64,000 nucleotides of DNA from NCBI GenBank assembly GCA_015075745.1, contig JABTTW010000001.1, forward strand, positions 2,294,001-2,358,000, in the 5' to 3' direction. The stretch comes from Planctomycetia bacterium. GTDB taxonomy: Bacteria > Planctomycetota > Phycisphaerae > UBA1845 > UTPLA1. The position numbers and the translations under genes are program-made. The notes under the pieces were generated by a model that worked only from the letters and a program-made list of their open reading frames with translations, did not search any database and was not told the DNA's origin. Shown one piece after another: positions 1 through 64,000 of this stretch. Each line of letters begins with the position of its first letter. Position 1 is the first letter of the stretch.

Positions 1-1
1 T

Positions 2-1003
2 GTCCGCGTCCTCACCCTCGGAACGCCCGATCCCGCGAGGCCCGACCAGAATGTGGTCAAGGGTCTGGCCTTCATGTGGGAACCAAACATGGAGAAGCTC
101 CTGCAGTTTGATACCTGGCTGGCAGCGGCGGGGCAGATTTTCTTCAGCCTCTCTGTCGGTTTCGGTGTCATCATCAATTACGCCAGTTATCTGTCCAGGA
201 AGGACGATCTGATTCTCTCAGGACTGACCGCGACTTCGACCAACGAGTTCTTCGAAGTGTGTCTCGGCGGATTGATCACCATCCCCGCCGCATTTGTTTT
301 CCTCGGTGCGACCGGCATCGCCGATTCGATCAACTCGACCTTCTCGCTGGGTTTCCACACGCTCCCAGTCGTCTTCGCCCACATGCCGCTGGGCCGGCTC
401 TTTGGATTCCTGTGGTTCTTCATGCTCTTCCTCGCGGCAATCACCAGCTCGCTCTCCATGCTCCAGCCCGTGGCGGCGTTTCTGGAGGAAGCATTCAATA
501 TCGGTCGCCGCTCGGCCGTCGTGATTCTTGGCGTGCTCACTGCGGCAGGCGGCCTCTTCGTCATCTATTTCAGCAAGGGCCTCGGCGCGGTGGACGCCAT
601 CGACTTCTGGGTTGGAACGCTGGCCATCTTCATCCTCGCGATGATTCAGGTCTTCATGTTCTCCTTCAAGTACGGTGTTGATCAGGGACTCAAGGAGGCC
701 CATGAAGGCGCCCACATGCGCATCCCCCGAGTCTTCTATTTCATCATCAAGTATGTAACGCCGACCTATTTGCTCATTATTTTCGTCGGCTGGTGCTATC
801 AATCCCTGCCGAAACGATTCTCGCAGCTCCGGGCCGGCGGTGTCGAGCTCTACTCCGTCATCATGATCCTGATCGCCCTGGTTATTCTCCTCGGCATGAT
901 CTACTTCGCGGGCAAGCGCTGGAAAAAACGAGGCCCCGTGCCGACACATGTCCCAATCCCCGGTGGCTTCCCCACCGCAGAAATGGAAAAAGGTGCGCGA
1001 TGA
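2..1003 (+). CDS. Sodium-dependent transporter, NSS family (3' part, truncated by window edge)
   Basis: This is the C-terminal part of a neurotransmitter:sodium symporter (SNF/NSS) protein, which imports amino acids or similar solutes with Na+. The frame is open from the first bases of the window, so the true start lies upstream. About 334 residues are visible, with several hydrophobic helices separated by short loops. The segment 'AAITSSLSMLQPVAAFLEE' matches the TM8 region of NSS proteins, where Na+-binding Ser/Thr residues lie. The C-terminus is short and basic (GKRWKKR). The stop overlaps the next tiny gene by four bases (ATGA), which implies translational coupling. The substrate cannot be deduced. 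Confidence 0.9.
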   Translation, partial: VRVLTLGTPDPARPDQNVVKGLAFMWEPNMEKLLQFDTWLAAAGQIFFSLSVGFGVIINYASYLSRKDDLILSGLTATSTNEFFEVCLGGLITIPAAFVFLGATGIADSINSTFSLGFHTLPVVFAHMPLGRLFGFLWFFMLFLAAITSSLSMLQPVAAFLEEAFNIGRRSAVVILGVLTAAGGLFVIYFSKGLGAVDAIDFWVGTLAIFILAMIQVFMFSFKYGVDQGLKEAHEGAHMRIPRVFYFIIKYVTPTYLLIIFVGWCYQSLPKRFSQLRAGGVELYSVIMILIALVILLGMIYFAGKRWKKRGPVPTHVPIPGGFPTAEMEKGAR

Positions 1004-1119
1004 ACGCCTACGGCTGGCTCATCATGTGCGTCTCGATCGGTTTCGTCCTGTCCCTTGCGTCATGGTGCTATTACAAAGTGCTGACCCTGCCTCCGCTTGA
1101 AGAGGGCGAGCAGTTGTAG
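1000..1119 (+). CDS. 39-residue single-helix membrane protein, MetS-like small subunit of the NSS transporter
   Basis: This small frame starts at the ATG that overlaps the transporter stop (ATGA). It encodes about 39 residues: a short N-terminus, one hydrophobic helix (WLIMCVSIGFVLSLASWCYY) and a polar acidic tail. Bacterial NSS transporters of the MetP type are known to need a small one-helix partner, MetS, encoded directly downstream; position, size and topology fit that pattern. No sequence motif proves homology, so the name is an inference from context. It is easily missed by gene callers because of its size. Confidence 0.6.
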   Translation: MNAYGWLIMCVSIGFVLSLASWCYYKVLTLPPLEEGEQL

Positions 1120-1320
1120 CACCCGCCTTGTGACGCTTCGAGAGCGGCGCGTCCGAGCGAGCTTTGAATAGATCGGGCGATCCCGCGGCAATGGTGCCCA
1201 GGCCCATTCGTATATTGCACTCCTCAGAACAGAATCTTCTCTTTGAGGTGCCGACTCCGCGCCCGCCCGCACAACGGTACAATGCCCCATATGGTCTCGA
1301 ATGGGACCCGGAGCACGCCC

Positions 1321-2478
1321 ATGCAGCAGCGGTTCATTTTTTGGTGCCATCCCTGGGATCTCGAAGACGAAGGCATCGACGCGACCCTGGCCCGACTGGC
1401 CGGCGATATCGGCGTGGACACTCTCAGCGTCACCGCGGTTCATCCCGGGATCTATCAGGTGCGCCCTCGCCCGCTGGGCGACCGGTGGACCTTTCAGTCA
1501 GGCGCGGCTGCACACTTCCAGCCCGATGCAAAGCGCTACGGCTCCTCGCGGATTCGACCGCACGCCGCCGCATGGATGAAAAATCGAAACCCCCTCGAGC
1601 GCATCGCCAAGGCCGCCGAACGCGAGCGACTTCGCCTCCGTGTTCGCGTCTCCCTGCTCAATGGAGAGGAACTCGTCGAGAGACACGCCCACGCCGCCTG
1701 CGTCAATCTATTCGGCGATCCCAGCCGCGATAGGCTCTGCCCCTCCCATCCCGATGTCCGCGAATACGTCGCGGGCCTCGTCGAAGACCTCTGGACCAAC
1801 TACGGCCTCGACGCCATCGAGCTCGACGGCCTCGATTGGGGACATGACAGCCGAATCACTATTAGCGACGACGTACACCATGATGAGTTGCTCGGTCAAT
1901 TTAGCTCGTGGTGCTTCTGCGCATCCTGCCGACAAAGGGCAGCCGAATCATCCATCGACGCCGAAGCCGTTCGCCTCGCCGCCGTAGACCATTGGCGTCT
2001 GACAGCGAGCATCGAGATTGATTCCCAGGACCGCGATTGGGAGACATCGGAGGCGCACACCCTTGTCTCGCGCTATCTGAATCAGCGCCCGGCAACGATC
2101 ACTTCTCTCATCCAGTTGATCCGTACCCGATCGCCGGCGGCATTGCGATATCACCTTGGTCCGACATCGGGCACGGTCGGCGCCGGCGCCGCCAGGGAAT
2201 GCGGCGCCTGGGTTCAACACTGCGGCGGCGCCGACGCCGCAAAAGAGCTTCAGCCCGCCGGCGCGATCGGCGCGCCGTCGAATTGCGACATCTTGATTCC
2301 CCTCTCCCGTGCGACAATCAAAGACGGCCCATCTCTGGTCGCGCTCGTACACCAGCTCTCTCAGGTCGGATACGCGGGAATCGGCTTCGACAGCTACGGC
2401 CTCACGCCCGAGCCGTGCCTCGATTGGGTCCGCCAGGCCGTTCGCTATGCTCGCCGCGAACCAGGCGCCTCGTCGTAA
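1321..2478 (+). CDS. TIM-barrel glycosidase-like protein, function unknown
   Basis: This 385-residue protein looks like a (beta/alpha)8 barrel of the glycoside-hydrolase-like type. Seen in the sequence: an N-terminal strand 'RFIFWCHPWD', a central 'LCPSHPDVREYVAGLVEDL' segment followed by 'GLDAIELDGLDW', and a 'CFCASCRQRA' motif. Similar HPDVR...YG.D.I..D..DW and C..C..R patterns occur in uncharacterised GH10-like or GHL-type glycosidases. The ATG at 1321 is preferred because the barrel begins there; longer in-frame starts add only low-complexity residues. There is no signal peptide, so it is probably cytoplasmic. The substrate is unknown and the assignment rests on fold resemblance alone. 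Confidence 0.6.
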   Translation: MQQRFIFWCHPWDLEDEGIDATLARLAGDIGVDTLSVTAVHPGIYQVRPRPLGDRWTFQSGAAAHFQPDAKRYGSSRIRPHAAAWMKNRNPLERIAKAAERERLRLRVRVSLLNGEELVERHAHAACVNLFGDPSRDRLCPSHPDVREYVAGLVEDLWTNYGLDAIELDGLDWGHDSRITISDDVHHDELLGQFSSWCFCASCRQRAAESSIDAEAVRLAAVDHWRLTASIEIDSQDRDWETSEAHTLVSRYLNQRPATITSLIQLIRTRSPAALRYHLGPTSGTVGAGAARECGAWVQHCGGADAAKELQPAGAIGAPSNCDILIPLSRATIKDGPSLVALVHQLSQVGYAGIGFDSYGLTPEPCLDWVRQAVRYARREPGASS

Positions 2479-2485
2479 CCCCCCC

Positions 2486-2529
2486 AAAAAAAACAGCGAG
2501 CAGGCGGCCTTATGGGCTGCCTGCTCGTT
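2486..2529 (-). terminator. Rho-independent terminator of the Xer recombinase gene
   Basis: On the minus strand an 11-bp GC-rich stem (arms 2519-2529 and 2495-2505, core CGAGCAGGC/GCCTGCTCG with one G-T pair near the base) is followed by eight T residues (A-run at 2486-2493 on the plus strand). It lies about 58 bases past the recombinase stop. There is no T-run on the plus-strand side, so it serves only the minus-strand gene. Confidence 0.88.
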
Positions 2530-2586
2530 GCAGAGTTATCGTGATAGTGACCTTCGATCGAGACGCCGCTGAGCGCGTCGCAGCGG

Positions 2587-3615
2587 TCAGGAGCGCGGAT
2601 GACTGTTGTCGTAATCCCGCTTCAGTTGGGCTGTGGTCACGTGCGTATAGACCTGGGTGGTGCTGATCGACTGGTGTCCGAGCAGCTCCTGAACGCTTCG
2701 CAGGTCGGCGCCGTTGTTCAGCATGTGGGTCGCGAAGGTGTGGCGGATCGTGTGGGGGCTGATCGACGGATCAAGACCGCACATGATCAGATACTTATCG
2801 AGCTTGCGGCGAACGCTTCTCGTGGAGAGGCGCTGGCCGTGTTTGTTGACGAAGAGAGGCTGCTGATCGAACGTCGCGTTCCGCGGATCGCGCGATCGCA
2901 TATCCACGTACTTGCGAATGGCAATCAGCGCCGTCGGGCCGATCGGAGCGATTCGCTCCTTGCGCCCCTTGCCGCGAATCCGCAGGCACTGCCCGGGGGC
3001 ATCGACGTCGGAGATATTGAGTGCGACCAGCTCGCTCACGCGAACGCCGGTCGAGTACAGCGTCTCGAGCATCGCCCGATCCCGCGCTCCCAGGAGCGTC
3101 GAATCGTCCGGCGTCGAGAGCAGCTTCTGCATCTGCGTCACGTCGAGGAACTTCGGCAGGCGCTTTTCCTGCTTCGGAGTCCGGATCGTGGCGACCGGGT
3201 TCTGCGTGACGAAGTTTCGCCGCAGGCAGAACTTGTAGAAGCTTCGCAGCGTGGCGAGCTTCCGCGCAGAAGTCGCCTTCGAGTACTCCCGCTCGTGCAG
3301 GAATGAAAGGAAGGAGCGAATCTGATTCGCGTCGGCCCCCAGCAGCTTCTCGCGAAGCAACTGAAGCTGACCGGCGTTCTGCGTCGACACCGGGGCCGTT
3401 GCCACCGCGGTCGAGCCGCCGCCGCCATAGCCGCCGACCGACGGGCTCTTGCGCGTTTGCACAGAAGCCTGTGCTGCCGCATCAGGCCCGCCCAGTAGAA
3501 ACTGGCCGAACTGATACAGATCAGCGGCATAACACTTTCCCGTGTGGGGCGAGAAGTGGCGCTCGAAGCGCAGGTAGTTTAGAAAATCTGTCACGAGTGG
3601 ATGTTCTTGGCTCAT
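2587..3615 (-). CDS. xerD: Site-specific tyrosine recombinase, XerC/XerD type
   Basis: This is a 342-residue tyrosine recombinase of the Xer family that resolves chromosome dimers at dif sites with its partner. The N-terminal SAM-like core-binding domain is followed by the catalytic domain with all expected residues: Arg in 'TGVRVSEL', Lys in 'GKGRKER', 'HTIRH', His in 'LLGHQSI' and the nucleophile Tyr in 'TQVYTHV'. The tail ending in HPRS resembles XerD more than XerC. Residues ~43-85 form a Gly/Ser/Ala/Thr-rich insert inside the N-terminal domain that is unusual for Xer proteins. The ATG at 3615 gives the typical 'MSQEHPLVTDFLNYLRFER' start. It is followed by a strong terminator and appears monocistronic. 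Confidence 0.9.
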   Translation of the reverse strand: MSQEHPLVTDFLNYLRFERHFSPHTGKCYAADLYQFGQFLLGGPDAAAQASVQTRKSPSVGGYGGGGSTAVATAPVSTQNAGQLQLLREKLLGADANQIRSFLSFLHEREYSKATSARKLATLRSFYKFCLRRNFVTQNPVATIRTPKQEKRLPKFLDVTQMQKLLSTPDDSTLLGARDRAMLETLYSTGVRVSELVALNISDVDAPGQCLRIRGKGRKERIAPIGPTALIAIRKYVDMRSRDPRNATFDQQPLFVNKHGQRLSTRSVRRKLDKYLIMCGLDPSISPHTIRHTFATHMLNNGADLRSVQELLGHQSISTTQVYTHVTTAQLKRDYDNSHPRS

Positions 3616-3786
3616 GATCACGAAACTCTTTTCGGCGAAGTCACGTTCTGTTTCTCTGCAACCTGGCTCAGGCACACACCTGGCCTCCCCACCAAATCAC
3701 AGCCTTATTCGGCGACGGCCCGGTCTTAAGAGGCCCTTCACCGCTGCGGACCCACCATCCGCAAGGCAACTGCCGTATCGGGCGTT

Positions 3787-3996
3787 TCAAGTCCGGAGTT
3801 CATCTAGTTCCAGTTCTAATCTTCGACCCATCTGATAACTCAGCACGGCGGCGTCAAACCAGTCGAATTCGCTGGTCTTGTCGCTCGCCAGGCTCGCAAA
3901 TGCCGCGATCACGTCGGCCTCGCCACCGGGCTGGTAGCGGAAAAGAAACCGGTGCCGACCTTTGACCAGCGAAAGTTGCCGAACAGAGCCGTTCAT
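3787..3996 (-). CDS. Small conserved-looking protein coupled to the upstream lipoprotein gene
   Basis: This gene encodes a 69-residue hydrophilic protein starting at the ATG that overlaps the stop of the upstream lipoprotein gene (ATGA at 3993-3996). The coupling is the main evidence that it is real. It contains 'GRHRFLFRYQPGGEADVIAAF', suggesting a short beta strand and helix, and ends with an acidic 'LELELDELR' segment. There is no signal peptide or known motif. A longer start at 4044 is possible but would lie inside the upstream gene. Function unknown. Confidence 0.6.
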   Translation of the reverse strand: MNGSVRQLSLVKGRHRFLFRYQPGGEADVIAAFASLASDKTSEFDWFDAAVLSYQMGRRLELELDELRT

Positions 3997-4769
3997 ATCG
4001 GGTGCTCCATGGATTCTAGGCCCGCTAACTCGGTCCTGAGGCATCGCTGCTGAGCCAGGAGCCGGGTAACGGCGTTATGCCAGACGAATCGGATATAGAG
4101 AGTCTGTACTTTCAGGTATTGTTGGTAGCCCATCTGAAGATCTTCTTTGCGGTCGTCGGCATAGGCCTTTACCGCGTCAACCACGTATGCGTGATTGGCG
4201 TTGTAAATGACCTGAACCTCGCCCGTGGGCCGCCGCGGATCATCCAGATCGCTGACCATCGATGTCGGCCTCGCCTCCCGGGCAATCGTCGATGGGTCCA
4301 TTCCCACCGAAACCGGCCGGCGAACCGAATAAATCTGCATCGCCACACCGAGGATCGGCGTGTAAGCGTCGTACTCCGTGATTCCCGCCACGATGATTGC
4401 ATCGGCGCCGACCGCCTCGGCGATTGCCAGGGCGTCTTCCGTCGATTCAATCTGAGTACGACCCCGAGCCGCCAGCGCCGCCACCACTCGACTCACCGGC
4501 AGAACGGTCGCGCCATCCACATAAGTTAGTTCTGACGCCAACAAGTCCGCGAGCTTGATCGGATCGAGCGTGAGTTCGCCGCTGAAGTTGAGAATCGGAG
4601 CGACGCAAAACGTCGTCGGTTCAATCAGCGCCGTATGCACCCGCACCTTCTCCTCCGAGTGCGTACACGAGACAAGCGCCACGCAAGACATCGCCGCCGG
4701 TCCCATGAACCGGAAGCGACCACGACGCGAAGCCCATCTATCCACACGACTCAGTCGCATGATGCCCAC
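3993..4769 (-). CDS. Putative lipoprotein, CsgG/GNA1162-like
   Basis: This 258-residue protein has an N-terminal basic and hydrophobic segment ending in 'CVALVSC', a plausible lipobox, so it is probably anchored in a membrane. The mature part contains 'FCVAPILNFSGE', a strand motif like those that begin CsgG/GNA1162-type lipoproteins, and the 'ADAIIVAGITEYDAYTPI' stretch typical of that alpha/beta fold. Such proteins are periplasmic parts of export or envelope assemblies. It starts only 8 bases after the stop of the beta-propeller lipoprotein gene and is coupled to the small downstream gene, so the three form one transcription unit. The exact role is unknown. Confidence 0.65.
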   Translation of the reverse strand: MGIMRLSRVDRWASRRGRFRFMGPAAMSCVALVSCTHSEEKVRVHTALIEPTTFCVAPILNFSGELTLDPIKLADLLASELTYVDGATVLPVSRVVAALAARGRTQIESTEDALAIAEAVGADAIIVAGITEYDAYTPILGVAMQIYSVRRPVSVGMDPSTIAREARPTSMVSDLDDPRRPTGEVQVIYNANHAYVVDAVKAYADDRKEDLQMGYQQYLKVQTLYIRFVWHNAVTRLLAQQRCLRTELAGLESMEHPI

Positions 4770-4777
4770 AATCCTCG

Positions 4778-5953
4778 CTAGTCGACCGTCTCGATGACCT
4801 GCGCCGCCTTTCGGCTGCCGGTCAGCGCCGGGGGTGTTTCAAAGCCCGACGGCCGGAACGGCCGAAGGCTCCAGATCGTCTCCGTTTTGTTTCGTCGCGC
4901 AGTAAAGAAGATGCGCCCGTCAGACGACCACGACGGAGAGTAATGCTCGCCCGTGCCACTGGTCAGTCGCTGAAGGCCCCGGCCATCTACGTCAACGACG
5001 CCGATGTCCGACCGCCCTCGACGAACGGCCTGTCCCGCTTCATTCCGGGAGTCCGGAGAGTGAACCCAGGCAAATGCGATACGCGTCCCGTCGGGCGACC
5101 AGCAGGGGGCGATGAACGCCGCATCCGTACTGCTCGCCACTTCCGTCGGGAATAACGCCTCGTTTTCCTGTATCTGAATGGTCCAGATGCTGAACCATCG
5201 GCTGCCGCGCGCCCGTGCCCGCTGATAGGCAATGGCGTCACCCTTCGGGGACCATGAAGGAAAAAGCCCTTCCCCGATCAGCCGCTTCACGCCAGGGTTG
5301 TCCACGTCACAGATCCAAAGCTCGCCCTGCCCCTCCTGCGGATGCACGCGGCAATAAACAATCTGCTTGCCGTCCGGCGACCAGCTCGGATGCAGCTCAG
5401 GCATCGGGTTATTCGTCACCTGCCGCGGATTACGTCCGTCAGCGTCAAGCAGCCAGATGTCCCAGTGACCGGCGCGATCACTTGCAAAGGCAATCTGCTT
5501 GCCATCCGGCGAATAGACCGGCTGGGCGTCAGATGCGTTCTCGTCGGAGATCTGCGTGATCGTCGCCCCCTGCGCCGGCTTGGTATAAAGATGACTGTGC
5601 GGAGAATGTCGCGTCGAGGCAAAGACGATCGTGCTCGCCGACGCGTCCAGGGCCGGGTCAAAGTCCGCGCCTTCGCTGGGCGGCGTGTGCTGCTGGAGAT
5701 TCGTCGCCGCCTTCGCCTGAAATGCCACATCGCGTGCCGGATTGCCCTGCCCAAACAGCATCAGGTCACGGTTGGCGTCGCTTTCGGTCCATGATCCCTC
5801 CGCTCCAGCTGACTCTGGCCCGTATTCTCGCTCGTCAGTTGACGCCGGCACCGTGCGCGATGCGGTCCGCTCCCAACCCGTCGTGCACGACAAGGCCACA
5901 CAAAGACAAACACCAGCCGCGAGGATCGCACCGAAGCTTTTGAACCACTTCAT
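4778..5953 (-). CDS. TolB-like PD40 beta-propeller lipoprotein
   Basis: This 391-residue secreted protein has a signal peptide and lipobox 'CVALSC' at about residue 23. Residues ~100-370 carry WD40-like PD40 repeats, recognised by recurring 'YSPDGKQIAFASD', 'WSPDGKQIVYC', 'WSPKGDAIAYQ', 'WSPDGTRIAFAW' and 'WSSDGRIFF' motifs. These form a TolB-like beta-propeller, usually a protein-binding platform in the periplasm. It is the first gene of a three-gene minus-strand unit with a CsgG-like lipoprotein and a small protein. It is not canonical TolB: the N-terminal alpha/beta domain is missing and no other tol/pal gene is near. Confidence 0.8.
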   Translation of the reverse strand: MKWFKSFGAILAAGVCLCVALSCTTGWERTASRTVPASTDEREYGPESAGAEGSWTESDANRDLMLFGQGNPARDVAFQAKAATNLQQHTPPSEGADFDPALDASASTIVFASTRHSPHSHLYTKPAQGATITQISDENASDAQPVYSPDGKQIAFASDRAGHWDIWLLDADGRNPRQVTNNPMPELHPSWSPDGKQIVYCRVHPQEGQGELWICDVDNPGVKRLIGEGLFPSWSPKGDAIAYQRARARGSRWFSIWTIQIQENEALFPTEVASSTDAAFIAPCWSPDGTRIAFAWVHSPDSRNEAGQAVRRGRSDIGVVDVDGRGLQRLTSGTGEHYSPSWSSDGRIFFTARRNKTETIWSLRPFRPSGFETPPALTGSRKAAQVIETVD

Positions 5954-6682
5954 AAGACAGGCTCCGATTCAAGCGCCGGATCTACCGGTCGCCACCTGCC
6001 ATGCCCACGATGGCTCGCGGCACGGCGCTGGACGCCGCCCTCGTCACTGGCTCGCCCGTTCGTAAGACAGAGCGAAGTTGGGACACCCGAACGAGGGCAG
6101 GTCTGTCCGATAAGTCAACTTCCATCTATCGACGATGAAACCCCCACACCTTGAGCATCAACTCCGCTCATTATCGTCCACAAATACTTATAAATAATGA
6201 AGTTGTGGCGATACATAATCGGTTGCGCACGCGGCATTTCCTGCGCCCAACCGGCAGATTCTGCCGATCGTTTGAGTCAGGCGAAACTGCGGCCCTCGTA
6301 GCTATGATTTGAGCCCCTGAGCGCAAGCTCTGCCCTGTGAATCCTGCCGCTTGGACAAATCCCTCAGTCGGCCGCGCGAACTCTTCCGGCTGCGTCCACT
6401 CCCGATTGAACCGACCTCGCTTGGTCGCCCGATACATCCGACCACCACAGTTTCACGTCACTTCAGGTGGACAAAATCGGCGTTGATCGTCAACTGCTGC
6501 TTGCGAAATCCCCGCCTCAGACGCGCTTGCCAATGCCCGGCTTCCCGCTACCCTAGTGCCCCTTGGCGTCGCAAAGCGCGGAGGTGGTCTCGATGGCCCC
6601 GGCGATTCCAAGTCTCGGCAGGCCCACTGGTTGAGTGGCCGGGGTAATCGAGGGTGGTCCGTCGGAACCTTCAGCAGGCACA
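5954..6682. other. Gene-free region between the PD40 lipoprotein and nuoL
   Basis: About 730 bases between divergent genes contain no frame that looks like a protein. An AT-rich patch at about 6163-6215, with TTATAAATAATG, stands out from the GC-rich surroundings and could be a promoter zone for either direction, but no -35/-10 pair with good spacing was seen. The segment next to nuoL (about 6570-6660) is GC-rich. Nothing else recognised. Confidence 0.4.
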
Positions 6683-9184
6683 ATGCAATACCAAAGCGCT
6701 CTAGCACTCGGCGTCCTGATCCCCCTGATCAGCTTCGCCGTCCTCGCCTTCACCGGCCACAAGTTCGGAAAACCGAAGGCGTCCTACGTCGCCCTTCTGG
6801 CCATCGGCCTCAGTTGCGCCCTCAGCACCTACGTCCTCGTCGGCTGGTTGGGAACCTCCACCGAGATTCGCGCGAAATTGTCCGCCGAGGCCTACCGATT
6901 CAATTGGGGACGCATCGGCGATATTCCAATCCTCATCGGCGTCAAGCTCGATTCACTCACCGTGATCATGTACTTCATGGTCACTTTCATCGCCTTCTGG
7001 ATTCACTTCTTCTCGATCGGCTACATGGAAGGCCACAGCGATGAAGTGGATCACGTCAGTAAGTACCACCGCTTCTTCACCTACCTGTCGCTCTTCTGCT
7101 TCTCCATGCTCGGGCTGGTGATTTCCAGCAGCCTCCTGTTCCTCTTTATCTTCTGGGAACTGGTAGGCCTCTGCTCGTACCTGCTCATCGGCTTCTACTT
7201 CGATAGGAAGTACGCCTCCAACGCCGCGATGAAGGCCTTCATCACCAACCGCGTCGGCGACTTCGGCTTCATCATCGGCCTCGCCATGGTCGTCCTCTAC
7301 CTGAACACCTTCGACCTCGATCAGGCAGCGAAAAACTTCGCGACCGATTTCCATTCGAATACAGGCATCTTTGCCGCATCGATCAATCTGTTCGGCTGGC
7401 ATGTCTCCGGCATGACGCTGGCGACCCTCATGGGCATCTGCCTCTTCTGTGGCGCGATGGGCAAGAGCGCCCAGTTCCCGCTGCACGTGTGGCTCCCCGA
7501 CGCCATGGCCGGCCCCACGCCCGTCTCCGCCCTGATCCACGCCGCAACCATGGTCGCCGCCGGCGTCTACCTCGTTGCCCGAGTCTTCCGGCTGCTCACG
7601 CCGGACGCCCAGTTCTTCGTCGCCGTCATCGGCTGCATCACCCTCACCATTACCGCCCTCATCGCAATGGTGCAGACCGACATCAAAAAGGTGCTGGCCT
7701 ACTCCACCCTCAGTCAGCTCGGCTACATGATCTTCGGCATGGGCGTCGGTGCCTGGGTCGCGGCACTCTTCCACCTCATGACTCACGCCTTCTTCAAGGC
7801 CATGCTCTTCCTCGGCTCCGGCCAGGTCATCGAAGGCTGCCACCACGAACAGGACATGCGCAAGATGGGCGGCCTCCGAAAGAAGATGCCCGTCACCTGC
7901 TGGACCTTCTTCATCGGCGTCCTCGCCATCGCCGGCTTCGGCATCCCCAAGACCGACTACGGCCTCGGAGGATTCTTCAGCAAAGACGAAATCCTCGCCG
8001 TCGCCTACGAACGCACCTTCAATCTCCCCTCATTGAAATCAAGCGACGCCGCGGCAGACGACGCCGGCGAACACGCAAATGCAAGTGACCATGAAGGAAG
8101 CGATCCCATCAGGCTCGCATCCGCGCTCACGTCACCCGCCGCAACGCTGTCAATCGTCCAATCTCAACTGGCTTCCACCGATGAACACGGCGACGGCGAC
8201 GGCCACGGCCACGCCGATGCACACGGAACCGGCACCCCCGAAAAACTGAAGATCGCCGCGACGTTGCCCGTCATTCCGCGATGGATGTTCGCCCTGCCGA
8301 TCATCATCGCCTACATCACCCCGTTCTACATGATGCGGTGCTGGTGGATGACCTTCTGCGGCAAGCCGCGCGATCATCACGTGTACGACCACGCCCACGA
8401 AAACTGGAAGATGTTCCTCCCCCTCGCCGTCCTCGCGGCCGGCACGGTCTTTTGCAGCTACAGCACCTTCCGCCCGCTTATTCACGAAGCCGCCGGCATG
8501 GCGACAGACTCGGCCGCCATCGTCGCCATCGACGGTGAAGCCCACGGCTTGAAGGATGCGCCTTCAATCAATGTTGCCGGACACGATGGAAATGTGACCA
8601 CAACGGCGACGAATCTCACCCTAGATCACTCCCCCGGAAAGAACCCCCACGACTGGCTCGCCTACGGCGTCGGTCTCTCATGGCTCATCGGCATGGGCAT
8701 CGCCGTCATCATCTACCGCAACGGCCTCGCCTTCGCCGACAAACTCAAGCGGGCATTCGGGCCGATTCACACAGCCCTCGAAAACAAGCTCTACTTCGAT
8801 CACTTTTACGACAACGTCCTCGTCGCCGGCACGCGTGGCATCGGCTACGTCTGCGGCTGGTTCGACAAGCTGTTTGTTGACGGCGCGGTCAACGGCGTCG
8901 CCTGGCTCGGCCGCGTCACTGGCAGCATTACCGGCCGCCAGCTCGACATGCCCGTCCAGCGCGGCGATTGGGGAATCATCGATGCCGTCGCCAATGGCCT
9001 CGCCGCCACCATGCTCGATGTCGGCACGCAGATCCGCCGGCCCCAAAGCGGCCGCATTCGCATGTATGTTTGTCTGACGGCCGGCGCGGCGGCGATCGCC
9101 CTGCTGGCCGTTTTGTATTTCGACCAGCTCGCCGCGGGCTACTACTGGGTCATGACCCGAACCTCGGCGCTGGCGCAGGGATGA
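6683..9184 (+). CDS. nuoL: NADH-quinone oxidoreductase subunit L with enlarged loops
   Basis: This is the largest antiporter-like membrane subunit of respiratory complex I, thought to contribute to proton pumping and carrying the long lateral helix. The protein is about 833 residues against roughly 610-650 for typical NuoL. The Proton_antipo core is clear, with 'FIFWELVGLCSYLLIGFYF', 'MGKSAQFPLHVWLPDAMAG' and 'AATMVAAGVYLVAR'. The extra length lies in two hydrophilic insertions: residues ~450-530, with a His/Asp/Gly-rich run (DEHGDGDGHGHADAHGTG), and residues ~600-650. The ATG at 6683 is chosen because the first helix starts directly after it. It opens the L-M-N part of the split nuo cluster. 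Confidence 0.95.
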   Translation: MQYQSALALGVLIPLISFAVLAFTGHKFGKPKASYVALLAIGLSCALSTYVLVGWLGTSTEIRAKLSAEAYRFNWGRIGDIPILIGVKLDSLTVIMYFMVTFIAFWIHFFSIGYMEGHSDEVDHVSKYHRFFTYLSLFCFSMLGLVISSSLLFLFIFWELVGLCSYLLIGFYFDRKYASNAAMKAFITNRVGDFGFIIGLAMVVLYLNTFDLDQAAKNFATDFHSNTGIFAASINLFGWHVSGMTLATLMGICLFCGAMGKSAQFPLHVWLPDAMAGPTPVSALIHAATMVAAGVYLVARVFRLLTPDAQFFVAVIGCITLTITALIAMVQTDIKKVLAYSTLSQLGYMIFGMGVGAWVAALFHLMTHAFFKAMLFLGSGQVIEGCHHEQDMRKMGGLRKKMPVTCWTFFIGVLAIAGFGIPKTDYGLGGFFSKDEILAVAYERTFNLPSLKSSDAAADDAGEHANASDHEGSDPIRLASALTSPAATLSIVQSQLASTDEHGDGDGHGHADAHGTGTPEKLKIAATLPVIPRWMFALPIIIAYITPFYMMRCWWMTFCGKPRDHHVYDHAHENWKMFLPLAVLAAGTVFCSYSTFRPLIHEAAGMATDSAAIVAIDGEAHGLKDAPSINVAGHDGNVTTTATNLTLDHSPGKNPHDWLAYGVGLSWLIGMGIAVIIYRNGLAFADKLKRAFGPIHTALENKLYFDHFYDNVLVAGTRGIGYVCGWFDKLFVDGAVNGVAWLGRVTGSITGRQLDMPVQRGDWGIIDAVANGLAATMLDVGTQIRRPQSGRIRMYVCLTAGAAAIALLAVLYFDQLAAGYYWVMTRTSALAQG

Positions 9185-9194
9185 AAAAGAATTG

Positions 9195-9279
9195 GGAATT
9201 GAAAATGTAAGTTCGAGAATGAATGACCCGCGGCGTCGGCCGGCGTGTCGTCCGTTCTAAATGAATCATTCTCAATTCC
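9195..9279. repeat. Imperfect inverted repeat between nuoL and nuoM
   Basis: GGAATTGAAAATG (9195-9207) is matched, with one mismatch, by the reverse complement of 9267-9279. Flanking GAATGAATGA and ATGAATCATTC extend the symmetry loosely. It lies in the 117-base gap before the nuoM GTG and could form a weak long hairpin in the operon mRNA. There is no T-run, so it is not a terminator. Confidence 0.5.
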
Positions 9280-9301
9280 ACATTCTCTCGGAGCATTCAC
9301 C

Positions 9302-10888
9302 GTGTCTCACATTCTCGACTGGATCGTCTTCCTGCCTCTCATCGGGGCCGTCGTCGTCCTCATGGCGCCGGCGCACATGGCGAGGTCCCTCACCTGGGTC
9401 TTCACCTTCGGCGTGTTTCTGTTGTCGTGCGCCCTCTTCGGACCCTTCCTCCCCGGCGGTGCAGGCTACAGCGCCGATTACGGCACGATGCAGTTTCAGC
9501 ACATCGTCCCCTGGATTCAGGTCGGAAATTTCAACATCAACTACCACATCGGTATCGACGGCCTCTCCTTCCCCCTGATCATCCTGACAACCCTCGTCAC
9601 CTGGCTCTCCGCATGGGCAAGCTGGAACTTCGATCACTGGAAGGTTAACCGCGGCCCCAAGGGCTTCTTTTCGCTGTTCCTCCTGCTTGAGACCGGCGTC
9701 CTCGGCACGTTCGTCGCGATGGACTTCTTTCTCTTCTACATCTTCTGGGAAGTCATGCTCCTGCCGATGTATTTCCTCATCGGCGTATGGGGCGGCCCCC
9801 GGAAGGAATACGCCGCCATCAAATTCTTCATCTATACCTTCGCCGGCTCCGTGTTGATGCTCGTCGCTCTGCTGGCGATGTACTACACCAGCGCCGACGC
9901 CCTCGGCACGCCCGCAGGCACCTTCAGCCTCATCGAGTACGTCACCAACCCCGCCATCGCGGAGATGTTCAACAGCGGCTCCACCAAGTTCCTCTCCTGG
10001 ACCTTCGGCCCGGCGATGTTCGTCATGCTGTTCATCGCCTTCATGATTAAGGTCCCCGTCTTCCCGTTCCACACCTGGCTGCCGGACGCCCATGTCGAAG
10101 CTCCGACGCCGATCTCCATGATCCTGGCCGGCATTCTGCTGAAACTCGGCGCCTACGGCTTCCTCCGCGTGTGCTACCCGATCTTCCCCGAGGCGGCCAC
10201 TCAGCTTGCCTGGTACATCGCCCTGCTCGGGGTAATCAATATCATCTACGGCGCATTATGTTGCCTCGCCCAGACCGACTTTAAGCGCCTCGTCGCTTAC
10301 AGCTCCATCAGCCACATGGGCTACGTCGTCCTCGGCATCGCCATCATGACCAAAACCGGTTTTCAGGGGGCGATGTTCCAGGTATTGGCCCACGGCATCA
10401 GCAGCCCGATGTGCTTCTTTTTGGTCGGCATCATTTACGACCGCGCCCATCATCGCGATCTCAATCGCTTCGGCGGATTGTGGCTCGCCATGCCGCGATA
10501 TGGCTCACTGGCCACCCTCGGCTTCTTCGCCTCGCTCGGTCTGCCGGGCCTGTGCGGCTTCATCGGCGAGATTTGGGTGCTCCTCGGCGCCTTCAATGCC
10601 CCCTTTACCTGGGCCAAGCCGATGGCGGTTGTCGCGGCTTTCGGCGTTGTCCTCACTGCCGCCTACATCCTTTGGATGATCCAGCGCGTCTATCTCGGCA
10701 AGAAGAAGGAAGAGTACGCCGACTACCCCGATGCCACCGCCCGCGAAACGGCGATCCTCTTTCCCATGGCCGTACTGGTGATCTTCATGGGCATCCTGCC
10801 CAGCTACACATTTGACCTGATGAACGGCACGCTGGACAAGGTGGTTGCGATCTTCAATCACTCCACCGCCGTCGCCCTGGGAGGCTGA
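9302..10888 (+). CDS. nuoM: NADH-quinone oxidoreductase subunit M
   Basis: This is an antiporter-like membrane subunit of complex I, about 528 residues, close to the usual length. Conserved features are 'GIDGLSFPLIILTTLVTWL' in the N-terminal half, 'YIFWEVMLLPMYFLIGVWGG' carrying the key TM5 Glu, and 'VFPFHTWLPDAHVEAPTPIS'. The GTG at 9302 is preferred: it follows a CGGAG ribosome-binding site and yields the family-typical 'SHILDWIVFLPLIGA' start, whereas the longer in-frame start lies in the inverted-repeat spacer. It is followed by nuoN after 7 bases. Confidence 0.95.
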   Translation: MSHILDWIVFLPLIGAVVVLMAPAHMARSLTWVFTFGVFLLSCALFGPFLPGGAGYSADYGTMQFQHIVPWIQVGNFNINYHIGIDGLSFPLIILTTLVTWLSAWASWNFDHWKVNRGPKGFFSLFLLLETGVLGTFVAMDFFLFYIFWEVMLLPMYFLIGVWGGPRKEYAAIKFFIYTFAGSVLMLVALLAMYYTSADALGTPAGTFSLIEYVTNPAIAEMFNSGSTKFLSWTFGPAMFVMLFIAFMIKVPVFPFHTWLPDAHVEAPTPISMILAGILLKLGAYGFLRVCYPIFPEAATQLAWYIALLGVINIIYGALCCLAQTDFKRLVAYSSISHMGYVVLGIAIMTKTGFQGAMFQVLAHGISSPMCFFLVGIIYDRAHHRDLNRFGGLWLAMPRYGSLATLGFFASLGLPGLCGFIGEIWVLLGAFNAPFTWAKPMAVVAAFGVVLTAAYILWMIQRVYLGKKKEEYADYPDATARETAILFPMAVLVIFMGILPSYTFDLMNGTLDKVVAIFNHSTAVALGG

Positions 10889-10895
10889 CTTGTTC

Positions 10896-12497
10896 ATGTC
10901 CGACGCACTCATTGCCAACATCTGGCTCCCCAGCGGCGAAGAGCTCGCGCGCCTGGCGCCGATCTGGTGCCTCGTCGGCACGATTGTTGCTGTCCTGCTC
11001 GGAGCCCTTCTGGTCGGTCGGAATTGGCGCGTCGCCGGCGGTATCGCCTTCGCCGGCGCAGTCATCACTGCCTTCATCAGCTTTCGTCAGTTCGCCGTCG
11101 CGCCGTCCAATTGGTCCGGTTTCGCCCCCGACGACGCCGCCCCCATGCTCATCGGCGATCAGTTCTCCAGCTTCTTTACCTTCCTCATCGGCGTCTTTCT
11201 CGCAATGATCGTCGGCATGTGGTTTCTCGGTCAGGATGCCGATCTGCCCGAACGCGACGCGCGCCGTGCCGACGCCACGGAGTTCTTCGTCCTCCTCGTC
11301 GGCAGCGCCTTCGGCATGGTCATGATGGTCAGCACCACCAACCTGCTCATGATCATCCTCGCCATCGAAGCGGCCTCGCTGCCCTCCTACGGCCTCGCCG
11401 GCTTCCGCAAGAAAAACAAGCTCGCCGCCGAAGCCTCCATCAAGTATGTGCTCTTCGGCGCCGTCACCAGCGCCATCATGATCTACGGCACATCCCTGCT
11501 CTACGGCCATTACCACACCCTCGACCTTGCCGTCATCGGCCGCGAGATTCAGCGCCAAGGCCCCTCCGTCCTCATGGGTGTTTCGCTGTTTGCATTCATG
11601 GTCGGCGTCGCCTTCAAGGTCTCCGCCGTCCCGTTCCACTTCTGGTGCCCCGACGTCTTCGAAGGCGCTTCCATCGAAGTCACCACATGGCTGAGCGTCG
11701 TCAGCAAAGCCGCGGGGCTCGGCCTCCTCCTCCGCATCATCACCGTCCTCACCGCCGGTCTCGAATCCGGCCAGGCCCTGCAATACGTCACCATGGCCAT
11801 TGCCATCATGGCGGCGCTCACCTGCACCTGGGGCAACTTCTCCGCCTTCCGCCAGACCAACATGAAGCGCCTCCTGGCCTTCAGCTCCATCGCCCACGCC
11901 GGCTACATGCTCATGGCCGTCGCCATCATCTGGAAGCCCTCAGCCGACATGACCACCCACCCGGCCTTCAGCGCCATCGTCGCCTACATCAGCGTCTATT
12001 CCCTGATGAACCTTGGCGCCTTCGGCATCATCGCCATGGTCTACTGGGCCACCGGCAGTGAATCGATCGACGCCTTCAACGGCCTCGCCCGGCGAAATGT
12101 CCTCCTCACCATCCTGATGGGCGTTTGCCTCTTCAGCTTCGTCGGCATCCCGCCGATGGGCGGCTTCATCATTAAGTGGTGGCTCCTCGCCGCGCTGTGG
12201 GAAGGCAAGCTCACCTGGCTCATCTTTGTTGCCGTCTTCAACTCAGTCATCAGTCTTTACTATTACGCCCGCATCGCCGTCGCCATGGTCTTCCGCGATG
12301 ACGGCCAGGCGCCTGTTCGCGCCCCGCTTGTCGGTCAGGTCGTCGCCCTCGCCTGCGCCGTCGGCATCCTGCTCACCGGCACGCTCTGGGCCGGCAATCT
12401 GAAAGAGTTTTCCGACAACCGCTCGCGCGATTTGTTCGCGGTAACGAAGTCCTCAGCGACGCCAACCGTTGCCGAAGCGCCGAGCAGTGAACCGTAA
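10896..12497 (+). CDS. nuoN: NADH-quinone oxidoreductase subunit N
   Basis: This is the third antiporter-like complex I subunit, about 533 residues, with many transmembrane helices. Seen motifs: 'LLMIILAIEAASLPSYGLAGF' with the TM5 Glu, 'KYVLFGAVTSAIMIYGTSLLYG', 'VGVAFKVSAVPFHFWCPDVFEGA' and 'MKRLLAFSSIAHAGYMLMA'. The ATG at 10896 sits 7 bases after the nuoM stop and is served by the GGGAGG at the nuoM 3' end. A longer start would overlap nuoM and adds a non-conserved stretch. It ends the L-M-N block; the next genes are not complex I subunits. Confidence 0.95.
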   Translation: MSDALIANIWLPSGEELARLAPIWCLVGTIVAVLLGALLVGRNWRVAGGIAFAGAVITAFISFRQFAVAPSNWSGFAPDDAAPMLIGDQFSSFFTFLIGVFLAMIVGMWFLGQDADLPERDARRADATEFFVLLVGSAFGMVMMVSTTNLLMIILAIEAASLPSYGLAGFRKKNKLAAEASIKYVLFGAVTSAIMIYGTSLLYGHYHTLDLAVIGREIQRQGPSVLMGVSLFAFMVGVAFKVSAVPFHFWCPDVFEGASIEVTTWLSVVSKAAGLGLLLRIITVLTAGLESGQALQYVTMAIAIMAALTCTWGNFSAFRQTNMKRLLAFSSIAHAGYMLMAVAIIWKPSADMTTHPAFSAIVAYISVYSLMNLGAFGIIAMVYWATGSESIDAFNGLARRNVLLTILMGVCLFSFVGIPPMGGFIIKWWLLAALWEGKLTWLIFVAVFNSVISLYYYARIAVAMVFRDDGQAPVRAPLVGQVVALACAVGILLTGTLWAGNLKEFSDNRSRDLFAVTKSSATPTVAEAPSSEP

Positions 12498-12570
12498 TCA
12501 GAGAATCGATCGACGGCACTCTGTTTTGAATTCGTGGCGTTTAGTTTTTTTTGACTTCTTGACGTTTCCC

Positions 12571-12996
12571 ATGGAACGAGCCGTTCAAACACTCAACCGC
12601 CTTCTCGCCGCCGAGTACGGCAATCTCGTACAGCGACTCGACGAGGCCGACCCGTTCGTCACCTGGCCCGCCGCCGAGGATCGCGCCGAAGTCCGCCGGA
12701 TGTTCGACGACAGCAAGCAACATCAGAGAGAGCTGATTCAGGCGATCATCCGCCTCCGCGGCGCGCCCGTCCCGCCGACCTACCCAACGAGCGTCGGCGG
12801 CGTTCATTACCTCAAGTTGTCCTTCCTCATGCCCCAGGTCGTCGCCGGCGTCCGCGATCTGGTGAAGACTTATGAGCAGGCAGGTACGACCGGCGACCGC
12901 GAGGCCGACGACCTGGTCGCCCGAATCCTCGCCGATCACCAGCGCAACCTTGCCAGCCTCCAGCGCCTGCACTCCAACTTGCTCCAGCCAAGCTGA
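12571..12996 (+). CDS. Ferritin-like four-helix protein, function unknown
   Basis: This 141-residue soluble, helix-rich protein begins 'MERAVQTLNRLLAAEYGNLVQRL' and contains further amphipathic helices with Glu, His and Asp residues ('DDSKQHQRELIQAI', 'ADHQRNLASLQRLHSNLL'). The spacing of Glu/His residues is reminiscent of ferritin-like or DUF2383-type four-helix bundles, but the full ExxH di-iron set is not certain. The ATG at 12571 is preferred because upstream in-frame codons run into the nuoN end and a T-rich spacer. It sits between nuoN and acpS inside the complex I cluster and is probably co-transcribed. Function is not known. Confidence 0.6.
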   Translation: MERAVQTLNRLLAAEYGNLVQRLDEADPFVTWPAAEDRAEVRRMFDDSKQHQRELIQAIIRLRGAPVPPTYPTSVGGVHYLKLSFLMPQVVAGVRDLVKTYEQAGTTGDREADDLVARILADHQRNLASLQRLHSNLLQPS

Positions 12997-13057
12997 GTCG
13001 CAGGATTTCTCCTCGCCCTTGAGTCGCATCAACTTCGCTTGTAGCTTTTGTGCCTGC

Positions 13058-13456
13058 ATGAATGTCATCGCCCATGGGATTGACCTGATCGAGTGCGACC
13101 GGATCGCACACATCCTGCGCGACCATCCCGATCGATTCCTGGACCGAATCCTCACCCCCGCTGAGCGCGCCTACTGTCAGCGCATGAAAAACCCCGTGCC
13201 CCACGTCGCCGGACGCTTCGCCGCCAAGGAGGCCATATTGAAAGTCCTCGGCACCGGCTGGCGCGGCCCCATCTCCTGGACCGACATCGAAGTCCTCAAC
13301 GATCAGTCCGGCCGGCCCCACGTCACCCTCTCCGGCCCGACCGCCGAAATCGCCGCCAAACTCGGCATCGACCGGATACTCATCTCCATCACCCACACCG
13401 ACAACTACGGCGCAGCCTCCGCCATTGGCCTGAGTTCCCCGGCGCATCCTCCGTAA
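13058..13456 (+). CDS. acpS: Holo-[acyl-carrier-protein] synthase
   Basis: This 132-residue enzyme transfers 4'-phosphopantetheine from CoA to a Ser of acyl carrier protein. The AcpS signature is complete: 'AHGIDLIECDRI' at the N-terminus with the Mg-binding Asp, 'HVAGRFAAKEAILKVLGTG' with the Glu/Lys active-site pair, and 'ILISITHTDNYGAASAIG' near the end. The ATG at 13058 is set by the conserved start of the family. It lies between the ferritin-like gene and nuoI. Interestingly coaD, which makes the CoA precursor, is also in this window but in a separate operon. Confidence 0.93.
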   Translation: MNVIAHGIDLIECDRIAHILRDHPDRFLDRILTPAERAYCQRMKNPVPHVAGRFAAKEAILKVLGTGWRGPISWTDIEVLNDQSGRPHVTLSGPTAEIAAKLGIDRILISITHTDNYGAASAIGLSSPAHPP

Positions 13457-13495
13457 GGGCCCGTTATTCCGGCGAGACCATCTGATCGCGGTGTT

Positions 13496-13525
13496 ATGGC
13501 ATGGGGGGCCGGTTGTCTCTATAAT
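13496..13525 (+). promoter_or_regulatory. Candidate sigma-70-type promoter for nuoI-A-B-C
   Basis: ATGGCA (13496-13501, 4/6 match to TTGACA) is followed after 18 bases by a perfect TATAAT (13520-13525). The predicted start would leave a leader of about 60 bases before nuoI. It would let the nuoIABC-D part be expressed separately from nuoLMN. Confidence 0.5.
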
Positions 13526-13589
13526 CCGCGCGGATCGAATGCAAAGGCCACCGGCCGCATGATTTGGAGAAAATCGAAGGAAACGCCTT

Positions 13590-14258
13590 ATGGTCGCCCC
13601 CGTTATGTCGTCCCGGCCCCCCAGGGGCAGTGCCCGGGACTACTTCCAGAATATCTACGACACCGTCCGCACGATTGCCATCGGAATGCGGATCACCCTT
13701 AAGTACTGCTTTGCCCGAACGATTACCCTCCAATATCCCGACATGGCCCCCGCCATCCAGCCGCGCTACCGCGGCTTCCACTGGTTCGAGGCCGAAAAGT
13801 GCATTGCCTGCGATCAGTGCGCCAAGGCATGCCCGGTCGACTGCATCTACATCGAGAAAGGCGGCCCACGCAAGATAGATAAGGAGACGGGCATAGCGGT
13901 CGGCGGCGCCCTGGAGCGATACGCGATCGACTATTCCAAGTGTATGTTTTGTGCCCTGTGCTGCGACCCCTGCCCGACTGACTGCATTCACATGGGCGAC
14001 AATCACGATCTCTCGGCCTACACCCGCGAGGACATGATCGTGGAGTTCACCGATCTGGCGAAGGACGGCAAGCAGACGCCGGAGCCCTATTGGATGCAGC
14101 AGGAGCGGATGCCGGAATGGGTCGCCGCGCAGAAGCAGCGCTGGGATGAGCGTGCTATGCCCGTTCGCGATGAAATGTTAAAAGCACTGAAACCGTCGTC
14201 GGCGACGAAGAAGCCGGAAAAGGCCGAGAAGTCCGAGGCGGAGACAGAAAAAGCCTGA
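13590..14258 (+). CDS. nuoI: NADH-quinone oxidoreductase subunit I (two [4Fe-4S] clusters)
   Basis: This peripheral-arm subunit of complex I carries clusters N6a and N6b that pass electrons towards NuoB. The protein has 222 residues with two ferredoxin motifs, 'CIACDQCAKACP' and 'CMFCALCCDPCP', about 50 residues apart, as expected. The N-terminal segment before them includes the typical amphipathic helix ('IGMRITLKYCF'). The last ~30 residues are a Lys/Glu-rich, probably disordered tail not found in most NuoI. An AAGGA lies about 9 bases before the ATG. It starts the second nuo block after acpS. Confidence 0.95.
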   Translation: MVAPVMSSRPPRGSARDYFQNIYDTVRTIAIGMRITLKYCFARTITLQYPDMAPAIQPRYRGFHWFEAEKCIACDQCAKACPVDCIYIEKGGPRKIDKETGIAVGGALERYAIDYSKCMFCALCCDPCPTDCIHMGDNHDLSAYTREDMIVEFTDLAKDGKQTPEPYWMQQERMPEWVAAQKQRWDERAMPVRDEMLKALKPSSATKKPEKAEKSEAETEKA

Positions 14259-14316
14259 ACATGGCCTGTCGCCGGCGAGAATCCGGCGGCGCATTTGTAC
14301 GAGTGGAGTTTGCAAG

Positions 14317-14763
14317 ATGTCCAGCGGACAGGATTTGGTCGTCGGCCTGCTGCTTTTCACGGTGGCCGGCATCGCGATGTCGCTCGGCGCCCTTGTCTTC
14401 GGGAGCTTCGTGCGGACCAAGCTGCCTCACCCGGAAAAGGGAGCCCCCTACGAATGCGGCGAACCGACCATCGGAACGAGCTGGGTCCAGTTCGACCTGC
14501 GGTTCTACGTGGTCGCGCTGGTGTTCCTGATATTCGATATCGAAGTGGCGCTGTTCTACGCCTGGGCGGTGGTCTATGCCGAGTCCGGAGTCGCCGCCCT
14601 TTGGGACATGCTGTTCTTCTTCGGCGTTATCGTGGTCGGCTACCTCTACCTGTGGCGCTTCGGCTATCTCGACTGGGTGCGGGCAACCGGCCTTTACGAT
14701 GCGCGACCGGCACGGGACAAGGCGCGCGACCCCCTGGGCCGCGCGGCGCGGCAGTGGTCATAA
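14317..14763 (+). CDS. nuoA: NADH-quinone oxidoreductase subunit A
   Basis: This three-helix membrane subunit of complex I forms part of the quinone-site region together with NuoH and NuoJ. It has 148 residues. The diagnostic loop 'GAPYECGEPTIGTSWVQFDLRFYVVALVFLIFDIEVALFY' is divided here as 'GAPYECGEPTIGTS', 'QFDLRFYVVALVFLIFDIE' and 'VALFYAW', including the conserved Cys and the acidic FDIE. The start at 14317 gives the normal short N-terminus before helix 1. A short basic tail follows helix 3. It is spaced 58 bases after nuoI and 34 before nuoB. Confidence 0.95.
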   Translation: MSSGQDLVVGLLLFTVAGIAMSLGALVFGSFVRTKLPHPEKGAPYECGEPTIGTSWVQFDLRFYVVALVFLIFDIEVALFYAWAVVYAESGVAALWDMLFFFGVIVVGYLYLWRFGYLDWVRATGLYDARPARDKARDPLGRAARQWS

Positions 14764-14797
14764 ATGAGATTCCTCCAGGCAAGATGGAGGCGGTGAT

Positions 14798-15334
14798 ATG
14801 AGCTGGATCGAAAACAGATTTGAAGAGGGGTTGATCGTCACGTCGCTGGACTGGGCGATCAACTGGGGTCGGCGCTCGAGCATCTGGCCGTTGACGTTCG
14901 GCCTCGCCTGCTGCGCCATCGAGATGATGGCCGTCGGCGCCAGCCGCTTCGACCTCGATCGCTTCGGGGCCGGCGCCTTTCGGGCAACCCCACGCCAGGC
15001 CGACCTGATGATCGTCGCCGGCACTGTCACCTTCAAAATGGCCAGCCGCGTCAAGCGGCTCTACAACCAGATGCCCGAGCCCAAGTACGTCATCGCCATG
15101 GGCGCCTGCACCATCGGCGGCGGACCCTACTTCAAGCACGGCTATCACGTCGTCAAGGGCGTGGACCTCGTCGTGCCGGTGGACATCTATGTGCCCGGCT
15201 GCCCCCCGCGGCCCGAGGCCCTCATCGAAGGCATCATGCGTCTGCAGGACAAGATTAGAAACACCACCATCGCCCGGGATCGGTGGTCCGTCGCGAAGGA
15301 CGAGGCACTGGGCGCCGCGCCGGTCGCGGTTTGA
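14798..15334 (+). CDS. nuoB: NADH-quinone oxidoreductase subunit B (cluster N2)
   Basis: This 178-residue peripheral-arm subunit holds the terminal [4Fe-4S] cluster N2, the direct donor to quinone. Conserved elements are 'ACCAIEMM' with the tandem cysteines, '[17 protein letters not shown]', '[14 protein letters not shown]' and '[17 protein letters not shown]'. Ribosome-binding sequence GGAGG occurs shortly before the ATG. It belongs to the nuoI-A-B-C-(Uma2)-D block. Confidence 0.96.
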
Positions 15335-15355
15335 TTCATTCCGAATGAGAGCGAT

Positions 15356-15919
15356 ATGTCACCAGAGGAAATCGTCACAATATTGAAGGAGGCGCTCGGC
15401 GAGCGAATCGTCGGCGCCGAGTTCCAGACTGCACACCCGCGCGTCGAGGTAAAGTCGGAAGCGTGGCGCGACGTCGCGGCGTTTCTAAAAGATGACAAAC
15501 GCCTGGGGTTCAACTTCCTGCGGTGCATCTCTGCAGTCGACATGCTCGAAGACGACCAGTTCATCGCGGTCTACGACCTCGATGCCCTGGACGGCGCGCC
15601 GCACAGCAAAAACCTATGGACCCGTCGACACACGATGGCCGTTCACGTTCGCGTCCCACGTGAGAATCCACATATTCCCTCCGTGGCCGACGTATGGAAC
15701 GCCGCCGATTGGCACGAGCGCGAAGCATTCGACATGATGGGCATCGTCTTCGACGGCCACCCCGACTCAGTCGAAGGCCCGGACGGCCAGCACCCCCGGC
15801 GCATCCTCTGCCCGGACGACTGGGAAGGCTTCCCCCTTCGCAAGGATTACGTGTTCCCGATGGAATACCACGGGATCCCCGCGGTGACGGAATACGGCCA
15901 AACCCGGCCGGTGCATTGA
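15356..15919 (+). CDS. nuoC: NADH-quinone oxidoreductase subunit C
   Basis: This 187-residue subunit is the 30-kDa peripheral component of complex I that contacts NuoD and NuoI. Visible signature: 'WNAADWHEREAFDMMGIVFDGHP' (shown in parts as 'ADWHEREAFDMMGI' and 'VFDGHP'), then 'HPRRILCPDDWEGFPLRKDY', which is the classic respiratory-chain 30-kDa motif. It is not fused to NuoD, unlike in some bacteria. The stop is only 6 bases before the unrelated Uma2 gene. Confidence 0.95.
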   Translation: MSPEEIVTILKEALGERIVGAEFQTAHPRVEVKSEAWRDVAAFLKDDKRLGFNFLRCISAVDMLEDDQFIAVYDLDALDGAPHSKNLWTRRHTMAVHVRVPRENPHIPSVADVWNAADWHEREAFDMMGIVFDGHPDSVEGPDGQHPRRILCPDDWEGFPLRKDYVFPMEYHGIPAVTEYGQTRPVH

Positions 15920-15925
15920 GACGTC

Positions 15926-16561
15926 ATGGGACATCAGGCGACGACATCCCGGACGTCACGCGGCGCGATGCGAATCGGACCGGAGGATCATGGCCGCGCA
16001 TTTTCGCTTGCCGAATGGAGTCGGTCGATCGAGACCCCGGGATACATTTACGAAATCATCGATGGAGCGCTGGTTGTGTCACCGAATCCCGCGCCGAGCC
16101 ATGACTATTGGGTTCAGATCGTCGAAGAAGAACTCCGCGCTTACGCCGCGGAAAACCCAAAGTCGATCAACTGGATCACCGAGCGCTGTGACGTGGTGGT
16201 GCCGGGCAGGGCGGGCGAAACGCGCCCGCAGCCTGACCTCGCGGCGTTTCGCAACTATCCAAGGCAGCCGCCCAAGAGCTGGGACGAAGTCTGTCCGATC
16301 GTCGTAGTCGAGGTAATTTCCGCGCGGCGCGGGGCAAAGGACATTACTCGTAATCGGCATCTTTACTGGCTGGCCGGCGGAATACGCGAGTACTGGGTAA
16401 TCGATCCGTCCAAGAGCCAGAGGCGACCGACGCTCATCGCGCACGTCCGCGGGCGCGGTTCAAAGGAATGGCGGCGATCGATCGTCCCCTTTGATAAGAA
16501 CTACGAGAGCCCCACCCTGGGCGGCTTCGCACTGAATCTGCAACAGGCAAGCAAGAGGTAA
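15926..16561 (+). CDS. Uma2-family PD-(D/E)xK nuclease-fold protein (DUF820) inside the nuo cluster
   Basis: This 211-residue protein belongs to the Uma2/DUF820 family, with a restriction-endonuclease-like fold and no established cellular role. Diagnostic parts are 'YIYEIIDGALVVSPNPAPSH', 'RPQPDLAAF' and 'VVVEVISARRGAKDI' followed by 'LYWLAGGIREYWVIDPSK'; these carry the acidic active-site residues and the EYWVIDP strand. It lies between nuoC and nuoD with gaps of 6 and 8 bases, in the same orientation, so it is almost certainly co-transcribed. The family is expanded in cyanobacteria and planctomycetes and often spreads as solitary genes. Start could also be the ATG at 15968. No methylase is nearby. 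Confidence 0.88.
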   Translation: MGHQATTSRTSRGAMRIGPEDHGRAFSLAEWSRSIETPGYIYEIIDGALVVSPNPAPSHDYWVQIVEEELRAYAAENPKSINWITERCDVVVPGRAGETRPQPDLAAFRNYPRQPPKSWDEVCPIVVVEVISARRGAKDITRNRHLYWLAGGIREYWVIDPSKSQRRPTLIAHVRGRGSKEWRRSIVPFDKNYESPTLGGFALNLQQASKR

Positions 16562-16569
16562 TATAGGAC

Positions 16570-17760
16570 ATGGCAGAAATCGTTCTCGAAGCCCGGCCGG
16601 ATATCAACGCCGATCTCACCTCGGACAAGATCGTGCAGGACGACCTGCAGACCGAGGAAATGCTCGTCAACATGGGGCCGCAGCACCCGGCGACCCACGG
16701 CGTGCTGCGCGTCGTCCTCCGCACCGACGGCGAGATGGTCCTCGAGGCCGTCCCGCATATCGGCTACCTCCACCGCTGCGCCGAAAAGATCGGCGAAAAC
16801 CTCGCCCCGTACCAGTACATCCCCTACACCGATCGCATGGACTACCTCGCGGGGATGAACGACAACCTCGCCTTTTCCCTTGCGGTCGAGAAGCTCGCCG
16901 GACTCGAGGTCTCGGAGCGCGCCCGATACATCCGCGTCATCTTCGCCGAGCTCAACCGAATCGCATCGCACCTCGTCTCCATGGGCACCTACGGACTCGA
17001 CATCGGCGCGTTCACGCCGTTTCTCTATGCCTTCCGCGAGCGTGAGATGATCCTCGACCTGTTTGAGTCGGCCTGCGGCGCGCGGCTGACTTACAGCTAC
17101 ATCACCATCGGCGGCGTCCATGATGACCTGCCGGAGAGGTTCATCGACATCACCAGCGAGTTTCTCGATTACTTCGAGCCCAAGATCGACGAATACAACG
17201 GCCTCCTTTCATTCAACCACATCTTCGTAAAACGCACGGCCAATATCGGCGTGATCTCGCCGCAGGATGCCCTCGACTGGGGCCTGACCGGCCCGGTGCT
17301 GCGCGGCAGCGGCATTCGCTGGGACCTGCGCAAGGTGCAGAAGGATCTCGGCTACGACGAGTTCGATTTCGATATTCCCATCGGCGAGGGGCTCAAGGGC
17401 ACGGTCGGCGACTGCTGGGACCGCTACTACGTCCGCATCCTGGAAATGAAGGAGTCTGTGAAGATTCTGCGCCAGGCCCTGGCCAGGGTCGGCAGCGCCA
17501 AGGGCGACGCACTGGACAAGCGCGGCAAGACAGTCAAGCTGCCGGCGGATGAGATCTATTACGAACTGGAGAATCCACGCGGCCAGCTCGGCTTCTACGT
17601 CCAGGGCAACGGCTCAACCATCCCCGCTCGCGTCAAAGCTCGTGGCCCTTCCTTCTGCAACCTGTCCATCACCAGTCACGTCTGCACAAATTGCCTCCTG
17701 GCCGACGTGGCCGCGATCATCGGCAGCATCGACGTCGTCATGGGCGAGGTGGATCGGTAA
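16570..17760 (+). CDS. nuoD: NADH-quinone oxidoreductase subunit D
   Basis: This is the 49-kDa peripheral subunit of complex I that lines the quinone-binding cavity with NuoB. The protein has 396 residues, the normal length. Key motifs: 'NMGPQHPATHGVLRVVL' with the two His of the quinone site, 'IGYLHRCAEKIGE', 'DRMDYLAGMNDNLAF', and near the end 'RVKARGPSFCNLS'. It starts 8 bases after the Uma2 stop. It is the last complex I gene in the window; the NADH-dehydrogenase module (E, F, G) and subunits H, J, K must be elsewhere if present. Confidence 0.96.
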   Translation: MAEIVLEARPDINADLTSDKIVQDDLQTEEMLVNMGPQHPATHGVLRVVLRTDGEMVLEAVPHIGYLHRCAEKIGENLAPYQYIPYTDRMDYLAGMNDNLAFSLAVEKLAGLEVSERARYIRVIFAELNRIASHLVSMGTYGLDIGAFTPFLYAFREREMILDLFESACGARLTYSYITIGGVHDDLPERFIDITSEFLDYFEPKIDEYNGLLSFNHIFVKRTANIGVISPQDALDWGLTGPVLRGSGIRWDLRKVQKDLGYDEFDFDIPIGEGLKGTVGDCWDRYYVRILEMKESVKILRQALARVGSAKGDALDKRGKTVKLPADEIYYELENPRGQLGFYVQGNGSTIPARVKARGPSFCNLSITSHVCTNCLLADVAAIIGSIDVVMGEVDR

Positions 17761-17908
17761 GCCCCCCGCCGTCTCCGCCGATTTTCAGCTAAGCTCCAAT
17801 TCGGCCTGTTTTGATCGCGCGTTTGTGGAGCCCGGCAGCAGTTCCGTGGGGAAAGTCACTTAAGCGCCGGCTGCCGAATTCAGACGACCACAGTATCGGG
17901 AATCAATC

Positions 17909-18541
17909 ATGAGCGATGACCAAAAAGCTCTCACGATTCGGCGCATCCAGGACTATCGCGTCAGTGCCATCCTTCGGACCGATGATGCCCAAACGGCCAA
18001 GGACGCCATGAACGCCGCCGTCGACGGCGGCTTCCGGATGATCGAGTTCACCCTCACCACCCCCGGCGCGATCGAACTGATCCAGGAGTTTTCCGCTCGG
18101 CAAGACCTTCTCGTCGGCGCAGGTACCGTCCTGACCGTCGAACAGGCCCGTACGGCGACAAAAGCCGGTGCAAAGTTCCTCGTCTCGCCCGTATTCGACC
18201 CGCAAATCGTCGCCGAAGCTCGTTCCCTCGACGCCGTCAGCATCCCCGGCGCCTTCACGCCGACAGAAATGTTCGCCGCCCACAAATCCGGCGCCGACTT
18301 CGTCAAGCTCTTCCCGTCACCCGGCGACGTCGCCCAATTCGTCAGCGCCGTGCTCGCGCCCATGCCGTTCCTCCGCATCTTCCCAACAGCCGGAGTAACC
18401 GCGGACAATTTCCTCGCCGTCCTGGCAAGCGGCGCGGCAGGCGTCGGTTTCGTCAAGAGCTTGTTTGATCCGGCTGAGTTGTCCGCGAAGAACTACAGCG
18501 CCATTCAGGCTCGCGCCAGGCGAATCATCGGCATGTTGTAG
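17909..18541 (+). CDS. eda: KDPG/KHG aldolase
   Basis: This 210-residue class I aldolase cleaves 2-keto-3-deoxy-6-phosphogluconate and/or 4-hydroxy-2-oxoglutarate to pyruvate and an aldehyde (Entner-Doudoroff or related sugar-acid pathway). Seen: 'MIEFTLTTPGA' with the catalytic Glu, 'VGAGTVLTVEQA', 'FLVSPVFDP' and 'ADFVKLFPSPG' with the Schiff-base Lys, then 'FPTAGVT'. It stands alone; the next gene is convergent with a spacer of only 3 bases. No edd or sugar-acid dehydratase gene is near, so the physiological substrate is open. Confidence 0.9.
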   Translation: MSDDQKALTIRRIQDYRVSAILRTDDAQTAKDAMNAAVDGGFRMIEFTLTTPGAIELIQEFSARQDLLVGAGTVLTVEQARTATKAGAKFLVSPVFDPQIVAEARSLDAVSIPGAFTPTEMFAAHKSGADFVKLFPSPGDVAQFVSAVLAPMPFLRIFPTAGVTADNFLAVLASGAAGVGFVKSLFDPAELSAKNYSAIQARARRIIGML

Positions 18542-18544
18542 TCG

Positions 18545-20224
18545 TCACACACTTGGGCCGTCGTCCGGCCCGCCGAGAAACGAATCTTCCACCGGCGGCG
18601 GCGCATCCTCTACCACGACCGTAAATGCCAATAGATCGCCGACGCGCTGCCGATTGCGGCTCAACATGCCCATCATCATGATGGTGATGATCCATCCGGA
18701 AGGCCCGATGCCCACCATGAGAATTCGGCACACGTTGCGAAGCATGACCTGCCGCGGCGTCGCGGCATTGCCGTCAATCCCGAGGACCCGGCAACCAAAA
18801 AGCATCTTTCCCGGCGTCGCCCGCGTGAACAATTCCCACACCCAGCACCAGACGCCGTAGATCAGAACCGCCGAATACTGAATCGGCATCAGCTTCGCCT
18901 CCACCGAAGGCTGTTCGATGACCCGCTGTATCTCCTCCCACGACATGCCCGACGACAATTCCGGAACCGCCTTCACCATCCACGGCACGGCGATCAACGC
19001 CGCCGGCGCGACATCAATCATCGTCGCCATGATCCGTCGCCACACCGCCGCGATCTGCATCCCCTGCGGCACCGTCGCCGGCAGGGCCAATTGCTGTCGG
19101 CGCGTCCACATGACAAACGTCAGTACCGCCAGCCCCACCATCAATGCGATCGTTTCCTGAATCGTCCCCCGCGGCGAAACCTCCGGCCGCGCCATCGATA
19201 GCGGCTCAAACCGAACCGGCTCGCTGCCGTCGATCTCGGTCGACGCGAATTCAACCCCGCCGTCCGCCGACGCCCTCGCCATGATGATCCGCTCACGGGC
19301 AAACCCGACGTCGTAGCGACCGGAATCGATCTCCAGAAACTCCAGATTCTCCCGCAAAGTCGCGCCGACCCGCCATTCGCCATCCTCTCTCGCCGACAGC
19401 AGCTTAACTTCGCATCGTTCCTCAGTTCGCCCAACGGCGACAACAAGCACCGCGCCGGCCGACCCATACCCCGCCCATGCCCCCTGGATTTTTCCCGCAC
19501 TGGGTACGCCGATCGTTTCCCCCCACGCCGTGCCGTTGTATTCGACAAAGCTGATCGCCTCATCGAGCTCGGAGAACAAACCCACGCGCCCCGAGCGCGC
19601 ACAAAGCCAGGCGCGGTTCGCCTTTGTCAGGCTGGTTGGACCATCGAGGCGCGACCACGCCCCGTTGTGGAGCTTCAGGAGACAATACGCCGTCGTCGGC
19701 ATGGGGGTCGCCGCCGCCGCAACCGGTTCGAGCAGGTCATCGGTATCGTCCTCCGAGGAATCGCGCGACGTAACGCTCGGCTCCGGCGGAATCGACGCTG
19801 TCGTCACCAACGCATAGACCACCGGCTCAATCGCATCGCCACACCAGGCCGCCGGAGCCCGCTGCGATTGCGACAGCCACTTCGGCCCGGGAGCCAGCGG
19901 CCTCTCGGCGAAGTAATCGACCTGCGTCAGGTCGGCGTACAGCACGCGAAGCGCGCCGTGCCCGTCAGCAGCCACACAGAGCGGATTTCCGGAAATCGGC
20001 GGTAGTAACTGCGAAAGCGATGGTGGGCCTGCGTCTGGACCGGTCCGGCCCTTCCATATCTGCACCAGCGGCAACGCCTTCCCCGTTGCATCAGACGCAC
20101 CCATCACCCAGATATATTCGTCGCTGCCTGAAACCAGAACCCGGGACGCAGACCACGTCTCGCCCCGAACAAGTCCCGTGGCCGAGAGAAGCAATAAGAT
20201 GGCAAGCGCGGGGCGTGTATTCAT
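18545..20224 (-). CDS. RDD-family membrane protein with long secreted N-terminal region
   Basis: This protein has about 559 residues. A signal peptide (PALAILLLLSATGLVRG) is followed by about 340 residues of beta-rich extracytoplasmic sequence without a recognised domain, one transmembrane helix near residue 370 ('ETIALMVGLAVLTFVMW'), and a C-terminal RDD domain of about 150 residues. In the RDD part the Arg and first Asp are in 'WRRIMATMIDVAPAAL', 'ATPGKMLFGCRVLG' is the typical loop, and the second Asp is in 'RVGDLLAFTVVVE'. RDD proteins are proposed membrane transport or stress proteins. It follows a lipoprotein gene by 32 bases and is last in a long minus-strand block. Confidence 0.8.
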   Translation of the reverse strand: MNTRPALAILLLLSATGLVRGETWSASRVLVSGSDEYIWVMGASDATGKALPLVQIWKGRTGPDAGPPSLSQLLPPISGNPLCVAADGHGALRVLYADLTQVDYFAERPLAPGPKWLSQSQRAPAAWCGDAIEPVVYALVTTASIPPEPSVTSRDSSEDDTDDLLEPVAAAATPMPTTAYCLLKLHNGAWSRLDGPTSLTKANRAWLCARSGRVGLFSELDEAISFVEYNGTAWGETIGVPSAGKIQGAWAGYGSAGAVLVVAVGRTEERCEVKLLSAREDGEWRVGATLRENLEFLEIDSGRYDVGFARERIIMARASADGGVEFASTEIDGSEPVRFEPLSMARPEVSPRGTIQETIALMVGLAVLTFVMWTRRQQLALPATVPQGMQIAAVWRRIMATMIDVAPAALIAVPWMVKAVPELSSGMSWEEIQRVIEQPSVEAKLMPIQYSAVLIYGVWCWVWELFTRATPGKMLFGCRVLGIDGNAATPRQVMLRNVCRILMVGIGPSGWIITIMMMGMLSRNRQRVGDLLAFTVVVEDAPPPVEDSFLGGPDDGPSV

Positions 20225-20256
20225 TGGTCGGATTATTCGGGCACCGGCGTGCGGGG

Positions 20257-21213
20257 TCAATCAGCCTGACTGTCCGGCGGCGCAGTTTCGGCCGTCTCAC
20301 AATCCGCATCAACCTGAACCACCCGATCGATTCCAGCGGGAAGTGCGGTCGGATTCGGCATGTTAAACGCTTTCGGGCTCACTTCATCATCGCGCCGCGG
20401 CTGATAGGCCGCGACCGACATCGTAAGTTTCGCCCCATCCTGGGCCCACATCATGCTGACGTCGTACGGCAGCATCGGCCCTCCCTCCCAGGCCGTCTTG
20501 TAATTTGTCAGATACGCGCTCATGACATCCCGCCCCAGTTCGTCTCGAAAGACAACCAGCCGAACGAGATGCGGCGGATCGCGATCGACGTAGTAACGTC
20601 GATACTCCGCCCGTGGGGCTGCCCGATGATAGGTCAATACATCGTACGCTGCCCGCGAATCGCGGATCGGGCCGTACAACCCCTCCGATTCGCCCGGCAA
20701 TCCGCCCACCAACAGCGCCGAGACAAGCTGATCGGGCCGCACCGGCATCTTCCCACAACAAGGCATACCCGCATTGCGATGATGCCCCCAGTGCATGGAA
20801 TGAATCTCCGGCTCAATCCACACCCAGAACGTCTCTTCATTGGAGCCGATCTGCATCACCTGCTCGCCGAGGCCCGGCCGTAGATCCATGCGAAAGTTCC
20901 GCGGGCGCTTGAAGAGTAGCGAGCCGTCGAAGTTAAACGAGTGTTCTTTTCCTTCGCGGTCCTTGTAATGCCCCGTCGCGCTCACGCTGCTGGACCATAG
21001 CGCCTGATCGAGTCGGGCAGCATTTGAATTGATTGTCTCGATGATCTCATCCGTCGTACGAAGTACACGCGGCGGACCTTCTTCAAAACGCGGCGTCTCG
21101 CGCGGCGGACAACCGGCAACTCCGGAAAGAATGAAAATAGAAATAAGACACCGGCAAATCCGCCGGCAAAGTAGCAGGGGGGCATGAGCCGTCCGGATCA
21201 ATCGCGGCGTCAT
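20257..21213 (-). CDS. Lipoprotein, LolA/LolB-like fold suspected
   Basis: This 318-residue protein has an N-terminal hydrophobic segment ending in the lipobox 'LSGVAGC'. The mature region opens with a helix ('TTDEIIETINSNAARLDQAL') followed by beta strands such as 'FNFDGSLLFKRPRNFRMDL' and 'VMQIGSNEETFWVWIEPE', an order that recalls LolA/LolB or DUF4292 lipoprotein carriers, which bind acyl chains in a half-barrel. The resemblance is structural impression, not proven homology. The gene overlaps its upstream neighbour by four bases (ATGA) and precedes the RDD gene. Confidence 0.65.
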   Translation of the reverse strand: MTPRLIRTAHAPLLLCRRICRCLISIFILSGVAGCPPRETPRFEEGPPRVLRTTDEIIETINSNAARLDQALWSSSVSATGHYKDREGKEHSFNFDGSLLFKRPRNFRMDLRPGLGEQVMQIGSNEETFWVWIEPEIHSMHWGHHRNAGMPCCGKMPVRPDQLVSALLVGGLPGESEGLYGPIRDSRAAYDVLTYHRAAPRAEYRRYYVDRDPPHLVRLVVFRDELGRDVMSAYLTNYKTAWEGGPMLPYDVSMMWAQDGAKLTMSVAAYQPRRDDEVSPKAFNMPNPTALPAGIDRVVQVDADCETAETAPPDSQAD

Positions 21214-21782
21214 GCCGGCGACTCCTCGATCTCCTCGCTGGCCGCGGCCTCTTCAGTCGGCGCAGTCGATTCGACGGGCTCGTCAACGTCATCAGGAACG
21301 AAGCCCGCGAGAATCGCCCCAAGCTGGCCCGTAAGGTCCTCGATCTCGTCGTCGTTCAATCGCGGGTTGAGCACCTTGTGCGCCGACTTGTCGCGCATCA
21401 GGCGCATCTCCCAATGCTCGACGTCGCCCTCGCGAATCGTCCGATCATACTTGAGCAGCCGCTTGCGAAGCAGTATGAGCGAGAGCACAAATCTGAATCG
21501 GAGCTTCGACGCATCGTCGCTGTCGGCCAGCCGGGTGAAAAAGTTGATAAGCAGATCGTCATCGACAAAGGTCCGCTTCGGCTCTTCCTTCCGCGGCATG
21601 CGCGTCTTGAAAAAGCACAAAGCTCCCTCTGGAGGTCCCGCCCACTGATCTTCGCAATAGTCCTTGCGCTCAAAACTCTCTCCGGCCGCGAACAACGCTG
21701 AGTAGAAGTTCTCTCCCTCGACGAATGTTCGGCCGGTCACGCTGCACTGTCCGACGGGCCTGGATACTTCAAAATCAGTCAT
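21210..21782 (-). CDS. Hypothetical protein with N-terminal CxxT...Cys-containing segment and acidic tail
   Basis: This 190-residue soluble protein of unknown function has an N-terminal part with 'GQCSVTGRTFVEGENFYSAL' and 'FERKDYCEDQW', which looks like a small treble-clef or zinc-ribbon-like unit with few cysteines. A central helix-rich portion ('LRFRFVLSLILLRKRLLKYD') follows, and the last 30 residues are Glu/Ala/Ser-rich and probably disordered. Co-occurrence with coaD (39 bases upstream) and a lipoprotein (4-base overlap) suggests one operon. I do not recognise a characterised homologue. Confidence 0.6.
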   Translation of the reverse strand: MTDFEVSRPVGQCSVTGRTFVEGENFYSALFAAGESFERKDYCEDQWAGPPEGALCFFKTRMPRKEEPKRTFVDDDLLINFFTRLADSDDASKLRFRFVLSLILLRKRLLKYDRTIREGDVEHWEMRLMRDKSAHKVLNPRLNDDEIEDLTGQLGAILAGFVPDDVDEPVESTAPTEEAAASEEIEESPA

Positions 21783-21821
21783 GAAAAATCTGCGTCCTTG
21801 CGATGGTGTAGATTCTTACGA

Positions 21822-22358
21822 TCAAGAGTGATTCTTGTTCTGATGATCCCGGCCTATCGAGCCGAGTTTCCGCTGCATCGCCTCGACCACCTGCGGCGGG
21901 ATCAGCCGGGTCAGATTCGCGCTGTCCAATCCGCCGAGTTCGCAAATCTGGCGGATGAGGGTGCCGCTGATCAGCGCCGTTGTGTCCGTCGTGAACAGGA
22001 ACACCGTCTCAATATCCCCCGCGATCATGTTCACGTTCGCCTGCCGCAGCTCGTTGCGCAGGTCGTCACTGTCGCGGATGCCCTTGACGATCACGTCGGC
22101 CCCCTTGCGCCGCACATAGTCCATCGTCAGGCCCTTGTACGACTCCACCTCGACATCGGCGTATCCGCCGACCAGCTCGCGCAGGAGGCTCACGCGCTCC
22201 TTGTCGGTAAAAAGAGGCTGCTTCTCTGGATTCCGACCCACCGCCACGATCGTCTTGGAAAAAAGCCGGCGGCTGCGATTGATGATGTCCAGATGCCCGA
22301 AAGTAGGGGGGTCGAACGTCCCCGCGAACACCGCCGTCTTATGTGTGTTGTTCGCCAT
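21822..22358 (-). CDS. coaD: Phosphopantetheine adenylyltransferase
   Basis: This 178-residue nucleotidyltransferase converts 4'-phosphopantetheine and ATP to dephospho-CoA, the penultimate step of CoA synthesis. The 'AGTFDPPTFGHLDIINR' motif with its Gly and His residues is clear, as are 'VAVGRNPEKQPLF' and 'ALISGTLIRQI', the variant of the usual ISSTxVR motif. Two residues in that last motif differ from the commonest form, and 'VKGIRDSDDLRNELRQANVN' is likewise a diverged version of the substrate-binding stretch. The protein is slightly longer than usual because of a basic C-terminal tail. It lies between the ABC permease and a hypothetical gene. Confidence 0.9.
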   Translation of the reverse strand: MANNTHKTAVFAGTFDPPTFGHLDIINRSRRLFSKTIVAVGRNPEKQPLFTDKERVSLLRELVGGYADVEVESYKGLTMDYVRRKGADVIVKGIRDSDDLRNELRQANVNMIAGDIETVFLFTTDTTALISGTLIRQICELGGLDSANLTRLIPPQVVEAMQRKLGSIGRDHQNKNHS

Positions 22359-22433
22359 GGAGCCGTTCCGAATTACCCGCCGATCTGGTCTGCAATTCTC
22401 TTGACGTTTTGACTCTCTAGCGTTTTGACGTTT

Positions 22434-23663
22434 CTACTCGTATCGTAACGCTTCAACCGGATCGAGGCGAGACGCCTTCCACGCCGGATAGATGCCGCTC
22501 ACGATGCCGACGCTCGTGGCCATCGCCAGCGCCATCCCGATCGCCCACGCCGTTGTGATCGTCTCGAACACCCGTGTCAGGTTCTCAATCGTCGTCGCCA
22601 GACCCCATCCCACCAGGACGCCCAGCGCTCCGCCCAGAAATGAAACAATGCTCGCCTCAACGAGAAACTGCCAAAGCACGTCGCCGCGCTGCGCGCCCAT
22701 CGCCATGCGAACGCCAATCTCCCGTGTCCGCTCCGTCACCGCCACCAGCATGATGTTCATGATGCCGATGCCGCCGACCGCGAGGCTGATCCCGGCGATC
22801 GAACCGAGCACGATCCCGATGATCGTCTGAAATGTCGCGAACTGCTGCACGAATTCCTTTTGCGCCTGCACCTGGAAGTCGTCCTGCTGACCGGCCCGAA
22901 TCTTGTGCCGCTGACGAAGGAGTTTTTTCGTCTCCTCCTTGGCCCTCTCAATATCCTCGTCCGCCGGGCTGATAGCCTCGGCCATGATCATGTTCACGCT
23001 CTTAAGGCCCCACAATTTGTCCATCGCCGTCGTGATCGGAATGATCACCTGCTGGTCCACATCCGTGAATGCGACGTTGCCCTTCTCTTCCATGACGCCG
23101 ATGACCGTGAAGGTCCGTGAGCCCAGCGTCCCGTTGATCTTGATCTTCTCATCGAGGGCCGGTCGGCCGCCGAAAAGGTCCCGTTTGATCTTCCACCCAA
23201 GAACCGCCACCAGCGACGCGGATTGTACGTCCGTATCAGAGATGAACTCTCCCTCGCCGGCCTTATGACTGTTAATCTCAGTGTATTCAGGCGTCGTCCC
23301 GAGGATCGAGGCGGTGGTGTTCTTCGAGAAATACTTCACCAGCGCTGAGTTCCCAACCTGCGGCATCACAATCCGCACCGACGGACACTCCTTGGGAATC
23401 GCCGCGGCGTCGTCCAGCTTGAGCGACTCGAAGTTGCCAACCATCCGGCCGCTGCGCCGCTCGATGTTCGGCGAGATGAACAGCTTGTTCGAACCCATCG
23501 AGGCAAACCCCGTCTCGATCCGCGCGCTCATCCCCTGCAAAATGGCCATCGCCGCCACGACGGCCGCGACCCCGATGATCACCCCGAGCGTCGCCAGAAT
23601 CGTCCGCAGCGGATGAACCGTCAGGCTGCGAAGCGCCATCATGAAAATGCGAAGGAAAAACAT
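22434..23663 (-). CDS. MacB-like ABC transporter permease (FtsX family)
   Basis: This 409-residue permease has the MacB/FtsX topology: one N-terminal helix ('TILATLGVIIGVAAVVAAMA'), a periplasmic MacB_PCD domain of about 230 residues, then three C-terminal helices including 'IAGISLAVGGIGIMNIMLVA', with the 'TERTREIGVRMAMGAQRGDV' loop between them. Such proteins work as mechanotransmission partners for efflux or lipoprotein transport. The ATPase gene is directly upstream (3-base gap). No MacA-type adaptor gene is adjacent, so substrate and mode are unknown. Confidence 0.92.
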   Translation of the reverse strand: MFFLRIFMMALRSLTVHPLRTILATLGVIIGVAAVVAAMAILQGMSARIETGFASMGSNKLFISPNIERRSGRMVGNFESLKLDDAAAIPKECPSVRIVMPQVGNSALVKYFSKNTTASILGTTPEYTEINSHKAGEGEFISDTDVQSASLVAVLGWKIKRDLFGGRPALDEKIKINGTLGSRTFTVIGVMEEKGNVAFTDVDQQVIIPITTAMDKLWGLKSVNMIMAEAISPADEDIERAKEETKKLLRQRHKIRAGQQDDFQVQAQKEFVQQFATFQTIIGIVLGSIAGISLAVGGIGIMNIMLVAVTERTREIGVRMAMGAQRGDVLWQFLVEASIVSFLGGALGVLVGWGLATTIENLTRVFETITTAWAIGMALAMATSVGIVSGIYPAWKASRLDPVEALRYE

Positions 23664-23666
23664 CGG

Positions 23667-24431
23667 CTATACCCCCGCCGGCCGGGCCATCGGCGGCGGC
23701 GAACGCTCAGGCGCGCGCTCGCCTTCACCGGTCAACTCTTCCGTCAGCGCCGCATCGACGAATCGATCCTCGTACTTCAGCCCGTCCCGCATCCGTATCA
23801 CGCGCCGCGCCTGAAGCGCAACTGACATCTCATGCGTCACGAGAATCACCGTCACCCCGCTGCGGTTCAGCTCGTGAAAGATATTCATGATCTGCTTGCC
23901 GGTGCGGCTGTCGAGATTGCCCGTCGGCTCGTCGGCGAGAATGATCTTCGGCTCGTTCACAATCGCCCGGGCAATGGCCACGCGCTGCCGCTCGCCGCCG
24001 GATAGTTCACTGGGGGCATGAGAAGCGCGCTTCGAAAGCCCGACGCGCTCAAGCGCACGCATCGATGCCTCATTCACCCGCGTCTTTCGTGCATAGAAAA
24101 GCGGAACCGCGACATTGTCCAATGCGCTGGTTCGTTGAATCAGGTTGAAAGTCTGAAATACGAAGCCGATCTTCTGGTTGCGAATCACCGCAAGCTGCCG
24201 ATCGGTCATCGAGCTGACCAGTTCGCCGTCCAGCCAGTATTCGCCGCTCGTCGGCCGGTCGAGGCACCCCAAAAGGTGCATCAACGTGCTCTTCCCGCTG
24301 CCCGATGCGCCGGTGATCGAGATGAACTCCCCCTCATCCACGCTCAGATCCAGCCCGTCCAGCGCGCGCACAATCGTGTCGCCCATCTCGTAGTGCTTGC
24401 TGAACTTGTTAATTTGGATCAAAGATCCCAT
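23667..24431 (-). CDS. ABC transporter ATP-binding protein (LolD/MacB-type)
   Basis: This 254-residue ATPase drives the downstream FtsX-like permease. All motor motifs are visible: Walker A '[12 protein letters not shown]', Q-loop 'FVFQTFNLI', signature '[14 protein letters not shown]', Walker B '[12 protein letters not shown]' and the H-loop 'VTHE'. The 'PTGNLDS' form after Walker B is typical of the LolD/MacB/FtsE group. The ATG at 24431 gives the family start; the longer in-frame start adds 16 atypical residues. The C-terminal ~30 residues are Pro/Arg/Glu-rich beyond the conserved domain. Confidence 0.93.
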
Positions 24432-24595
24432 GAATTCTCGTCCGCCGGCGCTTAGCCGTCCGTACCCCATGCCGACCACCGCCGTCCCGAGGGCGATGCA
24501 GACATTGATTATAAGTGCCCGGGCCTATCCCGCCACGATTCCCAAAATATCCTCGGAATCTGATACGGCTTGATCGCTCGGCTGCTGCGATAAAA

Positions 24596-26980
24596 TCAGA
24601 ACGTCGTGCCGAACGAAAAGCTGAAGATCTGCTCGTCGTCGTCGCTGTCGCTGGAAATCGGGAAGGCAAGGTCAAACGCCAGCGGGATCGGGCCGAAGTA
24701 CTTGATATACACACGAACGCCCGCACCCACCGCCGCCCGCCACGACTGTATACCGAAGTCCTTCTCGACAGTACCCATGTCCAGAAACGTCACGCCGCGA
24801 AGCGTCTCGCCGGCGATGGGGAAAGTGTACTCTGTCGTCGTCGCCAGCATGAAGTCGCCGCCGACGCGGTCATTTCGGATGCCGTCGCGCGGGCTGATCC
24901 CTCGAAACTCAAATCCGCGAATCGAGCCGATGCCGCCGCCGTAAAATCGCTCGAACACCGGTGCGTTGCCGAATATCTGTCCGATGTTCGCGCCGAAGTG
25001 CAGGATGTGCTTGCGATTAAACGTATCCTTGTGCAGCGTGAAGTAGTGATCGTACTCGCCGATGACCTTTGAAAAGGTCCACTCGCCGCCAAAGACGCCC
25101 GCCTGCTCCCACGATCCCTTGAGCCGGGTCCCCTTGCTCGGCAGCCACGCGCTGTCCGTCTTGTCGCGAATCAGCGTGCCCTTAAGTGAAGTCAGCCAGC
25201 CGCTTCCCTCGGCGTCCTGAATGTCCTTGGCCGCGAGGAATTTCACGTCGTCGATGTCGATGTGCTCGAACCGAGTGGCGATCTCCGCTGCCCAGTCCTT
25301 GAGGATGCCCTCGCGAAAACGCTTGTCCAGGCTCTGGTAAAAGCCGATGCGCTGCTCATCGTATTCGTCACGGCCGCGCTCAAAAACATACGCACCCAGG
25401 CCGAGTCCCAGGTCCTTGTCCATCAAATACGGCTCGCGAAAGTCGATCCTCGCGCGATTCAACTCCGTGCCGGGCTCTAGCTGCAACCGAAGCGTTTGCC
25501 CCGCCCCGCGGAACGACTTGCCCTTGAAGAACTCCGAGCCGCCGCGCGGCCAGTCGAACAAATCGAAGTTCCGCTGCTCGATCGAAATCGAACCGACAAG
25601 CCCGCTGTTGCTCGTCACGCCGACGCCGAACAGGATCGTCGTCGTGTCCGCCTCGGTCACATCCACCAGCGCATCGCGAACGCCCGGCGCCTCCCCCTGC
25701 GGCGTTATGGTCGCCTCGGAAAAAAGTCGCGTCTCCTGCAAGCGCTGCTCGGCCGCCTTCGTCTCGACCGTGTTGTACAACTGCTCCGGGAAGAATCGCA
25801 GCTCGCGCCGTACGACCTTGTCCTTCGTCTTCTGATTGCCGCGAATAACGATTCGACCGAAAGTAAATTGCCCCCCCTCGTTGATCGTATAGTTCAGGTT
25901 GACGAACCCCTCTTCCTCATCGAAGACGTGCGTCGTCGTCACCTCGGTATAGATGTAGCCGCTGGTCCCGTAGTGATCGAGAATTCGCTCTCGGTCAGAC
26001 TTCAGCACGTCCGCGTCGATCGGCCTGCCCACGTTCGACGAAATCAACGCCAGCAGCACTTCCTCCGTCGCCACCACATTCCCCGCAAACGTAACCGACT
26101 TGATGATGTGCTGGATGCCCTCGTCGATCTGAAAAATGACCGTCAGGTCCGACTGGTTCTCCGCCAGCTCAATGCGATATCCGACCTGAGCATTCAAATA
26201 CCCCCGATCAATGTAGTATTTCTTCAGCGTCGCCGCGTCGCGACTGGCGGTCTCATCGTCGAATGCCCCCGTCCGAAACAGCCAGATATACGTCGTCGTC
26301 TCGATCTTCGATCGAAGCGTGATGCCGTTGTATGCGTTGTTCCCCTCGAAGAGAATCTTGCGAATCTTGACCCGCGGCCCCTCGGTGATGCGAAACAAGA
26401 CGCGATTCTCGCCCTCGAGAATCTCCTTGTCCGCCTCAACACTGACGTGGTAATAGCCGCCTTCCTTGTACTTCCGCTCGATCGCCTGCTGAGCCTGCGA
26501 AAGCAGATACTCGCTCACCGGCGACCCCGTCGAAAGCTCAATCTCCTTCAGCAGCTCCGAAGTTTTGTACTTCTCATTCCCGACAAAATCGACGCTCGTC
26601 ACGAACGGCCGCTCGTTCAGCACGAAAACAAGAACCAGCTTCCCGTCCTCCTCGCGCGCCTCTGCGTAAGGGTTGCCCTCAAACTTCCCAGTCCCCGCCA
26701 GTCGGGCACAAGCCGACGCGATCTCCTCGCGATTCCAGACGCTCCCCACCGCGATCCGCGCCACACCCTGCAGATAGGCCGCGTCCGTGCTGACCGCCCC
26801 TTCGTAAATAACCTGCTCAATAACCCGGCCCTCGGTCTGGACCGGCTGGCCCACCGGCTGCGCCTCAGGCCCGAGCTGCAACAAACCCATCATCGAGACG
26901 ACCGCGATCGCCGTGCAGACCGCAATCGCCAGCGACCGCGTCCCACCTGAGAGAAGGTTTGTACCGCTCACGCTCGCCAC
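24596..26980 (-). CDS. bamA: Outer membrane protein assembly factor BamA (Omp85 family)
   Basis: This 794-residue Omp85 protein inserts beta-barrels into the outer membrane. A signal-like hydrophobic stretch lies near residues 15-35. Five POTRA domains can be recognised by repeating strand motifs such as 'VTSVDFVGNEKYKTSELLKE', 'RKILFEGNNAYNGITLRSKI', 'IKSVTFAGNVVATEEVLLAL' and 'FGRIVIRGNQKTKDKVVRRE'. The C-terminal barrel includes the 'IRGFEFRGISP' segment (VRGF/Y motif) and ends in Phe ('FSFGTTF'), as outer membrane proteins do. The start used is a GTG at 26980. Its presence argues for a diderm envelope. The MacB-like genes lie 164 bases downstream. Confidence 0.92.
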   Translation of the reverse strand: MASVSGTNLLSGGTRSLAIAVCTAIAVVSMMGLLQLGPEAQPVGQPVQTEGRVIEQVIYEGAVSTDAAYLQGVARIAVGSVWNREEIASACARLAGTGKFEGNPYAEAREEDGKLVLVFVLNERPFVTSVDFVGNEKYKTSELLKEIELSTGSPVSEYLLSQAQQAIERKYKEGGYYHVSVEADKEILEGENRVLFRITEGPRVKIRKILFEGNNAYNGITLRSKIETTTYIWLFRTGAFDDETASRDAATLKKYYIDRGYLNAQVGYRIELAENQSDLTVIFQIDEGIQHIIKSVTFAGNVVATEEVLLALISSNVGRPIDADVLKSDRERILDHYGTSGYIYTEVTTTHVFDEEEGFVNLNYTINEGGQFTFGRIVIRGNQKTKDKVVRRELRFFPEQLYNTVETKAAEQRLQETRLFSEATITPQGEAPGVRDALVDVTEADTTTILFGVGVTSNSGLVGSISIEQRNFDLFDWPRGGSEFFKGKSFRGAGQTLRLQLEPGTELNRARIDFREPYLMDKDLGLGLGAYVFERGRDEYDEQRIGFYQSLDKRFREGILKDWAAEIATRFEHIDIDDVKFLAAKDIQDAEGSGWLTSLKGTLIRDKTDSAWLPSKGTRLKGSWEQAGVFGGEWTFSKVIGEYDHYFTLHKDTFNRKHILHFGANIGQIFGNAPVFERFYGGGIGSIRGFEFRGISPRDGIRNDRVGGDFMLATTTEYTFPIAGETLRGVTFLDMGTVEKDFGIQSWRAAVGAGVRVYIKYFGPIPLAFDLAFPISSDSDDDEQIFSFSFGTTF

Positions 26981-27284
26981 CCGAGCCCCTTTGCTCAGCG
27001 ATAGTTAATGCTGGTCAAGCATGCCGCGACACAAGCCCAATATGCCTGTGGAACCCAAGAGAGCAGGACCTGACCAACGCCGATCGTTCGACCGCGCCAC
27101 GGCCGCGTTCGTCGCGGAATATAACCTCCGATTGCGCAGGCGGAAAGGAGGCCAAACGTACGATTTCAACCCCGATTTGACCGTCGCCTCGGCCCACCGG
27201 CCAGTGTCCGGCCACTATAATCCAGCCCATCGCCGGAACGTCCCCCGGCAACCAACCCCGCCCGGCGACATCCCGGAGGACGCC
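26981..27284. other. Divergent spacer between bamA and fxsA
   Basis: About 300 bases without a credible gene; an in-frame extension of the fxsA reading frame covers it but has no conserved sequence. A TATAAT hexamer at 27216-27221 lies 64 bases before the fxsA GTG and could be its -10 box, but no -35 at proper distance was found. No promoter for bamA was recognised. Confidence 0.4.
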
Positions 27285-27794
27285 GTGTTCCGCATTCTCT
27301 TCCTTGCCTTCATCGTCGTGCCCCTCCTCGACCTCTTCGTCCTGCTCAAAATCGGGGGCCTCCTGGGCTTCTGGCCCACCGTCGGCCTCGTCCTCCTGTC
27401 CGGTGCCGTCGGCGCAGCGCTTGCCCGCTGGCAGGGCCTTAGCACCATCGCGAAAATTCAGTCCGAACTCACCGCCGGCCGCCTCCCCGCTGCCGAGCTC
27501 GCCGACGGCGCCATGATCCTCGTCGCCGCCGCCCTCCTCCTCACCCCCGGCTTCCTCACCGACTGCTTCGGAATCCTCCTGCTGATCCCGCCCGCCCGGC
27601 GCCTCCTCGCGACGATCCTCACCAGATACTTTCGAACCCGAATCGTCGTCTCCCACGTCTCATTCAACTCAGCCGGCCCAAATGTCACCACCGTCGGCGC
27701 CATGCCCGACATCTTCGAAGTCGGCGCCGAATCACCCGGAAAGATAAAGTACGTCAAAAACGAAGCCCCCGACGGCCGCCCCGGCAGCGAATAG
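27285..27794 (+). CDS. fxsA: FxsA-family membrane protein
   Basis: This 169-residue protein belongs to the FxsA family of small inner-membrane proteins; E. coli FxsA is known for suppressing phage T7 exclusion by F, and the general function is unknown. Visible are 'LFLAFIVVPLLDLFVLLKIG', 'PTVGLVLLSGAVGAALARWQG' and 'LLLTPGFLTDCFGILLLIPP', the conserved core ending in the PGFxTD motif. The GTG at 27285 is chosen because GGAGGA lies four bases before it and the family begins with this hydrophobic helix. The C-terminal ~45 residues are polar. Confidence 0.88.
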   Translation: MFRILFLAFIVVPLLDLFVLLKIGGLLGFWPTVGLVLLSGAVGAALARWQGLSTIAKIQSELTAGRLPAAELADGAMILVAAALLLTPGFLTDCFGILLLIPPARRLLATILTRYFRTRIVVSHVSFNSAGPNVTTVGAMPDIFEVGAESPGKIKYVKNEAPDGRPGSE

Positions 27795-27916
27795 TTCGGT
27801 ATTCAACAAGAGAATGGATCGCGTATTCTATTCTCGTCGACGCGCGCCGCCGCCCATTTAGCCGCCGCTCTTGAGCGGCACATCTCGCCCAAGAAAACTC
27901 TCGGAGCAACAAGCCC

Positions 27917-28276
27917 ATGCAAAAAACCAACCTCGCCGAAAAGCTCACCCGAATCCGCGACTGCTGGTCCCCGCACATCGTCGGCGAACTCAACGGCCAG
28001 CACGTCAAGCTCGCCAAGCTCCACGGCGAATTCGTCTGGCACCACCACGAGCACGAGGACGAGCTCTTCCTCGTCATCAAGGGCCGCCTCCGCATGGAGC
28101 TCGAGGGCAGCGACATCACGCTCGAAGAAGGCGAGTTCCTCATCGTCCCCGCCGGAGTCGAACACCGCCCCGTCGCCGAAGATGAGTGCCACGTCCTGCT
28201 CTTCGAGCCCGCCGGCACCCTCAACACCGGCAACGTCACCAACGACCGAACCGTGCCGAACCCGAAATCCATCTAG
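27917..28276 (+). CDS. Cupin-domain protein whose stop codon is the IS target site
   Basis: This 119-residue single-domain cupin has the metal-binding motif 1 'WHHHEHEDELFLVIKGRL' (His, His, Glu) and motif 2 'GEFLIVPAGVEHRPVA' with the fourth ligand His. It resembles small conserved cupins of the mannose-6-phosphate isomerase-like group; substrate unknown. The last codons read ATC TAG, and the CTAG tetranucleotide containing the stop is duplicated by the IS1380-family element that follows. The protein is therefore intact, but its original 3' untranslated region is displaced by about 1.6 kb. Confidence 0.9.
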   Translation: MQKTNLAEKLTRIRDCWSPHIVGELNGQHVKLAKLHGEFVWHHHEHEDELFLVIKGRLRMELEGSDITLEEGEFLIVPAGVEHRPVAEDECHVLLFEPAGTLNTGNVTNDRTVPNPKSI

Positions 28277-28293
28277 CCCGCATATTTCATCAG
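28273..28293. repeat. Left end of the IS1380-family element: target duplication plus terminal inverted repeat
   Basis: CTAG at 28273-28276 is the target duplication, followed by the 17-base terminal repeat CCCGCATATTTCATCAG (28277-28293). It matches the right terminus (reverse complement of 29851-29867) with one mismatch. Confidence 0.85.
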
Positions 28294-29867
28294 TGATCTT
28301 CGAATGGTGATGGACGGAGTTTTTCGGCTTTGTGCGTGAGCGGAGGGATGAAGGTGGAGGTTGGGGCGCGCAGAGCCCCCTTACCCCCAAGCGGTGATCA
28401 GGTTGTTTTTCGGGTCATGATGGGGCGGGCGGGATCAGGCGGAGTCGTGGAACCAGGGATCGCCACAGGTCCTGCAGGGGGCAGCTGCTCGACAGTCGCA
28501 GTACGACGCGGCGCACGGAGACGACCACCCGCGCGGCGACCTTGAAGAGTTTCAGGCGAATGGTGTTCACCTGGGCCTCGGCCAGTTCGGTGCCGGCCAG
28601 GGCCGTGCGGCGCAGCGTTTCCACCAGGACGTAGGCCGCCGAGGACAACAGCAGCCGGAACTGATTGGCCAGGAAGGCGTGGCAACTGGTGCGATCGGCG
28701 AAGAGCCCGAGCTGCTGCTCCTTGATGCGGTTCTCCATGTCGCCGCGGGCCGTGTACAGACCGTCGTAGATATCGTTCGGCGTGCGGTCGGTCAGGTTGG
28801 TCACCACGAATCGAACGTTGGGCCCCTGAACCAGCCGCTCGGCCTTGACGATCACGCGGCGCGGGCGATCCCAGGTCTGCGCCGCGTACTCGATCTCGTG
28901 GAAGTTCCGCACCTTCTGCTGCGTGGTGGCGAACTGGGCCTCGGCCGCCTGCATGAAGGACTCGGCCGCTTTCTCCAGGACGGTGTTGCGGGCCAGGCCC
29001 AGCACGTACTTGACGCCGTGCCGGTCGCACCATTTCATCATTCGCCGGCGGCAGAAGCCGGAATCCCCGCGGACGATGATCCGCACCCCGGGCCACGCCT
29101 GTCGCAAGCGCTGCACCAGCAGCTTCAGGATGGGCCAGGCGTGATGGGCCCCGTCGATGTTGCTGGGCCGCAGGTAGGAGACCAGCAGCCGCGAGCCGCA
29201 GAACACATACAGCGGTAGGAAGCAGTGGTGGTCGTAATAGCCGTGGAAGAAGCGGCCTTCCTGGTTGCCGTGGATCGGATCGTCGGTCGCGTCGAAGTCG
29301 AGGATCAATTCCTCCGGCGGCGATTCATAGGACGCGATGAACTGCTCCACCAGCACACGCGACATTCGTGCCAGGTCGCCGCGCGTGACGCGGTTCTCCA
29401 GCCGGCACAAGGTCGGACTGCTGGCCAGCGGCTCATCCGCGCTCGGCGGCCGCCCGGTCAGGACCGCCAGCACGGGATCGCTCCGCAGGGCTTGATGGTC
29501 GTTGAGATCTTCGTAGCCCATCGCAATGGCAAAGATGCGCTGGGCCAGCATGACCCGCTGGTCATGTTGAATTCGGGCCGGATCACGCGGGTCGTTGATG
29601 ACCCCGGCCAGTTGATCGACCAGGCCCAGACGCCGCTCGACCTCCCGAAGCAGCAGACCCCCGGCGTCTGAGGTGAGCGTTCCGCCTGTGAAATCGGCCA
29701 CGATTTTCTTGCGGCCGAGACTGGAAAAGAACATCGGTTTGCTGTTACAGTCTGTCACGAAAAAGCCTCCCTGCCTATGGACCGGAATGTTCTTACGAAA
29801 CCCCAGTCTACAAGGCTTCGAGGCTTTTTCTATTCCTATTCAACGCCGACCTGATGAAATATTCGGG
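28277..29867 (-). mobile_element. Complete IS1380-family insertion sequence (1,591 bp)
   Basis: The element contains one transposase gene on the minus strand and is bounded by 17-base inverted repeats with one mismatch. Both sides are flanked by CTAG (28273-28276 and 29868-29871), consistent with the 4-5 bp duplications known for IS1380. Gene and ends are intact, so it may be active or only recently inserted. Inside, 28294-28414 and 29759-29850 are noncoding flanks of the transposase. Confidence 0.9.
28415..29758 (-). CDS. IS1380-family transposase (DDE)
   Basis: This 447-residue transposase catalyses cut-and-paste movement of the element. The N-terminal 'VADFTGGTLTSDAGGLLLRE' motif is typical of IS1380. 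The DDE triad is visible: Asp in 'LILDFDATDDPIHG', Asp in 'IIVRGDSGFCRR' and Glu at about residue 342 in 'RGDMENRIKEQQLG', the last in the YREK-like context of IS4-related transposases. It starts with GTG after a GGGAGG sequence. There is no frameshift or stop, so it should be functional. Confidence 0.93.
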   Translation of the reverse strand: MTDCNSKPMFFSSLGRKKIVADFTGGTLTSDAGGLLLREVERRLGLVDQLAGVINDPRDPARIQHDQRVMLAQRIFAIAMGYEDLNDHQALRSDPVLAVLTGRPPSADEPLASSPTLCRLENRVTRGDLARMSRVLVEQFIASYESPPEELILDFDATDDPIHGNQEGRFFHGYYDHHCFLPLYVFCGSRLLVSYLRPSNIDGAHHAWPILKLLVQRLRQAWPGVRIIVRGDSGFCRRRMMKWCDRHGVKYVLGLARNTVLEKAAESFMQAAEAQFATTQQKVRNFHEIEYAAQTWDRPRRVIVKAERLVQGPNVRFVVTNLTDRTPNDIYDGLYTARGDMENRIKEQQLGLFADRTSCHAFLANQFRLLLSSAAYVLVETLRRTALAGTELAEAQVNTIRLKLFKVAARVVVSVRRVVLRLSSSCPLQDLWRSLVPRLRLIPPAPS

Positions 29868-29871
29868 CTAG
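29851..29871. repeat. Right end of the IS1380-family element: terminal inverted repeat plus target duplication
   Basis: CTGATGAAATATTCGGG (29851-29867) is the right inverted repeat and CTAG (29868-29871) the second copy of the target site. Sequence outside continues as the former 3' flank of the cupin gene. Confidence 0.85.
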
Positions 29872-29930
29872 CCCGCCGCACCCCCCGAATAAACACTAGC
29901 GAACGATCTCGCATCTGAGTATTCCGGCGC

Positions 29931-29984
29931 AAAAAAATTCCCAGAGGCTGATCGAAGGAGGGTACCTTCGAGCAAACCTCTGGG
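29931..29984 (-). terminator. Two-tier hairpin with T-run, minus-strand terminator candidate
   Basis: Outer arms CCCAGAGG (29940-29947) and CCTCTGGG (29977-29984) and inner arms TCGAAGG (29952-29958) and CCTTCGA (29965-29971) are perfect complements. On the minus strand the structure is followed by AA and seven T residues (A-run 29931-29937). It would end a leftward transcript from the phoH upstream region; no gene of that kind is known, so a small RNA is possible. Confidence 0.65.
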
Positions 29985-29991
29985 GAGCCGA

Positions 29992-30007
29992 CAGGGGGTG
30001 CCCCCTG
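29992..30007. repeat. Perfect GC palindrome CAGGGGG-TG-CCCCCTG
   Basis: Seven-base arms separated by two bases, 7 bases beyond the two-tier hairpin. It may be part of the same structured RNA or a protein-binding site; which cannot be told from the sequence. Confidence 0.5.
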
Positions 30008-30434
30008 CGGAGGAAGGTCTATCTGGTCACGGAATCTGCCCGATCCCGGCCGACGCACCCATTTACAAGGCAAAATGCGTGCCACGCCGCAACCGCTTTC
30101 CTATTCGGCAGCCGCTTTCCCCCGGGTCCCACGACGCCTGACCCGCGTCCTGACCCTACCAATAATAGGTTTGCCCGACGTGAATTCTCCAACAAACTCA
30201 GGCAAATTCAGCGAATTATCCCGATCCGCCCCCGATCCCCGACACCCCCGCGAAAAAACTCACCGACCTCATGATTCCGGCGCCCAAATGGTTTTATCCA
30301 CAGCCCCCGAAGGCTCATCCTTTGTGCCTTTTGCCCCGCCCAACGTGCAGATTGGCACAGCCTCACCCGCCTCTCAAACGCCCCGCCCGGCCCCATGCGC
30401 CGCCCGCCATGCCTCCCGTTATAGTAATCCCGCC

Positions 30435-31739
30435 ATGCGCAAGCACTACATCATCGACACCAACATCCTCCTCCACGACCCCAACTCCGTCCTCCAGTTC
30501 GCCGACAACGACGTCATCATCCCCATCGAAGTCATCATCGAGATCGACCGCTTCAAACACGAGATCACCAGCCGCGGCCAGAACGCCCGCGAGGTCTCAC
30601 GCATTCTTGATCAACTCCGCCAGTCGCAAAGCCTCGCCAAAGGCGTTCAGCTTCCTTCCGGCGGCACCCTCCGCGTCCACTGCGGCCACGACCACGGCGC
30701 CTCGCCCAAGAATGCCTACGCCGACGCTGAAATCCTCCGCATCGCCCGCGAGATTCAGGACGCCGACCCCAACCGCCCCGTCGTCATCGTCACCAAGGAC
30801 ATCAATCTCCGCATCCGCGCCGACGCCCTCGGCCTGCTCGCCGAAGACTACACCACCGACCGCGTCGGCCTCAAAGACCTCTACACCGGCCGCATCGAAG
30901 TCGTCGAGTCCGGCGAGTTCGTCCAGGAGTTCGCCCGCGCCGGCCTGGCCCCCATCCCGCCGGGCCTCAGTCGATATCCCAACGAATACGTCCTGCTCAA
31001 GAGCAACAACGGAACCAGCATGTCGCTGCTCAGCCGCATCGACGCAGGCTGCGAAAACCTGGTCCGCATCATCGACCCCAAGAAACCCATCTGCGGCATC
31101 CGCCCGCGCAACAAAGAGCAGTACTTCGCATTCGACGCCCTCCTCAACGACGCCATCAAGCTCGTCACCATCATGGGCAAAGCAGGCACCGGAAAAACCC
31201 TCCTCGCCATGGCCGCCGGTCTCCATCAGGTGCTGCACATGAAGTCTTATCGCGGCCTGCTGGTGACACGACCCATGACACCCGTCGGCAAGTCGATGGG
31301 GGCCCTGCCCGGCACCATCGAAGAAAAGCTGGCCCCCTGGCTCAAGCCCATCAGCGACACCCTGGAAACGCTTATCGACGCCGCCGGCGCCATCGCCGGC
31401 CGCAAGGACGCGCGCGAACTCTGGGCAAACGGAACCGTCGACGTCCAGCCGCTCTCCTACATTCGCGGCCGCAGCATCCCCAAACAGTTCCTCATCGTCG
31501 ACGAAGCCCAGAATCTCACCCCGCTGGAAGTAAAGACCATCATCACCCGCGTCGGCGACGGAACAAAGGTTGTCATGACCGGCGATGCCTACCAGATCGA
31601 CAATCCCTACGTGGACAGCTCCAGCAACGGCTTCAACTACGTGGTGGACCGCTTCCGCGCCGAGCCTCTTGCGGCGCACATCGAATTGTCAAAGGGCGAA
31701 AGAAGCCCGCTTGCAGAACTCGCCGCGAATCTGCTCTAA
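30435..31739 (+). CDS. phoH: PIN-PhoH family ATPase (YlaK-like)
   Basis: This 434-residue protein joins an N-terminal PIN ribonuclease domain (residues ~1-150; acidic residues in 'YIIDTNILLHDP', 'EVIIEIDRFK' and 'VIVTKDINLRIRA') to a C-terminal PhoH ATPase domain with Walker A 'MGKAGTGKTLLAMAAG' and Walker B 'QFLIVDEAQNLTP'. PIN-PhoH proteins (PhoH2) are known RNA helicase/RNase proteins in some bacteria. The ATG at 30435 fits the start of the PIN domain. A TATAGT box lies about 10 bases upstream of the ATG, so the transcript may have almost no leader. The Nudix gene follows after 31 bases. Confidence 0.92.
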   Translation: MRKHYIIDTNILLHDPNSVLQFADNDVIIPIEVIIEIDRFKHEITSRGQNAREVSRILDQLRQSQSLAKGVQLPSGGTLRVHCGHDHGASPKNAYADAEILRIAREIQDADPNRPVVIVTKDINLRIRADALGLLAEDYTTDRVGLKDLYTGRIEVVESGEFVQEFARAGLAPIPPGLSRYPNEYVLLKSNNGTSMSLLSRIDAGCENLVRIIDPKKPICGIRPRNKEQYFAFDALLNDAIKLVTIMGKAGTGKTLLAMAAGLHQVLHMKSYRGLLVTRPMTPVGKSMGALPGTIEEKLAPWLKPISDTLETLIDAAGAIAGRKDARELWANGTVDVQPLSYIRGRSIPKQFLIVDEAQNLTPLEVKTIITRVGDGTKVVMTGDAYQIDNPYVDSSSNGFNYVVDRFRAEPLAAHIELSKGERSPLAELAANLL

Positions 31740-31770
31740 ATGAGCTGGTGCGGTGCGTGCGGAGAGATAA

Positions 31771-32178
31771 ATGAAGTTCGAGCGCTCCACGAATAACCCC
31801 ATGCATGGCGTTCTCGGCATCATCCAGCATGAAGACTGCCTGTTGATGATCCAGCGCTCGGCCAACGTCCGCGCCCCGCTTGCATGGTGCTTCCCCGGCG
31901 GCCAGATTGAAAAGGGTGAATCCCAGGAAGAAGCCCTCATCCGCGAGATGCGCGAAGAAATCCTCGTCGAAGTCACGCCCGGCAAGCTGCTCATGACCCA
32001 AACCAAGTACAACGGCGCCTTGATCCTCCACTGCTGGTCAGCGAAGATTCAGACCGGTCAACCGATGCCCAATCCCCGCGAAATCGCCGAGATTCGATGG
32101 TTGAAGCCCGCGCAGGTAAGGGCCCTCCAGGGCGTCCTCCCGGGAACCACCGATATCCTCGATGCGATCGGGTTATGA
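31771..32178 (+). CDS. Nudix hydrolase
   Basis: This 135-residue pyrophosphohydrolase has a complete Nudix box: 'GGQIEKGESQEEALIREM' followed by 'REEI', with all the metal-binding Glu residues. Substrate is not predictable from the box. The likely role is removing damaged or signalling nucleotides. The start has no strong ribosome-binding site. The last six bases overlap the 3' end of the convergent HDOD gene. Confidence 0.9.
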   Translation: MKFERSTNNPMHGVLGIIQHEDCLLMIQRSANVRAPLAWCFPGGQIEKGESQEEALIREMREEILVEVTPGKLLMTQTKYNGALILHCWSAKIQTGQPMPNPREIAEIRWLKPAQVRALQGVLPGTTDILDAIGL

Positions 32179-33240
32179 CCGAATGGTTGAGAAGAGACCG
32201 CTCAATGAGCGCTGAGGCGGATAGCTGCGATCCGCCTGCGGAGCCTCGGGAGTTTGCTTCGTATCATCCGACGCCCGAATGGCGCACGGCCGCGCGACGC
32301 CCAGCGCATCAGCCGCCGGAGCAAACAACTCCGCCCCCGACTGCGCCGGCGCGATGATCGGCTCAAACAGCCCGACGACATCCTCATACTCATCAAGCGC
32401 CTGTTGAAGCAGTTGCGCCGTCTGATCCTCGGAAACGTCGAAACACTTCGAGAAGATTTTCGAAACCGACGGTGCACTCGATTCGACTTCGCCCTCCGCG
32501 CCAAGCGGCAGCGTGCCGATCAGATAGCCGATCTGCCACAGCCGCACACCAAGGTCGTTTGACGTAGAAATCGGCGGATTCGTGTGATGACGCCCGATCG
32601 CATCCGTCACAAACGACGGCAGCCCCCAGCCGCTCAACACTTCCAGCCCCAGATGAATGTGATTCCGATTGAAGGCCTGCCACTCCAGCAGCGCAAGCCG
32701 TATCGACGAGCCGCTGCTCCGCTCGACCATATCGAGATAGCTCTCCGGTCGCGCCGCCGCAAAGAAAACCGTCCCAATGTCCTGCATCGCCGTCGCAATA
32801 AAAGCCGGCCCCGCCAGCCGCGCATCGCAATGCATCGCCAGCGCCCGAGCCAGTGCCCCACGAGCCATCGCCGTGTACCAAAGCCGATCGAATCCTGCGA
32901 CGTGTCCGACAATCGGACTCAGCGCCCGCCCCATCGCAAACGCCAGCGCCAGCGCCTTCGTGCGATCGTTGCCCATGCGCACCGTGGCGGAATCAATGTT
33001 CATCGCGGCAATGCCCGCACCGTACTGAATCGTGTTGGCCACCGTCATGAATCGCGCCGCAAGCGTCTCGTCGCGGGCAATAACTTCGGCCGTCGCAGCG
33101 GGACCGCAAAGCGGCTCCTGGTAAAACCGATGCGCCATCGTGGATATTCGCGCACGCCCCAGCATCAGGGCCTGCGAAATCAACTCGTTAATGGATCGAT
33201 CCGTCGAACTGACGGCAGAAAGCGTTGTGCTCTGATACAT
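32173..33240 (-). CDS. HDOD-domain signalling protein
   Basis: This 355-residue protein has an HDOD domain (residues ~25-230), a catalytically degenerate HD-related fold used in signal transduction. Typical stretches are 'ISTMAHRFYQEPLCGPAA', 'VIARDETLAARFMTVANT', 'INIDS'-like 'MNIDSATVRMGNDRTKALAL' and 'GLEVLSGWGLPSFVTDAIGR' before 'HHTNP'. The C-terminal ~130 residues are helix-rich and end in a polar tail. The ATG at 33240 follows an AGGAG sequence. It lies 40 bases after the HTH-REC regulator gene, so both probably act in one pathway. Confidence 0.82.
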   Translation of the reverse strand: MYQSTTLSAVSSTDRSINELISQALMLGRARISTMAHRFYQEPLCGPAATAEVIARDETLAARFMTVANTIQYGAGIAAMNIDSATVRMGNDRTKALALAFAMGRALSPIVGHVAGFDRLWYTAMARGALARALAMHCDARLAGPAFIATAMQDIGTVFFAAARPESYLDMVERSSGSSIRLALLEWQAFNRNHIHLGLEVLSGWGLPSFVTDAIGRHHTNPPISTSNDLGVRLWQIGYLIGTLPLGAEGEVESSAPSVSKIFSKCFDVSEDQTAQLLQQALDEYEDVVGLFEPIIAPAQSGAELFAPAADALGVARPCAIRASDDTKQTPEAPQADRSYPPQRSLSGLFSTIRS

Positions 33241-33280
33241 GCTTGCGCACTCCTGTTGCGTGCAGCCCCACAGGGCCGAC

Positions 33281-33859
33281 TCAGGCGGGCTGCGGAAGGG
33301 AGGCCTCAATCACCCGAACTGCGCGGGCAACGTCGAACGGCTTCGCCAGTGCGGCGTCGTAGCCTTCCTGCCGCAGAATCTCTTCGTCCCCCGGTCGCGA
33401 TGAACCCGTCAATGCAATCATCTTGATCCCGGAACAGGCCGGCAGCGATCGCATCGTCCGAATCGCCTCTCGCCCGCCGATTCCAGGCACCTCGACATCC
33501 ATGAGCAACACGTGCGGCTTGAACGTCTGCGTCGCGGCCCCCGCCTCAAAAGCCGTCCGCGCCAGCCGAACTTCATAATTCGCCTCGCGCTCCAGACCAT
33601 CCGAAAGCAGATCCGCCACGTCCCGGTCCGCCTCGACGACCAGCACGCGCGTCATTCCCGTATCAAGTCCATTCAGCGGAATCTCGTGATCGCGCATGAA
33701 TCGAACAAGCTGATCCAGCGGGATGCGTCGATCCTTGCTGCCCGGTATGCGATAGCCCCGAAGCTTGCCCGTATCAAACCACTTGGAGACCGTCCGCGGC
33801 GCGACGTTGCAGATCTTCGCCACTTCTCCGGTCGTCAGGACATCTTTGGGACGGGCCAT
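33281..33859 (-). CDS. Response regulator with N-terminal excisionase-type HTH and C-terminal REC domain
   Basis: This 192-residue protein has an unusual domain order: a MerR/excisionase-like helix-turn-helix (residues ~8-55, 'LTTGEVAKICNVAPRTVSKW' then 'GSKDRRIPLDQLVRFM') is first, and the receiver domain follows. REC residues are intact: the acidic site in 'VLVVEADRD', phospho-acceptor Asp in 'VLLMDVEVPG', Thr in 'IALTGSS' and Lys in 'ALAKPF'. It is probably a DNA-binding regulator controlled by a histidine kinase encoded elsewhere; no kinase gene is nearby. An alternative start lies five codons upstream. Confidence 0.88.
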   Translation of the reverse strand: MARPKDVLTTGEVAKICNVAPRTVSKWFDTGKLRGYRIPGSKDRRIPLDQLVRFMRDHEIPLNGLDTGMTRVLVVEADRDVADLLSDGLEREANYEVRLARTAFEAGAATQTFKPHVLLMDVEVPGIGGREAIRTMRSLPACSGIKMIALTGSSRPGDEEILRQEGYDAALAKPFDVARAVRVIEASLPQPA

Positions 33860-34293
33860 GGCTGGCACTCTCATTATGGTGCGAACAACAGTATCAACGC
33901 TCGGCCACGCACGAATTGTGCGGCCGCCGTGCTGTCGCCCCTGCCGCCGTCTCGACGAACCTCGCCTCGCGCAACAAAGCGCGGACAGATCCGATCGAGT
34001 GCTTCCGTCCCCTTGATCGGCTCGTTAAACCTTCAACTGAGCAAAATCGTTCGAGATGATGCAGCCGTTACAGGGACTCGGCGCATCAAATCTTTACAAC
34101 TCGTGGATATCGGGCGATGGGAGAGGAAGAAACGCCCGGCTCGGCGACGGCTCGGGGGGCCGCGCGAGTTGACTCATTGTAGGAACGGTCATCTCCCCGG
34201 GCAAGCAGTTGATGTCGCGAGTTCTGTTGCAATGTGATCGCAGCGGCCCCGGGCCGATGGACAGCGCCGAGTTCTGATCTTGATGATGGATAA
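33860..34293. other. Gene-free region between the HTH-REC regulator and the HD-GYP gene
   Basis: About 430 bases. A short imperfect hairpin (cggccacGCAC-GAATT-GTGCggccg, about 33901-33924) occurs about 45-65 bases upstream of the regulator start on its coding strand and may be a regulatory site. No frame here looks like protein. No promoter pair with convincing spacing was seen. Confidence 0.4.
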
Positions 34294-35157
34294 TCAATGA
34301 GCAATCGCAGCCCGACCGACATTCACGAAAGCTGATTCATTGCGCACCGCCAGACTGGGAGTCGGCCACGGCGCCGATTCGCCCACGGCCACCTGTGCCG
34401 AAACAAGTCCGGGGCAGATCGCCAGCGCCTCTTCGGGCAGCCGGTCGAGCATCGCCACCGCCGACTCCGCGATGTCCGGATCGAACTGAATGCCACGCCA
34501 TCGCTGCAATTCGGCGATCGCCTCCTCAACCCCGATCGCCTTCTTATATGTGCGCGGCGAGAGCATGGCGTCGATGCTGTCTGCGACCTGCAGGATTCTC
34601 GCACCGAAAGGAATCGCCTTACCCGCCAGACCCGCGGGATATCCGCAGCCGTTGAACCATTCATGATGATGCAGAACGAGCGGAAGCTCCCTTTCCAAGA
34701 AGCCCATCCGCCGCAAAATCTCCACCCCTCGGGCAGGATGCAGCTTGATGATCTCGAACTCATTCGGCGTGAGCCGCCCCGGCTTCAACAGGATCGCGTC
34801 GGGAACGGCGATCTTCCCGATGTCGTGCAGCAGCGCCGCGATCACCAGCACCTCCACCTCGGTGGACCCCAGCCCCGCCGCCGTCGCCAAGTGCTCCGCA
34901 TAAATCGCCACCTGCGACGAATGACGCTCCGTGTGCGGGTCTTTCGCTTCCAGCGCCGCAACCAAGGCCATCACGCTTTCCAGGTGCGACTGTCGCAATC
35001 GTAGTCGCAGCCGTCTAATCTCTTGCTTCAACGGAACGGTTTGAGATGTCTGTATGGGCCCCCAAGATACTCCGGGACCCAATGCGGGTTTCCCGAATGT
35101 GCCAGGCTGTCCGCCCCCGGAAAGATGAACGTGTGTCTGCGAATCAGTAGCGGACAT
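34294..35157 (-). CDS. HD-GYP-domain phosphodiesterase
   Basis: This protein of about 287 residues has an HD-GYP domain (residues ~60-230), known to hydrolyse cyclic di-GMP. Active-site motifs are present: 'HTERHSSQVAIYAEHLA', 'ALLHDIGKIAVPDAIL', 'LHPARGVEIL', 'LPLVLHHHEWFNGCGYP' (HHExxxGxGYP form), and 'ILQVADSIDAML'. The metal ligands HD and HH are intact, so enzyme activity is likely. No receiver or sensor domain is visible in the part taken as real; the N-terminal residues before residue ~40 are low in conservation and the start is uncertain (longer frame to 35355). Confidence 0.85.
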   Translation of the reverse strand: MSATDSQTHVHLSGGGQPGTFGKPALGPGVSWGPIQTSQTVPLKQEIRRLRLRLRQSHLESVMALVAALEAKDPHTERHSSQVAIYAEHLATAAGLGSTEVEVLVIAALLHDIGKIAVPDAILLKPGRLTPNEFEIIKLHPARGVEILRRMGFLERELPLVLHHHEWFNGCGYPAGLAGKAIPFGARILQVADSIDAMLSPRTYKKAIGVEEAIAELQRWRGIQFDPDIAESAVAMLDRLPEEALAICPGLVSAQVAVGESAPWPTPSLAVRNESAFVNVGRAAIAH

Positions 35158-35469
35158 CACAACCCCCCGCATCCTCCCGTGACGCACCAGGTCTTCCCCC
35201 GACAATTCCCACCCACCGTTCGCGATAACATGAGTCCGATCTTCCGCCGCGTGGCAGGACCAACCGTACACCGCATCATCGGAGCGCGCACCACCGCTCT
35301 TGAGGGTGTGAAGGGTTTTTCCCAGTATTGGCGGGCACTTTTTTATGGCCCGCAAATCCGCCCCATTTCCGGCGGCTCAGCCTCCAACAAGCCCCGCCGC
35401 AATTGCAAATCCAACCCAGGTCCGGAACAATGCCGCTCCGATCGCGCTGACGGAGATTGACTCATAAAG
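35158..35469. other. Gene-free spacer between HD-GYP and anmK
   Basis: About 310 bases between divergent genes. A GCGGGC/GCCCGC pair at about 35334-35358 brackets a T-rich loop; no clear promoter. The last 20 bases include GGAG about 14 bases before anmK. Confidence 0.35.
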
Positions 35470-36675
35470 ATGCCCGACCAACGAATCGTCATCGGCCTCA
35501 ATAGCGGAACAAGCGCCGACGGCGTTGATGCCGTCGCCTGCAAACTGACCGGCCGAGGCGCCGCCATGCGCGTCAGTGTGCTGGGCCACACCTCTCGCCC
35601 CTACCCGCCGGCTCTTCGCAAGCGAATCCTCGCCGTCATGGCCCCGGCACAAACCCGGACCGAGGAACTCTGCCGCCTCGAAGTCGAAATCGGACGCGCC
35701 TTCGCCGACGCCGCCCACGCCCTCGTGCGCCGGCTCCGTCTCAAGCGCGTCGATCTCATCGGCTCACACGGCCAAACCGTCTGCCACCTCCCGCCCACCA
35801 CCGGCAAGAAAAGAAAATCCGCCGGCTACGTGCCCTCCACCATGCAGATCGGCGACCCCACCATCATCGCCGAGAAACTCCGCTGCCCCGTCGTCCACCA
35901 CTTCCGCCAGGCCGACATGGCCGTCGGCGGCCAAGGCGCGCCCCTCGTCCCCTGGACCGACTTCGTCCTCTTTCGCGACAAGCGCAAAAACCGAATCATC
36001 CAAAACATCGGCGGCATCGCCAACCTCACCTACCTCCCAGCCGCCTGCGACGTAACCGACGTCGTCGCATTCGACACCGGCCCCGGAAATCTCCTCATCG
36101 ACGGCATGACCCGCATCGCGACGAAGGGCCGCGAACAGTTCGATCGCGGAGGCCGCCGCGCCGCCAAAGGCCGCGTCCACCCCGAACTCTTTCACCACTT
36201 GATGCGTCATCCCTTCCTGCTCGCCGCCCCGCCCAAGAGCTGCGGCAGAGAACAGTTCGGCGAGTCCTACATCGCCGATCTCCGCAAACGCTTCGCCCGA
36301 CTTCGCCTTCTCCCCAACGACTGGATCGCCACCGTCACCCACTTCTCCGCCGCCTGCATGATCCTGGGATACGCATGGCTCTGCGATGCCCGGCGCACCG
36401 AATACCCGCCGATGGATGAAATCATCCTCTGCGGCGGCGGCGCGAAAAACACGACGCTCGTCCGAATGCTCTCCCGCTGTCTCCACGCCGCGGGCCGCCG
36501 CATCCCCGTTACGTCAATGAATGCCCTCGGCATCTCCACCCAGGCCAAAGAAGGCGTCTCTTTCGCTATGCTCGCCGCTGCAAGAATCGACGGCGTTCCC
36601 GCGAACCTGCCGCGCGTCACTGGCGCAAAGAACCCGGTCCTGCTCGGCGACATCTGCGATCTGGGATTGAAATGA
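35470..36675 (+). CDS. anmK: Anhydro-N-acetylmuramic acid kinase
   Basis: This 401-residue kinase opens and phosphorylates 1,6-anhydro-MurNAc to MurNAc-6-phosphate during recycling of cell-wall peptidoglycan. It has the 'GLNSGTSADGVDAVACKL' start with the phosphate-binding loop, 'IGSHGQTVCHLPP', 'VAFDTGPGNLLIDGM' and 'EIILCGGGAKNTTLVRML'. The product is the substrate of MurQ, encoded next with a four-base overlap (ATGA), so the two work as a pair. Presence of both argues that the organism makes and recycles peptidoglycan. Confidence 0.94.
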   Translation: MPDQRIVIGLNSGTSADGVDAVACKLTGRGAAMRVSVLGHTSRPYPPALRKRILAVMAPAQTRTEELCRLEVEIGRAFADAAHALVRRLRLKRVDLIGSHGQTVCHLPPTTGKKRKSAGYVPSTMQIGDPTIIAEKLRCPVVHHFRQADMAVGGQGAPLVPWTDFVLFRDKRKNRIIQNIGGIANLTYLPAACDVTDVVAFDTGPGNLLIDGMTRIATKGREQFDRGGRRAAKGRVHPELFHHLMRHPFLLAAPPKSCGREQFGESYIADLRKRFARLRLLPNDWIATVTHFSAACMILGYAWLCDARRTEYPPMDEIILCGGGAKNTTLVRMLSRCLHAAGRRIPVTSMNALGISTQAKEGVSFAMLAAARIDGVPANLPRVTGAKNPVLLGDICDLGLK

Positions 36676-37607
36676 AACGCACCCCAAAAAAACCATCCGA
36701 CGACCGCGGCCACCTGCTCACCGAGCGGCAAAACGAAAAGTCCCGCCGACTCGATGCCATCTCCCTCTCCGCCGCCTTCGACCTCATGAACGCCGAAGAC
36801 GCCTCCATCCCCTGCGCCGTCGCCAAAGCCAAGCCCGCCATCACCCGCGCCGTCGAGCTGGTGTCACACGCATGGCAGCATGGTGGCCGGCTCATCTACG
36901 TCGGCGCCGGCACCAGCGGCCGCCTCGGCGTCCTCGACGCCTCAGAGTGCCCCCCGACCTTTCGCAGCGATCCCAAAATGGTGCGCGGCATCATCGCCGG
37001 CGGAAAGAAGGCCCTCTGGCGTAGCGTCGAAGGCGCCGAAGACGATCGCCGCGCCGCCGTCCGCGACCTGCGGCTCCTCGCCCCATCGTCCAAGGACGTC
37101 GTCATGGGCATCGCCACCGGCGGCACAACGCCCTACGTTCACGAAGCCCTGGCCCTCGCCCGGCGCCGCGGCGCCAAGACCATCTTCTTCGCCTGCGTGC
37201 CGAAGTCTCAGGCCCGCGCCGTCTGCGACGTGGACATCCGTGTACTCACCGGCCCGGAAATCCTCTCCGGCTCCACACGCCTCAAAGCCGGCACCGCGAC
37301 CAAGCTCGTCCTCAACACAATCACAACCCTCGGCATGGTCCGCCTCGGCAAGACCTACGGCAATCTCATGGTCGACCTCAACAGCTACGCCTGCCGAAAG
37401 CTCACCGAGCGCGCCACCCGCGTCATCGCCGCCGCCACCGGTCTCACCAAACCCGCCGCCGCCGAACTGCTCCACCGCGCCCGAGGCCGCGCCAAAACCG
37501 CCATCGTCATGCACCGGCGCAATCTAACCTTCACCGCCGCCGAAGCCCTGCTCCTAAAGCACAAGGGCCGCGTCCGCGCAGCCCTCGAGTCTCCGTTACA
37601 ACCGTGA
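36672..37607 (+). CDS. murQ: N-acetylmuramic acid 6-phosphate etherase
   Basis: This 311-residue SIS-domain lyase cleaves the D-lactyl ether of MurNAc-6-phosphate to give GlcNAc-6-phosphate. Typical motifs: 'TERQNEKSRRLDAIS', 'LIYVGAGTSGRLGVLDASEC', 'PPTF', 'VVMGIATGGTTPYVHEAL' and 'TKLVLNTITTLGMVRLGKTY'. Its ATG overlaps the anmK stop. The last seven codons lie within the first copy of a 106-bp tandem repeat, so the C-terminus (LESPLQP) is encoded by repeat sequence. Confidence 0.94.
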   Translation: MKRTPKKPSDDRGHLLTERQNEKSRRLDAISLSAAFDLMNAEDASIPCAVAKAKPAITRAVELVSHAWQHGGRLIYVGAGTSGRLGVLDASECPPTFRSDPKMVRGIIAGGKKALWRSVEGAEDDRRAAVRDLRLLAPSSKDVVMGIATGGTTPYVHEALALARRRGAKTIFFACVPKSQARAVCDVDIRVLTGPEILSGSTRLKAGTATKLVLNTITTLGMVRLGKTYGNLMVDLNSYACRKLTERATRVIAAATGLTKPAAAELLHRARGRAKTAIVMHRRNLTFTAAEALLLKHKGRVRAALESPLQP

Positions 37608-37797
37608 TACTGAGGGGGCAACCCTGATGCGGTTCTCATCCCGGCATTGCAATCCTACCCAACCGGGTAGCATGGGCCTCCGGCCCGTGCGCGAGTCTCC
37701 GTTACAACCGTGATACTGAGGGGGCAACCCTGATGCGATTTTCATCCCGGCATTGCAGTCCTACCCAACCGGGTAGCATGGGCCTCCGGCCCGTGCG
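37586..37797 (+). repeat. Two-copy 106-bp tandem repeat carrying REP-like GTAG palindromes
   Basis: Copy 1 is 37586-37691 and copy 2 is 37692-37797, with only a few differences. Each unit starts with the murQ 3' end sequence (CGAGTCTCCGTTACAACCG) and ends with CTACCC-AACC-GGGTAG followed by CATGGGCC-TCC-GGCCCGTG, two adjacent hairpins. GTAG (37667-37670 and 37773-37776) directly precedes the larger palindrome, the arrangement known for REP elements mobilised by RAYT transposases. The duplication must have happened after the element settled behind murQ. Confidence 0.85.
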
Positions 37798-37922
37798 GAT
37801 GGAATAAACTTGTACGAATGAAGAATGCGACATTCGTGCGAAAATCGCGCAAGGTTAATAGTGCGCCCACCCGCGACACACCTCGCTGCAGTCCACCCAG
37901 AAATCGAAATGTAGTGAGCAGT
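37608..37922. other. Spacer between murQ and the GH31 gene
   Basis: The first 190 bases are the tandem REP-like repeat. The remaining 125 bases (37798-37922) contain no gene and no terminator with a T-run for either convergent gene; the REP hairpins may act as the transcription end. Confidence 0.5.
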
Positions 37923-40376
37923 CTACTTGCGGAAGTTCCCCAGCACTTCAACCGTCGCGCTCTCCGGCAGCTCCGCCACCCGCACGAGCACACTCCGCTG
38001 CTTGCGATCGAAAAACCATCCCGCTCGCGCTCTCGTCATCCGCCCCACTGTCGGGCACGCCGTCAGCGGCCGCCCATCAACAGTCACCGCGTCCGGACAC
38101 TTTGATATGCCCGCGAACCTCAGCAGATACGACTTCGGTATAAACTGCGCCGAGCCCTCCCGCCAGATCACGCGGAACGATGTGCCCCCATCCGACGGCC
38201 CCGTCGCATACTGCTCCAGCAGAAACTCCCCCTGCTCGTATCCGTACGAAATCCCGTCGTCGTTGTAAAACCACCCGCGACCGCTGCCGGGAAAGATATT
38301 CAGCGTCAATTCCTTGATCGCCTTCTCCTCGGAATACTGCCGAACCTCGCGCGTCGGAATGATCGCCCCCGCCCGAGCGAAAATGGGAATCGTTCGCAAA
38401 TGCACCGGCCGCTCGAACTCGACGCCACCCTCCCGTACCGCGCCGCTGTCGAAGTCGTACCATTCCCCCGCCGGCAGCGTCACCTTCCGCGTCGTCGCCC
38501 CCTCGTGCACCACCGGCGCGACGAACAACTGCCGCCCAAACATGAATTCGTGCTCGCAGCGATGCGCCTTTGGATGACTCGGGAAATCCAGAAGCACCGG
38601 CCGCAATAGCGGCAGCCCGGTCCGCGAGGCATGATGCATCTCGGTATAAACGTAAGGCAGCAGCCGATACCGCAGCTCGATCGCCTCGCGATTGTGCTTC
38701 TCCGCCTTCTTACCGAAGCTCCACGGGTCCTGCTCCTTGCCGCCCGCCGTATGCACGCGCATCAGCGGATAAAACACGCCAAGCTGCAGCCACCGCGTAA
38801 ACAGCTCCGCCGACGGATATCCGCGAAACCCGCCGATGTCCGCCCCGCAAAGCGTCACGCCCGACAAACTCATGTTCAAAAGCATCGGCACACTCATGCG
38901 CAAATGCTCCCAGCTTGAAAGATTGTCGCCCGTCCACACCGCCGCATATCGCTGCACGCCGCTGTATCCGGCTCGCGTCAAGACAAACGGCCGCTCCTTC
39001 GGCCGCGTTCGCTTCATCCCGTCAAACGTCGCCCGCGCCATCTGCATGCCATAGACATTATGCACCGCCCGATGATCCGTCGGCGCCCCGTCATTATCGT
39101 GTCGCACCGTCAGAGGGATCGTCCCGTCCGCGAACGTAAAATCGGCCGGCTCATTCATGTCGTTCCAGATGCCGCCGACCCCGTCCTTCAAGAAGTTCGC
39201 GTACAGATCGGCCCACCACCGCCGAGTCGCCCCGCGCGTATAGTCCGGCCACACAGACTCACCGGGCCACACCTTGCCGACATAAAGCTCGCCGTCAGCG
39301 GCCCGGACGAAGTGATCGCCCGCCACCCCGCTGTCATAAACCGAGTATCCCTTCTCACACTTGATCCCCGGATCGATGATGCCCACCAGCTTGAACCCCT
39401 TCGAGGTCAACTGCTCCGTGAGCTTCCGCGGATTCGAAAATCGCTTGGGGTGCCATGTAAACGAGCGAAACTCGTCCATGTAATCAATGTCGATGTATAT
39501 CGTGTCGCACGGAATCTTCCGCTTCCGAAACTGTCGGGCAATCTCCTTCACCCGTGCCGCCGAGTCATAGCTCCACCGGCACTGCTGATAACCCAGCGAC
39601 CATCGCGGCGGCAGCGGCATCGCCCCCACCAGCGACGCATAGCGCTGCACCACGTCCGCCGGCGCCGGCCCCGCGATGAAGTAATAATTCATCTCCCCGG
39701 TGTCCGCGCCAAAGCAATAGGCGTCCCGCGAGGTCTTCCCGAAATCAAAAAATGATCGACAGGCATTATCGAAGAAAAGCCCGTGCGCCCGGCCGTTATT
39801 CAGCACCAGCGCAAACGGATGCGTCTGATACAGCGGATCGGTCCACGGATCGTGCTCCGCCGCGTCGTGATTCCAGTTCACCAGCGCCGTCCCGCGCTTG
39901 TCCATCGGCGAGCCCTTCTCGCCAAGCCCGAAGAAGTGATCCTCTTCACCAAGCTGTTTCCAGCAGCGAATCTCGTCGCCCGCCCACGCCATCCCCCTGG
40001 TCGGGCAGTCCCCCAAAATCACCGCGCCGTCGAGATGGTGAAAGGAGATGCGACAGGGCGACCGGCTGATGCGCACACGAAGCGTATTCGTGACCATCTC
40101 CATCGCGTCGCCGTTCTCTTCAAGCCCCCAATGAGGCCGCGCGCCGCTCTCGTCCGTAATCACCGCCCAGGAATGATCTCGGCCGAACTCGCCCTCCGGC
40201 GCCAGCCGGACGCGAACGATCTCGTCCGTGATCGGCGAAATCAAAACGCGGCTCTCATCGCATTCGATCAATAGGCCGCCGTTCTCCTGCCGGTAAGACG
40301 TCACATCCCCCAGCGATCGCCAGCCCCGCATCGCTCGGCTCAGAAGGCCCGTTTCGCCGCCGTTGTTGTTGCTCAT
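37923..40376 (-). CDS. Glycoside hydrolase family 31 alpha-glucosidase
   Basis: This 817-residue enzyme is predicted to cleave alpha-glycosidic bonds, probably on alpha-glucosides or malto-oligosaccharides. The catalytic nucleophile region 'WNDMNEPADFTFAD' (Asp in WNDMNE) and the acid/base region 'AAVWTGDNLSSWEHLRMS' are intact; 'GYQQCRWSYDSAARVKEIA', 'IYIDIDYMDEFRSFTW' and 'FGADTGEMNYYFIAGPAPAD' also match GH31. No signal peptide is visible, so the enzyme is probably cytoplasmic. The C-terminal half contains the DUF5110-like beta domains. Start at 40376 is chosen over 40385 on the basis of a neighbouring in-frame ATG; either is possible. Confidence 0.93.
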   Translation of the reverse strand: MSNNNGGETGLLSRAMRGWRSLGDVTSYRQENGGLLIECDESRVLISPITDEIVRVRLAPEGEFGRDHSWAVITDESGARPHWGLEENGDAMEMVTNTLRVRISRSPCRISFHHLDGAVILGDCPTRGMAWAGDEIRCWKQLGEEDHFFGLGEKGSPMDKRGTALVNWNHDAAEHDPWTDPLYQTHPFALVLNNGRAHGLFFDNACRSFFDFGKTSRDAYCFGADTGEMNYYFIAGPAPADVVQRYASLVGAMPLPPRWSLGYQQCRWSYDSAARVKEIARQFRKRKIPCDTIYIDIDYMDEFRSFTWHPKRFSNPRKLTEQLTSKGFKLVGIIDPGIKCEKGYSVYDSGVAGDHFVRAADGELYVGKVWPGESVWPDYTRGATRRWWADLYANFLKDGVGGIWNDMNEPADFTFADGTIPLTVRHDNDGAPTDHRAVHNVYGMQMARATFDGMKRTRPKERPFVLTRAGYSGVQRYAAVWTGDNLSSWEHLRMSVPMLLNMSLSGVTLCGADIGGFRGYPSAELFTRWLQLGVFYPLMRVHTAGGKEQDPWSFGKKAEKHNREAIELRYRLLPYVYTEMHHASRTGLPLLRPVLLDFPSHPKAHRCEHEFMFGRQLFVAPVVHEGATTRKVTLPAGEWYDFDSGAVREGGVEFERPVHLRTIPIFARAGAIIPTREVRQYSEEKAIKELTLNIFPGSGRGWFYNDDGISYGYEQGEFLLEQYATGPSDGGTSFRVIWREGSAQFIPKSYLLRFAGISKCPDAVTVDGRPLTACPTVGRMTRARAGWFFDRKQRSVLVRVAELPESATVEVLGNFRK

Positions 40377-41021
40377 GGTTCCCATCCAGCGGGCCGTCTA
40401 TTGAAACCGCTCATTTACCCGGCCCGGTTCATCTGCAAATCGTATTGGCACGCTTCCCGGCTCAGAGATTCAGCGTGCACGTTGCCCCACGCAAATCCTG
40501 TCGCCTCCCTCCGATCCACTCAGAGTGCCCCGTAGGAGGGGTCAGCACGGGGCGCAAACCAAGTCGGCCCACCGGCCAACGCCAAAGGCCCTGACAGTCG
40601 GGTAAAACCTTTTTCCATGATAACCAACCCGGTTTTCAGGGTCAAATCCAGGGCCCTTCCCTGCCCACCAACGCCGCTCGTTCCCATGAAAAATCCGCGC
40701 GAACGATGAGCAAGTATAGTTGCAAGCTATGAGTATCAAGCTATGAGTTTCTCCATTGCAATGCCATCCACCAACCCGCATCCCAAGACCGCGATGGGCC
40801 CCGAAGCGGCCCACCGTCTTGCATCGATTGCCGCGCGAGCTCCGAGGCGGCTTGCCGTTTGGCGATGGATCACCAGCCCCGCCGCATTTTTCGCGCAAAA
40901 CGCCCATCGCCCCAACCCGCGACCGCCACGCGAGTTGGCACAATCCCCACAGGGCTTGTGTCACCTTATGTCACCTTGCAAAACGAGCGTTTGTACCGCC
41001 GAAAACCGCGGAACAGAATTG
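40377..41021. other. Gene-free region between GH31 and hpd with repeats
   Basis: About 645 bases upstream of GH31. It holds a 12-base direct repeat CAAGCTATGAGT with period 14 (40723-40748), the 70-bp dispersed repeat at 40909-40978, and a GC/AT-mixed stretch (40600-40680). Long plus-strand and minus-strand frames exist but show no protein-like features. The promoter of the GH31 gene was not identified. Confidence 0.45.
40909..40978 (+). repeat. 70-bp dispersed repeat, copy A
   Basis: This segment aligns without gaps to the reverse complement of 59389-59458. The first 29 and last 25 bases are the most alike; the last 25 (GCTTGTGTCACCTTATGTCA...) are identical. Both copies translate in the same frame to '...TAT(R/V)V..I..GL(L)VSPYVTL'. 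Its nature is unknown. Confidence 0.8.
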
Positions 41022-42164
41022 TCAAAGATTGCCGCGCTTCTGCTGCTCTTCCTCAATGGAGACGAACAGGGCCTTGAAATTGCCGATGCCGAATCCGCGA
41101 GAACCGTGCCTCTCGATCACCTCGTAAAACAGCGTCGGTCGATCCTCCACCGGCCGCGTGAAAATTTGCAGCAGGTATCCCTCCTCGTCGCGATCCGCAA
41201 GGATGCCCAGCTCGCGAATCTCCTTGTAATCCTGGTCGATCTTCCCCACCCGGCCGGGAAGCGCGTCGTAATACGTATCCGGAACTCGAAGGAACTGAAC
41301 CCCGTTGTCCCGCAAGGCTCGGACCGTCTTGCAAATGTCCCCGGTATTCAGCGCGATGTGTTGCACGCCCGGAGTACGGTAATAATCAAGGTATTCCTCG
41401 ATTTGGCTCTTCTTCTTGCCCTCCGCCGGCTCATTGATCGGGAACTTGATCCGCCCGGTCCCGTTCTGCATCACCTTGCTCATCAAGGCGCTGTATTCGG
41501 TGCTGATGTCGTCATCCGAAAAGTGAGCCAGCTGAGTGAAACCAAGGATATTGGCATAGAAATTCACCCAGTGATTCATTGCCCCGAGTTCGACATTGCC
41601 GACCACATGATCGACCGCCGCAAGTCCCGTCCCCTTCGCCTTCGGAGCGCTGAACGGAACAAATCCCGGCGCGAAAATCCCCTTGTAGTTCTTCCGCTCG
41701 ACAAACGTGTGAACCGTCTCGCCGTATGTGCGGATCGTCGCCGACCGCAACGGTCCGTGCTCGTCCTTCGCAGTCTCCGGCGGGCTGACAATCGTCGCCC
41801 CGCGCTGGCGAACCGCCTCAAACGCCGAGTCCACATCGTTCACCGTGAAGGCGACCACCTTCACCCCATCCCCGTGAAGCTGGCAATGACGGGCAATCTC
41901 GTGATCCGGCGTCAGCGCCGAGCTCAGCACGATGCGAATCTTGCCCTGCTCGATCAAATAGCTGGTCTTGACCCGGTCGCCCGTCTCCAAACCGCGATAC
42001 GCGACGATGTCAAAACCGAACATGCATCGGTAATAGTGCGCCGCCTGGTGCGCGTTCCCGACGTAAAACTCGATATGGTCGATCCCCTGCAGCGGCAGAA
42101 AGTCCTCACCGGCGGCTTGCGAAGTGGCGGCCGATCTGGAAGCGGGTGTCGCAGATGTAGCCAT
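41022..42164 (-). CDS. hpd: 4-hydroxyphenylpyruvate dioxygenase
   Basis: This 380-residue Fe(II) dioxygenase converts 4-hydroxyphenylpyruvate to homogentisate in tyrosine breakdown or quinone/tocopherol synthesis. Ligand motifs: 'AAVDHVVGNVELGAMNHWVN' (His), 'GVQHIALNTGDICKTVRAL' (His) and 'PTLFYEVIERHGSRGFGIGN' (Glu). Two vicinal-oxygen-chelate halves are visible, starting 'LQGIDHIEFYVGNAHQAAHY'. The ATG at 42164 follows a GAAAGGCAC sequence; the N-terminal 30 residues are Ala/Ser/Thr-rich and unconserved. No homogentisate pathway gene is adjacent. Confidence 0.93.
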   Translation of the reverse strand: MATSATPASRSAATSQAAGEDFLPLQGIDHIEFYVGNAHQAAHYYRCMFGFDIVAYRGLETGDRVKTSYLIEQGKIRIVLSSALTPDHEIARHCQLHGDGVKVVAFTVNDVDSAFEAVRQRGATIVSPPETAKDEHGPLRSATIRTYGETVHTFVERKNYKGIFAPGFVPFSAPKAKGTGLAAVDHVVGNVELGAMNHWVNFYANILGFTQLAHFSDDDISTEYSALMSKVMQNGTGRIKFPINEPAEGKKKSQIEEYLDYYRTPGVQHIALNTGDICKTVRALRDNGVQFLRVPDTYYDALPGRVGKIDQDYKEIRELGILADRDEEGYLLQIFTRPVEDRPTLFYEVIERHGSRGFGIGNFKALFVSIEEEQQKRGNL

Positions 42165-42203
42165 GAAAGTGCCTTTCAATGCGGATGTTTCAGGACTTGT
42201 CAC

Positions 42204-42209
42204 ATTATA
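42204..42209 (-). promoter_or_regulatory. -10 hexamer TATAAT upstream of hpd
   Basis: A perfect TATAAT on the minus strand lies 40 bases before the hpd ATG. No matching -35 at 16-18 bases was found, so activator dependence or chance is possible. Confidence 0.35.
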
Positions 42210-42281
42210 ACGTGGAATGGCCCGATTCGAGTAGTGCGCCGCGTCCCCGCAATGCCCGCGTCAGTCGGGGAGATTCGACCC

Positions 42282-44216
42282 TCACGGCTGCGCCGGCATG
42301 TCCCGAAGCGCCGCCTCAACCGCATCGCAAATCTGCTCCAGTTCCGTACTCTTCGATTCGCGTGCCTGTCGAACGAATGCTGTGTAGGCCCGGCTGGCCT
42401 GCGCCGTCATTCCCGCCTCGCGATAAAGCTCTCCCAGGAAGAACAGCCCCCGTATCACTGCCGGGTCCAGGCTGCCCCCCATCTGCTCCTCAATCGAGGC
42501 CAGCTCGCGAATCGCCTCGTCCGCATTTCCGCGATTCCGCTCCAGCACCGCAATGTTAATCGTGTACGTCTCATTCAAATAGGGCAGCAACTTTCGCCCC
42601 TCATCAAACAGGACGATCGCCTCGCTGACTCTGCCCTGCTGTTGAAGACAGGATGCCAGATTCTCCCGCGCCACGTTCTCCTTCGGCAACGCGGTAAGGA
42701 TGCGCCGCAACAACCGCTCCGCCTCGATGAAACGCTTCTCCGCCACCGCAAGCATGCCAAGCGCCAGATTGGATGTCCACAGGTCCGGGTTCAACGCCAG
42801 CGATCGCTCCAGCTCGCTTCGCGCCTGCGACAACTTGCCCGCCTGCCGAAGCGCTTCGCCATATTGCGCCGAGGCATGCGCCGACGTGGGATCCGTCTTC
42901 ACCGCCTGCTCCCACAAGGCGACCTCATTGGCCCACGTCGGGTTCTGCTGATACGTCAGGACCGCCAGCCCCGCCGCCAGTACACCCGCAATCGTCATCC
43001 CCAGGCCACGCGCGCTGCCCTTTCCGATCCGCCGCATTGCGTCGTAAATGAGTTGAGCGATTATCAATATCGCGCCGCACAGGGGCAGATACAAATAGCG
43101 ATCGTTTACGATCTTCTCCGGAAGAAAGACGCGCACATCGAGAGCCAGCAGAATGGAAATCAAAAACCAGATGAGCCCGACACGATATGCCCTATCCTTC
43201 GGCAACACATACAGCACGCCGCGGGCCATCACCGCCAGCGCAACCACCGGCGCCCAAAAATTCACCCAGTTCATATTTTCGCTGCTGACCACCCGCAACC
43301 CATACGCCATTCCCAACGGATACGGCCATATCGTTTTCTGAAGGTAAAAGCACAGAACGGACGGAACTGTGGCCAGCGCGCCCGCCCATCCCGGCGCGCC
43401 CGGCGGCAGCCGACGCATGGTCCCGAGAATCGAATACCGCACGGCAACAAAAGCGATCATCACCATCGCGAACAGCGCCGCATGCCGCGCCGCGCGACCC
43501 CAGTTTACCCGCGCCCGCGATCCGCCGCGCGGCATGGTCGCCCACTCCGTGAGAAAGATGATCGCCGGATATACAACCATCCCCTCCTTGCTGAGCAAAC
43601 TCATCGCATACAAGCCGAGCGCGGGAATCACCCACACGCCGCCGAGCCGTCTCCATCGCAGATAGCAGATGTAGCTGCCGAAGATAAACCCCGACATGAG
43701 CATATTGGGAATTCCCGACGCCCAGGCCACCGACTCGACCAGCGTCGGATGCACGGCAAACAGCCACACCGTCATCAACCGCACGACCGGCCGAATCCGA
43801 AGCTCCTTCAGCATGAAGTAAAGCAGGACAACCACCGCGAGATGCGCCGCAAGATTGGCGACATGCCAGCCGATCACCTTGAGACCGAACACCTGGTAAT
43901 TCGCCGCCATCCACGTGACAAAAAGCGGCCGCCAGTAATTACTCCACGCCTGCCCCCGATCGCCCTTGAACGCCCACACGTCCGACGTGATCGCCTTCAG
44001 AAACAACGAGGGCTGCTGAATCAACGGGTTCTTGACGATCTCGAACTGATCGTCATAGACGAATTCGCCTCGCAGCGAGTTGGAGTAGGCGGCGATCGTC
44101 AGGAGACAGGCAACGCTGAGGGCAAACACGCCCCAGCGGCGTTCGACGAGCTGCCGCGAATGACTCGGCGCGCTCACAAGTGCTGGGTCAGGAATTTCGC
44201 CCAAGTGCCCCGTCAT
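42282..44216 (-). CDS. Multi-pass membrane protein with C-terminal TPR repeats (TMTC/PMT-like)
   Basis: This 644-residue protein has about 11 transmembrane helices in the first 430 residues, including an early loop with 'FVYDDQFEIVKNP', the acidic pair typical of GT-C glycosyltransferases such as PMT/TMTC. The remaining part carries at least four tetratricopeptide repeats ('SAHASAQYGEALRQAGKLSQ', 'DLWTSNLALGMLAVAEKRFI', 'NVARENLASCLQQQGRVSEA'). Function in planctomycetes is unknown; glycosylation of envelope proteins is one inference. It overlaps its upstream neighbour by four bases and is last in the pdxJ-dapA operon. Confidence 0.8.
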   Translation of the reverse strand: MTGHLGEIPDPALVSAPSHSRQLVERRWGVFALSVACLLTIAAYSNSLRGEFVYDDQFEIVKNPLIQQPSLFLKAITSDVWAFKGDRGQAWSNYWRPLFVTWMAANYQVFGLKVIGWHVANLAAHLAVVVLLYFMLKELRIRPVVRLMTVWLFAVHPTLVESVAWASGIPNMLMSGFIFGSYICYLRWRRLGGVWVIPALGLYAMSLLSKEGMVVYPAIIFLTEWATMPRGGSRARVNWGRAARHAALFAMVMIAFVAVRYSILGTMRRLPPGAPGWAGALATVPSVLCFYLQKTIWPYPLGMAYGLRVVSSENMNWVNFWAPVVALAVMARGVLYVLPKDRAYRVGLIWFLISILLALDVRVFLPEKIVNDRYLYLPLCGAILIIAQLIYDAMRRIGKGSARGLGMTIAGVLAAGLAVLTYQQNPTWANEVALWEQAVKTDPTSAHASAQYGEALRQAGKLSQARSELERSLALNPDLWTSNLALGMLAVAEKRFIEAERLLRRILTALPKENVARENLASCLQQQGRVSEAIVLFDEGRKLLPYLNETYTINIAVLERNRGNADEAIRELASIEEQMGGSLDPAVIRGLFFLGELYREAGMTAQASRAYTAFVRQARESKSTELEQICDAVEAALRDMPAQP

Positions 44217-45163
44217 GCGCGCGTCTGCGGCGGAAGTCCAAAGAGCGCGCGCAAAACCGACATCGCGTCGCGCTCGAGAAGCGCGCCGATCGACCCGAGT
44301 GCCGCGTACTCAATCGGCAATGGCCGAGCCATCGGGGCCAGGGTGAGATAAGTCCCGGTCTGCCGCGCAGCCTCAATCTCTCGGCTGTCGGGACCGGCAA
44401 GGAGATAAGCGGCGGTGGCCACGATCGCCACGGCGGTCAACAGCCACACCCGCGACTGAAGATGGAACAACCAGTTGGCCGCCATCGCTCCAACCAGAAA
44501 TCCCAGGGCGATGGCGAAATAAATCTGACCCTTGAAAAGAGGATTCTCATCGCCGCCCAGTGCGTAGGAAGTAACCGTCCATCCAACGAGCGAAACAACG
44601 GCAATGGCGCCCAGGCCCTGTCGCACATCAGGGGCGCGATCGACCGGCGTCACGGCGGCGGCGTTCGCGCCGCTGTCAAACCAACTGTCCACCCAGCGAC
44701 CGACGACGAATCCGACGGCGATCAGCGCCAGCCACAACCACGTCTCCGCGACCAGCGCGGTGGCCGGAAACGGATCAACCGCGCCAGGCCCTGCGCTGAG
44801 CCGGCGAAGAACAAGCATGTCGAGCTGAGTACCCCGCATGGCCATCGCGGCAAGGCCGACGGCGATGGCCAGCGCCCCGCGCTCAGCGGAGCCTGCCCCG
44901 CATATGGCCACTGCCAGGCCACTCGCTACGACACCCAGAGCGAGAAGCTCTGCCATGGCGATGACACCCTGGTCCACACTGATAAGGGTAATCGGGGAAA
45001 GTGGATCGGCGGACTTCGCGGCCCAGAATCCGACGTACAAAAAAACGACGACCGCGAAACCCATTCCCGCGAAAAAGCGCAATCGATGTATCAATGCCTG
45101 TCCGTCGCTCATCTGTCCCGTATCCCCAGGCTCCATCATCGTCATTGCCGATGCCTGCGTCAT
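44213..45163 (-). CDS. Hypothetical integral membrane protein
   Basis: This 316-residue protein has about eight hydrophobic helices, for example 'FFAGMGFAVVVFLYVGFWAA', 'GVIAMAELLALGVVASGLAV' and 'GQIYFAIALGFLVGAMAANW', and no charged catalytic motif. The N-terminus 'MTQASAMTMMEPGDTGQM' is polar. It overlaps dapA upstream and the TMTC-like gene downstream by four bases each (ATGA), so translation is coupled with both. I do not recognise the family. Confidence 0.65.
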   Translation of the reverse strand: MTQASAMTMMEPGDTGQMSDGQALIHRLRFFAGMGFAVVVFLYVGFWAAKSADPLSPITLISVDQGVIAMAELLALGVVASGLAVAICGAGSAERGALAIAVGLAAMAMRGTQLDMLVLRRLSAGPGAVDPFPATALVAETWLWLALIAVGFVVGRWVDSWFDSGANAAAVTPVDRAPDVRQGLGAIAVVSLVGWTVTSYALGGDENPLFKGQIYFAIALGFLVGAMAANWLFHLQSRVWLLTAVAIVATAAYLLAGPDSREIEAARQTGTYLTLAPMARPLPIEYAALGSIGALLERDAMSVLRALFGLPPQTRA

Positions 45164-46062
45164 GCTCGCTGCCCTGTCCCGATCGTCGTCGGGTATTTCT
45201 CGATGATCTTGGCCAGCCGCTCCCGCTTGGAGGGCTCCAGCTTACACATCGGCAGTCGGAACTCCTCAGCCATCATTCCCCTCATGGCCAAGGCCGTCTT
45301 GATCGGGATCGGATTGATATCGAGCCTCAGCAAATCGCGAAACACCGGATACAGCTTCTGGTGCAGCGATTGGGCGGTCTTCCAGTCGCCCGCCAGCGCC
45401 GCCGTCGTCAACGCCGAGGTCTCCTTCGGCAGCAGGTTGCCCACGACGCTCACCACGCCGACCGCACCGACCACCATCATCGGAAGCGTCAACGGATCGT
45501 CGCCGCTCAGGATGGCAATGTCGCTCGCGCCGGCCAGTTCGCTCACCCCATCCACGGAGCCGGTCGCGTGCTTGACCGCGACGATGTTCTTGTGATCCGC
45601 GTGCAGTCGGGCAATCGTCTCTACGGAAATCTCAACGCCCGTCCGACTGGGAATGTTGTACAGCATGATCGGCAGCGCCACGGCCTCGGCGACAAACGAA
45701 AAATGCTCGTAGAGACCGCGCTGATTGGGCTTGTTGTAGTAAGGCGAAACCAGCATGATGCCGCTCGCGCCCGCCTTCGCTGCCGCCTGCGATTGAATGA
45801 CCGTCTTCTCGGTGCAATTCGCGCCGGTCCCGGCGATCACCGGCACGCGGCCTTTGGCCCGTTTGACCACCGCGGAAATGACCTTGAGCTGCTCATCCGC
45901 GGACAGCGTGGGCGACTCGCCCGTCGTCCCGCACGGCACAAGTCCGTTCACGCCGCCGTCGATGACGTAATCAACCAGTTCATCCAGCGCCGGCCAGTCG
46001 ATCTCGCCGTCGCGAAACGGCGTCACCAGCGCAACAATGCATCCGCGAAACATGTCTCTCAT
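45160..46062 (-). CDS. dapA: 4-hydroxy-tetrahydrodipicolinate synthase
   Basis: This 300-residue class I aldolase condenses pyruvate with aspartate semialdehyde, the first committed step to diaminopimelate and lysine. Recognised: 'NGLVPCGTTGESPTLSADEQ' for pyruvate binding, 'ILYNIPSRTG'-type 'IMLYNIPSRTGVEI' with the catalytic Tyr, and the Schiff-base Lys in 'IVAVKHATGSVDG', where the usual IKEASG is changed to VKHATG. The change leaves the Lys in place but makes the substrate assignment a little less certain within the DapA family. Starts at 46062 or 46053 are both possible. Confidence 0.88.
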   Translation of the reverse strand: MRDMFRGCIVALVTPFRDGEIDWPALDELVDYVIDGGVNGLVPCGTTGESPTLSADEQLKVISAVVKRAKGRVPVIAGTGANCTEKTVIQSQAAAKAGASGIMLVSPYYNKPNQRGLYEHFSFVAEAVALPIMLYNIPSRTGVEISVETIARLHADHKNIVAVKHATGSVDGVSELAGASDIAILSGDDPLTLPMMVVGAVGVVSVVGNLLPKETSALTTAALAGDWKTAQSLHQKLYPVFRDLLRLDINPIPIKTALAMRGMMAEEFRLPMCKLEPSKRERLAKIIEKYPTTIGTGQRA

Positions 46063-46121
46063 CTTTCACTCACAATCGATGGGTTCGGTGCGTCGATCGG
46101 CGGTCAGCCGGCTGTGCGGCC

Positions 46122-46847
46122 TTACGGATTGAAACGGTCCAGAATGTCCTTCATTTCTCGAACCGCCGATCGCAGGCCGACAAACACCGCCCGAGCGATG
46201 ATGCTATGGCCAATGTTGAATTCAGAAAAGCCCGGAACCGCGGCGACGGCCGTGACATTCCGATAAGTCAGGCCGTGCCCCCCGTGAACCTCCAGGCCGC
46301 AGGCATGCCCGGTCTTCACGCCCTCGTTCAGTGTGCCCAGGGCCTCTTTGATTGCCTCATCACCCTTCGCATGGGCGAAAGCACCCGTCCAAAGCTCGAT
46401 GGCGTCAAACCCAAGCTCGGCTGATTTCTCGATCTGCGCCTTCACCGGTTCGACGAAAGCGCTGAGGATGATCCCCTCGTCTTTGAGGCGCTTCACGACC
46501 TCTCCCACTCGAGCAGCGTGGCGAACGACATCAAGCCCGCCCTCGGTGGTCACCTCTTCGCGCTTTTCCGGCACCAGGGTGCATTGGGTCGGCCGCGTGC
46601 GCACGGCGATCTCGACCACGTCAGCCGCCATCGCCATTTCCATGTTGAGCTTGGTGACGACGACTTCCTTCAGAAGCGGGACGTCGCGGTCGATGATGTG
46701 CCGGCGATCCTCGCGCAGATGAAACGTGATGCACGCCGCCCCGCCAAGCTGCGCCTCGGCCGCGGCCCAGACAGGGTCCGGCTCATCCGTACGCCGTGCC
46801 TGACGAACGGTAGCGACATGATCGATGTTGACGCCGAGGATAGGCAT
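46122..46847 (-). CDS. pdxJ: Pyridoxine 5'-phosphate synthase
   Basis: This 241-residue TIM-barrel enzyme joins 3-amino-1-hydroxyacetone phosphate and deoxyxylulose phosphate to pyridoxine 5'-phosphate. The conserved start 'LGVNIDHVATVRQARRT' and motifs 'ITFHLREDRRHIIDRDV', 'CTLVPEKREEVTTEGGLDV', 'VHGGHGLTYRNV' and 'FNIGHSIIARAVFVGL' are complete, including the catalytic His and Glu. Product PLP is the cofactor of many enzymes of amino-acid metabolism; dapA follows 59 bases later. GGGAGA lies just before the ATG. Confidence 0.95.
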   Translation of the reverse strand: MPILGVNIDHVATVRQARRTDEPDPVWAAAEAQLGGAACITFHLREDRRHIIDRDVPLLKEVVVTKLNMEMAMAADVVEIAVRTRPTQCTLVPEKREEVTTEGGLDVVRHAARVGEVVKRLKDEGIILSAFVEPVKAQIEKSAELGFDAIELWTGAFAHAKGDEAIKEALGTLNEGVKTGHACGLEVHGGHGLTYRNVTAVAAVPGFSEFNIGHSIIARAVFVGLRSAVREMKDILDRFNP

Positions 46848-46909
46848 GGTTCTCCCGACGAAGGCGCTTCAGGCAACCGCCGTGCGGACATCGGCGCGTT
46901 CGTGAAATA

Positions 46910-46937
46910 ATTATAGATGGGCTTGGTGGCGGGGCAA
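46910..46937 (-). promoter_or_regulatory. Candidate promoter for the pdxJ-dapA operon
   Basis: On the minus strand TTGCCC (46932-46937) and a perfect TATAAT (46910-46915) are 16 bases apart, 63 bases before the pdxJ ATG. Confidence 0.55.
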
Positions 46938-47150
46938 GCGACGAGCGCGCTAGTCTGCTTAACTGCGGTGCTGTGCATCGCGAGCGGCGAGATTCCTTGC
47001 GGCAATTACCCACAGACCTGTCCCCTGGTTCGAATGTGCTACACATGTGACACCTTTTGACAAAGCAGACTGAAGAACCGTGCCAGGAAATGCGACTCGA
47101 TCCGAAAACTGCCCCGGACGTGACCATGCCCTCCGACCCTGTTTCCGCCG

Positions 47151-47179
47151 TTACCACATGCCTTCGCTCGGTTTATAAT
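47151..47179 (+). promoter_or_regulatory. Candidate promoter for the M20 amidohydrolase gene
   Basis: TTACCA (47151-47156, 4/6) and a perfect TATAAT (47174-47179) with a 17-base spacer. The leader would be about 100 bases. Confidence 0.6.
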
Positions 47180-47287
47180 GTCCCCGTGTTCGCCGGATTC
47201 CGTTGTACAAAGGCCCGCCTTCCCGGCAGGCTCGGCAAATGTGATATCGTCTGTCGCTCATACGGGAATCCCCAGGCAGGAAAGTCT

Positions 47288-48643
47288 ATGCAAACCAATT
47301 TCAGTTCCGTCGTCTCGAGCGTCATTTGTCCTCTCCTCTCGCTGCTGATGTCAGCGGGGTCGGTCGCCGCGGTTGAAATCCCCTCCGCCATGCCCGGGGT
47401 TGACAAGAAAATCGCCGCCTCCCTCCCCGGCTGGCTCGACCTGTACAAAACCTGTCACGAGAACCCAGAGCTGTCCTCACACGAGAAGCAGTCCGCCGCG
47501 CGGCTCGCCGGTCTCTTCCGCGACGCCGGCTACGAAGTTACCGAGAACATCGGCGGCTACGGCGTCGTCGGAGTGATGAAGAACGGCAACGGCCCGACCG
47601 TACTTATCCGCGGCGACATGGACGCCCTCCCCATCACTGAGGAGACCGGCCTGCCGTTCGCCAGCAAAGTGAAAGTTGAGCTGGGCGATGGCTCCCACGT
47701 CGGCGTGATGCACGCCTGCGGCCACGACATGCATCAGACCGTCCTTGCCGCCACTGCCCAGACGCTTGCCGCAATGAAGGACAAGTGGAAGGGCACCGTC
47801 CTGCTCGTCGCCCAACCCGCCGAAGAGATCGGCCAGGGTGCCCGGCTGATGATCGAGGACGGCCTCTTTAAGCGGTTCCCCATGCCCGACAAGTGCATCG
47901 CCTTGCATGTCTCGCACGAGCTTGCAACCGGCGCCATCGGCTACACCTCCGGCTGGGTCTGGGCCAACGTCGACTCCGTCGACATCACCGTTCACGGCAA
48001 AGGCGGCCATGGCGCCTATCCACACGCCTCCATCGATCCGATCGTTACGGCCTGTCAGATCGTGAGCGCACTGCAAACCATCATCAGCCGCCGCATTAAT
48101 CCGCTCGATCAGGCGGTTATCACAGTCGGCTCGATCCACGCCGGCACCAAGCACAACATCATTCCCGCGACGGCAGTCATGCAGATCACCGTCCGCACCT
48201 TCACCGACGAAGTCCGCAAGGAGGTGCTCGACTCCATCAAGCGCATCGCCATCAACACAGCTCGTGCGATGGGCTGCCCGAAAGATCCCGATGTGGTTGT
48301 CCTCGACAAGGACTTCACCCCCGCCGCCTACAACGACCCCGACCTGACCGCCCATGCCGTCAACCTTTTTGAAAAATTGATCGGCAAGGACAACGTCCAC
48401 GAGCGCCCGCCGAGCATGGGCGGCGAGGATTTCGGCCTCTTCGCCAAGACCGCCGGCGTTCCGGGTTTCATGTTTGTTCTCGGCGTGGTCGATGAGGCCC
48501 GATTCGAGGCTTCAAAGAAGCCGGGAGGCGAAGCGCTTCCGACCGTGCACTCCTCCAAGTTTCGCACGGAACCCGAGCCTACGCTCCGCACCGGAGTCCG
48601 CTGTATGACGGGTCTCGCGTTGTCGCTCCTGAATGGGCAATGA
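47288..48643 (+). CDS. Exported M20-family amidohydrolase
   Basis: This protein has about 451 residues. A signal peptide with hydrophobic core ('SSVICPLLSLLMSAGSVAA') is followed by an M20 metallohydrolase domain similar to N-acyl-amino-acid or hippurate hydrolases. Metal-binding motifs: 'IRGDMDALPITEETGLPF', 'MHACGHDMHQTVLAATAQ', 'QPAEEIGQGARLMIEDGL' and the distal 'PPSMGGEDFGLFAKT'. It probably cleaves N-acyl amino acids or small peptides in the periplasm. The ATG at 47288 follows AGGAAAG; the longer frame upstream passes through the promoter. Confidence 0.9.
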   Translation: MQTNFSSVVSSVICPLLSLLMSAGSVAAVEIPSAMPGVDKKIAASLPGWLDLYKTCHENPELSSHEKQSAARLAGLFRDAGYEVTENIGGYGVVGVMKNGNGPTVLIRGDMDALPITEETGLPFASKVKVELGDGSHVGVMHACGHDMHQTVLAATAQTLAAMKDKWKGTVLLVAQPAEEIGQGARLMIEDGLFKRFPMPDKCIALHVSHELATGAIGYTSGWVWANVDSVDITVHGKGGHGAYPHASIDPIVTACQIVSALQTIISRRINPLDQAVITVGSIHAGTKHNIIPATAVMQITVRTFTDEVRKEVLDSIKRIAINTARAMGCPKDPDVVVLDKDFTPAAYNDPDLTAHAVNLFEKLIGKDNVHERPPSMGGEDFGLFAKTAGVPGFMFVLGVVDEARFEASKKPGGEALPTVHSSKFRTEPEPTLRTGVRCMTGLALSLLNGQ

Positions 48644-48747
48644 GCGACCGTTCAGCGCGGAACCAGAATGGCTAAACCGATCTTGATGTGATGAGTTGAT
48701 GGCCCGCGGATGGCCTGTCCACGCTGCGGGCCTCGACCGAGTGGCGT

Positions 48748-48803
48748 AAAAATACAGCACCGATTCACACAGCTAACGGATATCCCGTCAGGTGCGTGAA
48801 TCG
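48748..48803 (-). terminator. Weak terminator-like hairpin after accA
   Basis: CGATTCAC (48761-48768) pairs perfectly with GTGAATCG (48796-48803). On the minus strand the structure is followed, after about 8 bases, by five T residues (A-run 48748-48752). It lies 14 bases past accA. The long loop and distance make it uncertain. Confidence 0.35.
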
Positions 48804-48817
48804 GGCTCGTGAAGTCT

Positions 48818-49924
48818 TCAGGCGTAAACGGAAATCGGTTGCGTGGCCGGAAGCACGACAACCTTAGGAGCCCGCTTGGAGCTGACCTTTGACTTTGTCT
48901 TGGCGGCAGCCGGCTTGCCGGCCGGTGTGCCGTCGACTGCAAAAAACGAGCCGAGATCGCGAAGTCGCTTGTAGCGCCGCTTCAGGAGCGTGTCGGTTCG
49001 GACCCGCTTCAAATCACGAAGGCTGTCCACGATGTATTTTTCAAGGCTTGCAGCTGTGGCGACTGGATCGCGATGGGCGCCGCCAAGTGGCTCGCCGATG
49101 ACATCGTCGACAAGCTTGAGTCTCTTCAAATCCTTGCTGGTGAACTTCAAAGCCGCGGCCGCCGTCTGAGCGTGTTCGGCGGACTTCCAAAGGATCGCTG
49201 CGCAGCCCTCTGGTGAAATGACGGAGTAATAGGAATGCTCGAACATGGCGACTCGATCGCCGACGCCGATGCCAAGTGCCCCGCCGGAGCCGCCCTCGCC
49301 AATGACCACGCAGACGATCGGCACCTTCAAGCGGGCCATCTCCATCAAGTTCACCGCGATGGCGTAGGCGATGCCGCGCTCCTCGGCGCCAATGCCGGGA
49401 TATGCCCCCGCCGTATCAATCAGACAAACGACCGGAAGGCCGAACTTCTCCGCTAGCTTCATTTTCAATAGTGCTTTGCGGTACCCCTCAGGATGGGCCA
49501 TTCCGAAACAGTTTTCGATTCGCTCCTTGGTGTCCTTGCCCTTGTTGTGGCCGATGAACATGGCCTTGTGAGGGCCGATTCGGCCCAGGCCGGTGATCAG
49601 AGCCTTGTCGTCCCGGAAGTTCTTGTCGCCGTGCAGCTCGACGAAGTCGCGCACCATAAGCCGGAGGTAATCCGGGGTGAGCGGCCGCTTCGGGTGGCGG
49701 GCGATCTGCACGGTCTCCCATGCGGAAAGCTCGGTATATAACCTGCGCTTGGCGGTCAAGAGCTCCGAGCGGACAGTGCGAATCATGTCCGACAAGTCCC
49801 GTCCGGTCGCGGCCTGTGTGGCCTCCAGCTCCTCAATCTGCTTTTCAATCCTCGCCAGGGGGCGTTCGAACTCAAGATACCCGCCCCCATTTAGGCCATT
49901 TGATCCATTACTGATCGTACTCAT
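48818..49924 (-). CDS. accA: Acetyl-CoA carboxylase carboxyltransferase subunit alpha
   Basis: This 368-residue subunit, with AccD, transfers the carboxyl group from biotin to acetyl-CoA to make malonyl-CoA for fatty acids. Conserved: 'LEFERPLARIEKQIEEL', 'GDKNFRDDKALITGLGRIG', 'FGMAHPEGYRKALLKMKLAE', 'CLIDTAGAYPGIGAEERGI', 'VVIGEGGSGGALGIGVGDRV' and 'YSVISPEGCAAILWKS'. It is about 50 residues longer than the E. coli enzyme because of a Lys/Ala-rich tail. No accD is nearby. Confidence 0.95.
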   Translation of the reverse strand: MSTISNGSNGLNGGGYLEFERPLARIEKQIEELEATQAATGRDLSDMIRTVRSELLTAKRRLYTELSAWETVQIARHPKRPLTPDYLRLMVRDFVELHGDKNFRDDKALITGLGRIGPHKAMFIGHNKGKDTKERIENCFGMAHPEGYRKALLKMKLAEKFGLPVVCLIDTAGAYPGIGAEERGIAYAIAVNLMEMARLKVPIVCVVIGEGGSGGALGIGVGDRVAMFEHSYYSVISPEGCAAILWKSAEHAQTAAAALKFTSKDLKRLKLVDDVIGEPLGGAHRDPVATAASLEKYIVDSLRDLKRVRTDTLLKRRYKRLRDLGSFFAVDGTPAGKPAAAKTKSKVSSKRAPKVVVLPATQPISVYA

Positions 49925-50211
49925 GCATTTCCTCTAGATTGATCGATCGCCGTTGCGAAGTGTGCCCGCACGATTAACCATGCGAACCGGGTCTTAACGT
50001 TAGTAGGGCGATCGCGTTGTCCATCGAGCCGTTCGGGCAAGCTCCTTCATGCTGCCTTAATGTGGCCTCCCGCGCGAAGTCCACAGAGCCCGACATTTCC
50101 TGACTGCTCACGTTTGCGGATATAGCCGGCCAATGTTGCCGGCCGAACTGTCCGGAGCAGTCACTCCGACGCAATAGGCTAGCCGTCTGTTCCTCGAACG
50201 ACAAGTACTAA

Positions 50212-50238
50212 TTGACGCCTCAACTCCCACGCTATAAG
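50212..50238 (+). promoter_or_regulatory. Candidate promoter for purL
   Basis: TTGACG (50212-50217, 5/6) and TATAAG (50233-50238, 5/6) with a short 15-base spacer, about 100 bases before the ATG. Confidence 0.45.
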
Positions 50239-50263
50239 CTCGGCAAGATAGCGAAAATTCTTA

Positions 50264-50305
50264 ATGCTGCATAAGATACTTCAGGACAATATCTTACGTC
50301 AGCAT
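50264..50305 (+). promoter_or_regulatory. Imperfect inverted repeat in the purL leader
   Basis: ATGCTGCATAAGATA (50264-50278) is nearly complementary to TATCTTACGTCAGCAT (50290-50305), forming a hairpin with an internal bulge and an 11-base loop, 32 bases before the start. It may be an operator or an RNA structure controlling purine synthesis; no known riboswitch consensus was seen. Confidence 0.45.
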
Positions 50306-50337
50306 GTTTTCGAACCCTTTCCAGCGGACCCCGGCTT

Positions 50338-53300
50338 ATGGGACTATGGCGCTTTAAGGTTTCCCCTGCCCCCGATCGAGCGGACCCGCTTGGCGCGAGC
50401 ACTCTCCAGATGCTGCGCGAGTTCAGCATTCGCTCAGTTCAGGCCGTTCGGTCGGCAAAACTCTTCCTCATCGAGTTCGACGGACTGGATCATTTAAGTG
50501 AGACCAAGGCAGCCCGGCGCATCGCCGACGAACTCCTGACGGACCCCGTCATCGAAACCTGTTCCTTGCTCCTCAGGGGTGATCAAATTCCCGAGGCCGA
50601 AGGGGCCTTGTCCATCGAAGTTCACCTGAAGCCCGGCGTCATGGACTCGGTGGCCCAGTCCACTGCCTTCGCCCTGGCGGATATGGGGATTACGGCGTCA
50701 AGCGTAAGAACCGCTCACCGCTTCGAGCTTTTGCCGATCCCGGATGACGCCGAACTAAGGCGCATACCCCGGCTCCTGGGGAATGACTGCATTGAAGACG
50801 TCATCGTTGGCTCGCGGCCGATCGAGCCGCCACCGTCACCCCCGATATACCGGTTTGCCCTCCGTCATATTGAGATGACCCCCCTCGCCGAGGCCGAGCT
50901 TCTCAAGCTGAGCAGAGAAGGACACCTATTCCTGTCGCTGCCCGAGATGCTCGCGATCCAGTCACATTTCAAGGCATGCGGTCGAGAGCCCACCGACATC
51001 GAACTGGAAACCCTGGCCCAGACCTGGTCGGAGCATTGCGTACACAAGACGCTCAAGAGCCCGATCCTGTATCGGGGCGAGCCGATGCCTTCGATCCACC
51101 CGCTCCAATCGGACACACCTCGCCGCGAGATTCGCTACGCCAACCTGCTCAAGGACACCATTGCCAGAGCAACGGCGGAACTGATGGCCGAAGGGCGGGG
51201 ACCGCATTGCCTGTCCGTCTTCAAGGACAACGCGGGCATCATCGCCTTCGACGACGATTGGGCCGTCGCCATTAAGGTGGAAACACATAACCATCCATCA
51301 GCCATCGAGCCTTACGGCGGCGCCGCGACGGGCGTCGGCGGCGTCATCCGCGATGTCCTCGGCTGCGGTCTCGGCGCCAAGCCCATTGCCAATACCGACG
51401 TCTTCTGCGTCGCGCAGCCCAATTGGCCGGTGGACTCGGTACCCAAGGGCGTCATTCACCCGCGCACGGTGCTTCGGGGCATCACCGCCGGTGTGCGCGA
51501 CTACGGCAACTGCATGGGCATTCCAACCGTCAACGGAGCGGTGCGGTTTGATCCGCGATACCTCGGGAACCCACTGGTCTTCTGCGGCTGCGTCGGCGTC
51601 ATCCCGCGTGATCGCATTGAGAAACAGGTGAAACCGGGCGACGCGATTGTCGTCATTGGCGGCCGCACCGGCCGCGACGGCATTCACGGCGCAACCTTCA
51701 GCAGCGCCGAACTGACCGACACGCACGAGGACGAATTCTCCCACGCCGTGCAGATCGGCAGCCCTATTGAAGAGAAAAAAGTCCTCGACCTCATCGTGCG
51801 GGCACGCGACTACAACGACGGGGGGGTTCGACGATGTTTGTTCTCCTCGATCACCGATTGCGGCGCCGGCGGGCTTTCGTCTGCGATCGGTGAGATGGCC
51901 GAGGGCCTTGGCGCCGAGGTCGATCTGGAAAAGGTGCCCCTTAAATATGCCGGGCTGCGATACGACGAAATCTGGATCAGCGAGTCGCAGGAGCGGATGG
52001 TGCTGGCGGTATCACCGGGCGACGTGGACAAACTCCTGGCCCTGGCAGAAGCGGAAGAAGTCGAAGCCACGGCAATCGGCCGCTTCACCGAAAACGGACG
52101 CCTTACGATTCGATATTGCGGTCACGTCGTCGGCGAGCTCGACTTGCGATTCCTTCATGAGGGCTTGCCCAAGAGTGAGCTCATCGCCGAATGGGAAAAG
52201 CCCGATCCTGCGGCCGGCGCATCGACCGCATCGGTTTCCGATCCTGTCGCCATAGGGGCCGAGCTGCTTCGCCGCCTGGCACAACTGAACATCGCCTCCA
52301 AGCACTGGCTCATCCATCAATATGATCACGAAGTGCAATCGCGAACGTCTGTGCGCCCACTCGTTGCAAGGCACGAAGGGCCGTCGGACGCCGCGGTCAT
52401 TCGTCCGCGATTGGACTCCGACGCCGCAGTGGCAATCGGCTGCGGACTCAATCCGGATTTGTCCGCAACCGATCCGTATTGGATGGCGATCGCGTCCATC
52501 GATGAGGCGCTGCGCAATGTCGTCTGCGTCGGCGGCGATCCGGCACGCACGGCGATCCTGGACAATTTCTGCTGGCCCCGTGTCGATAACCCAATCAACC
52601 TCGGAGCACTGGTTCGCGCATGCCAGGCCTGCTACGACATGGCCTCTGCGTACGGCCTGCCCTTTATCAGCGGTAAGGACTCGCTGAATAACGAATTCGC
52701 ATTGGATCCGGCGGATGTTGAATTGGTCCGGACCGCGGCCGCGTTGCTCGACGAAGCGGCCCCCGATTCCGATCACGTCATCGTGGACGGTCGCGTTGCC
52801 ATCCCGTATACGCTGCTGATCTCCGCCTTATCCATCGTCGATGATGTGAAACGCTGCACGACGTCTGATCTCAAGTCAGGCGGGACGCAAGTCTACCTGC
52901 TGGGTCGCCCGATGCGGCTCGGTGATTCGCCCGCCAGCCTGCCGCCTTTTGACGCGGCCACGGCGCTTCGGACTCACCTATCCGTCGCCCGACTGATCCG
53001 CGACGGCGTGGCCCTGGCGGTTCACGATGTGAGCGACGGCGGGCCGCTGACGGCGCTCGCCGAGATGTGCTTCGGCGGCTGGCGGGAATGCACGCTAAAC
53101 ACCAACGGCCTGCCGGCGGAGCAACACTTCGTCGAAGCCCCCGCCATGTATCTCGTGCAGGTATCCGACGCACGCACCGGAGATTTCGATCGAATCACCG
53201 CAGATATCGAAACGCGGCATTACGCGACCGTGAAATGCGAGGAAATTCCCGAGCCCGCCCTGGTGATGGACGTGGATAACGAAGGACATCGTCTGCCGCT

Positions 53301-53343
53301 CGATGACCTCTATCACGCTTGGCGACATCCGCTCGACTGGTAA
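50338..53343 (+). CDS. purL: Phosphoribosylformylglycinamidine synthase, PurS-PurL fusion
   Basis: This 1001-residue enzyme makes FGAM from FGAR, ATP and glutamine in purine synthesis. The synthetase core is clear: 'TLAQTWSEHCVHKTLKSPIL' with the linker His, 'VAIKVETHNHPSAIEPYGGA' and 'GVGGVIRDVLGCGLGAKPIA', later 'ITDCGAGGLSSAIGEMAEG'. About 190 residues precede the core; they resemble two PurS-like halves ('SAKLFLIEFDGLDHLSETKA', 'LSIEVHLKPGVMDSVAQSTA', 'TASSVRTAHRFEL'). No PurQ-type glutaminase domain follows, so a separate PurQ must supply ammonia. It is 250 residues longer than Bacillus-type PurL. The ATG has a poor ribosome-binding site. Confidence 0.93.
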   Translation: MGLWRFKVSPAPDRADPLGASTLQMLREFSIRSVQAVRSAKLFLIEFDGLDHLSETKAARRIADELLTDPVIETCSLLLRGDQIPEAEGALSIEVHLKPGVMDSVAQSTAFALADMGITASSVRTAHRFELLPIPDDAELRRIPRLLGNDCIEDVIVGSRPIEPPPSPPIYRFALRHIEMTPLAEAELLKLSREGHLFLSLPEMLAIQSHFKACGREPTDIELETLAQTWSEHCVHKTLKSPILYRGEPMPSIHPLQSDTPRREIRYANLLKDTIARATAELMAEGRGPHCLSVFKDNAGIIAFDDDWAVAIKVETHNHPSAIEPYGGAATGVGGVIRDVLGCGLGAKPIANTDVFCVAQPNWPVDSVPKGVIHPRTVLRGITAGVRDYGNCMGIPTVNGAVRFDPRYLGNPLVFCGCVGVIPRDRIEKQVKPGDAIVVIGGRTGRDGIHGATFSSAELTDTHEDEFSHAVQIGSPIEEKKVLDLIVRARDYNDGGVRRCLFSSITDCGAGGLSSAIGEMAEGLGAEVDLEKVPLKYAGLRYDEIWISESQERMVLAVSPGDVDKLLALAEAEEVEATAIGRFTENGRLTIRYCGHVVGELDLRFLHEGLPKSELIAEWEKPDPAAGASTASVSDPVAIGAELLRRLAQLNIASKHWLIHQYDHEVQSRTSVRPLVARHEGPSDAAVIRPRLDSDAAVAIGCGLNPDLSATDPYWMAIASIDEALRNVVCVGGDPARTAILDNFCWPRVDNPINLGALVRACQACYDMASAYGLPFISGKDSLNNEFALDPADVELVRTAAALLDEAAPDSDHVIVDGRVAIPYTLLISALSIVDDVKRCTTSDLKSGGTQVYLLGRPMRLGDSPASLPPFDAATALRTHLSVARLIRDGVALAVHDVSDGGPLTALAEMCFGGWRECTLNTNGLPAEQHFVEAPAMYLVQVSDARTGDFDRITADIETRHYATVKCEEIPEPALVMDVDNEGHRLPLDDLYHAWRHPLDW

Positions 53344-53464
53344 CGCGAACGCAGCGCTTCGAAAGACGGCCGCCCAGGCAAATACTCCTCACTGAATCCG
53401 CGGCGGCACGTCAATCGCGGATCAAGATGAGCCGGCTGTTCTGGCAGCGGGCAGGAGGTGCGTC

Positions 53465-53674
53465 ATGCTCTCGTTGAGGTCATTCCACATCTTCTTCATC
53501 GTGGTCGTCGTGGTCGCCGCGGACCTCTTCGCCGCCTGGGCGATCCGCGACTACACGACCTCGCACGACATGCTCACCCTGTTACTCGGGATTGTCGCCA
53601 TCATTGGAAGCCTGGGCCTGGTCGCCTACGGCATCTGGTTCGTCAACAAGATGAATCGCGCGAACATTCAGTAA
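53465..53674 (+). CDS. Small two-helix membrane protein
   Basis: This 69-residue protein has two hydrophobic helices ('FHIFFIVVVVVAADLFAAWA' and 'MLTLLLGIVAIIGSLGLVAY') joined by the polar loop 'IRDYTTSHD', and a basic end. An AGGAGG lies 7 bases before the ATG, one of the best ribosome-binding sites in the window, which supports translation. Similar small proteins accompany respiratory or electron-transport genes in other bacteria, but nothing here ties it to one. Function unknown. Confidence 0.7.
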   Translation: MLSLRSFHIFFIVVVVVAADLFAAWAIRDYTTSHDMLTLLLGIVAIIGSLGLVAYGIWFVNKMNRANIQ

Positions 53675-53773
53675 TCGAGGGCAAGCTCGATACGGCCTTC
53701 AACCTGAAGCCGGGCACATCCGCCGCCCCTCCGATCGGCGGATGCACCGGCAATAGTCGTGGAGTGGAACCTG

Positions 53774-54421
53774 CTATTTCTTTGTGTAGGTGATTTCGAG
53801 GCTCTGGAATTCCTTGCCATCAGGGCCGAAATCGTACACGTCGAAGCGCATCTCGGTATCGCTGACCATGCGCATTACGGACCGATTTGCCGACTTCTTC
53901 CCGGTCATTGGGTCAATGAACTCGCCTTTGTATTGGAAGGTCTTACCTGAAGCGTCACAGGTTCCGTGCGAAATAAACGGAGCCGTGCTCATCGAGTCAA
54001 CCCACACATCCGTATACTGTTTCGTTATGTTGTCGTAGCCGGTAATACTAATGCCTTGAAATGGGCCCATCGCGGCCGAATTACCGTCATAGTTCAGCAT
54101 CACATAGCGACCGCCCATGATTGACTTCCACGTGGCCGTGCCTTGTCCCTCGTTCGGCTTGTCGTCCGGTCTCATCCAGAACTTCGCCTTCGCCGACCAT
54201 GTGCCGACCAGTTTCATCAGGTGCTTGTGGTGCTCGCCCGGGGATGTTGCCTTTATCCGCGCCTCCATCATCTTCTGTTCCTCCGGGCTCATCTTTGGCT
54301 GATCGCCCTTTTCTTCCGAGACGACCCGCGTTGTCACCGTCGCCGTCACCGCGACCAGCGCCATCGCCGCCAATGCGATACGCCAGCGAGCCCCTTGTGT
54401 TGTCCGCTTGAATTCCGTCAT
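53774..54421 (-). CDS. Secreted DUF1579-domain protein
   Basis: This 215-residue protein has an N-terminal signal sequence ('IALAAMALVAVTATVTTRVV') and a DUF1579 domain (residues ~60-210). The DUF is recognised by 'HLMKLVGTWSAKAKFWMRPD', 'ATWKSIMGGRYVMLNYDG', 'GISITGYDNITKQYTDVWVD' and the end 'EFQSLEITYTKK'. DUF1579 proteins are lipocalin-like barrels of unknown function, common in planctomycetes. The start is preceded by a TTGACA promoter about 125 bases upstream. Confidence 0.85.
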   Translation of the reverse strand: MTEFKRTTQGARWRIALAAMALVAVTATVTTRVVSEEKGDQPKMSPEEQKMMEARIKATSPGEHHKHLMKLVGTWSAKAKFWMRPDDKPNEGQGTATWKSIMGGRYVMLNYDGNSAAMGPFQGISITGYDNITKQYTDVWVDSMSTAPFISHGTCDASGKTFQYKGEFIDPMTGKKSANRSVMRMVSDTEMRFDVYDFGPDGKEFQSLEITYTKK

Positions 54422-54883
54422 GACCATACCCTTTCGAAATGACTAACCGCCGCCATGCGTCTGCCCCGACCCACGCGGCCGGTCGCCATTAACAGCGCAT
54501 CGCGATCAAGCCGCTTCCCCCCACACGAAGCGGCCACGGTCATTCAGACCAAACAATAACCAAACATTGACGGGGTTGTCAAGCGCGTTTTCGATAGCGG
54601 TCTGGCGGGCATTTTCTGCGATCGGTTGGCCCGTGGCGCGCTGGGTTGGCGTCGATTGGGCGCGACAAGCAAATCGGCGATTCCTGCGCCTCACCCCTGG
54701 GGCGCGCGGCCTACTCGCACTCCGAACCCTGAGCAAGCGAAGCGGATAAGCGCCCGTCGCCCTCGACTAAAAGGGGCCGAATCAAAGCAAGCGCAGGTAA
54801 GTGTTTCGGTGAATCCTCCCCAATTCGAAACCGATGTATACCCTCAAGGTCCGCATAGATTACCTATTCCGGAGAATCCAACC
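54422..54883. other. Divergent spacer between DUF1579 and nhaD genes
   Basis: About 460 bases. One good promoter candidate on the minus strand (entry below). The frame extending the antiporter upstream through this region shows no conserved sequence and is not accepted. Nothing else seen. Confidence 0.45.
54553..54582 (-). promoter_or_regulatory. Candidate promoter for the DUF1579 gene
   Basis: A perfect TTGACA (minus strand, 54577-54582) and TATTGT (54553-54558) are separated by 18 bases. The leader would be about 125 bases. Confidence 0.55.
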
Positions 54884-56287
54884 GTGTTCACTCTCCTCGC
54901 TGAGACCGCTTCGCACACAGAGCATGCAACACACGTACCTGGTCTGGCCTGGGTCGCGCCATTCGTTGCCCTGCTCTTGTGCATCGCCGTCCTGCCGCTC
55001 ATCCACAAGACTGAACATTGGTGGCATCACAACAAGAACAAGCTCATCGTTGCTCTGGCCCTCGGATTGGTCACGCTCGCCTATTACCAGTTTCGCGGCT
55101 ACGGCTTCGGCCACGGCGAACACGCCGCCTCGCCGGGCTTTTCAACGGTTCTGTCGGTCCTCGACCATGCCGTCCTCGCCGAGTTTATCCCATTCATATC
55201 GCTGCTCTTTAGTCTGTACGTCATCTCCGGCGGCATCTGCGTCAAGGGAGACATCCCCGCGCATCCCATGACGAACGTCGCCTTCCTCGCCATCGGCGGC
55301 GTTATCGCCAGCCTCGTTGGAACAACCGGCGCGTCGATGCTCCTGATACGTCCGCTCCTGGCGACGAACTCCGAGCGCAAGCATATTGTTCACACGGTCA
55401 TTTTCTTCATCTTCATCGTAAGCAATGTCGGGGGCTGTTTGCTGCCCATCGGCGATCCGCCGCTGTTTCTCGGATTCCTCAAGGGCGTGCCGTTTCTCTG
55501 GACCCTTAACCTCTGGAAGGAATGGGCCGTCTGCCTCGGCGCCCTGCTGGTCATCTACTACTTCTGGGACATGGCGGCCTATCGCAAAGAAGAGAAGCGC
55601 GACATTCAGCGCGACGAAACCCAGGTCCAGAAGATTCGCATCGAGGGAAAGATCAACTTCCTCTTCCTCGGTGGCGTCGTTCTTGCCACGGCTCTGCTCG
55701 ACAGCAGCAAGCCGGTCCCCGGCACGAACTACACGCCCTTTCCCTTCCTTCGCGAGATCGTCCAGAACGCATTTGTGTTGCTCTCTCTTGTGATGACGGG
55801 CAAAAGCGTGCGCAAGGACAACAACTTCAGCTACACCGCCATCCTCGAAGTTGCGTGTCTCTTCATTGGCATCTTCATCTGCATGCAGGTGCCGATCGAA
55901 ATCCTGAATGCCAAGGGCGCCAGCCTCGGCATCGATACGCCGACCAAGTTCTTCTGGGCCACGGGAATGCTCTCCAGTTTCCTCGATAACGCCCCGACCT
56001 ATGTTGTCTTCTTCGAAACCGCCAATGCCCTGACCCACGTCCACGAGCCGGGCACAACAATCCAGCTCATCACCGGGCAGATCATTCAGCTCGACCATCT
56101 CGTGGCAATTTCCATCGGCGCGGTTTTCATGGGAGCGAACACCTACATCGGCAACGGCCCGAACTTCATGGTCAAGTCCATCGCCGAACACGCCGGCGTG
56201 AAAATGCCCAGCTTCTTCGGCTACATGGCCTATAGTTGCTGCATCCTCATGCCGCTGTTCATTGCGCTCACTTTCATCTTTCTCTGA
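54884..56287 (+). CDS. NhaD-type sodium:proton antiporter (IT superfamily)
   Basis: This integral membrane protein has about 467 residues and about 12 helices. Motifs such as 'AFLAIGGVIASLVGTTGASM', 'SNVGGCLLPIGDPPLFLGFL' (the GDPP motif) and 'GMLSSFLDNAPTYVVFFETA' are typical of NhaD/ArsB/CitM-type ion transporters that exchange Na+ for H+ or transport oxyanions. The GTG at 54884 follows GGAGAA by 7 bases and starts at the conserved first helix; the longer frame is low complexity. Substrate is inferred from the family only. Confidence 0.82.
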   Translation: MFTLLAETASHTEHATHVPGLAWVAPFVALLLCIAVLPLIHKTEHWWHHNKNKLIVALALGLVTLAYYQFRGYGFGHGEHAASPGFSTVLSVLDHAVLAEFIPFISLLFSLYVISGGICVKGDIPAHPMTNVAFLAIGGVIASLVGTTGASMLLIRPLLATNSERKHIVHTVIFFIFIVSNVGGCLLPIGDPPLFLGFLKGVPFLWTLNLWKEWAVCLGALLVIYYFWDMAAYRKEEKRDIQRDETQVQKIRIEGKINFLFLGGVVLATALLDSSKPVPGTNYTPFPFLREIVQNAFVLLSLVMTGKSVRKDNNFSYTAILEVACLFIGIFICMQVPIEILNAKGASLGIDTPTKFFWATGMLSSFLDNAPTYVVFFETANALTHVHEPGTTIQLITGQIIQLDHLVAISIGAVFMGANTYIGNGPNFMVKSIAEHAGVKMPSFFGYMAYSCCILMPLFIALTFIFL

Positions 56288-56503
56288 TTCGGGGCACGCC
56301 GCGGCGCGCCGTCGATGGAAGCGAAAATCGCCACAAGCGGGGCGGCAGTCCGCCTTCATGCCCGTCCCACGATTCTTGCAAACGCACAATCCCCGTGCCT
56401 GCGGGCACAAAAACGGCGGTGGGGCGTGTTTCCACCTCTGTTTTGGTTGTTTAGTGTCCGTGCCGGGGATACGATAAGTATCTTTGGATTCGGAGGTTGG
56501 AAA

Positions 56504-58525
56504 GTGTTTGATCGACTGCCCACGCGCATTGGGGTCGGGGCGTTTGTGCTCCTGAACTTCTGTCAGATTGCGGCTGCCGCGGGCCCGGACGTCATCGTCG
56601 GCGAACTCCAAGTGATCATGCGCTGGGGACGTGTCGGGGGCATCACCGGCTACTCTTTCGGCACGGTCTCGTGCAACATTGGCGACACCCCCCTCCTCTG
56701 GATCGCGGAGACAAATCAGCACCCGGTCATCGCCCAGAACATGTATCGATTGAAGGGCGGCCAATTCGAGCAGATCGGCATGGCATGGCTCAAGCACGCC
56801 TTCGCCTCCACGAATGAATCCGGCGTTTGCGCTACCTGCCAGGATCCCGGCACGAGTGATCTTTTGGGCGTAGGATGTAATGATCCCTACGGGGCCGGGC
56901 TCAACGGAAACCAGATCATCCTCGGGCCCCGTTCGGAGGTGAACGCGGCAACCGGGGCATTTCCATATCCCTTCACGAATTACCCACACACTTTGATCAT
57001 CGATAAGCGCCTTCAGGTGCGCGACGAAGACATCAATCCGGCACTCAACGCTGGCGCCCTTTATTTCGTCGAGGGGCACTACGTCACGCCCGACGACGCC
57101 GCCGCCGCGGGCAACGACAATAACAACGCGTCGTATCGCCGGTTTACCGTCAACGAAAACTCGACCAACGTCTTTGCCTGCACGATGACGGACACGACCG
57201 AGCGAGAGAAGTTCGGCATCCAGGCGTGGCAGGACTTCGATCCGACGGTCACGCTTGTCAACATCGACATTCCCGGCGACGGACGGCTGATACTTGGGGC
57301 GAAGGTCACCGACCTGGGCACTGGCTTCTGGAACTACGAATACGCGCTCTTCAACGCCAACTCCGATCGCAGCGTCGGCTCGTTTTCGATTCCGCTCGAT
57401 CCCGGCGCGGCGGTTCCATCGTCGGCCTTTCACGATGTCAGTTACCACAGCGGCGAGACCTATGACCCGACCGATTGGCCGGCCGGTATTGCGGGCGGCG
57501 CGATCACCTGGCAGACGACCGCGCATGGCGTGAATGCGAACGCAAACGCGCTGCGATGGTCCACCCTCTACAACTTCCGCCTCGTCACCAATGCCCCGCC
57601 GATACCAAACAGCCAGATCACCCTCGGCCTGTTTAAGCCCGGCGCACCGGCGTCGGTCGTCGTCATTGCGCCCGGCCCCGTGGATGCCCCGGTCGATTGC
57701 AACATGAACGCCATCCCCGACGCGGTCGAGATTCAGATGAATCCGGCGCTGGACTGCGACTCCAACGGAAATCTCGACGAATGCGATCCCGATTGCGACA
57801 ACAACGGCACGGCCGACGCCTGCGAGATCATTCTGAATCCGCTCTTGGACTGCAATGTCGATGGGATTCTTGACGTGTGCGAGATTCCCGTCGGCAGCCC
57901 GGCGCCGGGCGGACCTTTCTTCTGCGTCTCCGACTGCGACCCGGATTGCAACGTCAACGGCACTCCGGACAGTTGCGACATTGCCGAGATGACCAGTGCC
58001 GATTGCAACGCCAACGGCGTGCCCGACGAATGCGACATCGCCGCGATGACCAGCAACGATTGCAACGCCAACGGCGTGCCCGACGAATGCGAGATCGCCG
58101 TCGGCAGCCCCGCGCCCGGCGGGCCGTTCTTCTGCACGAGCGGCTGCGACCCGGATTGCAACGGCAACGGCGTGCCGGATGAATGCGATATCTCCAGTGG
58201 CTTCGACGGCGACTGCGACACAAACATGATCCCCGATAGCTGCGACATCGCCGGCAATCCCGGCATCGACTGCAACGCCAATGGCGTGATCGATGCATGC
58301 GGCGAAACGGATTGCAACGGCAACTCCATCCCGGACGACTGCGAGCATCCGGCCTGCCCCGGCATTCTCGTCGGCGACATGGATTGCAGCGGCGTCGTGG
58401 ACCCCGGCGACATTCCCGCCTTTGTTCAGCAGGTGCTGTCCGGCTGGCTCTCCTGTCAGGCCGATATGAACGCCGATGGGAACGTGGACGGCCTCGACGT
58501 GCAGGATTTCGTTTCCGCGATGTGA
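56504..58525 (+). CDS. Secreted DCNxNGxPD repeat protein with dockerin-like C-terminus
   Basis: This 673-residue exported protein has a GTG start at 56504 with GGAGG 7 bases before it; the signal peptide 'IGVGAFVLLNFCQIAAAAG' is cleaved near residue 30. Residues ~30-400 form a beta-rich N-terminal part with Cys residues ('VCATCQDPGTSDLLGVGCND'). Residues ~400-620 carry about ten repeats of the type 'DCNANGVPDECDIAAMTS', with Asp/Asn arranged like EF-hand or thrombospondin type-3 calcium loops and two Cys per unit. The last 50 residues contain two Asp-rich calcium loops ('GDMDCSGVVDPGDI', 'ADMNADGNVDGLDVQDFV') as in the GC-type dockerin-like anchors of planctomycetes. Probably a surface or matrix protein; the target of the dockerin-like part is unknown. 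Confidence 0.85.
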   Translation: MFDRLPTRIGVGAFVLLNFCQIAAAAGPDVIVGELQVIMRWGRVGGITGYSFGTVSCNIGDTPLLWIAETNQHPVIAQNMYRLKGGQFEQIGMAWLKHAFASTNESGVCATCQDPGTSDLLGVGCNDPYGAGLNGNQIILGPRSEVNAATGAFPYPFTNYPHTLIIDKRLQVRDEDINPALNAGALYFVEGHYVTPDDAAAAGNDNNNASYRRFTVNENSTNVFACTMTDTTEREKFGIQAWQDFDPTVTLVNIDIPGDGRLILGAKVTDLGTGFWNYEYALFNANSDRSVGSFSIPLDPGAAVPSSAFHDVSYHSGETYDPTDWPAGIAGGAITWQTTAHGVNANANALRWSTLYNFRLVTNAPPIPNSQITLGLFKPGAPASVVVIAPGPVDAPVDCNMNAIPDAVEIQMNPALDCDSNGNLDECDPDCDNNGTADACEIILNPLLDCNVDGILDVCEIPVGSPAPGGPFFCVSDCDPDCNVNGTPDSCDIAEMTSADCNANGVPDECDIAAMTSNDCNANGVPDECEIAVGSPAPGGPFFCTSGCDPDCNGNGVPDECDISSGFDGDCDTNMIPDSCDIAGNPGIDCNANGVIDACGETDCNGNSIPDDCEHPACPGILVGDMDCSGVVDPGDIPAFVQQVLSGWLSCQADMNADGNVDGLDVQDFVSAM

Positions 58526-58681
58526 CACCCCGGACCCGATGTCGAGAAGATCGATGGGGGGACTTTCCGCACGTTGCCGCCCGTGCCCCCGCCCGATCCT
58601 GCTTGGCCGATCAATTACACATCGGTACGCTCTCTTCCTTTGACGTTCCCAGACAATCACGACAGCAACTTGAGGACAGCT

Positions 58682-59356
58682 TTGATCAAGCCAACCCCCG
58701 AAGCGAATGACGTTGCCGCCGCAGGGCCGGCTATTCATGCCGAGACTCCAACGGCCGCGCCGGTCGGCAAGTGGCATTTGCATCGACGGTTGTACGATTG
58801 GGTTCTTCATTGGGCCCATACGCCGCACGGGGCCATTGCTCTTTTCCTGCTGGCCTTCGCCGAGTCCAGCTTTTTTCCCGTCCCACCGGATGTTCTGCTG
58901 ATCGCCCTGGTGCTGGGCGCCCGGCAGAAGTGGTGGAGGTTCGCCGCGACCTGCACCGTCGCCAGCGTTTTCGGCGGAATCGGCGGATATCTCATCGGTT
59001 TGGGACTCATGGACACGGTGGGGCAGAAGATCATCGCGTTTTACCATGCCGAAAAATATTACGAGCAGGTGACCGGCTGGTATCAGCAGTACGACTACTG
59101 GATCGTCTTTATCGCCGCCTTCACGCCGATCCCGTATAAGGTTTTCACCATTGCCTCGGGCGCCTTTCACATGAACGTGATCGGTTTCGCGCTTGTCTCG
59201 GTCGTCGGCCGGGGCATGAGGTTTTTCATTGTTGCCGCGCTGCTTTATAAATTCGGCCCGCCGATGCAGCGGTTTATTGATAAATATTTCAATCTGCTTT
59301 GTCTCACGTTTGTCATTCTCCTTGTCGGTGGATTCGCGGTTATCAAGCTGTTTTGA
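58682..59356 (+). CDS. VTT-domain (DedA/YqaA-like) membrane protein
   Basis: This membrane protein has about 224 residues and 4-5 helices. The VTT/SNARE-associated domain signature is present: 'FLLAFAESSFFPVPPDVLLI', 'GGIGGYLIGLGL' and 'FIAAFTPIPYKVFTIASGAF', with the acidic/proline re-entrant loops known for DedA and YqaA proteins, which flip lipid carriers such as undecaprenyl phosphate. A TTG start at 58682 with GAGGA five bases before is likely; the frame can be extended to 58574. About 150 bases separate it from the repeat-protein gene. Confidence 0.8.
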   Translation: MIKPTPEANDVAAAGPAIHAETPTAAPVGKWHLHRRLYDWVLHWAHTPHGAIALFLLAFAESSFFPVPPDVLLIALVLGARQKWWRFAATCTVASVFGGIGGYLIGLGLMDTVGQKIIAFYHAEKYYEQVTGWYQQYDYWIVFIAAFTPIPYKVFTIASGAFHMNVIGFALVSVVGRGMRFFIVAALLYKFGPPMQRFIDKYFNLLCLTFVILLVGGFAVIKLF

Positions 59357-59388
59357 CGCCGATCCTGGCCACAGGGACGACGAAAACC

Positions 59389-59458
59389 CAAGGTGACATA
59401 AGGTGACACAAGCAGTCCCCGGGCGATGGCAACTACTGTGGCGGTCATGTGTTGGGGC
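59389..59458 (-). repeat. 70-bp dispersed repeat, copy B
   Basis: This is the reverse complement of the element at 40909-40978, aligned without gaps; the 25 bases at 59389-59413 are identical to those at 40954-40978. It lies 33 bases after the VTT stop. Confidence 0.8.
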
Positions 59459-59652
59459 TGTTCGAGTTTTTGGCGGTTTTTGGTGAAATCGAAGCCCCGC
59501 GTGCTCATCGTTCGTTCCCTTCGGGACGGCCGCCGTTCTTTGCATCTCAACAAAGTCCCTCATCTCTAAATCCTTGCTCGGTGTTCGCGCCGATTGGGGG
59601 TCTGGCAGGTCGCCACATGCTCTCAACGACGGCCAGGCTGGAATGAGACGCC

Positions 59653-59678
59653 GCGCCACCCACAAGGGGTGGCGCTAC
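59653..59678 (-). repeat. REP-like palindrome with GTAG head
   Basis: On the minus strand the unit is GTAG followed by a near-perfect palindrome (GCGCCACCC/GGGTGGCGC arms, 59653-59661 and 59667-59675, 5-base loop). Same architecture as the elements behind murQ, but different stem sequence. Confidence 0.65.
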
Positions 59679-59812
59679 GGCCGGAAGCGTTTTTTTCAAT
59701 GGAAAATGCCGTTTTTCGCGATTCGCGGCAGAAACTGTGTCGGCTTGTGTACCTCCTGTGTCTCCGGCATGTGCCGGTTAACCAAGTGCTCAATAACACG
59801 GGAGATCGAACG

Positions 59813-61906
59813 ATGAACATGCGAAGTGAAAACAGAAACGGGAAGCGACTCAAGTCGGGGTTCACGACGGCTCTTGCGGCCCTCGTTGTTCAAGTGGCCC
59901 TCGCTCGAACGGAAGCGGTCGCCGCCGACAGCGCAAACGGCCCGACGATGGAGGCCAGGATTGTCGAAGCTCAGGCGATTACCGAGCAGTTCGACGCCGG
60001 ATCGGAGACGGTTGAAGTGCTGGTCAACCTGAGGTTGCCGGCGACGAATCGAAGCAATGCCGTACTGGGCGCGGCCGGCGATTTCGCGGCGCAGCGCACG
60101 ACGGTCGCGGCCGCTCAGACGACGCTGATGACGAGAATGGCGCCCGGCGAATTCATGCTGCATCACAATATGGAGAACCAGGCGACGATGTGGGTCTCCG
60201 TCACGCGTGCGGGCTTGGAATCGCTGCGGAACGATCCGAGCGTTGAGTCGGTTGAGCCGGTTCGCATTCTCGAAGCGCACGACGTACAGGGACTTGCCCT
60301 GATGAATGCCGCGGCTACACGCGCCACTCACGGTGGGGCGGGCGTGGCCATCGCCGTCTGCGATACGGGCATCGACTACACGCACCCGCAACTTGGTAAC
60401 GGCGGCTTTCCGAATGCCAAGGTGCTCGGCGGTTTCGATTTTGGCGATAACGATGCCGACCCCCGGCCCAATGGTGAGAGCCACGGCACGGCGTGCGCGG
60501 GCATCGCGGCCGGTGACGTCGCCAACATCGGCGACTACAACGGCGGCGTCGCGCCGCAGGCCAAGCTCTATGCCTTGAAGATATCCACGGGCAACACGGG
60601 CAGCGCCACGGATGCCGCGATGATCGCCGCCTGGGACTGGTGCGTGACGCATCGCAACGACAATCCAAACTTCCCGATCAAGGTGATCAGCACCAGCTTC
60701 GGCGGCGGCCGGGCCCTTGGAAATTGCGATGCGGACGTCCCGGCGATGGCCACCGCGGCGCAGAACGCGATGGCGGCGGGCATCACGCTGCTGGTTTCTT
60801 CGGGCAATGAGGGTTACTGCGACGCGATGGGCTGGCCGGCCTGCATCAGCGGAGTTTTGTCGGTGGGCGCGGTGTATGACGCGAACGTCGGCGACGGGAT
60901 GGCCTTTGTCGTGGCACCGGAGTCCTGCACGCCTGACAAGCGGAGTGACGCCAACAGCCCGACGGGCTACATCGGCGTTGACATGACGACGGCGGCCGAC
61001 CAGGTGACGTGCTACTCGAACACGTCGAGCGGCCTGACGCTGTTTGCCCCCTCGCACATGGCGTTCACGACTTCGATCCGCGGCACGGGTAATGACGCCA
61101 CGCGAAACTTCGAGACTGATTTCGGCGGAACGTCCGCAGCCTGCCCTTACGCAGCCGGCGCGGTGGCGGCGCTGCAGTCCGCGGCGAAGGCGACGACGGG
61201 ACAGTTCCTTACGCCGGCGCAGGTGAAGCAGATGCTCACCTCGACGGGCGACAACGTCACCGACCACAAGGCCAACATCACGAAGCCGCGGGTCAACCTC
61301 GGAAACGCCATCGCCGGATTGTCGGGCGGCACGCCGAATCCGAACCCGAATCCGACGCCTGAGCCGGCGCCGAACCCCGTCGACGACGCGTACGAGCCGA
61401 ACAACACCGTTGAGCAGGCGGCACAGATTCAGGCCGGGACGTTTGATCTGAAGTGCCTCGATAGTGACATCTTCAAGCTGCGAACGAGCACGGGACGGTT
61501 GACGGTCTCGATCCAGGGCTCGACGGGCGACCTCGATCTCTACGTCGTCCTGACCAAGAATGGCCAGACAGTGGTTGCCAAGTCCGAGACGGAATCGTCG
61601 AACGAGTTCGTGGAGGTGCAGGTCACCGACGGCGACCAGTTCATCGAGGTTGTTCCCTACCAGGGGCAGACCAGCGACTACCGCATGACCGTGAGCTTTG
61701 TCCCCGAGAATGCCCGCGTGGTCCCTGAGCCGCCGTCTTCGGAGATTCCATGCAGCTCGGGCATGTGCGGCGTCGGATGCCAAGCCAGTCTCATGGCACT
61801 GGCGGTCGGCTTCATGGGTCAGCGGCGAATGCGGGTTCGCCGCAAGGGCCTGCGAACCTGGTCCCCCCGGTCGGCGGCAGTTGATTCCGCAGGCGGGCAG
61901 AATTAG
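59813..61906 (+). CDS. Secreted subtilisin-like serine protease (S8) with PPC domain and C-terminal sorting-type segment
   Basis: This protein has about 697 residues. The ATG at 59813 follows a GGGAGA; a signal peptide ('FTTALAALVVQVALARTEAV') and a propeptide-like region (to ~165) lead into the S8 catalytic domain. The triad is Asp184 in 'AVCDTGIDYTHPQL', His224 in 'SHGTACAGIAAG' and Ser441 in 'GGTSAACPYAAG'. A Pro/Asn linker ('NPNPNPTPEPAPNPVDD') leads to a prepeptidase C-terminal domain (~525-640) that starts 'DAYEPNNTVEQAAQI'. The end has 'CSSGMCGVGCQASLMALAVG' followed by 'RRMRVRRK', reminiscent of MYXO-CTERM-type sorting signals, then an extra tail. Confidence 0.9.
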   Translation: MNMRSENRNGKRLKSGFTTALAALVVQVALARTEAVAADSANGPTMEARIVEAQAITEQFDAGSETVEVLVNLRLPATNRSNAVLGAAGDFAAQRTTVAAAQTTLMTRMAPGEFMLHHNMENQATMWVSVTRAGLESLRNDPSVESVEPVRILEAHDVQGLALMNAAATRATHGGAGVAIAVCDTGIDYTHPQLGNGGFPNAKVLGGFDFGDNDADPRPNGESHGTACAGIAAGDVANIGDYNGGVAPQAKLYALKISTGNTGSATDAAMIAAWDWCVTHRNDNPNFPIKVISTSFGGGRALGNCDADVPAMATAAQNAMAAGITLLVSSGNEGYCDAMGWPACISGVLSVGAVYDANVGDGMAFVVAPESCTPDKRSDANSPTGYIGVDMTTAADQVTCYSNTSSGLTLFAPSHMAFTTSIRGTGNDATRNFETDFGGTSAACPYAAGAVAALQSAAKATTGQFLTPAQVKQMLTSTGDNVTDHKANITKPRVNLGNAIAGLSGGTPNPNPNPTPEPAPNPVDDAYEPNNTVEQAAQIQAGTFDLKCLDSDIFKLRTSTGRLTVSIQGSTGDLDLYVVLTKNGQTVVAKSETESSNEFVEVQVTDGDQFIEVVPYQGQTSDYRMTVSFVPENARVVPEPPSSEIPCSSGMCGVGCQASLMALAVGFMGQRRMRVRRKGLRTWSPRSAAVDSAGGQN

Positions 61907-62021
61907 GCTATTGGTTCCAGTTCATTGGCTCGACAGGCTTGGCCACGTTTGGTATGACGCATTGTGTGATCGCACCCGACGTGCGGACTGTCGGACAGCA
62001 CGACACTACTAGGAGAATTCG

Positions 62022-62465
62022 ATGACAAGAGTAAAGACGATGAAACCCCTGAAGTGCATTGCCATGGTGGTTGTCGCGGCACCGTTCATCCTCGGGACGA
62101 CCTGTCCGCTTTTTCCCGGAACCGGTACGCTGCTGAATCAGCAACTGCCGGCAAACCTGGGCGCGACCGGTGAGAACGACATTTGCGCTACAGCCGCCTC
62201 GGCGCTGCAGACGACGTTCCAGGCGGATGCCAACAAGGCAGTCACCGCGACGGTCACGGGCCCGGCATCAAACAGTCGCCCGCAGATTCGCATTCTGGAC
62301 AACAATAACCAGCCCGTGGCGAACAGCGGGACTGGCCCGACCTCCAAGACGACGACGGCGACATTTACGCCGTCGGCTTCACTGACCTTCACGCTGCAGG
62401 TGTTTGAGTGCGCCGGCGCGGTCGCGGGCAACTACGACATTCAGGTCGTGCAGGCGCCGTTCTGA
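62022..62465 (+). CDS. Small secreted protein of unknown function
   Basis: This 147-residue protein has a signal peptide ('CIAMVVVAAPFILGTTC') that may end in an atypical lipobox, and a Thr/Ala/Asn-rich mature part with 'PQIRILDNNNQPVANSG' and 'TFTPSASLTFTLQVFECAGA', which suggests a beta-sandwich similar in style to PPC domains. AGGAG lies 7 bases before the ATG. A strong terminator follows 43 bases after the stop. The protein lies 115 bases after the S8 protease gene and may share its transcript. Confidence 0.7.
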   Translation: MTRVKTMKPLKCIAMVVVAAPFILGTTCPLFPGTGTLLNQQLPANLGATGENDICATAASALQTTFQADANKAVTATVTGPASNSRPQIRILDNNNQPVANSGTGPTSKTTTATFTPSASLTFTLQVFECAGAVAGNYDIQVVQAPF

Positions 62466-62507
62466 TGACGACCGCGAAAGCGTAAGAGAGTCACATGAGT
62501 CTCAACG

Positions 62508-62538
62508 ACGCCGCTCCTGACCGGGGCGGCGTTTTTTT
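62508..62538 (+). terminator. Rho-independent terminator after the secreted-protein genes
   Basis: A 10-bp stem ACGCCGCTCC/GGGGCGGCGT (62508-62517 and 62523-62532, one G-T pair), 5-base loop, with the stem running into seven T residues (62532-62538). It closes the plus-strand unit and faces the convergent mutL. Confidence 0.92.
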
Positions 62539-62564
62539 GCGCACGACTCAATTGCGATGATGTC

Positions 62565-64000
62565 TCAGGTTCTCTTGAATTGTCTCTCGAGGTCGCGGGT
62601 GGAGAGTTGAAGCGTTGTCGGGCGGCCGTGGGGGCAGTTGCTGGATCGATCGACGACGTGCCGCTGATCGAGAAGGGTGAGCATTTCTTCCTGGGTGAGC
62701 GGGTCGCCGGCTTTGACCGCGGCTTTGCAGGCCATCATGTCGAGGGCGGCGTGGAGCAGTGTCTCGCGGGCATCGTGGCCCGGCGCGTCGGCGCCGGAGT
62801 CGATGCGGTCCTGGTCGGCCAGCTTGTCGAGCAGGTCGCGCACGAAGTCGGCGGGGTCGATCTCGCCCAGGAGGGCCGGGAGACACTGCACGGCGAGCGA
62901 TTTGGGCCCAAAGGGAGAGACTTCAACGCCGATGCGCGAAAGCAGCTCTGCATGATCTTCGGCGGCCTGCACCTGGGCCGGGGATGCGTCGAAGGCGGGG
63001 GGGATGAGCAGGCGCTGGCTTTCCAGTGAGCCGGCAAGGATGCGCTCGCGAAACCGCTCGTAGAGAATCCGCTCGTGCAGGGCGTGCTGATCGATGATGA
63101 CGATGCCTTCTTCGGTCTGGGCGACGAGGTAGGTATTGTGAACCTGGATGACCTGCGAACCGGCGGCGGCATCGGGCGGCGCGCCGGCGGAGAGATGGTC
63201 CTGCGGCGCCGCGGTTTCGAGGGAAGCGGGATCATTGGAAGGATGCGCAGGTGGGGCGGCAAGGCCGGACGGGATCGGTGACGACAAGCCATCGCGACTG
63301 GCCGGGGGCGCATTGCCGGACGCCGGGTCGTGCAATCTGCTGGTCGACGAACTGCGAAGCGACGGCCGGACGCTCTGGCTGGGGAACCTCGGCGGCACGA
63401 ACCCCAGCCGGGCCTGGGTGGGGTCGACGGATTTGAGATAGTCGGCCAGCGCCTGGCGACTTCGCGCCTGATGCTCTCCACCGGGGGGGCCCAAGGCCGG
63501 GCGGTCGAAGCCGAGTTGCGGCGTCAGGTCGTGCGACAAGAGCGTCTCACGCAGGACGGCGAGTACCTGCGACTGGATCAGTCCGGCGTCGCGCCAGCGG
63601 ACCTCAATCTTTGTCGGATGTACGTTCACGTCGTAGGCGTCGGGCGGGGTGGTCAGGAAGATGAACACCACCGGGTAGCGACTGTGTTCGACGAGGCCGC
63701 GAAACGCCTCGCGCACGGCGAAGGTAATCCGGCGATCGGTGATGTAGCGGCCGTTGAGGAAGAGATATTGCCACTTAGAAGAGGCGCGAGACTGGGCCGG
63801 GGGGGCGATCAGGGCCTCGATGCGAACGCCGCGCTCGTTCCGATCGATGGGCAAGAGACACGCGGCGAGTTCTGTGCCGTAGAAATCGCCGATGCGCTCG
63901 CGGCGATGCGTCGTGACCGGAAGGGTGCGCGATGAGCGGCCGTTGTGCGAGAGGCTAAAGGCCACTTCGGGATGGGCCAGGGCCAGCCGGGCAAGCTGCT
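62565..64000 (-). CDS. mutL: DNA mismatch repair protein MutL (5' end beyond window)
   Basis: The frame is open to the window end, so only about 478 C-terminal residues are visible. The end of the N-terminal GHKL domain is recognised by 'LFLNGRYITDRRITFAVREA' and 'DAYDVNVHPTKIEVRW'. A Pro/Ser-rich linker follows, then the dimerisation domain with the endonuclease motif DQHA-x2-E-x4-E in 'IIDQHALHERILYERF', 'MMACKAAVKAGDPLT' and 'NCPHGRPT', the metal-site motifs of nicking MutL proteins. This type incises the nascent strand without MutH. No mutS is near. Confidence 0.94.
   Translation of the reverse strand, partial: QLARLALAHPEVAFSLSHNGRSSRTLPVTTHRRERIGDFYGTELAACLLPIDRNERGVRIEALIAPPAQSRASSKWQYLFLNGRYITDRRITFAVREAFRGLVEHSRYPVVFIFLTTPPDAYDVNVHPTKIEVRWRDAGLIQSQVLAVLRETLLSHDLTPQLGFDRPALGPPGGEHQARSRQALADYLKSVDPTQARLGFVPPRFPSQSVRPSLRSSSTSRLHDPASGNAPPASRDGLSSPIPSGLAAPPAHPSNDPASLETAAPQDHLSAGAPPDAAAGSQVIQVHNTYLVAQTEEGIVIIDQHALHERILYERFRERILAGSLESQRLLIPPAFDASPAQVQAAEDHAELLSRIGVEVSPFGPKSLAVQCLPALLGEIDPADFVRDLLDKLADQDRIDSGADAPGHDARETLLHAALDMMACKAAVKAGDPLTQEEMLTLLDQRHVVDRSSNCPHGRPTTLQLSTRDLERQFKRT

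Follow-up and report, generated by a model that had tools for sequence, protein, structure and literature searches.

Lysyl oxidase cross-links collagen in animals. In human LOX, residues K320 and Y355 form LTQ (PMC4448552). A hypothetical cohesin/dockerin surface complex of planctomycetes, the 'planctosome', was put forward from sequence evidence only by Andrei et al. (2019; PMC6461901). Our literature searches returned no paper on lysyl oxidase in planctomycetes, none treating dockerin and PEP-CTERM together and none on a 'GC-type dockerin'. The gene considered here lies in a 64,000-nucleotide stretch of a planctomycete genome (the window). Our best explanation of its product as a whole, which we rate as evenly poised between right and wrong, is a Sec-exported modular surface protein that would be docked by a dockerin and carry a lysyl-oxidase-like (LOX-like) domain in its N-terminal part (the N-domain). 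Its docking end, a variant of known dockerins, falls within an already hypothesised system; what is new is the unannotated, widely distributed LOX-like N-domain, together with evidence of dockerin/PEP-CTERM interchange.

The gene occupies positions 56504–58525 of the window on the + strand, on which all its features below are given, and encodes a protein of 673 amino acids (P0001) from a GTG start, with a ribosome-binding-like GGAGG (56492–56496) 7 nt upstream. Its sequence reads, in order, as a signal-peptide-like start (aa 1–25, 56504–56578, with a cut inferred near the junction of AAAA and GPD), an N-domain of about 370 residues, 11 cysteine-rich Ca-loop-like units and a two-loop dockerin end. 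The first-pass annotation had taken the protein to be secreted, in agreement with this N-terminus, and had passed over the N-domain, which is its most novel part. The closest homologue among the matches listed, from the uncultured planctomycete PLA6 (L114), is 69% identical and has the same architecture, repeats and dockerin included. A search of homologue flanks for neighbours of the gene in the window, as conserved operon partners, found none. Elsewhere in the window there is a transposase-like ORF (28415–29758, − strand) that resembles the IS1380 family.

About ten DCNxNGxPDxCD repeats, likened to calcium-binding loops with regular cysteines, had been noted in the middle of the protein, and this description holds. 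There are 11 EF-loop-like units of the form DC[ND]x[ND]xxxDx[CV][DEG] (57695–58345); matches to DCxxNxxxDxC start at aa 398, 417, 430, 449, 481, 500, 519, 551, 570, 589 and 603, mostly spaced 19 residues apart, and the region (aa 398–614) contains 26 cysteines. When either the whole protein or just the repeat region was shuffled 20,000 times, no shuffle gave more than one unit, and Tandem Repeats Finder reported periods of 57 bp and 27 bp. The structure model of this region is of low confidence. The units resemble thrombospondin type-3 repeats (PF02412) in the Ca-loop pattern DxDxDGxxDxC(D), with a cysteine at position 11, but differ from them by an extra cysteine at position 2, and the 673-aa protein gave no match to PF02412 at E ≤ 1. 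Units of the DCN type also occur in a 2604-aa protein of this genome (L099:736-8547), which has about 27 of them along with FG-GAP repeats, a C-type lectin domain and a dockerin end, and in one family (L080, L026, L008) that combines an internal dockerin with DCN repeats and a conserved C-terminal EEAAWEAFYDWAIxQCWG domain.

The C-terminal module (aa 624–673, 58373–58522) reaches the last residue and contains two Ca-type loops, D-x-[ND]-x-[DS]-G-x-V-D-x-x-D, at aa 625 and 654; helices after the loops are predicted, with low confidence, at model positions 611–620 and 638–647. The earlier description of this end as dockerin-like stands. In isolation the end falls just short of the cut-off of Dockerin_1 (PF00404), with 22.5 against 22.9 bits (15.9 bits on the whole protein). 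The same cut-off is passed at more than 30 other sites of the genome, and at E ≤ 1 the model finds 94 sites, many of them weak. The more specific assignment, to the GC-type dockerin anchors, did not survive. Like the proteins described by the GC-dockerin model NF041540, this one carries a C-terminal dockerin-like anchor in a planctomycete; unlike them, its isolated end scores 17.8 bits against a curated cut-off of 29, and no ORF of the genome reaches that value, the best standing at 22.6 bits. By this cut-off, GC-type membership is ruled out for the window copy and for the genome as a whole. A profile built from 66 such C-terminal ends of the same genome, 23 of which NF041540 matches weakly, had no PDB matches besides dockerins and a few further Ca-binding proteins, the best being cellulosomal (CelL-type, 6kg9, E 2e-10). 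Because NF041540 stays below its cut-off and the PDB dockerins are the best matches of the profile, the end is, judged by its sequence, to be classed as a divergent type-I-like dockerin rather than as a GC-type one.

The first-pass annotation was to fall if the C-terminal motif recurred in no other protein of the genome, but at least 74 ORFs have it, counted over the genome stretches that were fetched rather than over a full gene call. In these the dockerin lies a median of 2 and at most 12 residues from the stop; a further four strong copies are internal or penultimate. Two dockerin-tailed proteins of the genome are S8 peptidases. The genome also encodes about 50 PEP-CTERM proteins and two exosortases, one of which (G000:C1:2366874-2367653) is found some 14 kb downstream of the gene studied here. 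By PEP motif, transmembrane helix and basic end, the window protein itself does not class as PEP-CTERM; its tail is the dockerin. In three adjacent tandem paralogue pairs (L049; L067 at C2:509.4/510.5 kb; L094 at C2:895.9/898.7 kb), bodies that are 47–55% identical are followed by a dockerin in one copy and by PEP-CTERM in its neighbour, and none of the genome ORFs examined carries both tails. As far as these sequences go, the two ends are interchangeable. Since related bodies carry either tail, and since tails vary among planctomycetes, we infer that the dockerin end serves as an alternative localisation or attachment end, a role that its presence as a terminal module across the genome would also suggest. 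A subtilase in the window (59810–61906, + strand) has a PPC-like domain and a Cys-rich, hydrophobic, basic tail (CSSGMCGVGC...RRMRVRRKG) that is no recognised sorting signal; as a second genome-wide sorting signal this tail was rejected, its matches being at chance level.

What the dockerin would bind is partly answered by the genome. Cohesin partners had been called unknown; in fact the genome encodes one cohesin that passes the Pfam cut-off, and four candidates of lower score lie at C2:491–500 kb and C1:1106 kb. They reside in dockerin-bearing LTD/CotH-type proteins and in small cohesin–dockerin proteins, and their modules include those of L067 (C2:498.0 kb and C2:500.0 kb), L066 (C2:491.0 kb) and L068 (C1:1106.4 kb). 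A complex of this kind was proposed in 2019, so that the claim is only partly right. One protein combining LTD, CotH, cohesin and dockerin (C2:493.7–499.2 kb) fits the LTD anchor with cohesin of the planctosome, and a small cohesin–dockerin protein, its cohesin weak, adjoins an HYR-domain protein encoded by a separate ORF. Because the cohesins in LTD/CotH proteins and the adaptors resemble the planctosome, the suggested surface attachment system may still be one but is not wholly undescribed. Five consecutive genes (L066/L067, C2:481.6–500.6 kb) with LTD, CotH, PKD, cohesin and dockerin modules make up a planctosome-like locus, and three of the five share an odd C-terminus, DxNGDGxxDAxDIRxFxRxxG.... 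Cohesin sites never coincide with PEP-CTERM ORFs, and a PEP-CTERM protein bearing a cohesin as membrane scaffold was therefore discarded as a candidate. A search for co-occurring receptor genes had been advised; among 294 planctomycete genomes, cohesin is present in 20 of the 30 with at least five dockerin matches, as against 22 of the 264 others, dockerin counts being capped at 22 scored candidates per genome. By family, which controls partly for kinship, the figures are 9/12 for dockerin-rich families and 18/78 for the others (p 7e-4); both tallies were compiled manually from the rows listed, the count of the other families being approximate.

Dockerin–cohesin pairing in this genome is accordingly plausible on sequence grounds. 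In that case Ca2+ would fold the dockerin, which would then bind cohesins of large LTD/CotH/HYR surface proteins in a planctosome-like manner, at the end of a repeat array that might act as a Ca2+-stiffened, disulfide-pinned stalk. Alternatively, the dockerin could be a sorting or retention tag for a non-cohesin receptor or an export machine, with the few cohesins being incidental extracellular domains. We consider this possible, if on the doubtful side: it would account for the excess of at least 74 tails over one clear cohesin, for the 10 of the 30 dockerin-rich genomes in which the search detected no cohesin (e.g. G057, G114 and G235) and for the swap with a tail that is linked to exosortase, but it sits poorly with the coincidence of dockerin-rich and cohesin-bearing genomes above expectation, by family as well, and with the planctosome-like make-up of the proteins in which the cohesins of this genome reside. 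A further explanation would assign attachment, or calcium storage, to the repeat array itself, the dockerin then being an extra, partnerless pair of Ca-binding loops. That the dockerin profile picks up the DCN units as well shows the two to be similar loop types, and the repeats recur in several dockerin-tailed proteins of the genome; most of the 74, however, lack DCN repeats, and the dockerin stands at the extreme C-terminus, which leaves this explanation quite improbable.

The N-domain, for which searches of Pfam, NCBIfam and PDB sequences gave no match, is by no means rare. It was found in 62 of 294 planctomycete genomes and at no fewer than 566 loci in the GTDB collection. The present genome has five paralogues, all with dockerin-type ends, one of them about 1.4 kb before the window; in other planctomycetes the domain is followed by dockerin, IPTL-CTERM-like or other Cys-Pro ends. 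AlphaFold modelled it with high confidence (pLDDT 94.5, pTM 0.93) as two subdomains. Two models had human LOXL2 as their best-aligned PDB chain (5ze3; Z 10.0, 165 residues aligned, rmsd 3.9–4.0 Å, 12–13% identity), and LOXL2 was the only top row to cover domain residues 1–221, that is, subdomain 1 (aa 26–246, 56579–57241). The other top rows cover subdomain 2 (aa 250–391, 57251–57676), a predicted beta-sandwich resembling chitin-binding/CBM-like, adhesin and mu-adaptin domains. In a Foldseek search with the model, LOXL2 was not among the first 50 rows. The match to the LOXL2 catalytic domain at Z 10 is thus suggestive of a LOX-like fold in the model, not decisive.

Further likeness to lysyl oxidase is found in the order and spacing of conserved residues. 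True lysyl oxidases (PF01186) occur in 12 of the 294 planctomycete genomes; their profile, which aligns with LOXL2 at E 5e-35, shows GHKASFC...GITMGCWDMY, and the N-domain motifs T..CN.G, H, YRL, K..F, LGVGC.D.Y...L...Q, YFVE and NN follow the same order. By motif, Lys97 (domain position 72; 56792–56794) and Tyr129 (domain position 104; 56888–56890) correspond to the quinone-cofactor residues of LOX, K653 and Y689 in LOXL2, and by spacing His73 (56720–56722), kept in 132 of 133 homologues, corresponds to the middle copper-ligand histidine of LOXL2; the His–Lys–Tyr intervals are 24 and 32 residues in the N-domain and 25 and 36 in LOXL2, and both have GCxDxY (GCWDMY in LOXL2). The lysine and tyrosine are both kept in 125 of the 133 homologues and both lost in the other 8, one never being lost alone, and the Asp of GCxDxY follows the pair. 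On a tree built without the two columns these losses amount to 5 changes each; only four independent pairs are well supported, all of them in agreement, which is why a sign test is not significant (p 0.125). Among the 2211 pairs of 67 conserved columns, perfect covariation was confined to this pair (8/8) and to Cys87–Cys100 of the domain (4/4). The latter, Cys112 (56837–56839) and Cys125 of the GCxDxY motif (56876–56878) in the window protein, looks from its covariation like a disulfide, and LOXL2 has a disulfide, C663–C685, at the corresponding place. The window protein retains all five residues.

The copper site, by contrast with that of lysyl oxidase, is altered, the triad HxHxH being replaced by NxHPV with the middle histidine alone kept; His290 of the domain, tried as a metal ligand, is a weakened candidate, being kept in 110 of the 133 homologues only. 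Direct sequence homology between the N-domain and LOX was likewise set aside: 59 N-domain members gave no match to PF01186 at E ≤ 10, an initial hhalign comparison was not clearly above the best of 30 shuffles, and against planctomycete LOX the score was 24 (P ~0.01) where the best of 100 column shuffles gave 23.5, a nominal support. Because the hhalign signal is weak and the triad reads NxHPV, our claim is kept to a LOX-like fold with a coupled Lys–Tyr pair and does not extend to calling the domain a lysyl oxidase. Two planctomycete proteins that do match PF01186 (L277 and L279) have damaged copper motifs (HxNxV and HxHxA); their Lys and their Tyr are both intact, and the Lys is followed by a new His (KTSH). 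Two of the dockerin-tailed proteins of the present genome are of the MauG type, with di-haem; MauG makes another protein-derived quinone, so it may be worth testing for a connection with the LOX-like domain.

Fold and covariation taken together suggest that the N-domain may be a remote lysyl-oxidase-like domain in which Lys97 and Tyr129 are probably covalently joined, as in lysine tyrosylquinone, beside a changed metal site; if active, it might oxidise amines, for example in cross-linking extracellular polymers. The N-domain could also be a pair of adhesin-like beta-sandwiches whose LOX likeness is a common arrangement and whose Lys–Tyr pair is a structural contact. Middling Z values are indeed common for models that have no clear Foldseek match, the second subdomain resembles adhesins and CBM-like folds, and the sequence family match and the metal motif are both missing. 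Against this stand LOXL2 as sole top row over residues 1–221, the Lys and Tyr at positions predicted by the LOX motif, the GCxDxY signature and a covariation like that of the Cys–Cys pair, and we regard the adhesin-like reading as rather unlikely.

If the LOX-like reading is true, bacteria hold an abundant, unannotated branch of the LOX fold where, even with the copper motif gone, strict selection acts jointly on the lysine and tyrosine of the cofactor, and the minimal requirements for LTQ formation become testable. The tail-swap pairs would provide a natural experiment on what dockerins do outside cellulosomes, be it sorting, docking or both, and the few LTD/CotH/HYR cohesins of the genome may be taken as concrete candidate receptors for the proposed planctosome. 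That all this describes one large, unnamed planctomycete family of surface-docked LOX-like proteins, with a Lys–Tyr cofactor of LTQ type, a metal site without HxHxH and a dockerin end interchangeable with PEP-CTERM, is a tentative proposal, more apt to fail in some part than to hold throughout.

Set beside the systems already described, the protein is a mosaic of likenesses and departures. With lysyl oxidase (PF01186; LOXL2 5ze3; PMC4448552) it would share the predicted fold of residues 1–221 and, judged by motif and spacing, equivalents of the LTQ lysine and tyrosine, the GCxDxY motif, the Cys pair and the middle His, but it has an extra beta-sandwich subdomain and an insertion of about 40 residues after the Tyr, and it matches neither PF01186 nor HxHxH. 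Its end resembles the cellulosomal type-I dockerins (PF00404; 6kg9, 1ohz) in its pair of C-terminal 12-residue Ca loops, with a helix after each, while lying narrowly under the Pfam cut-off. A classical cellulosome was rejected as an explanation, no multi-cohesin scaffoldin having been seen; unlike in cellulosomes, glycoside hydrolases are a minority among the dockerin-tailed bodies here, which include propellers, Ig, S8 peptidase, P-domain and MauG. In serving, as it seems, a C-terminal sorting role across tens of secreted proteins, and in swapping between tandem paralogues, the dockerin end recalls PEP-CTERM/exosortase (PMC1569441), from which it differs in lacking a PEP motif, a transmembrane segment and an Arg cluster. 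A further parallel is the planctosome (PMC6461901), with its LTD proteins bearing cohesin, cohesin–dockerin adaptors, HYR domains and dockerin-tailed peptidases; the present genome departs from it in its CotH modules, its far larger number of dockerin-tailed proteins, its PEP-CTERM swaps and its LOX-like client.
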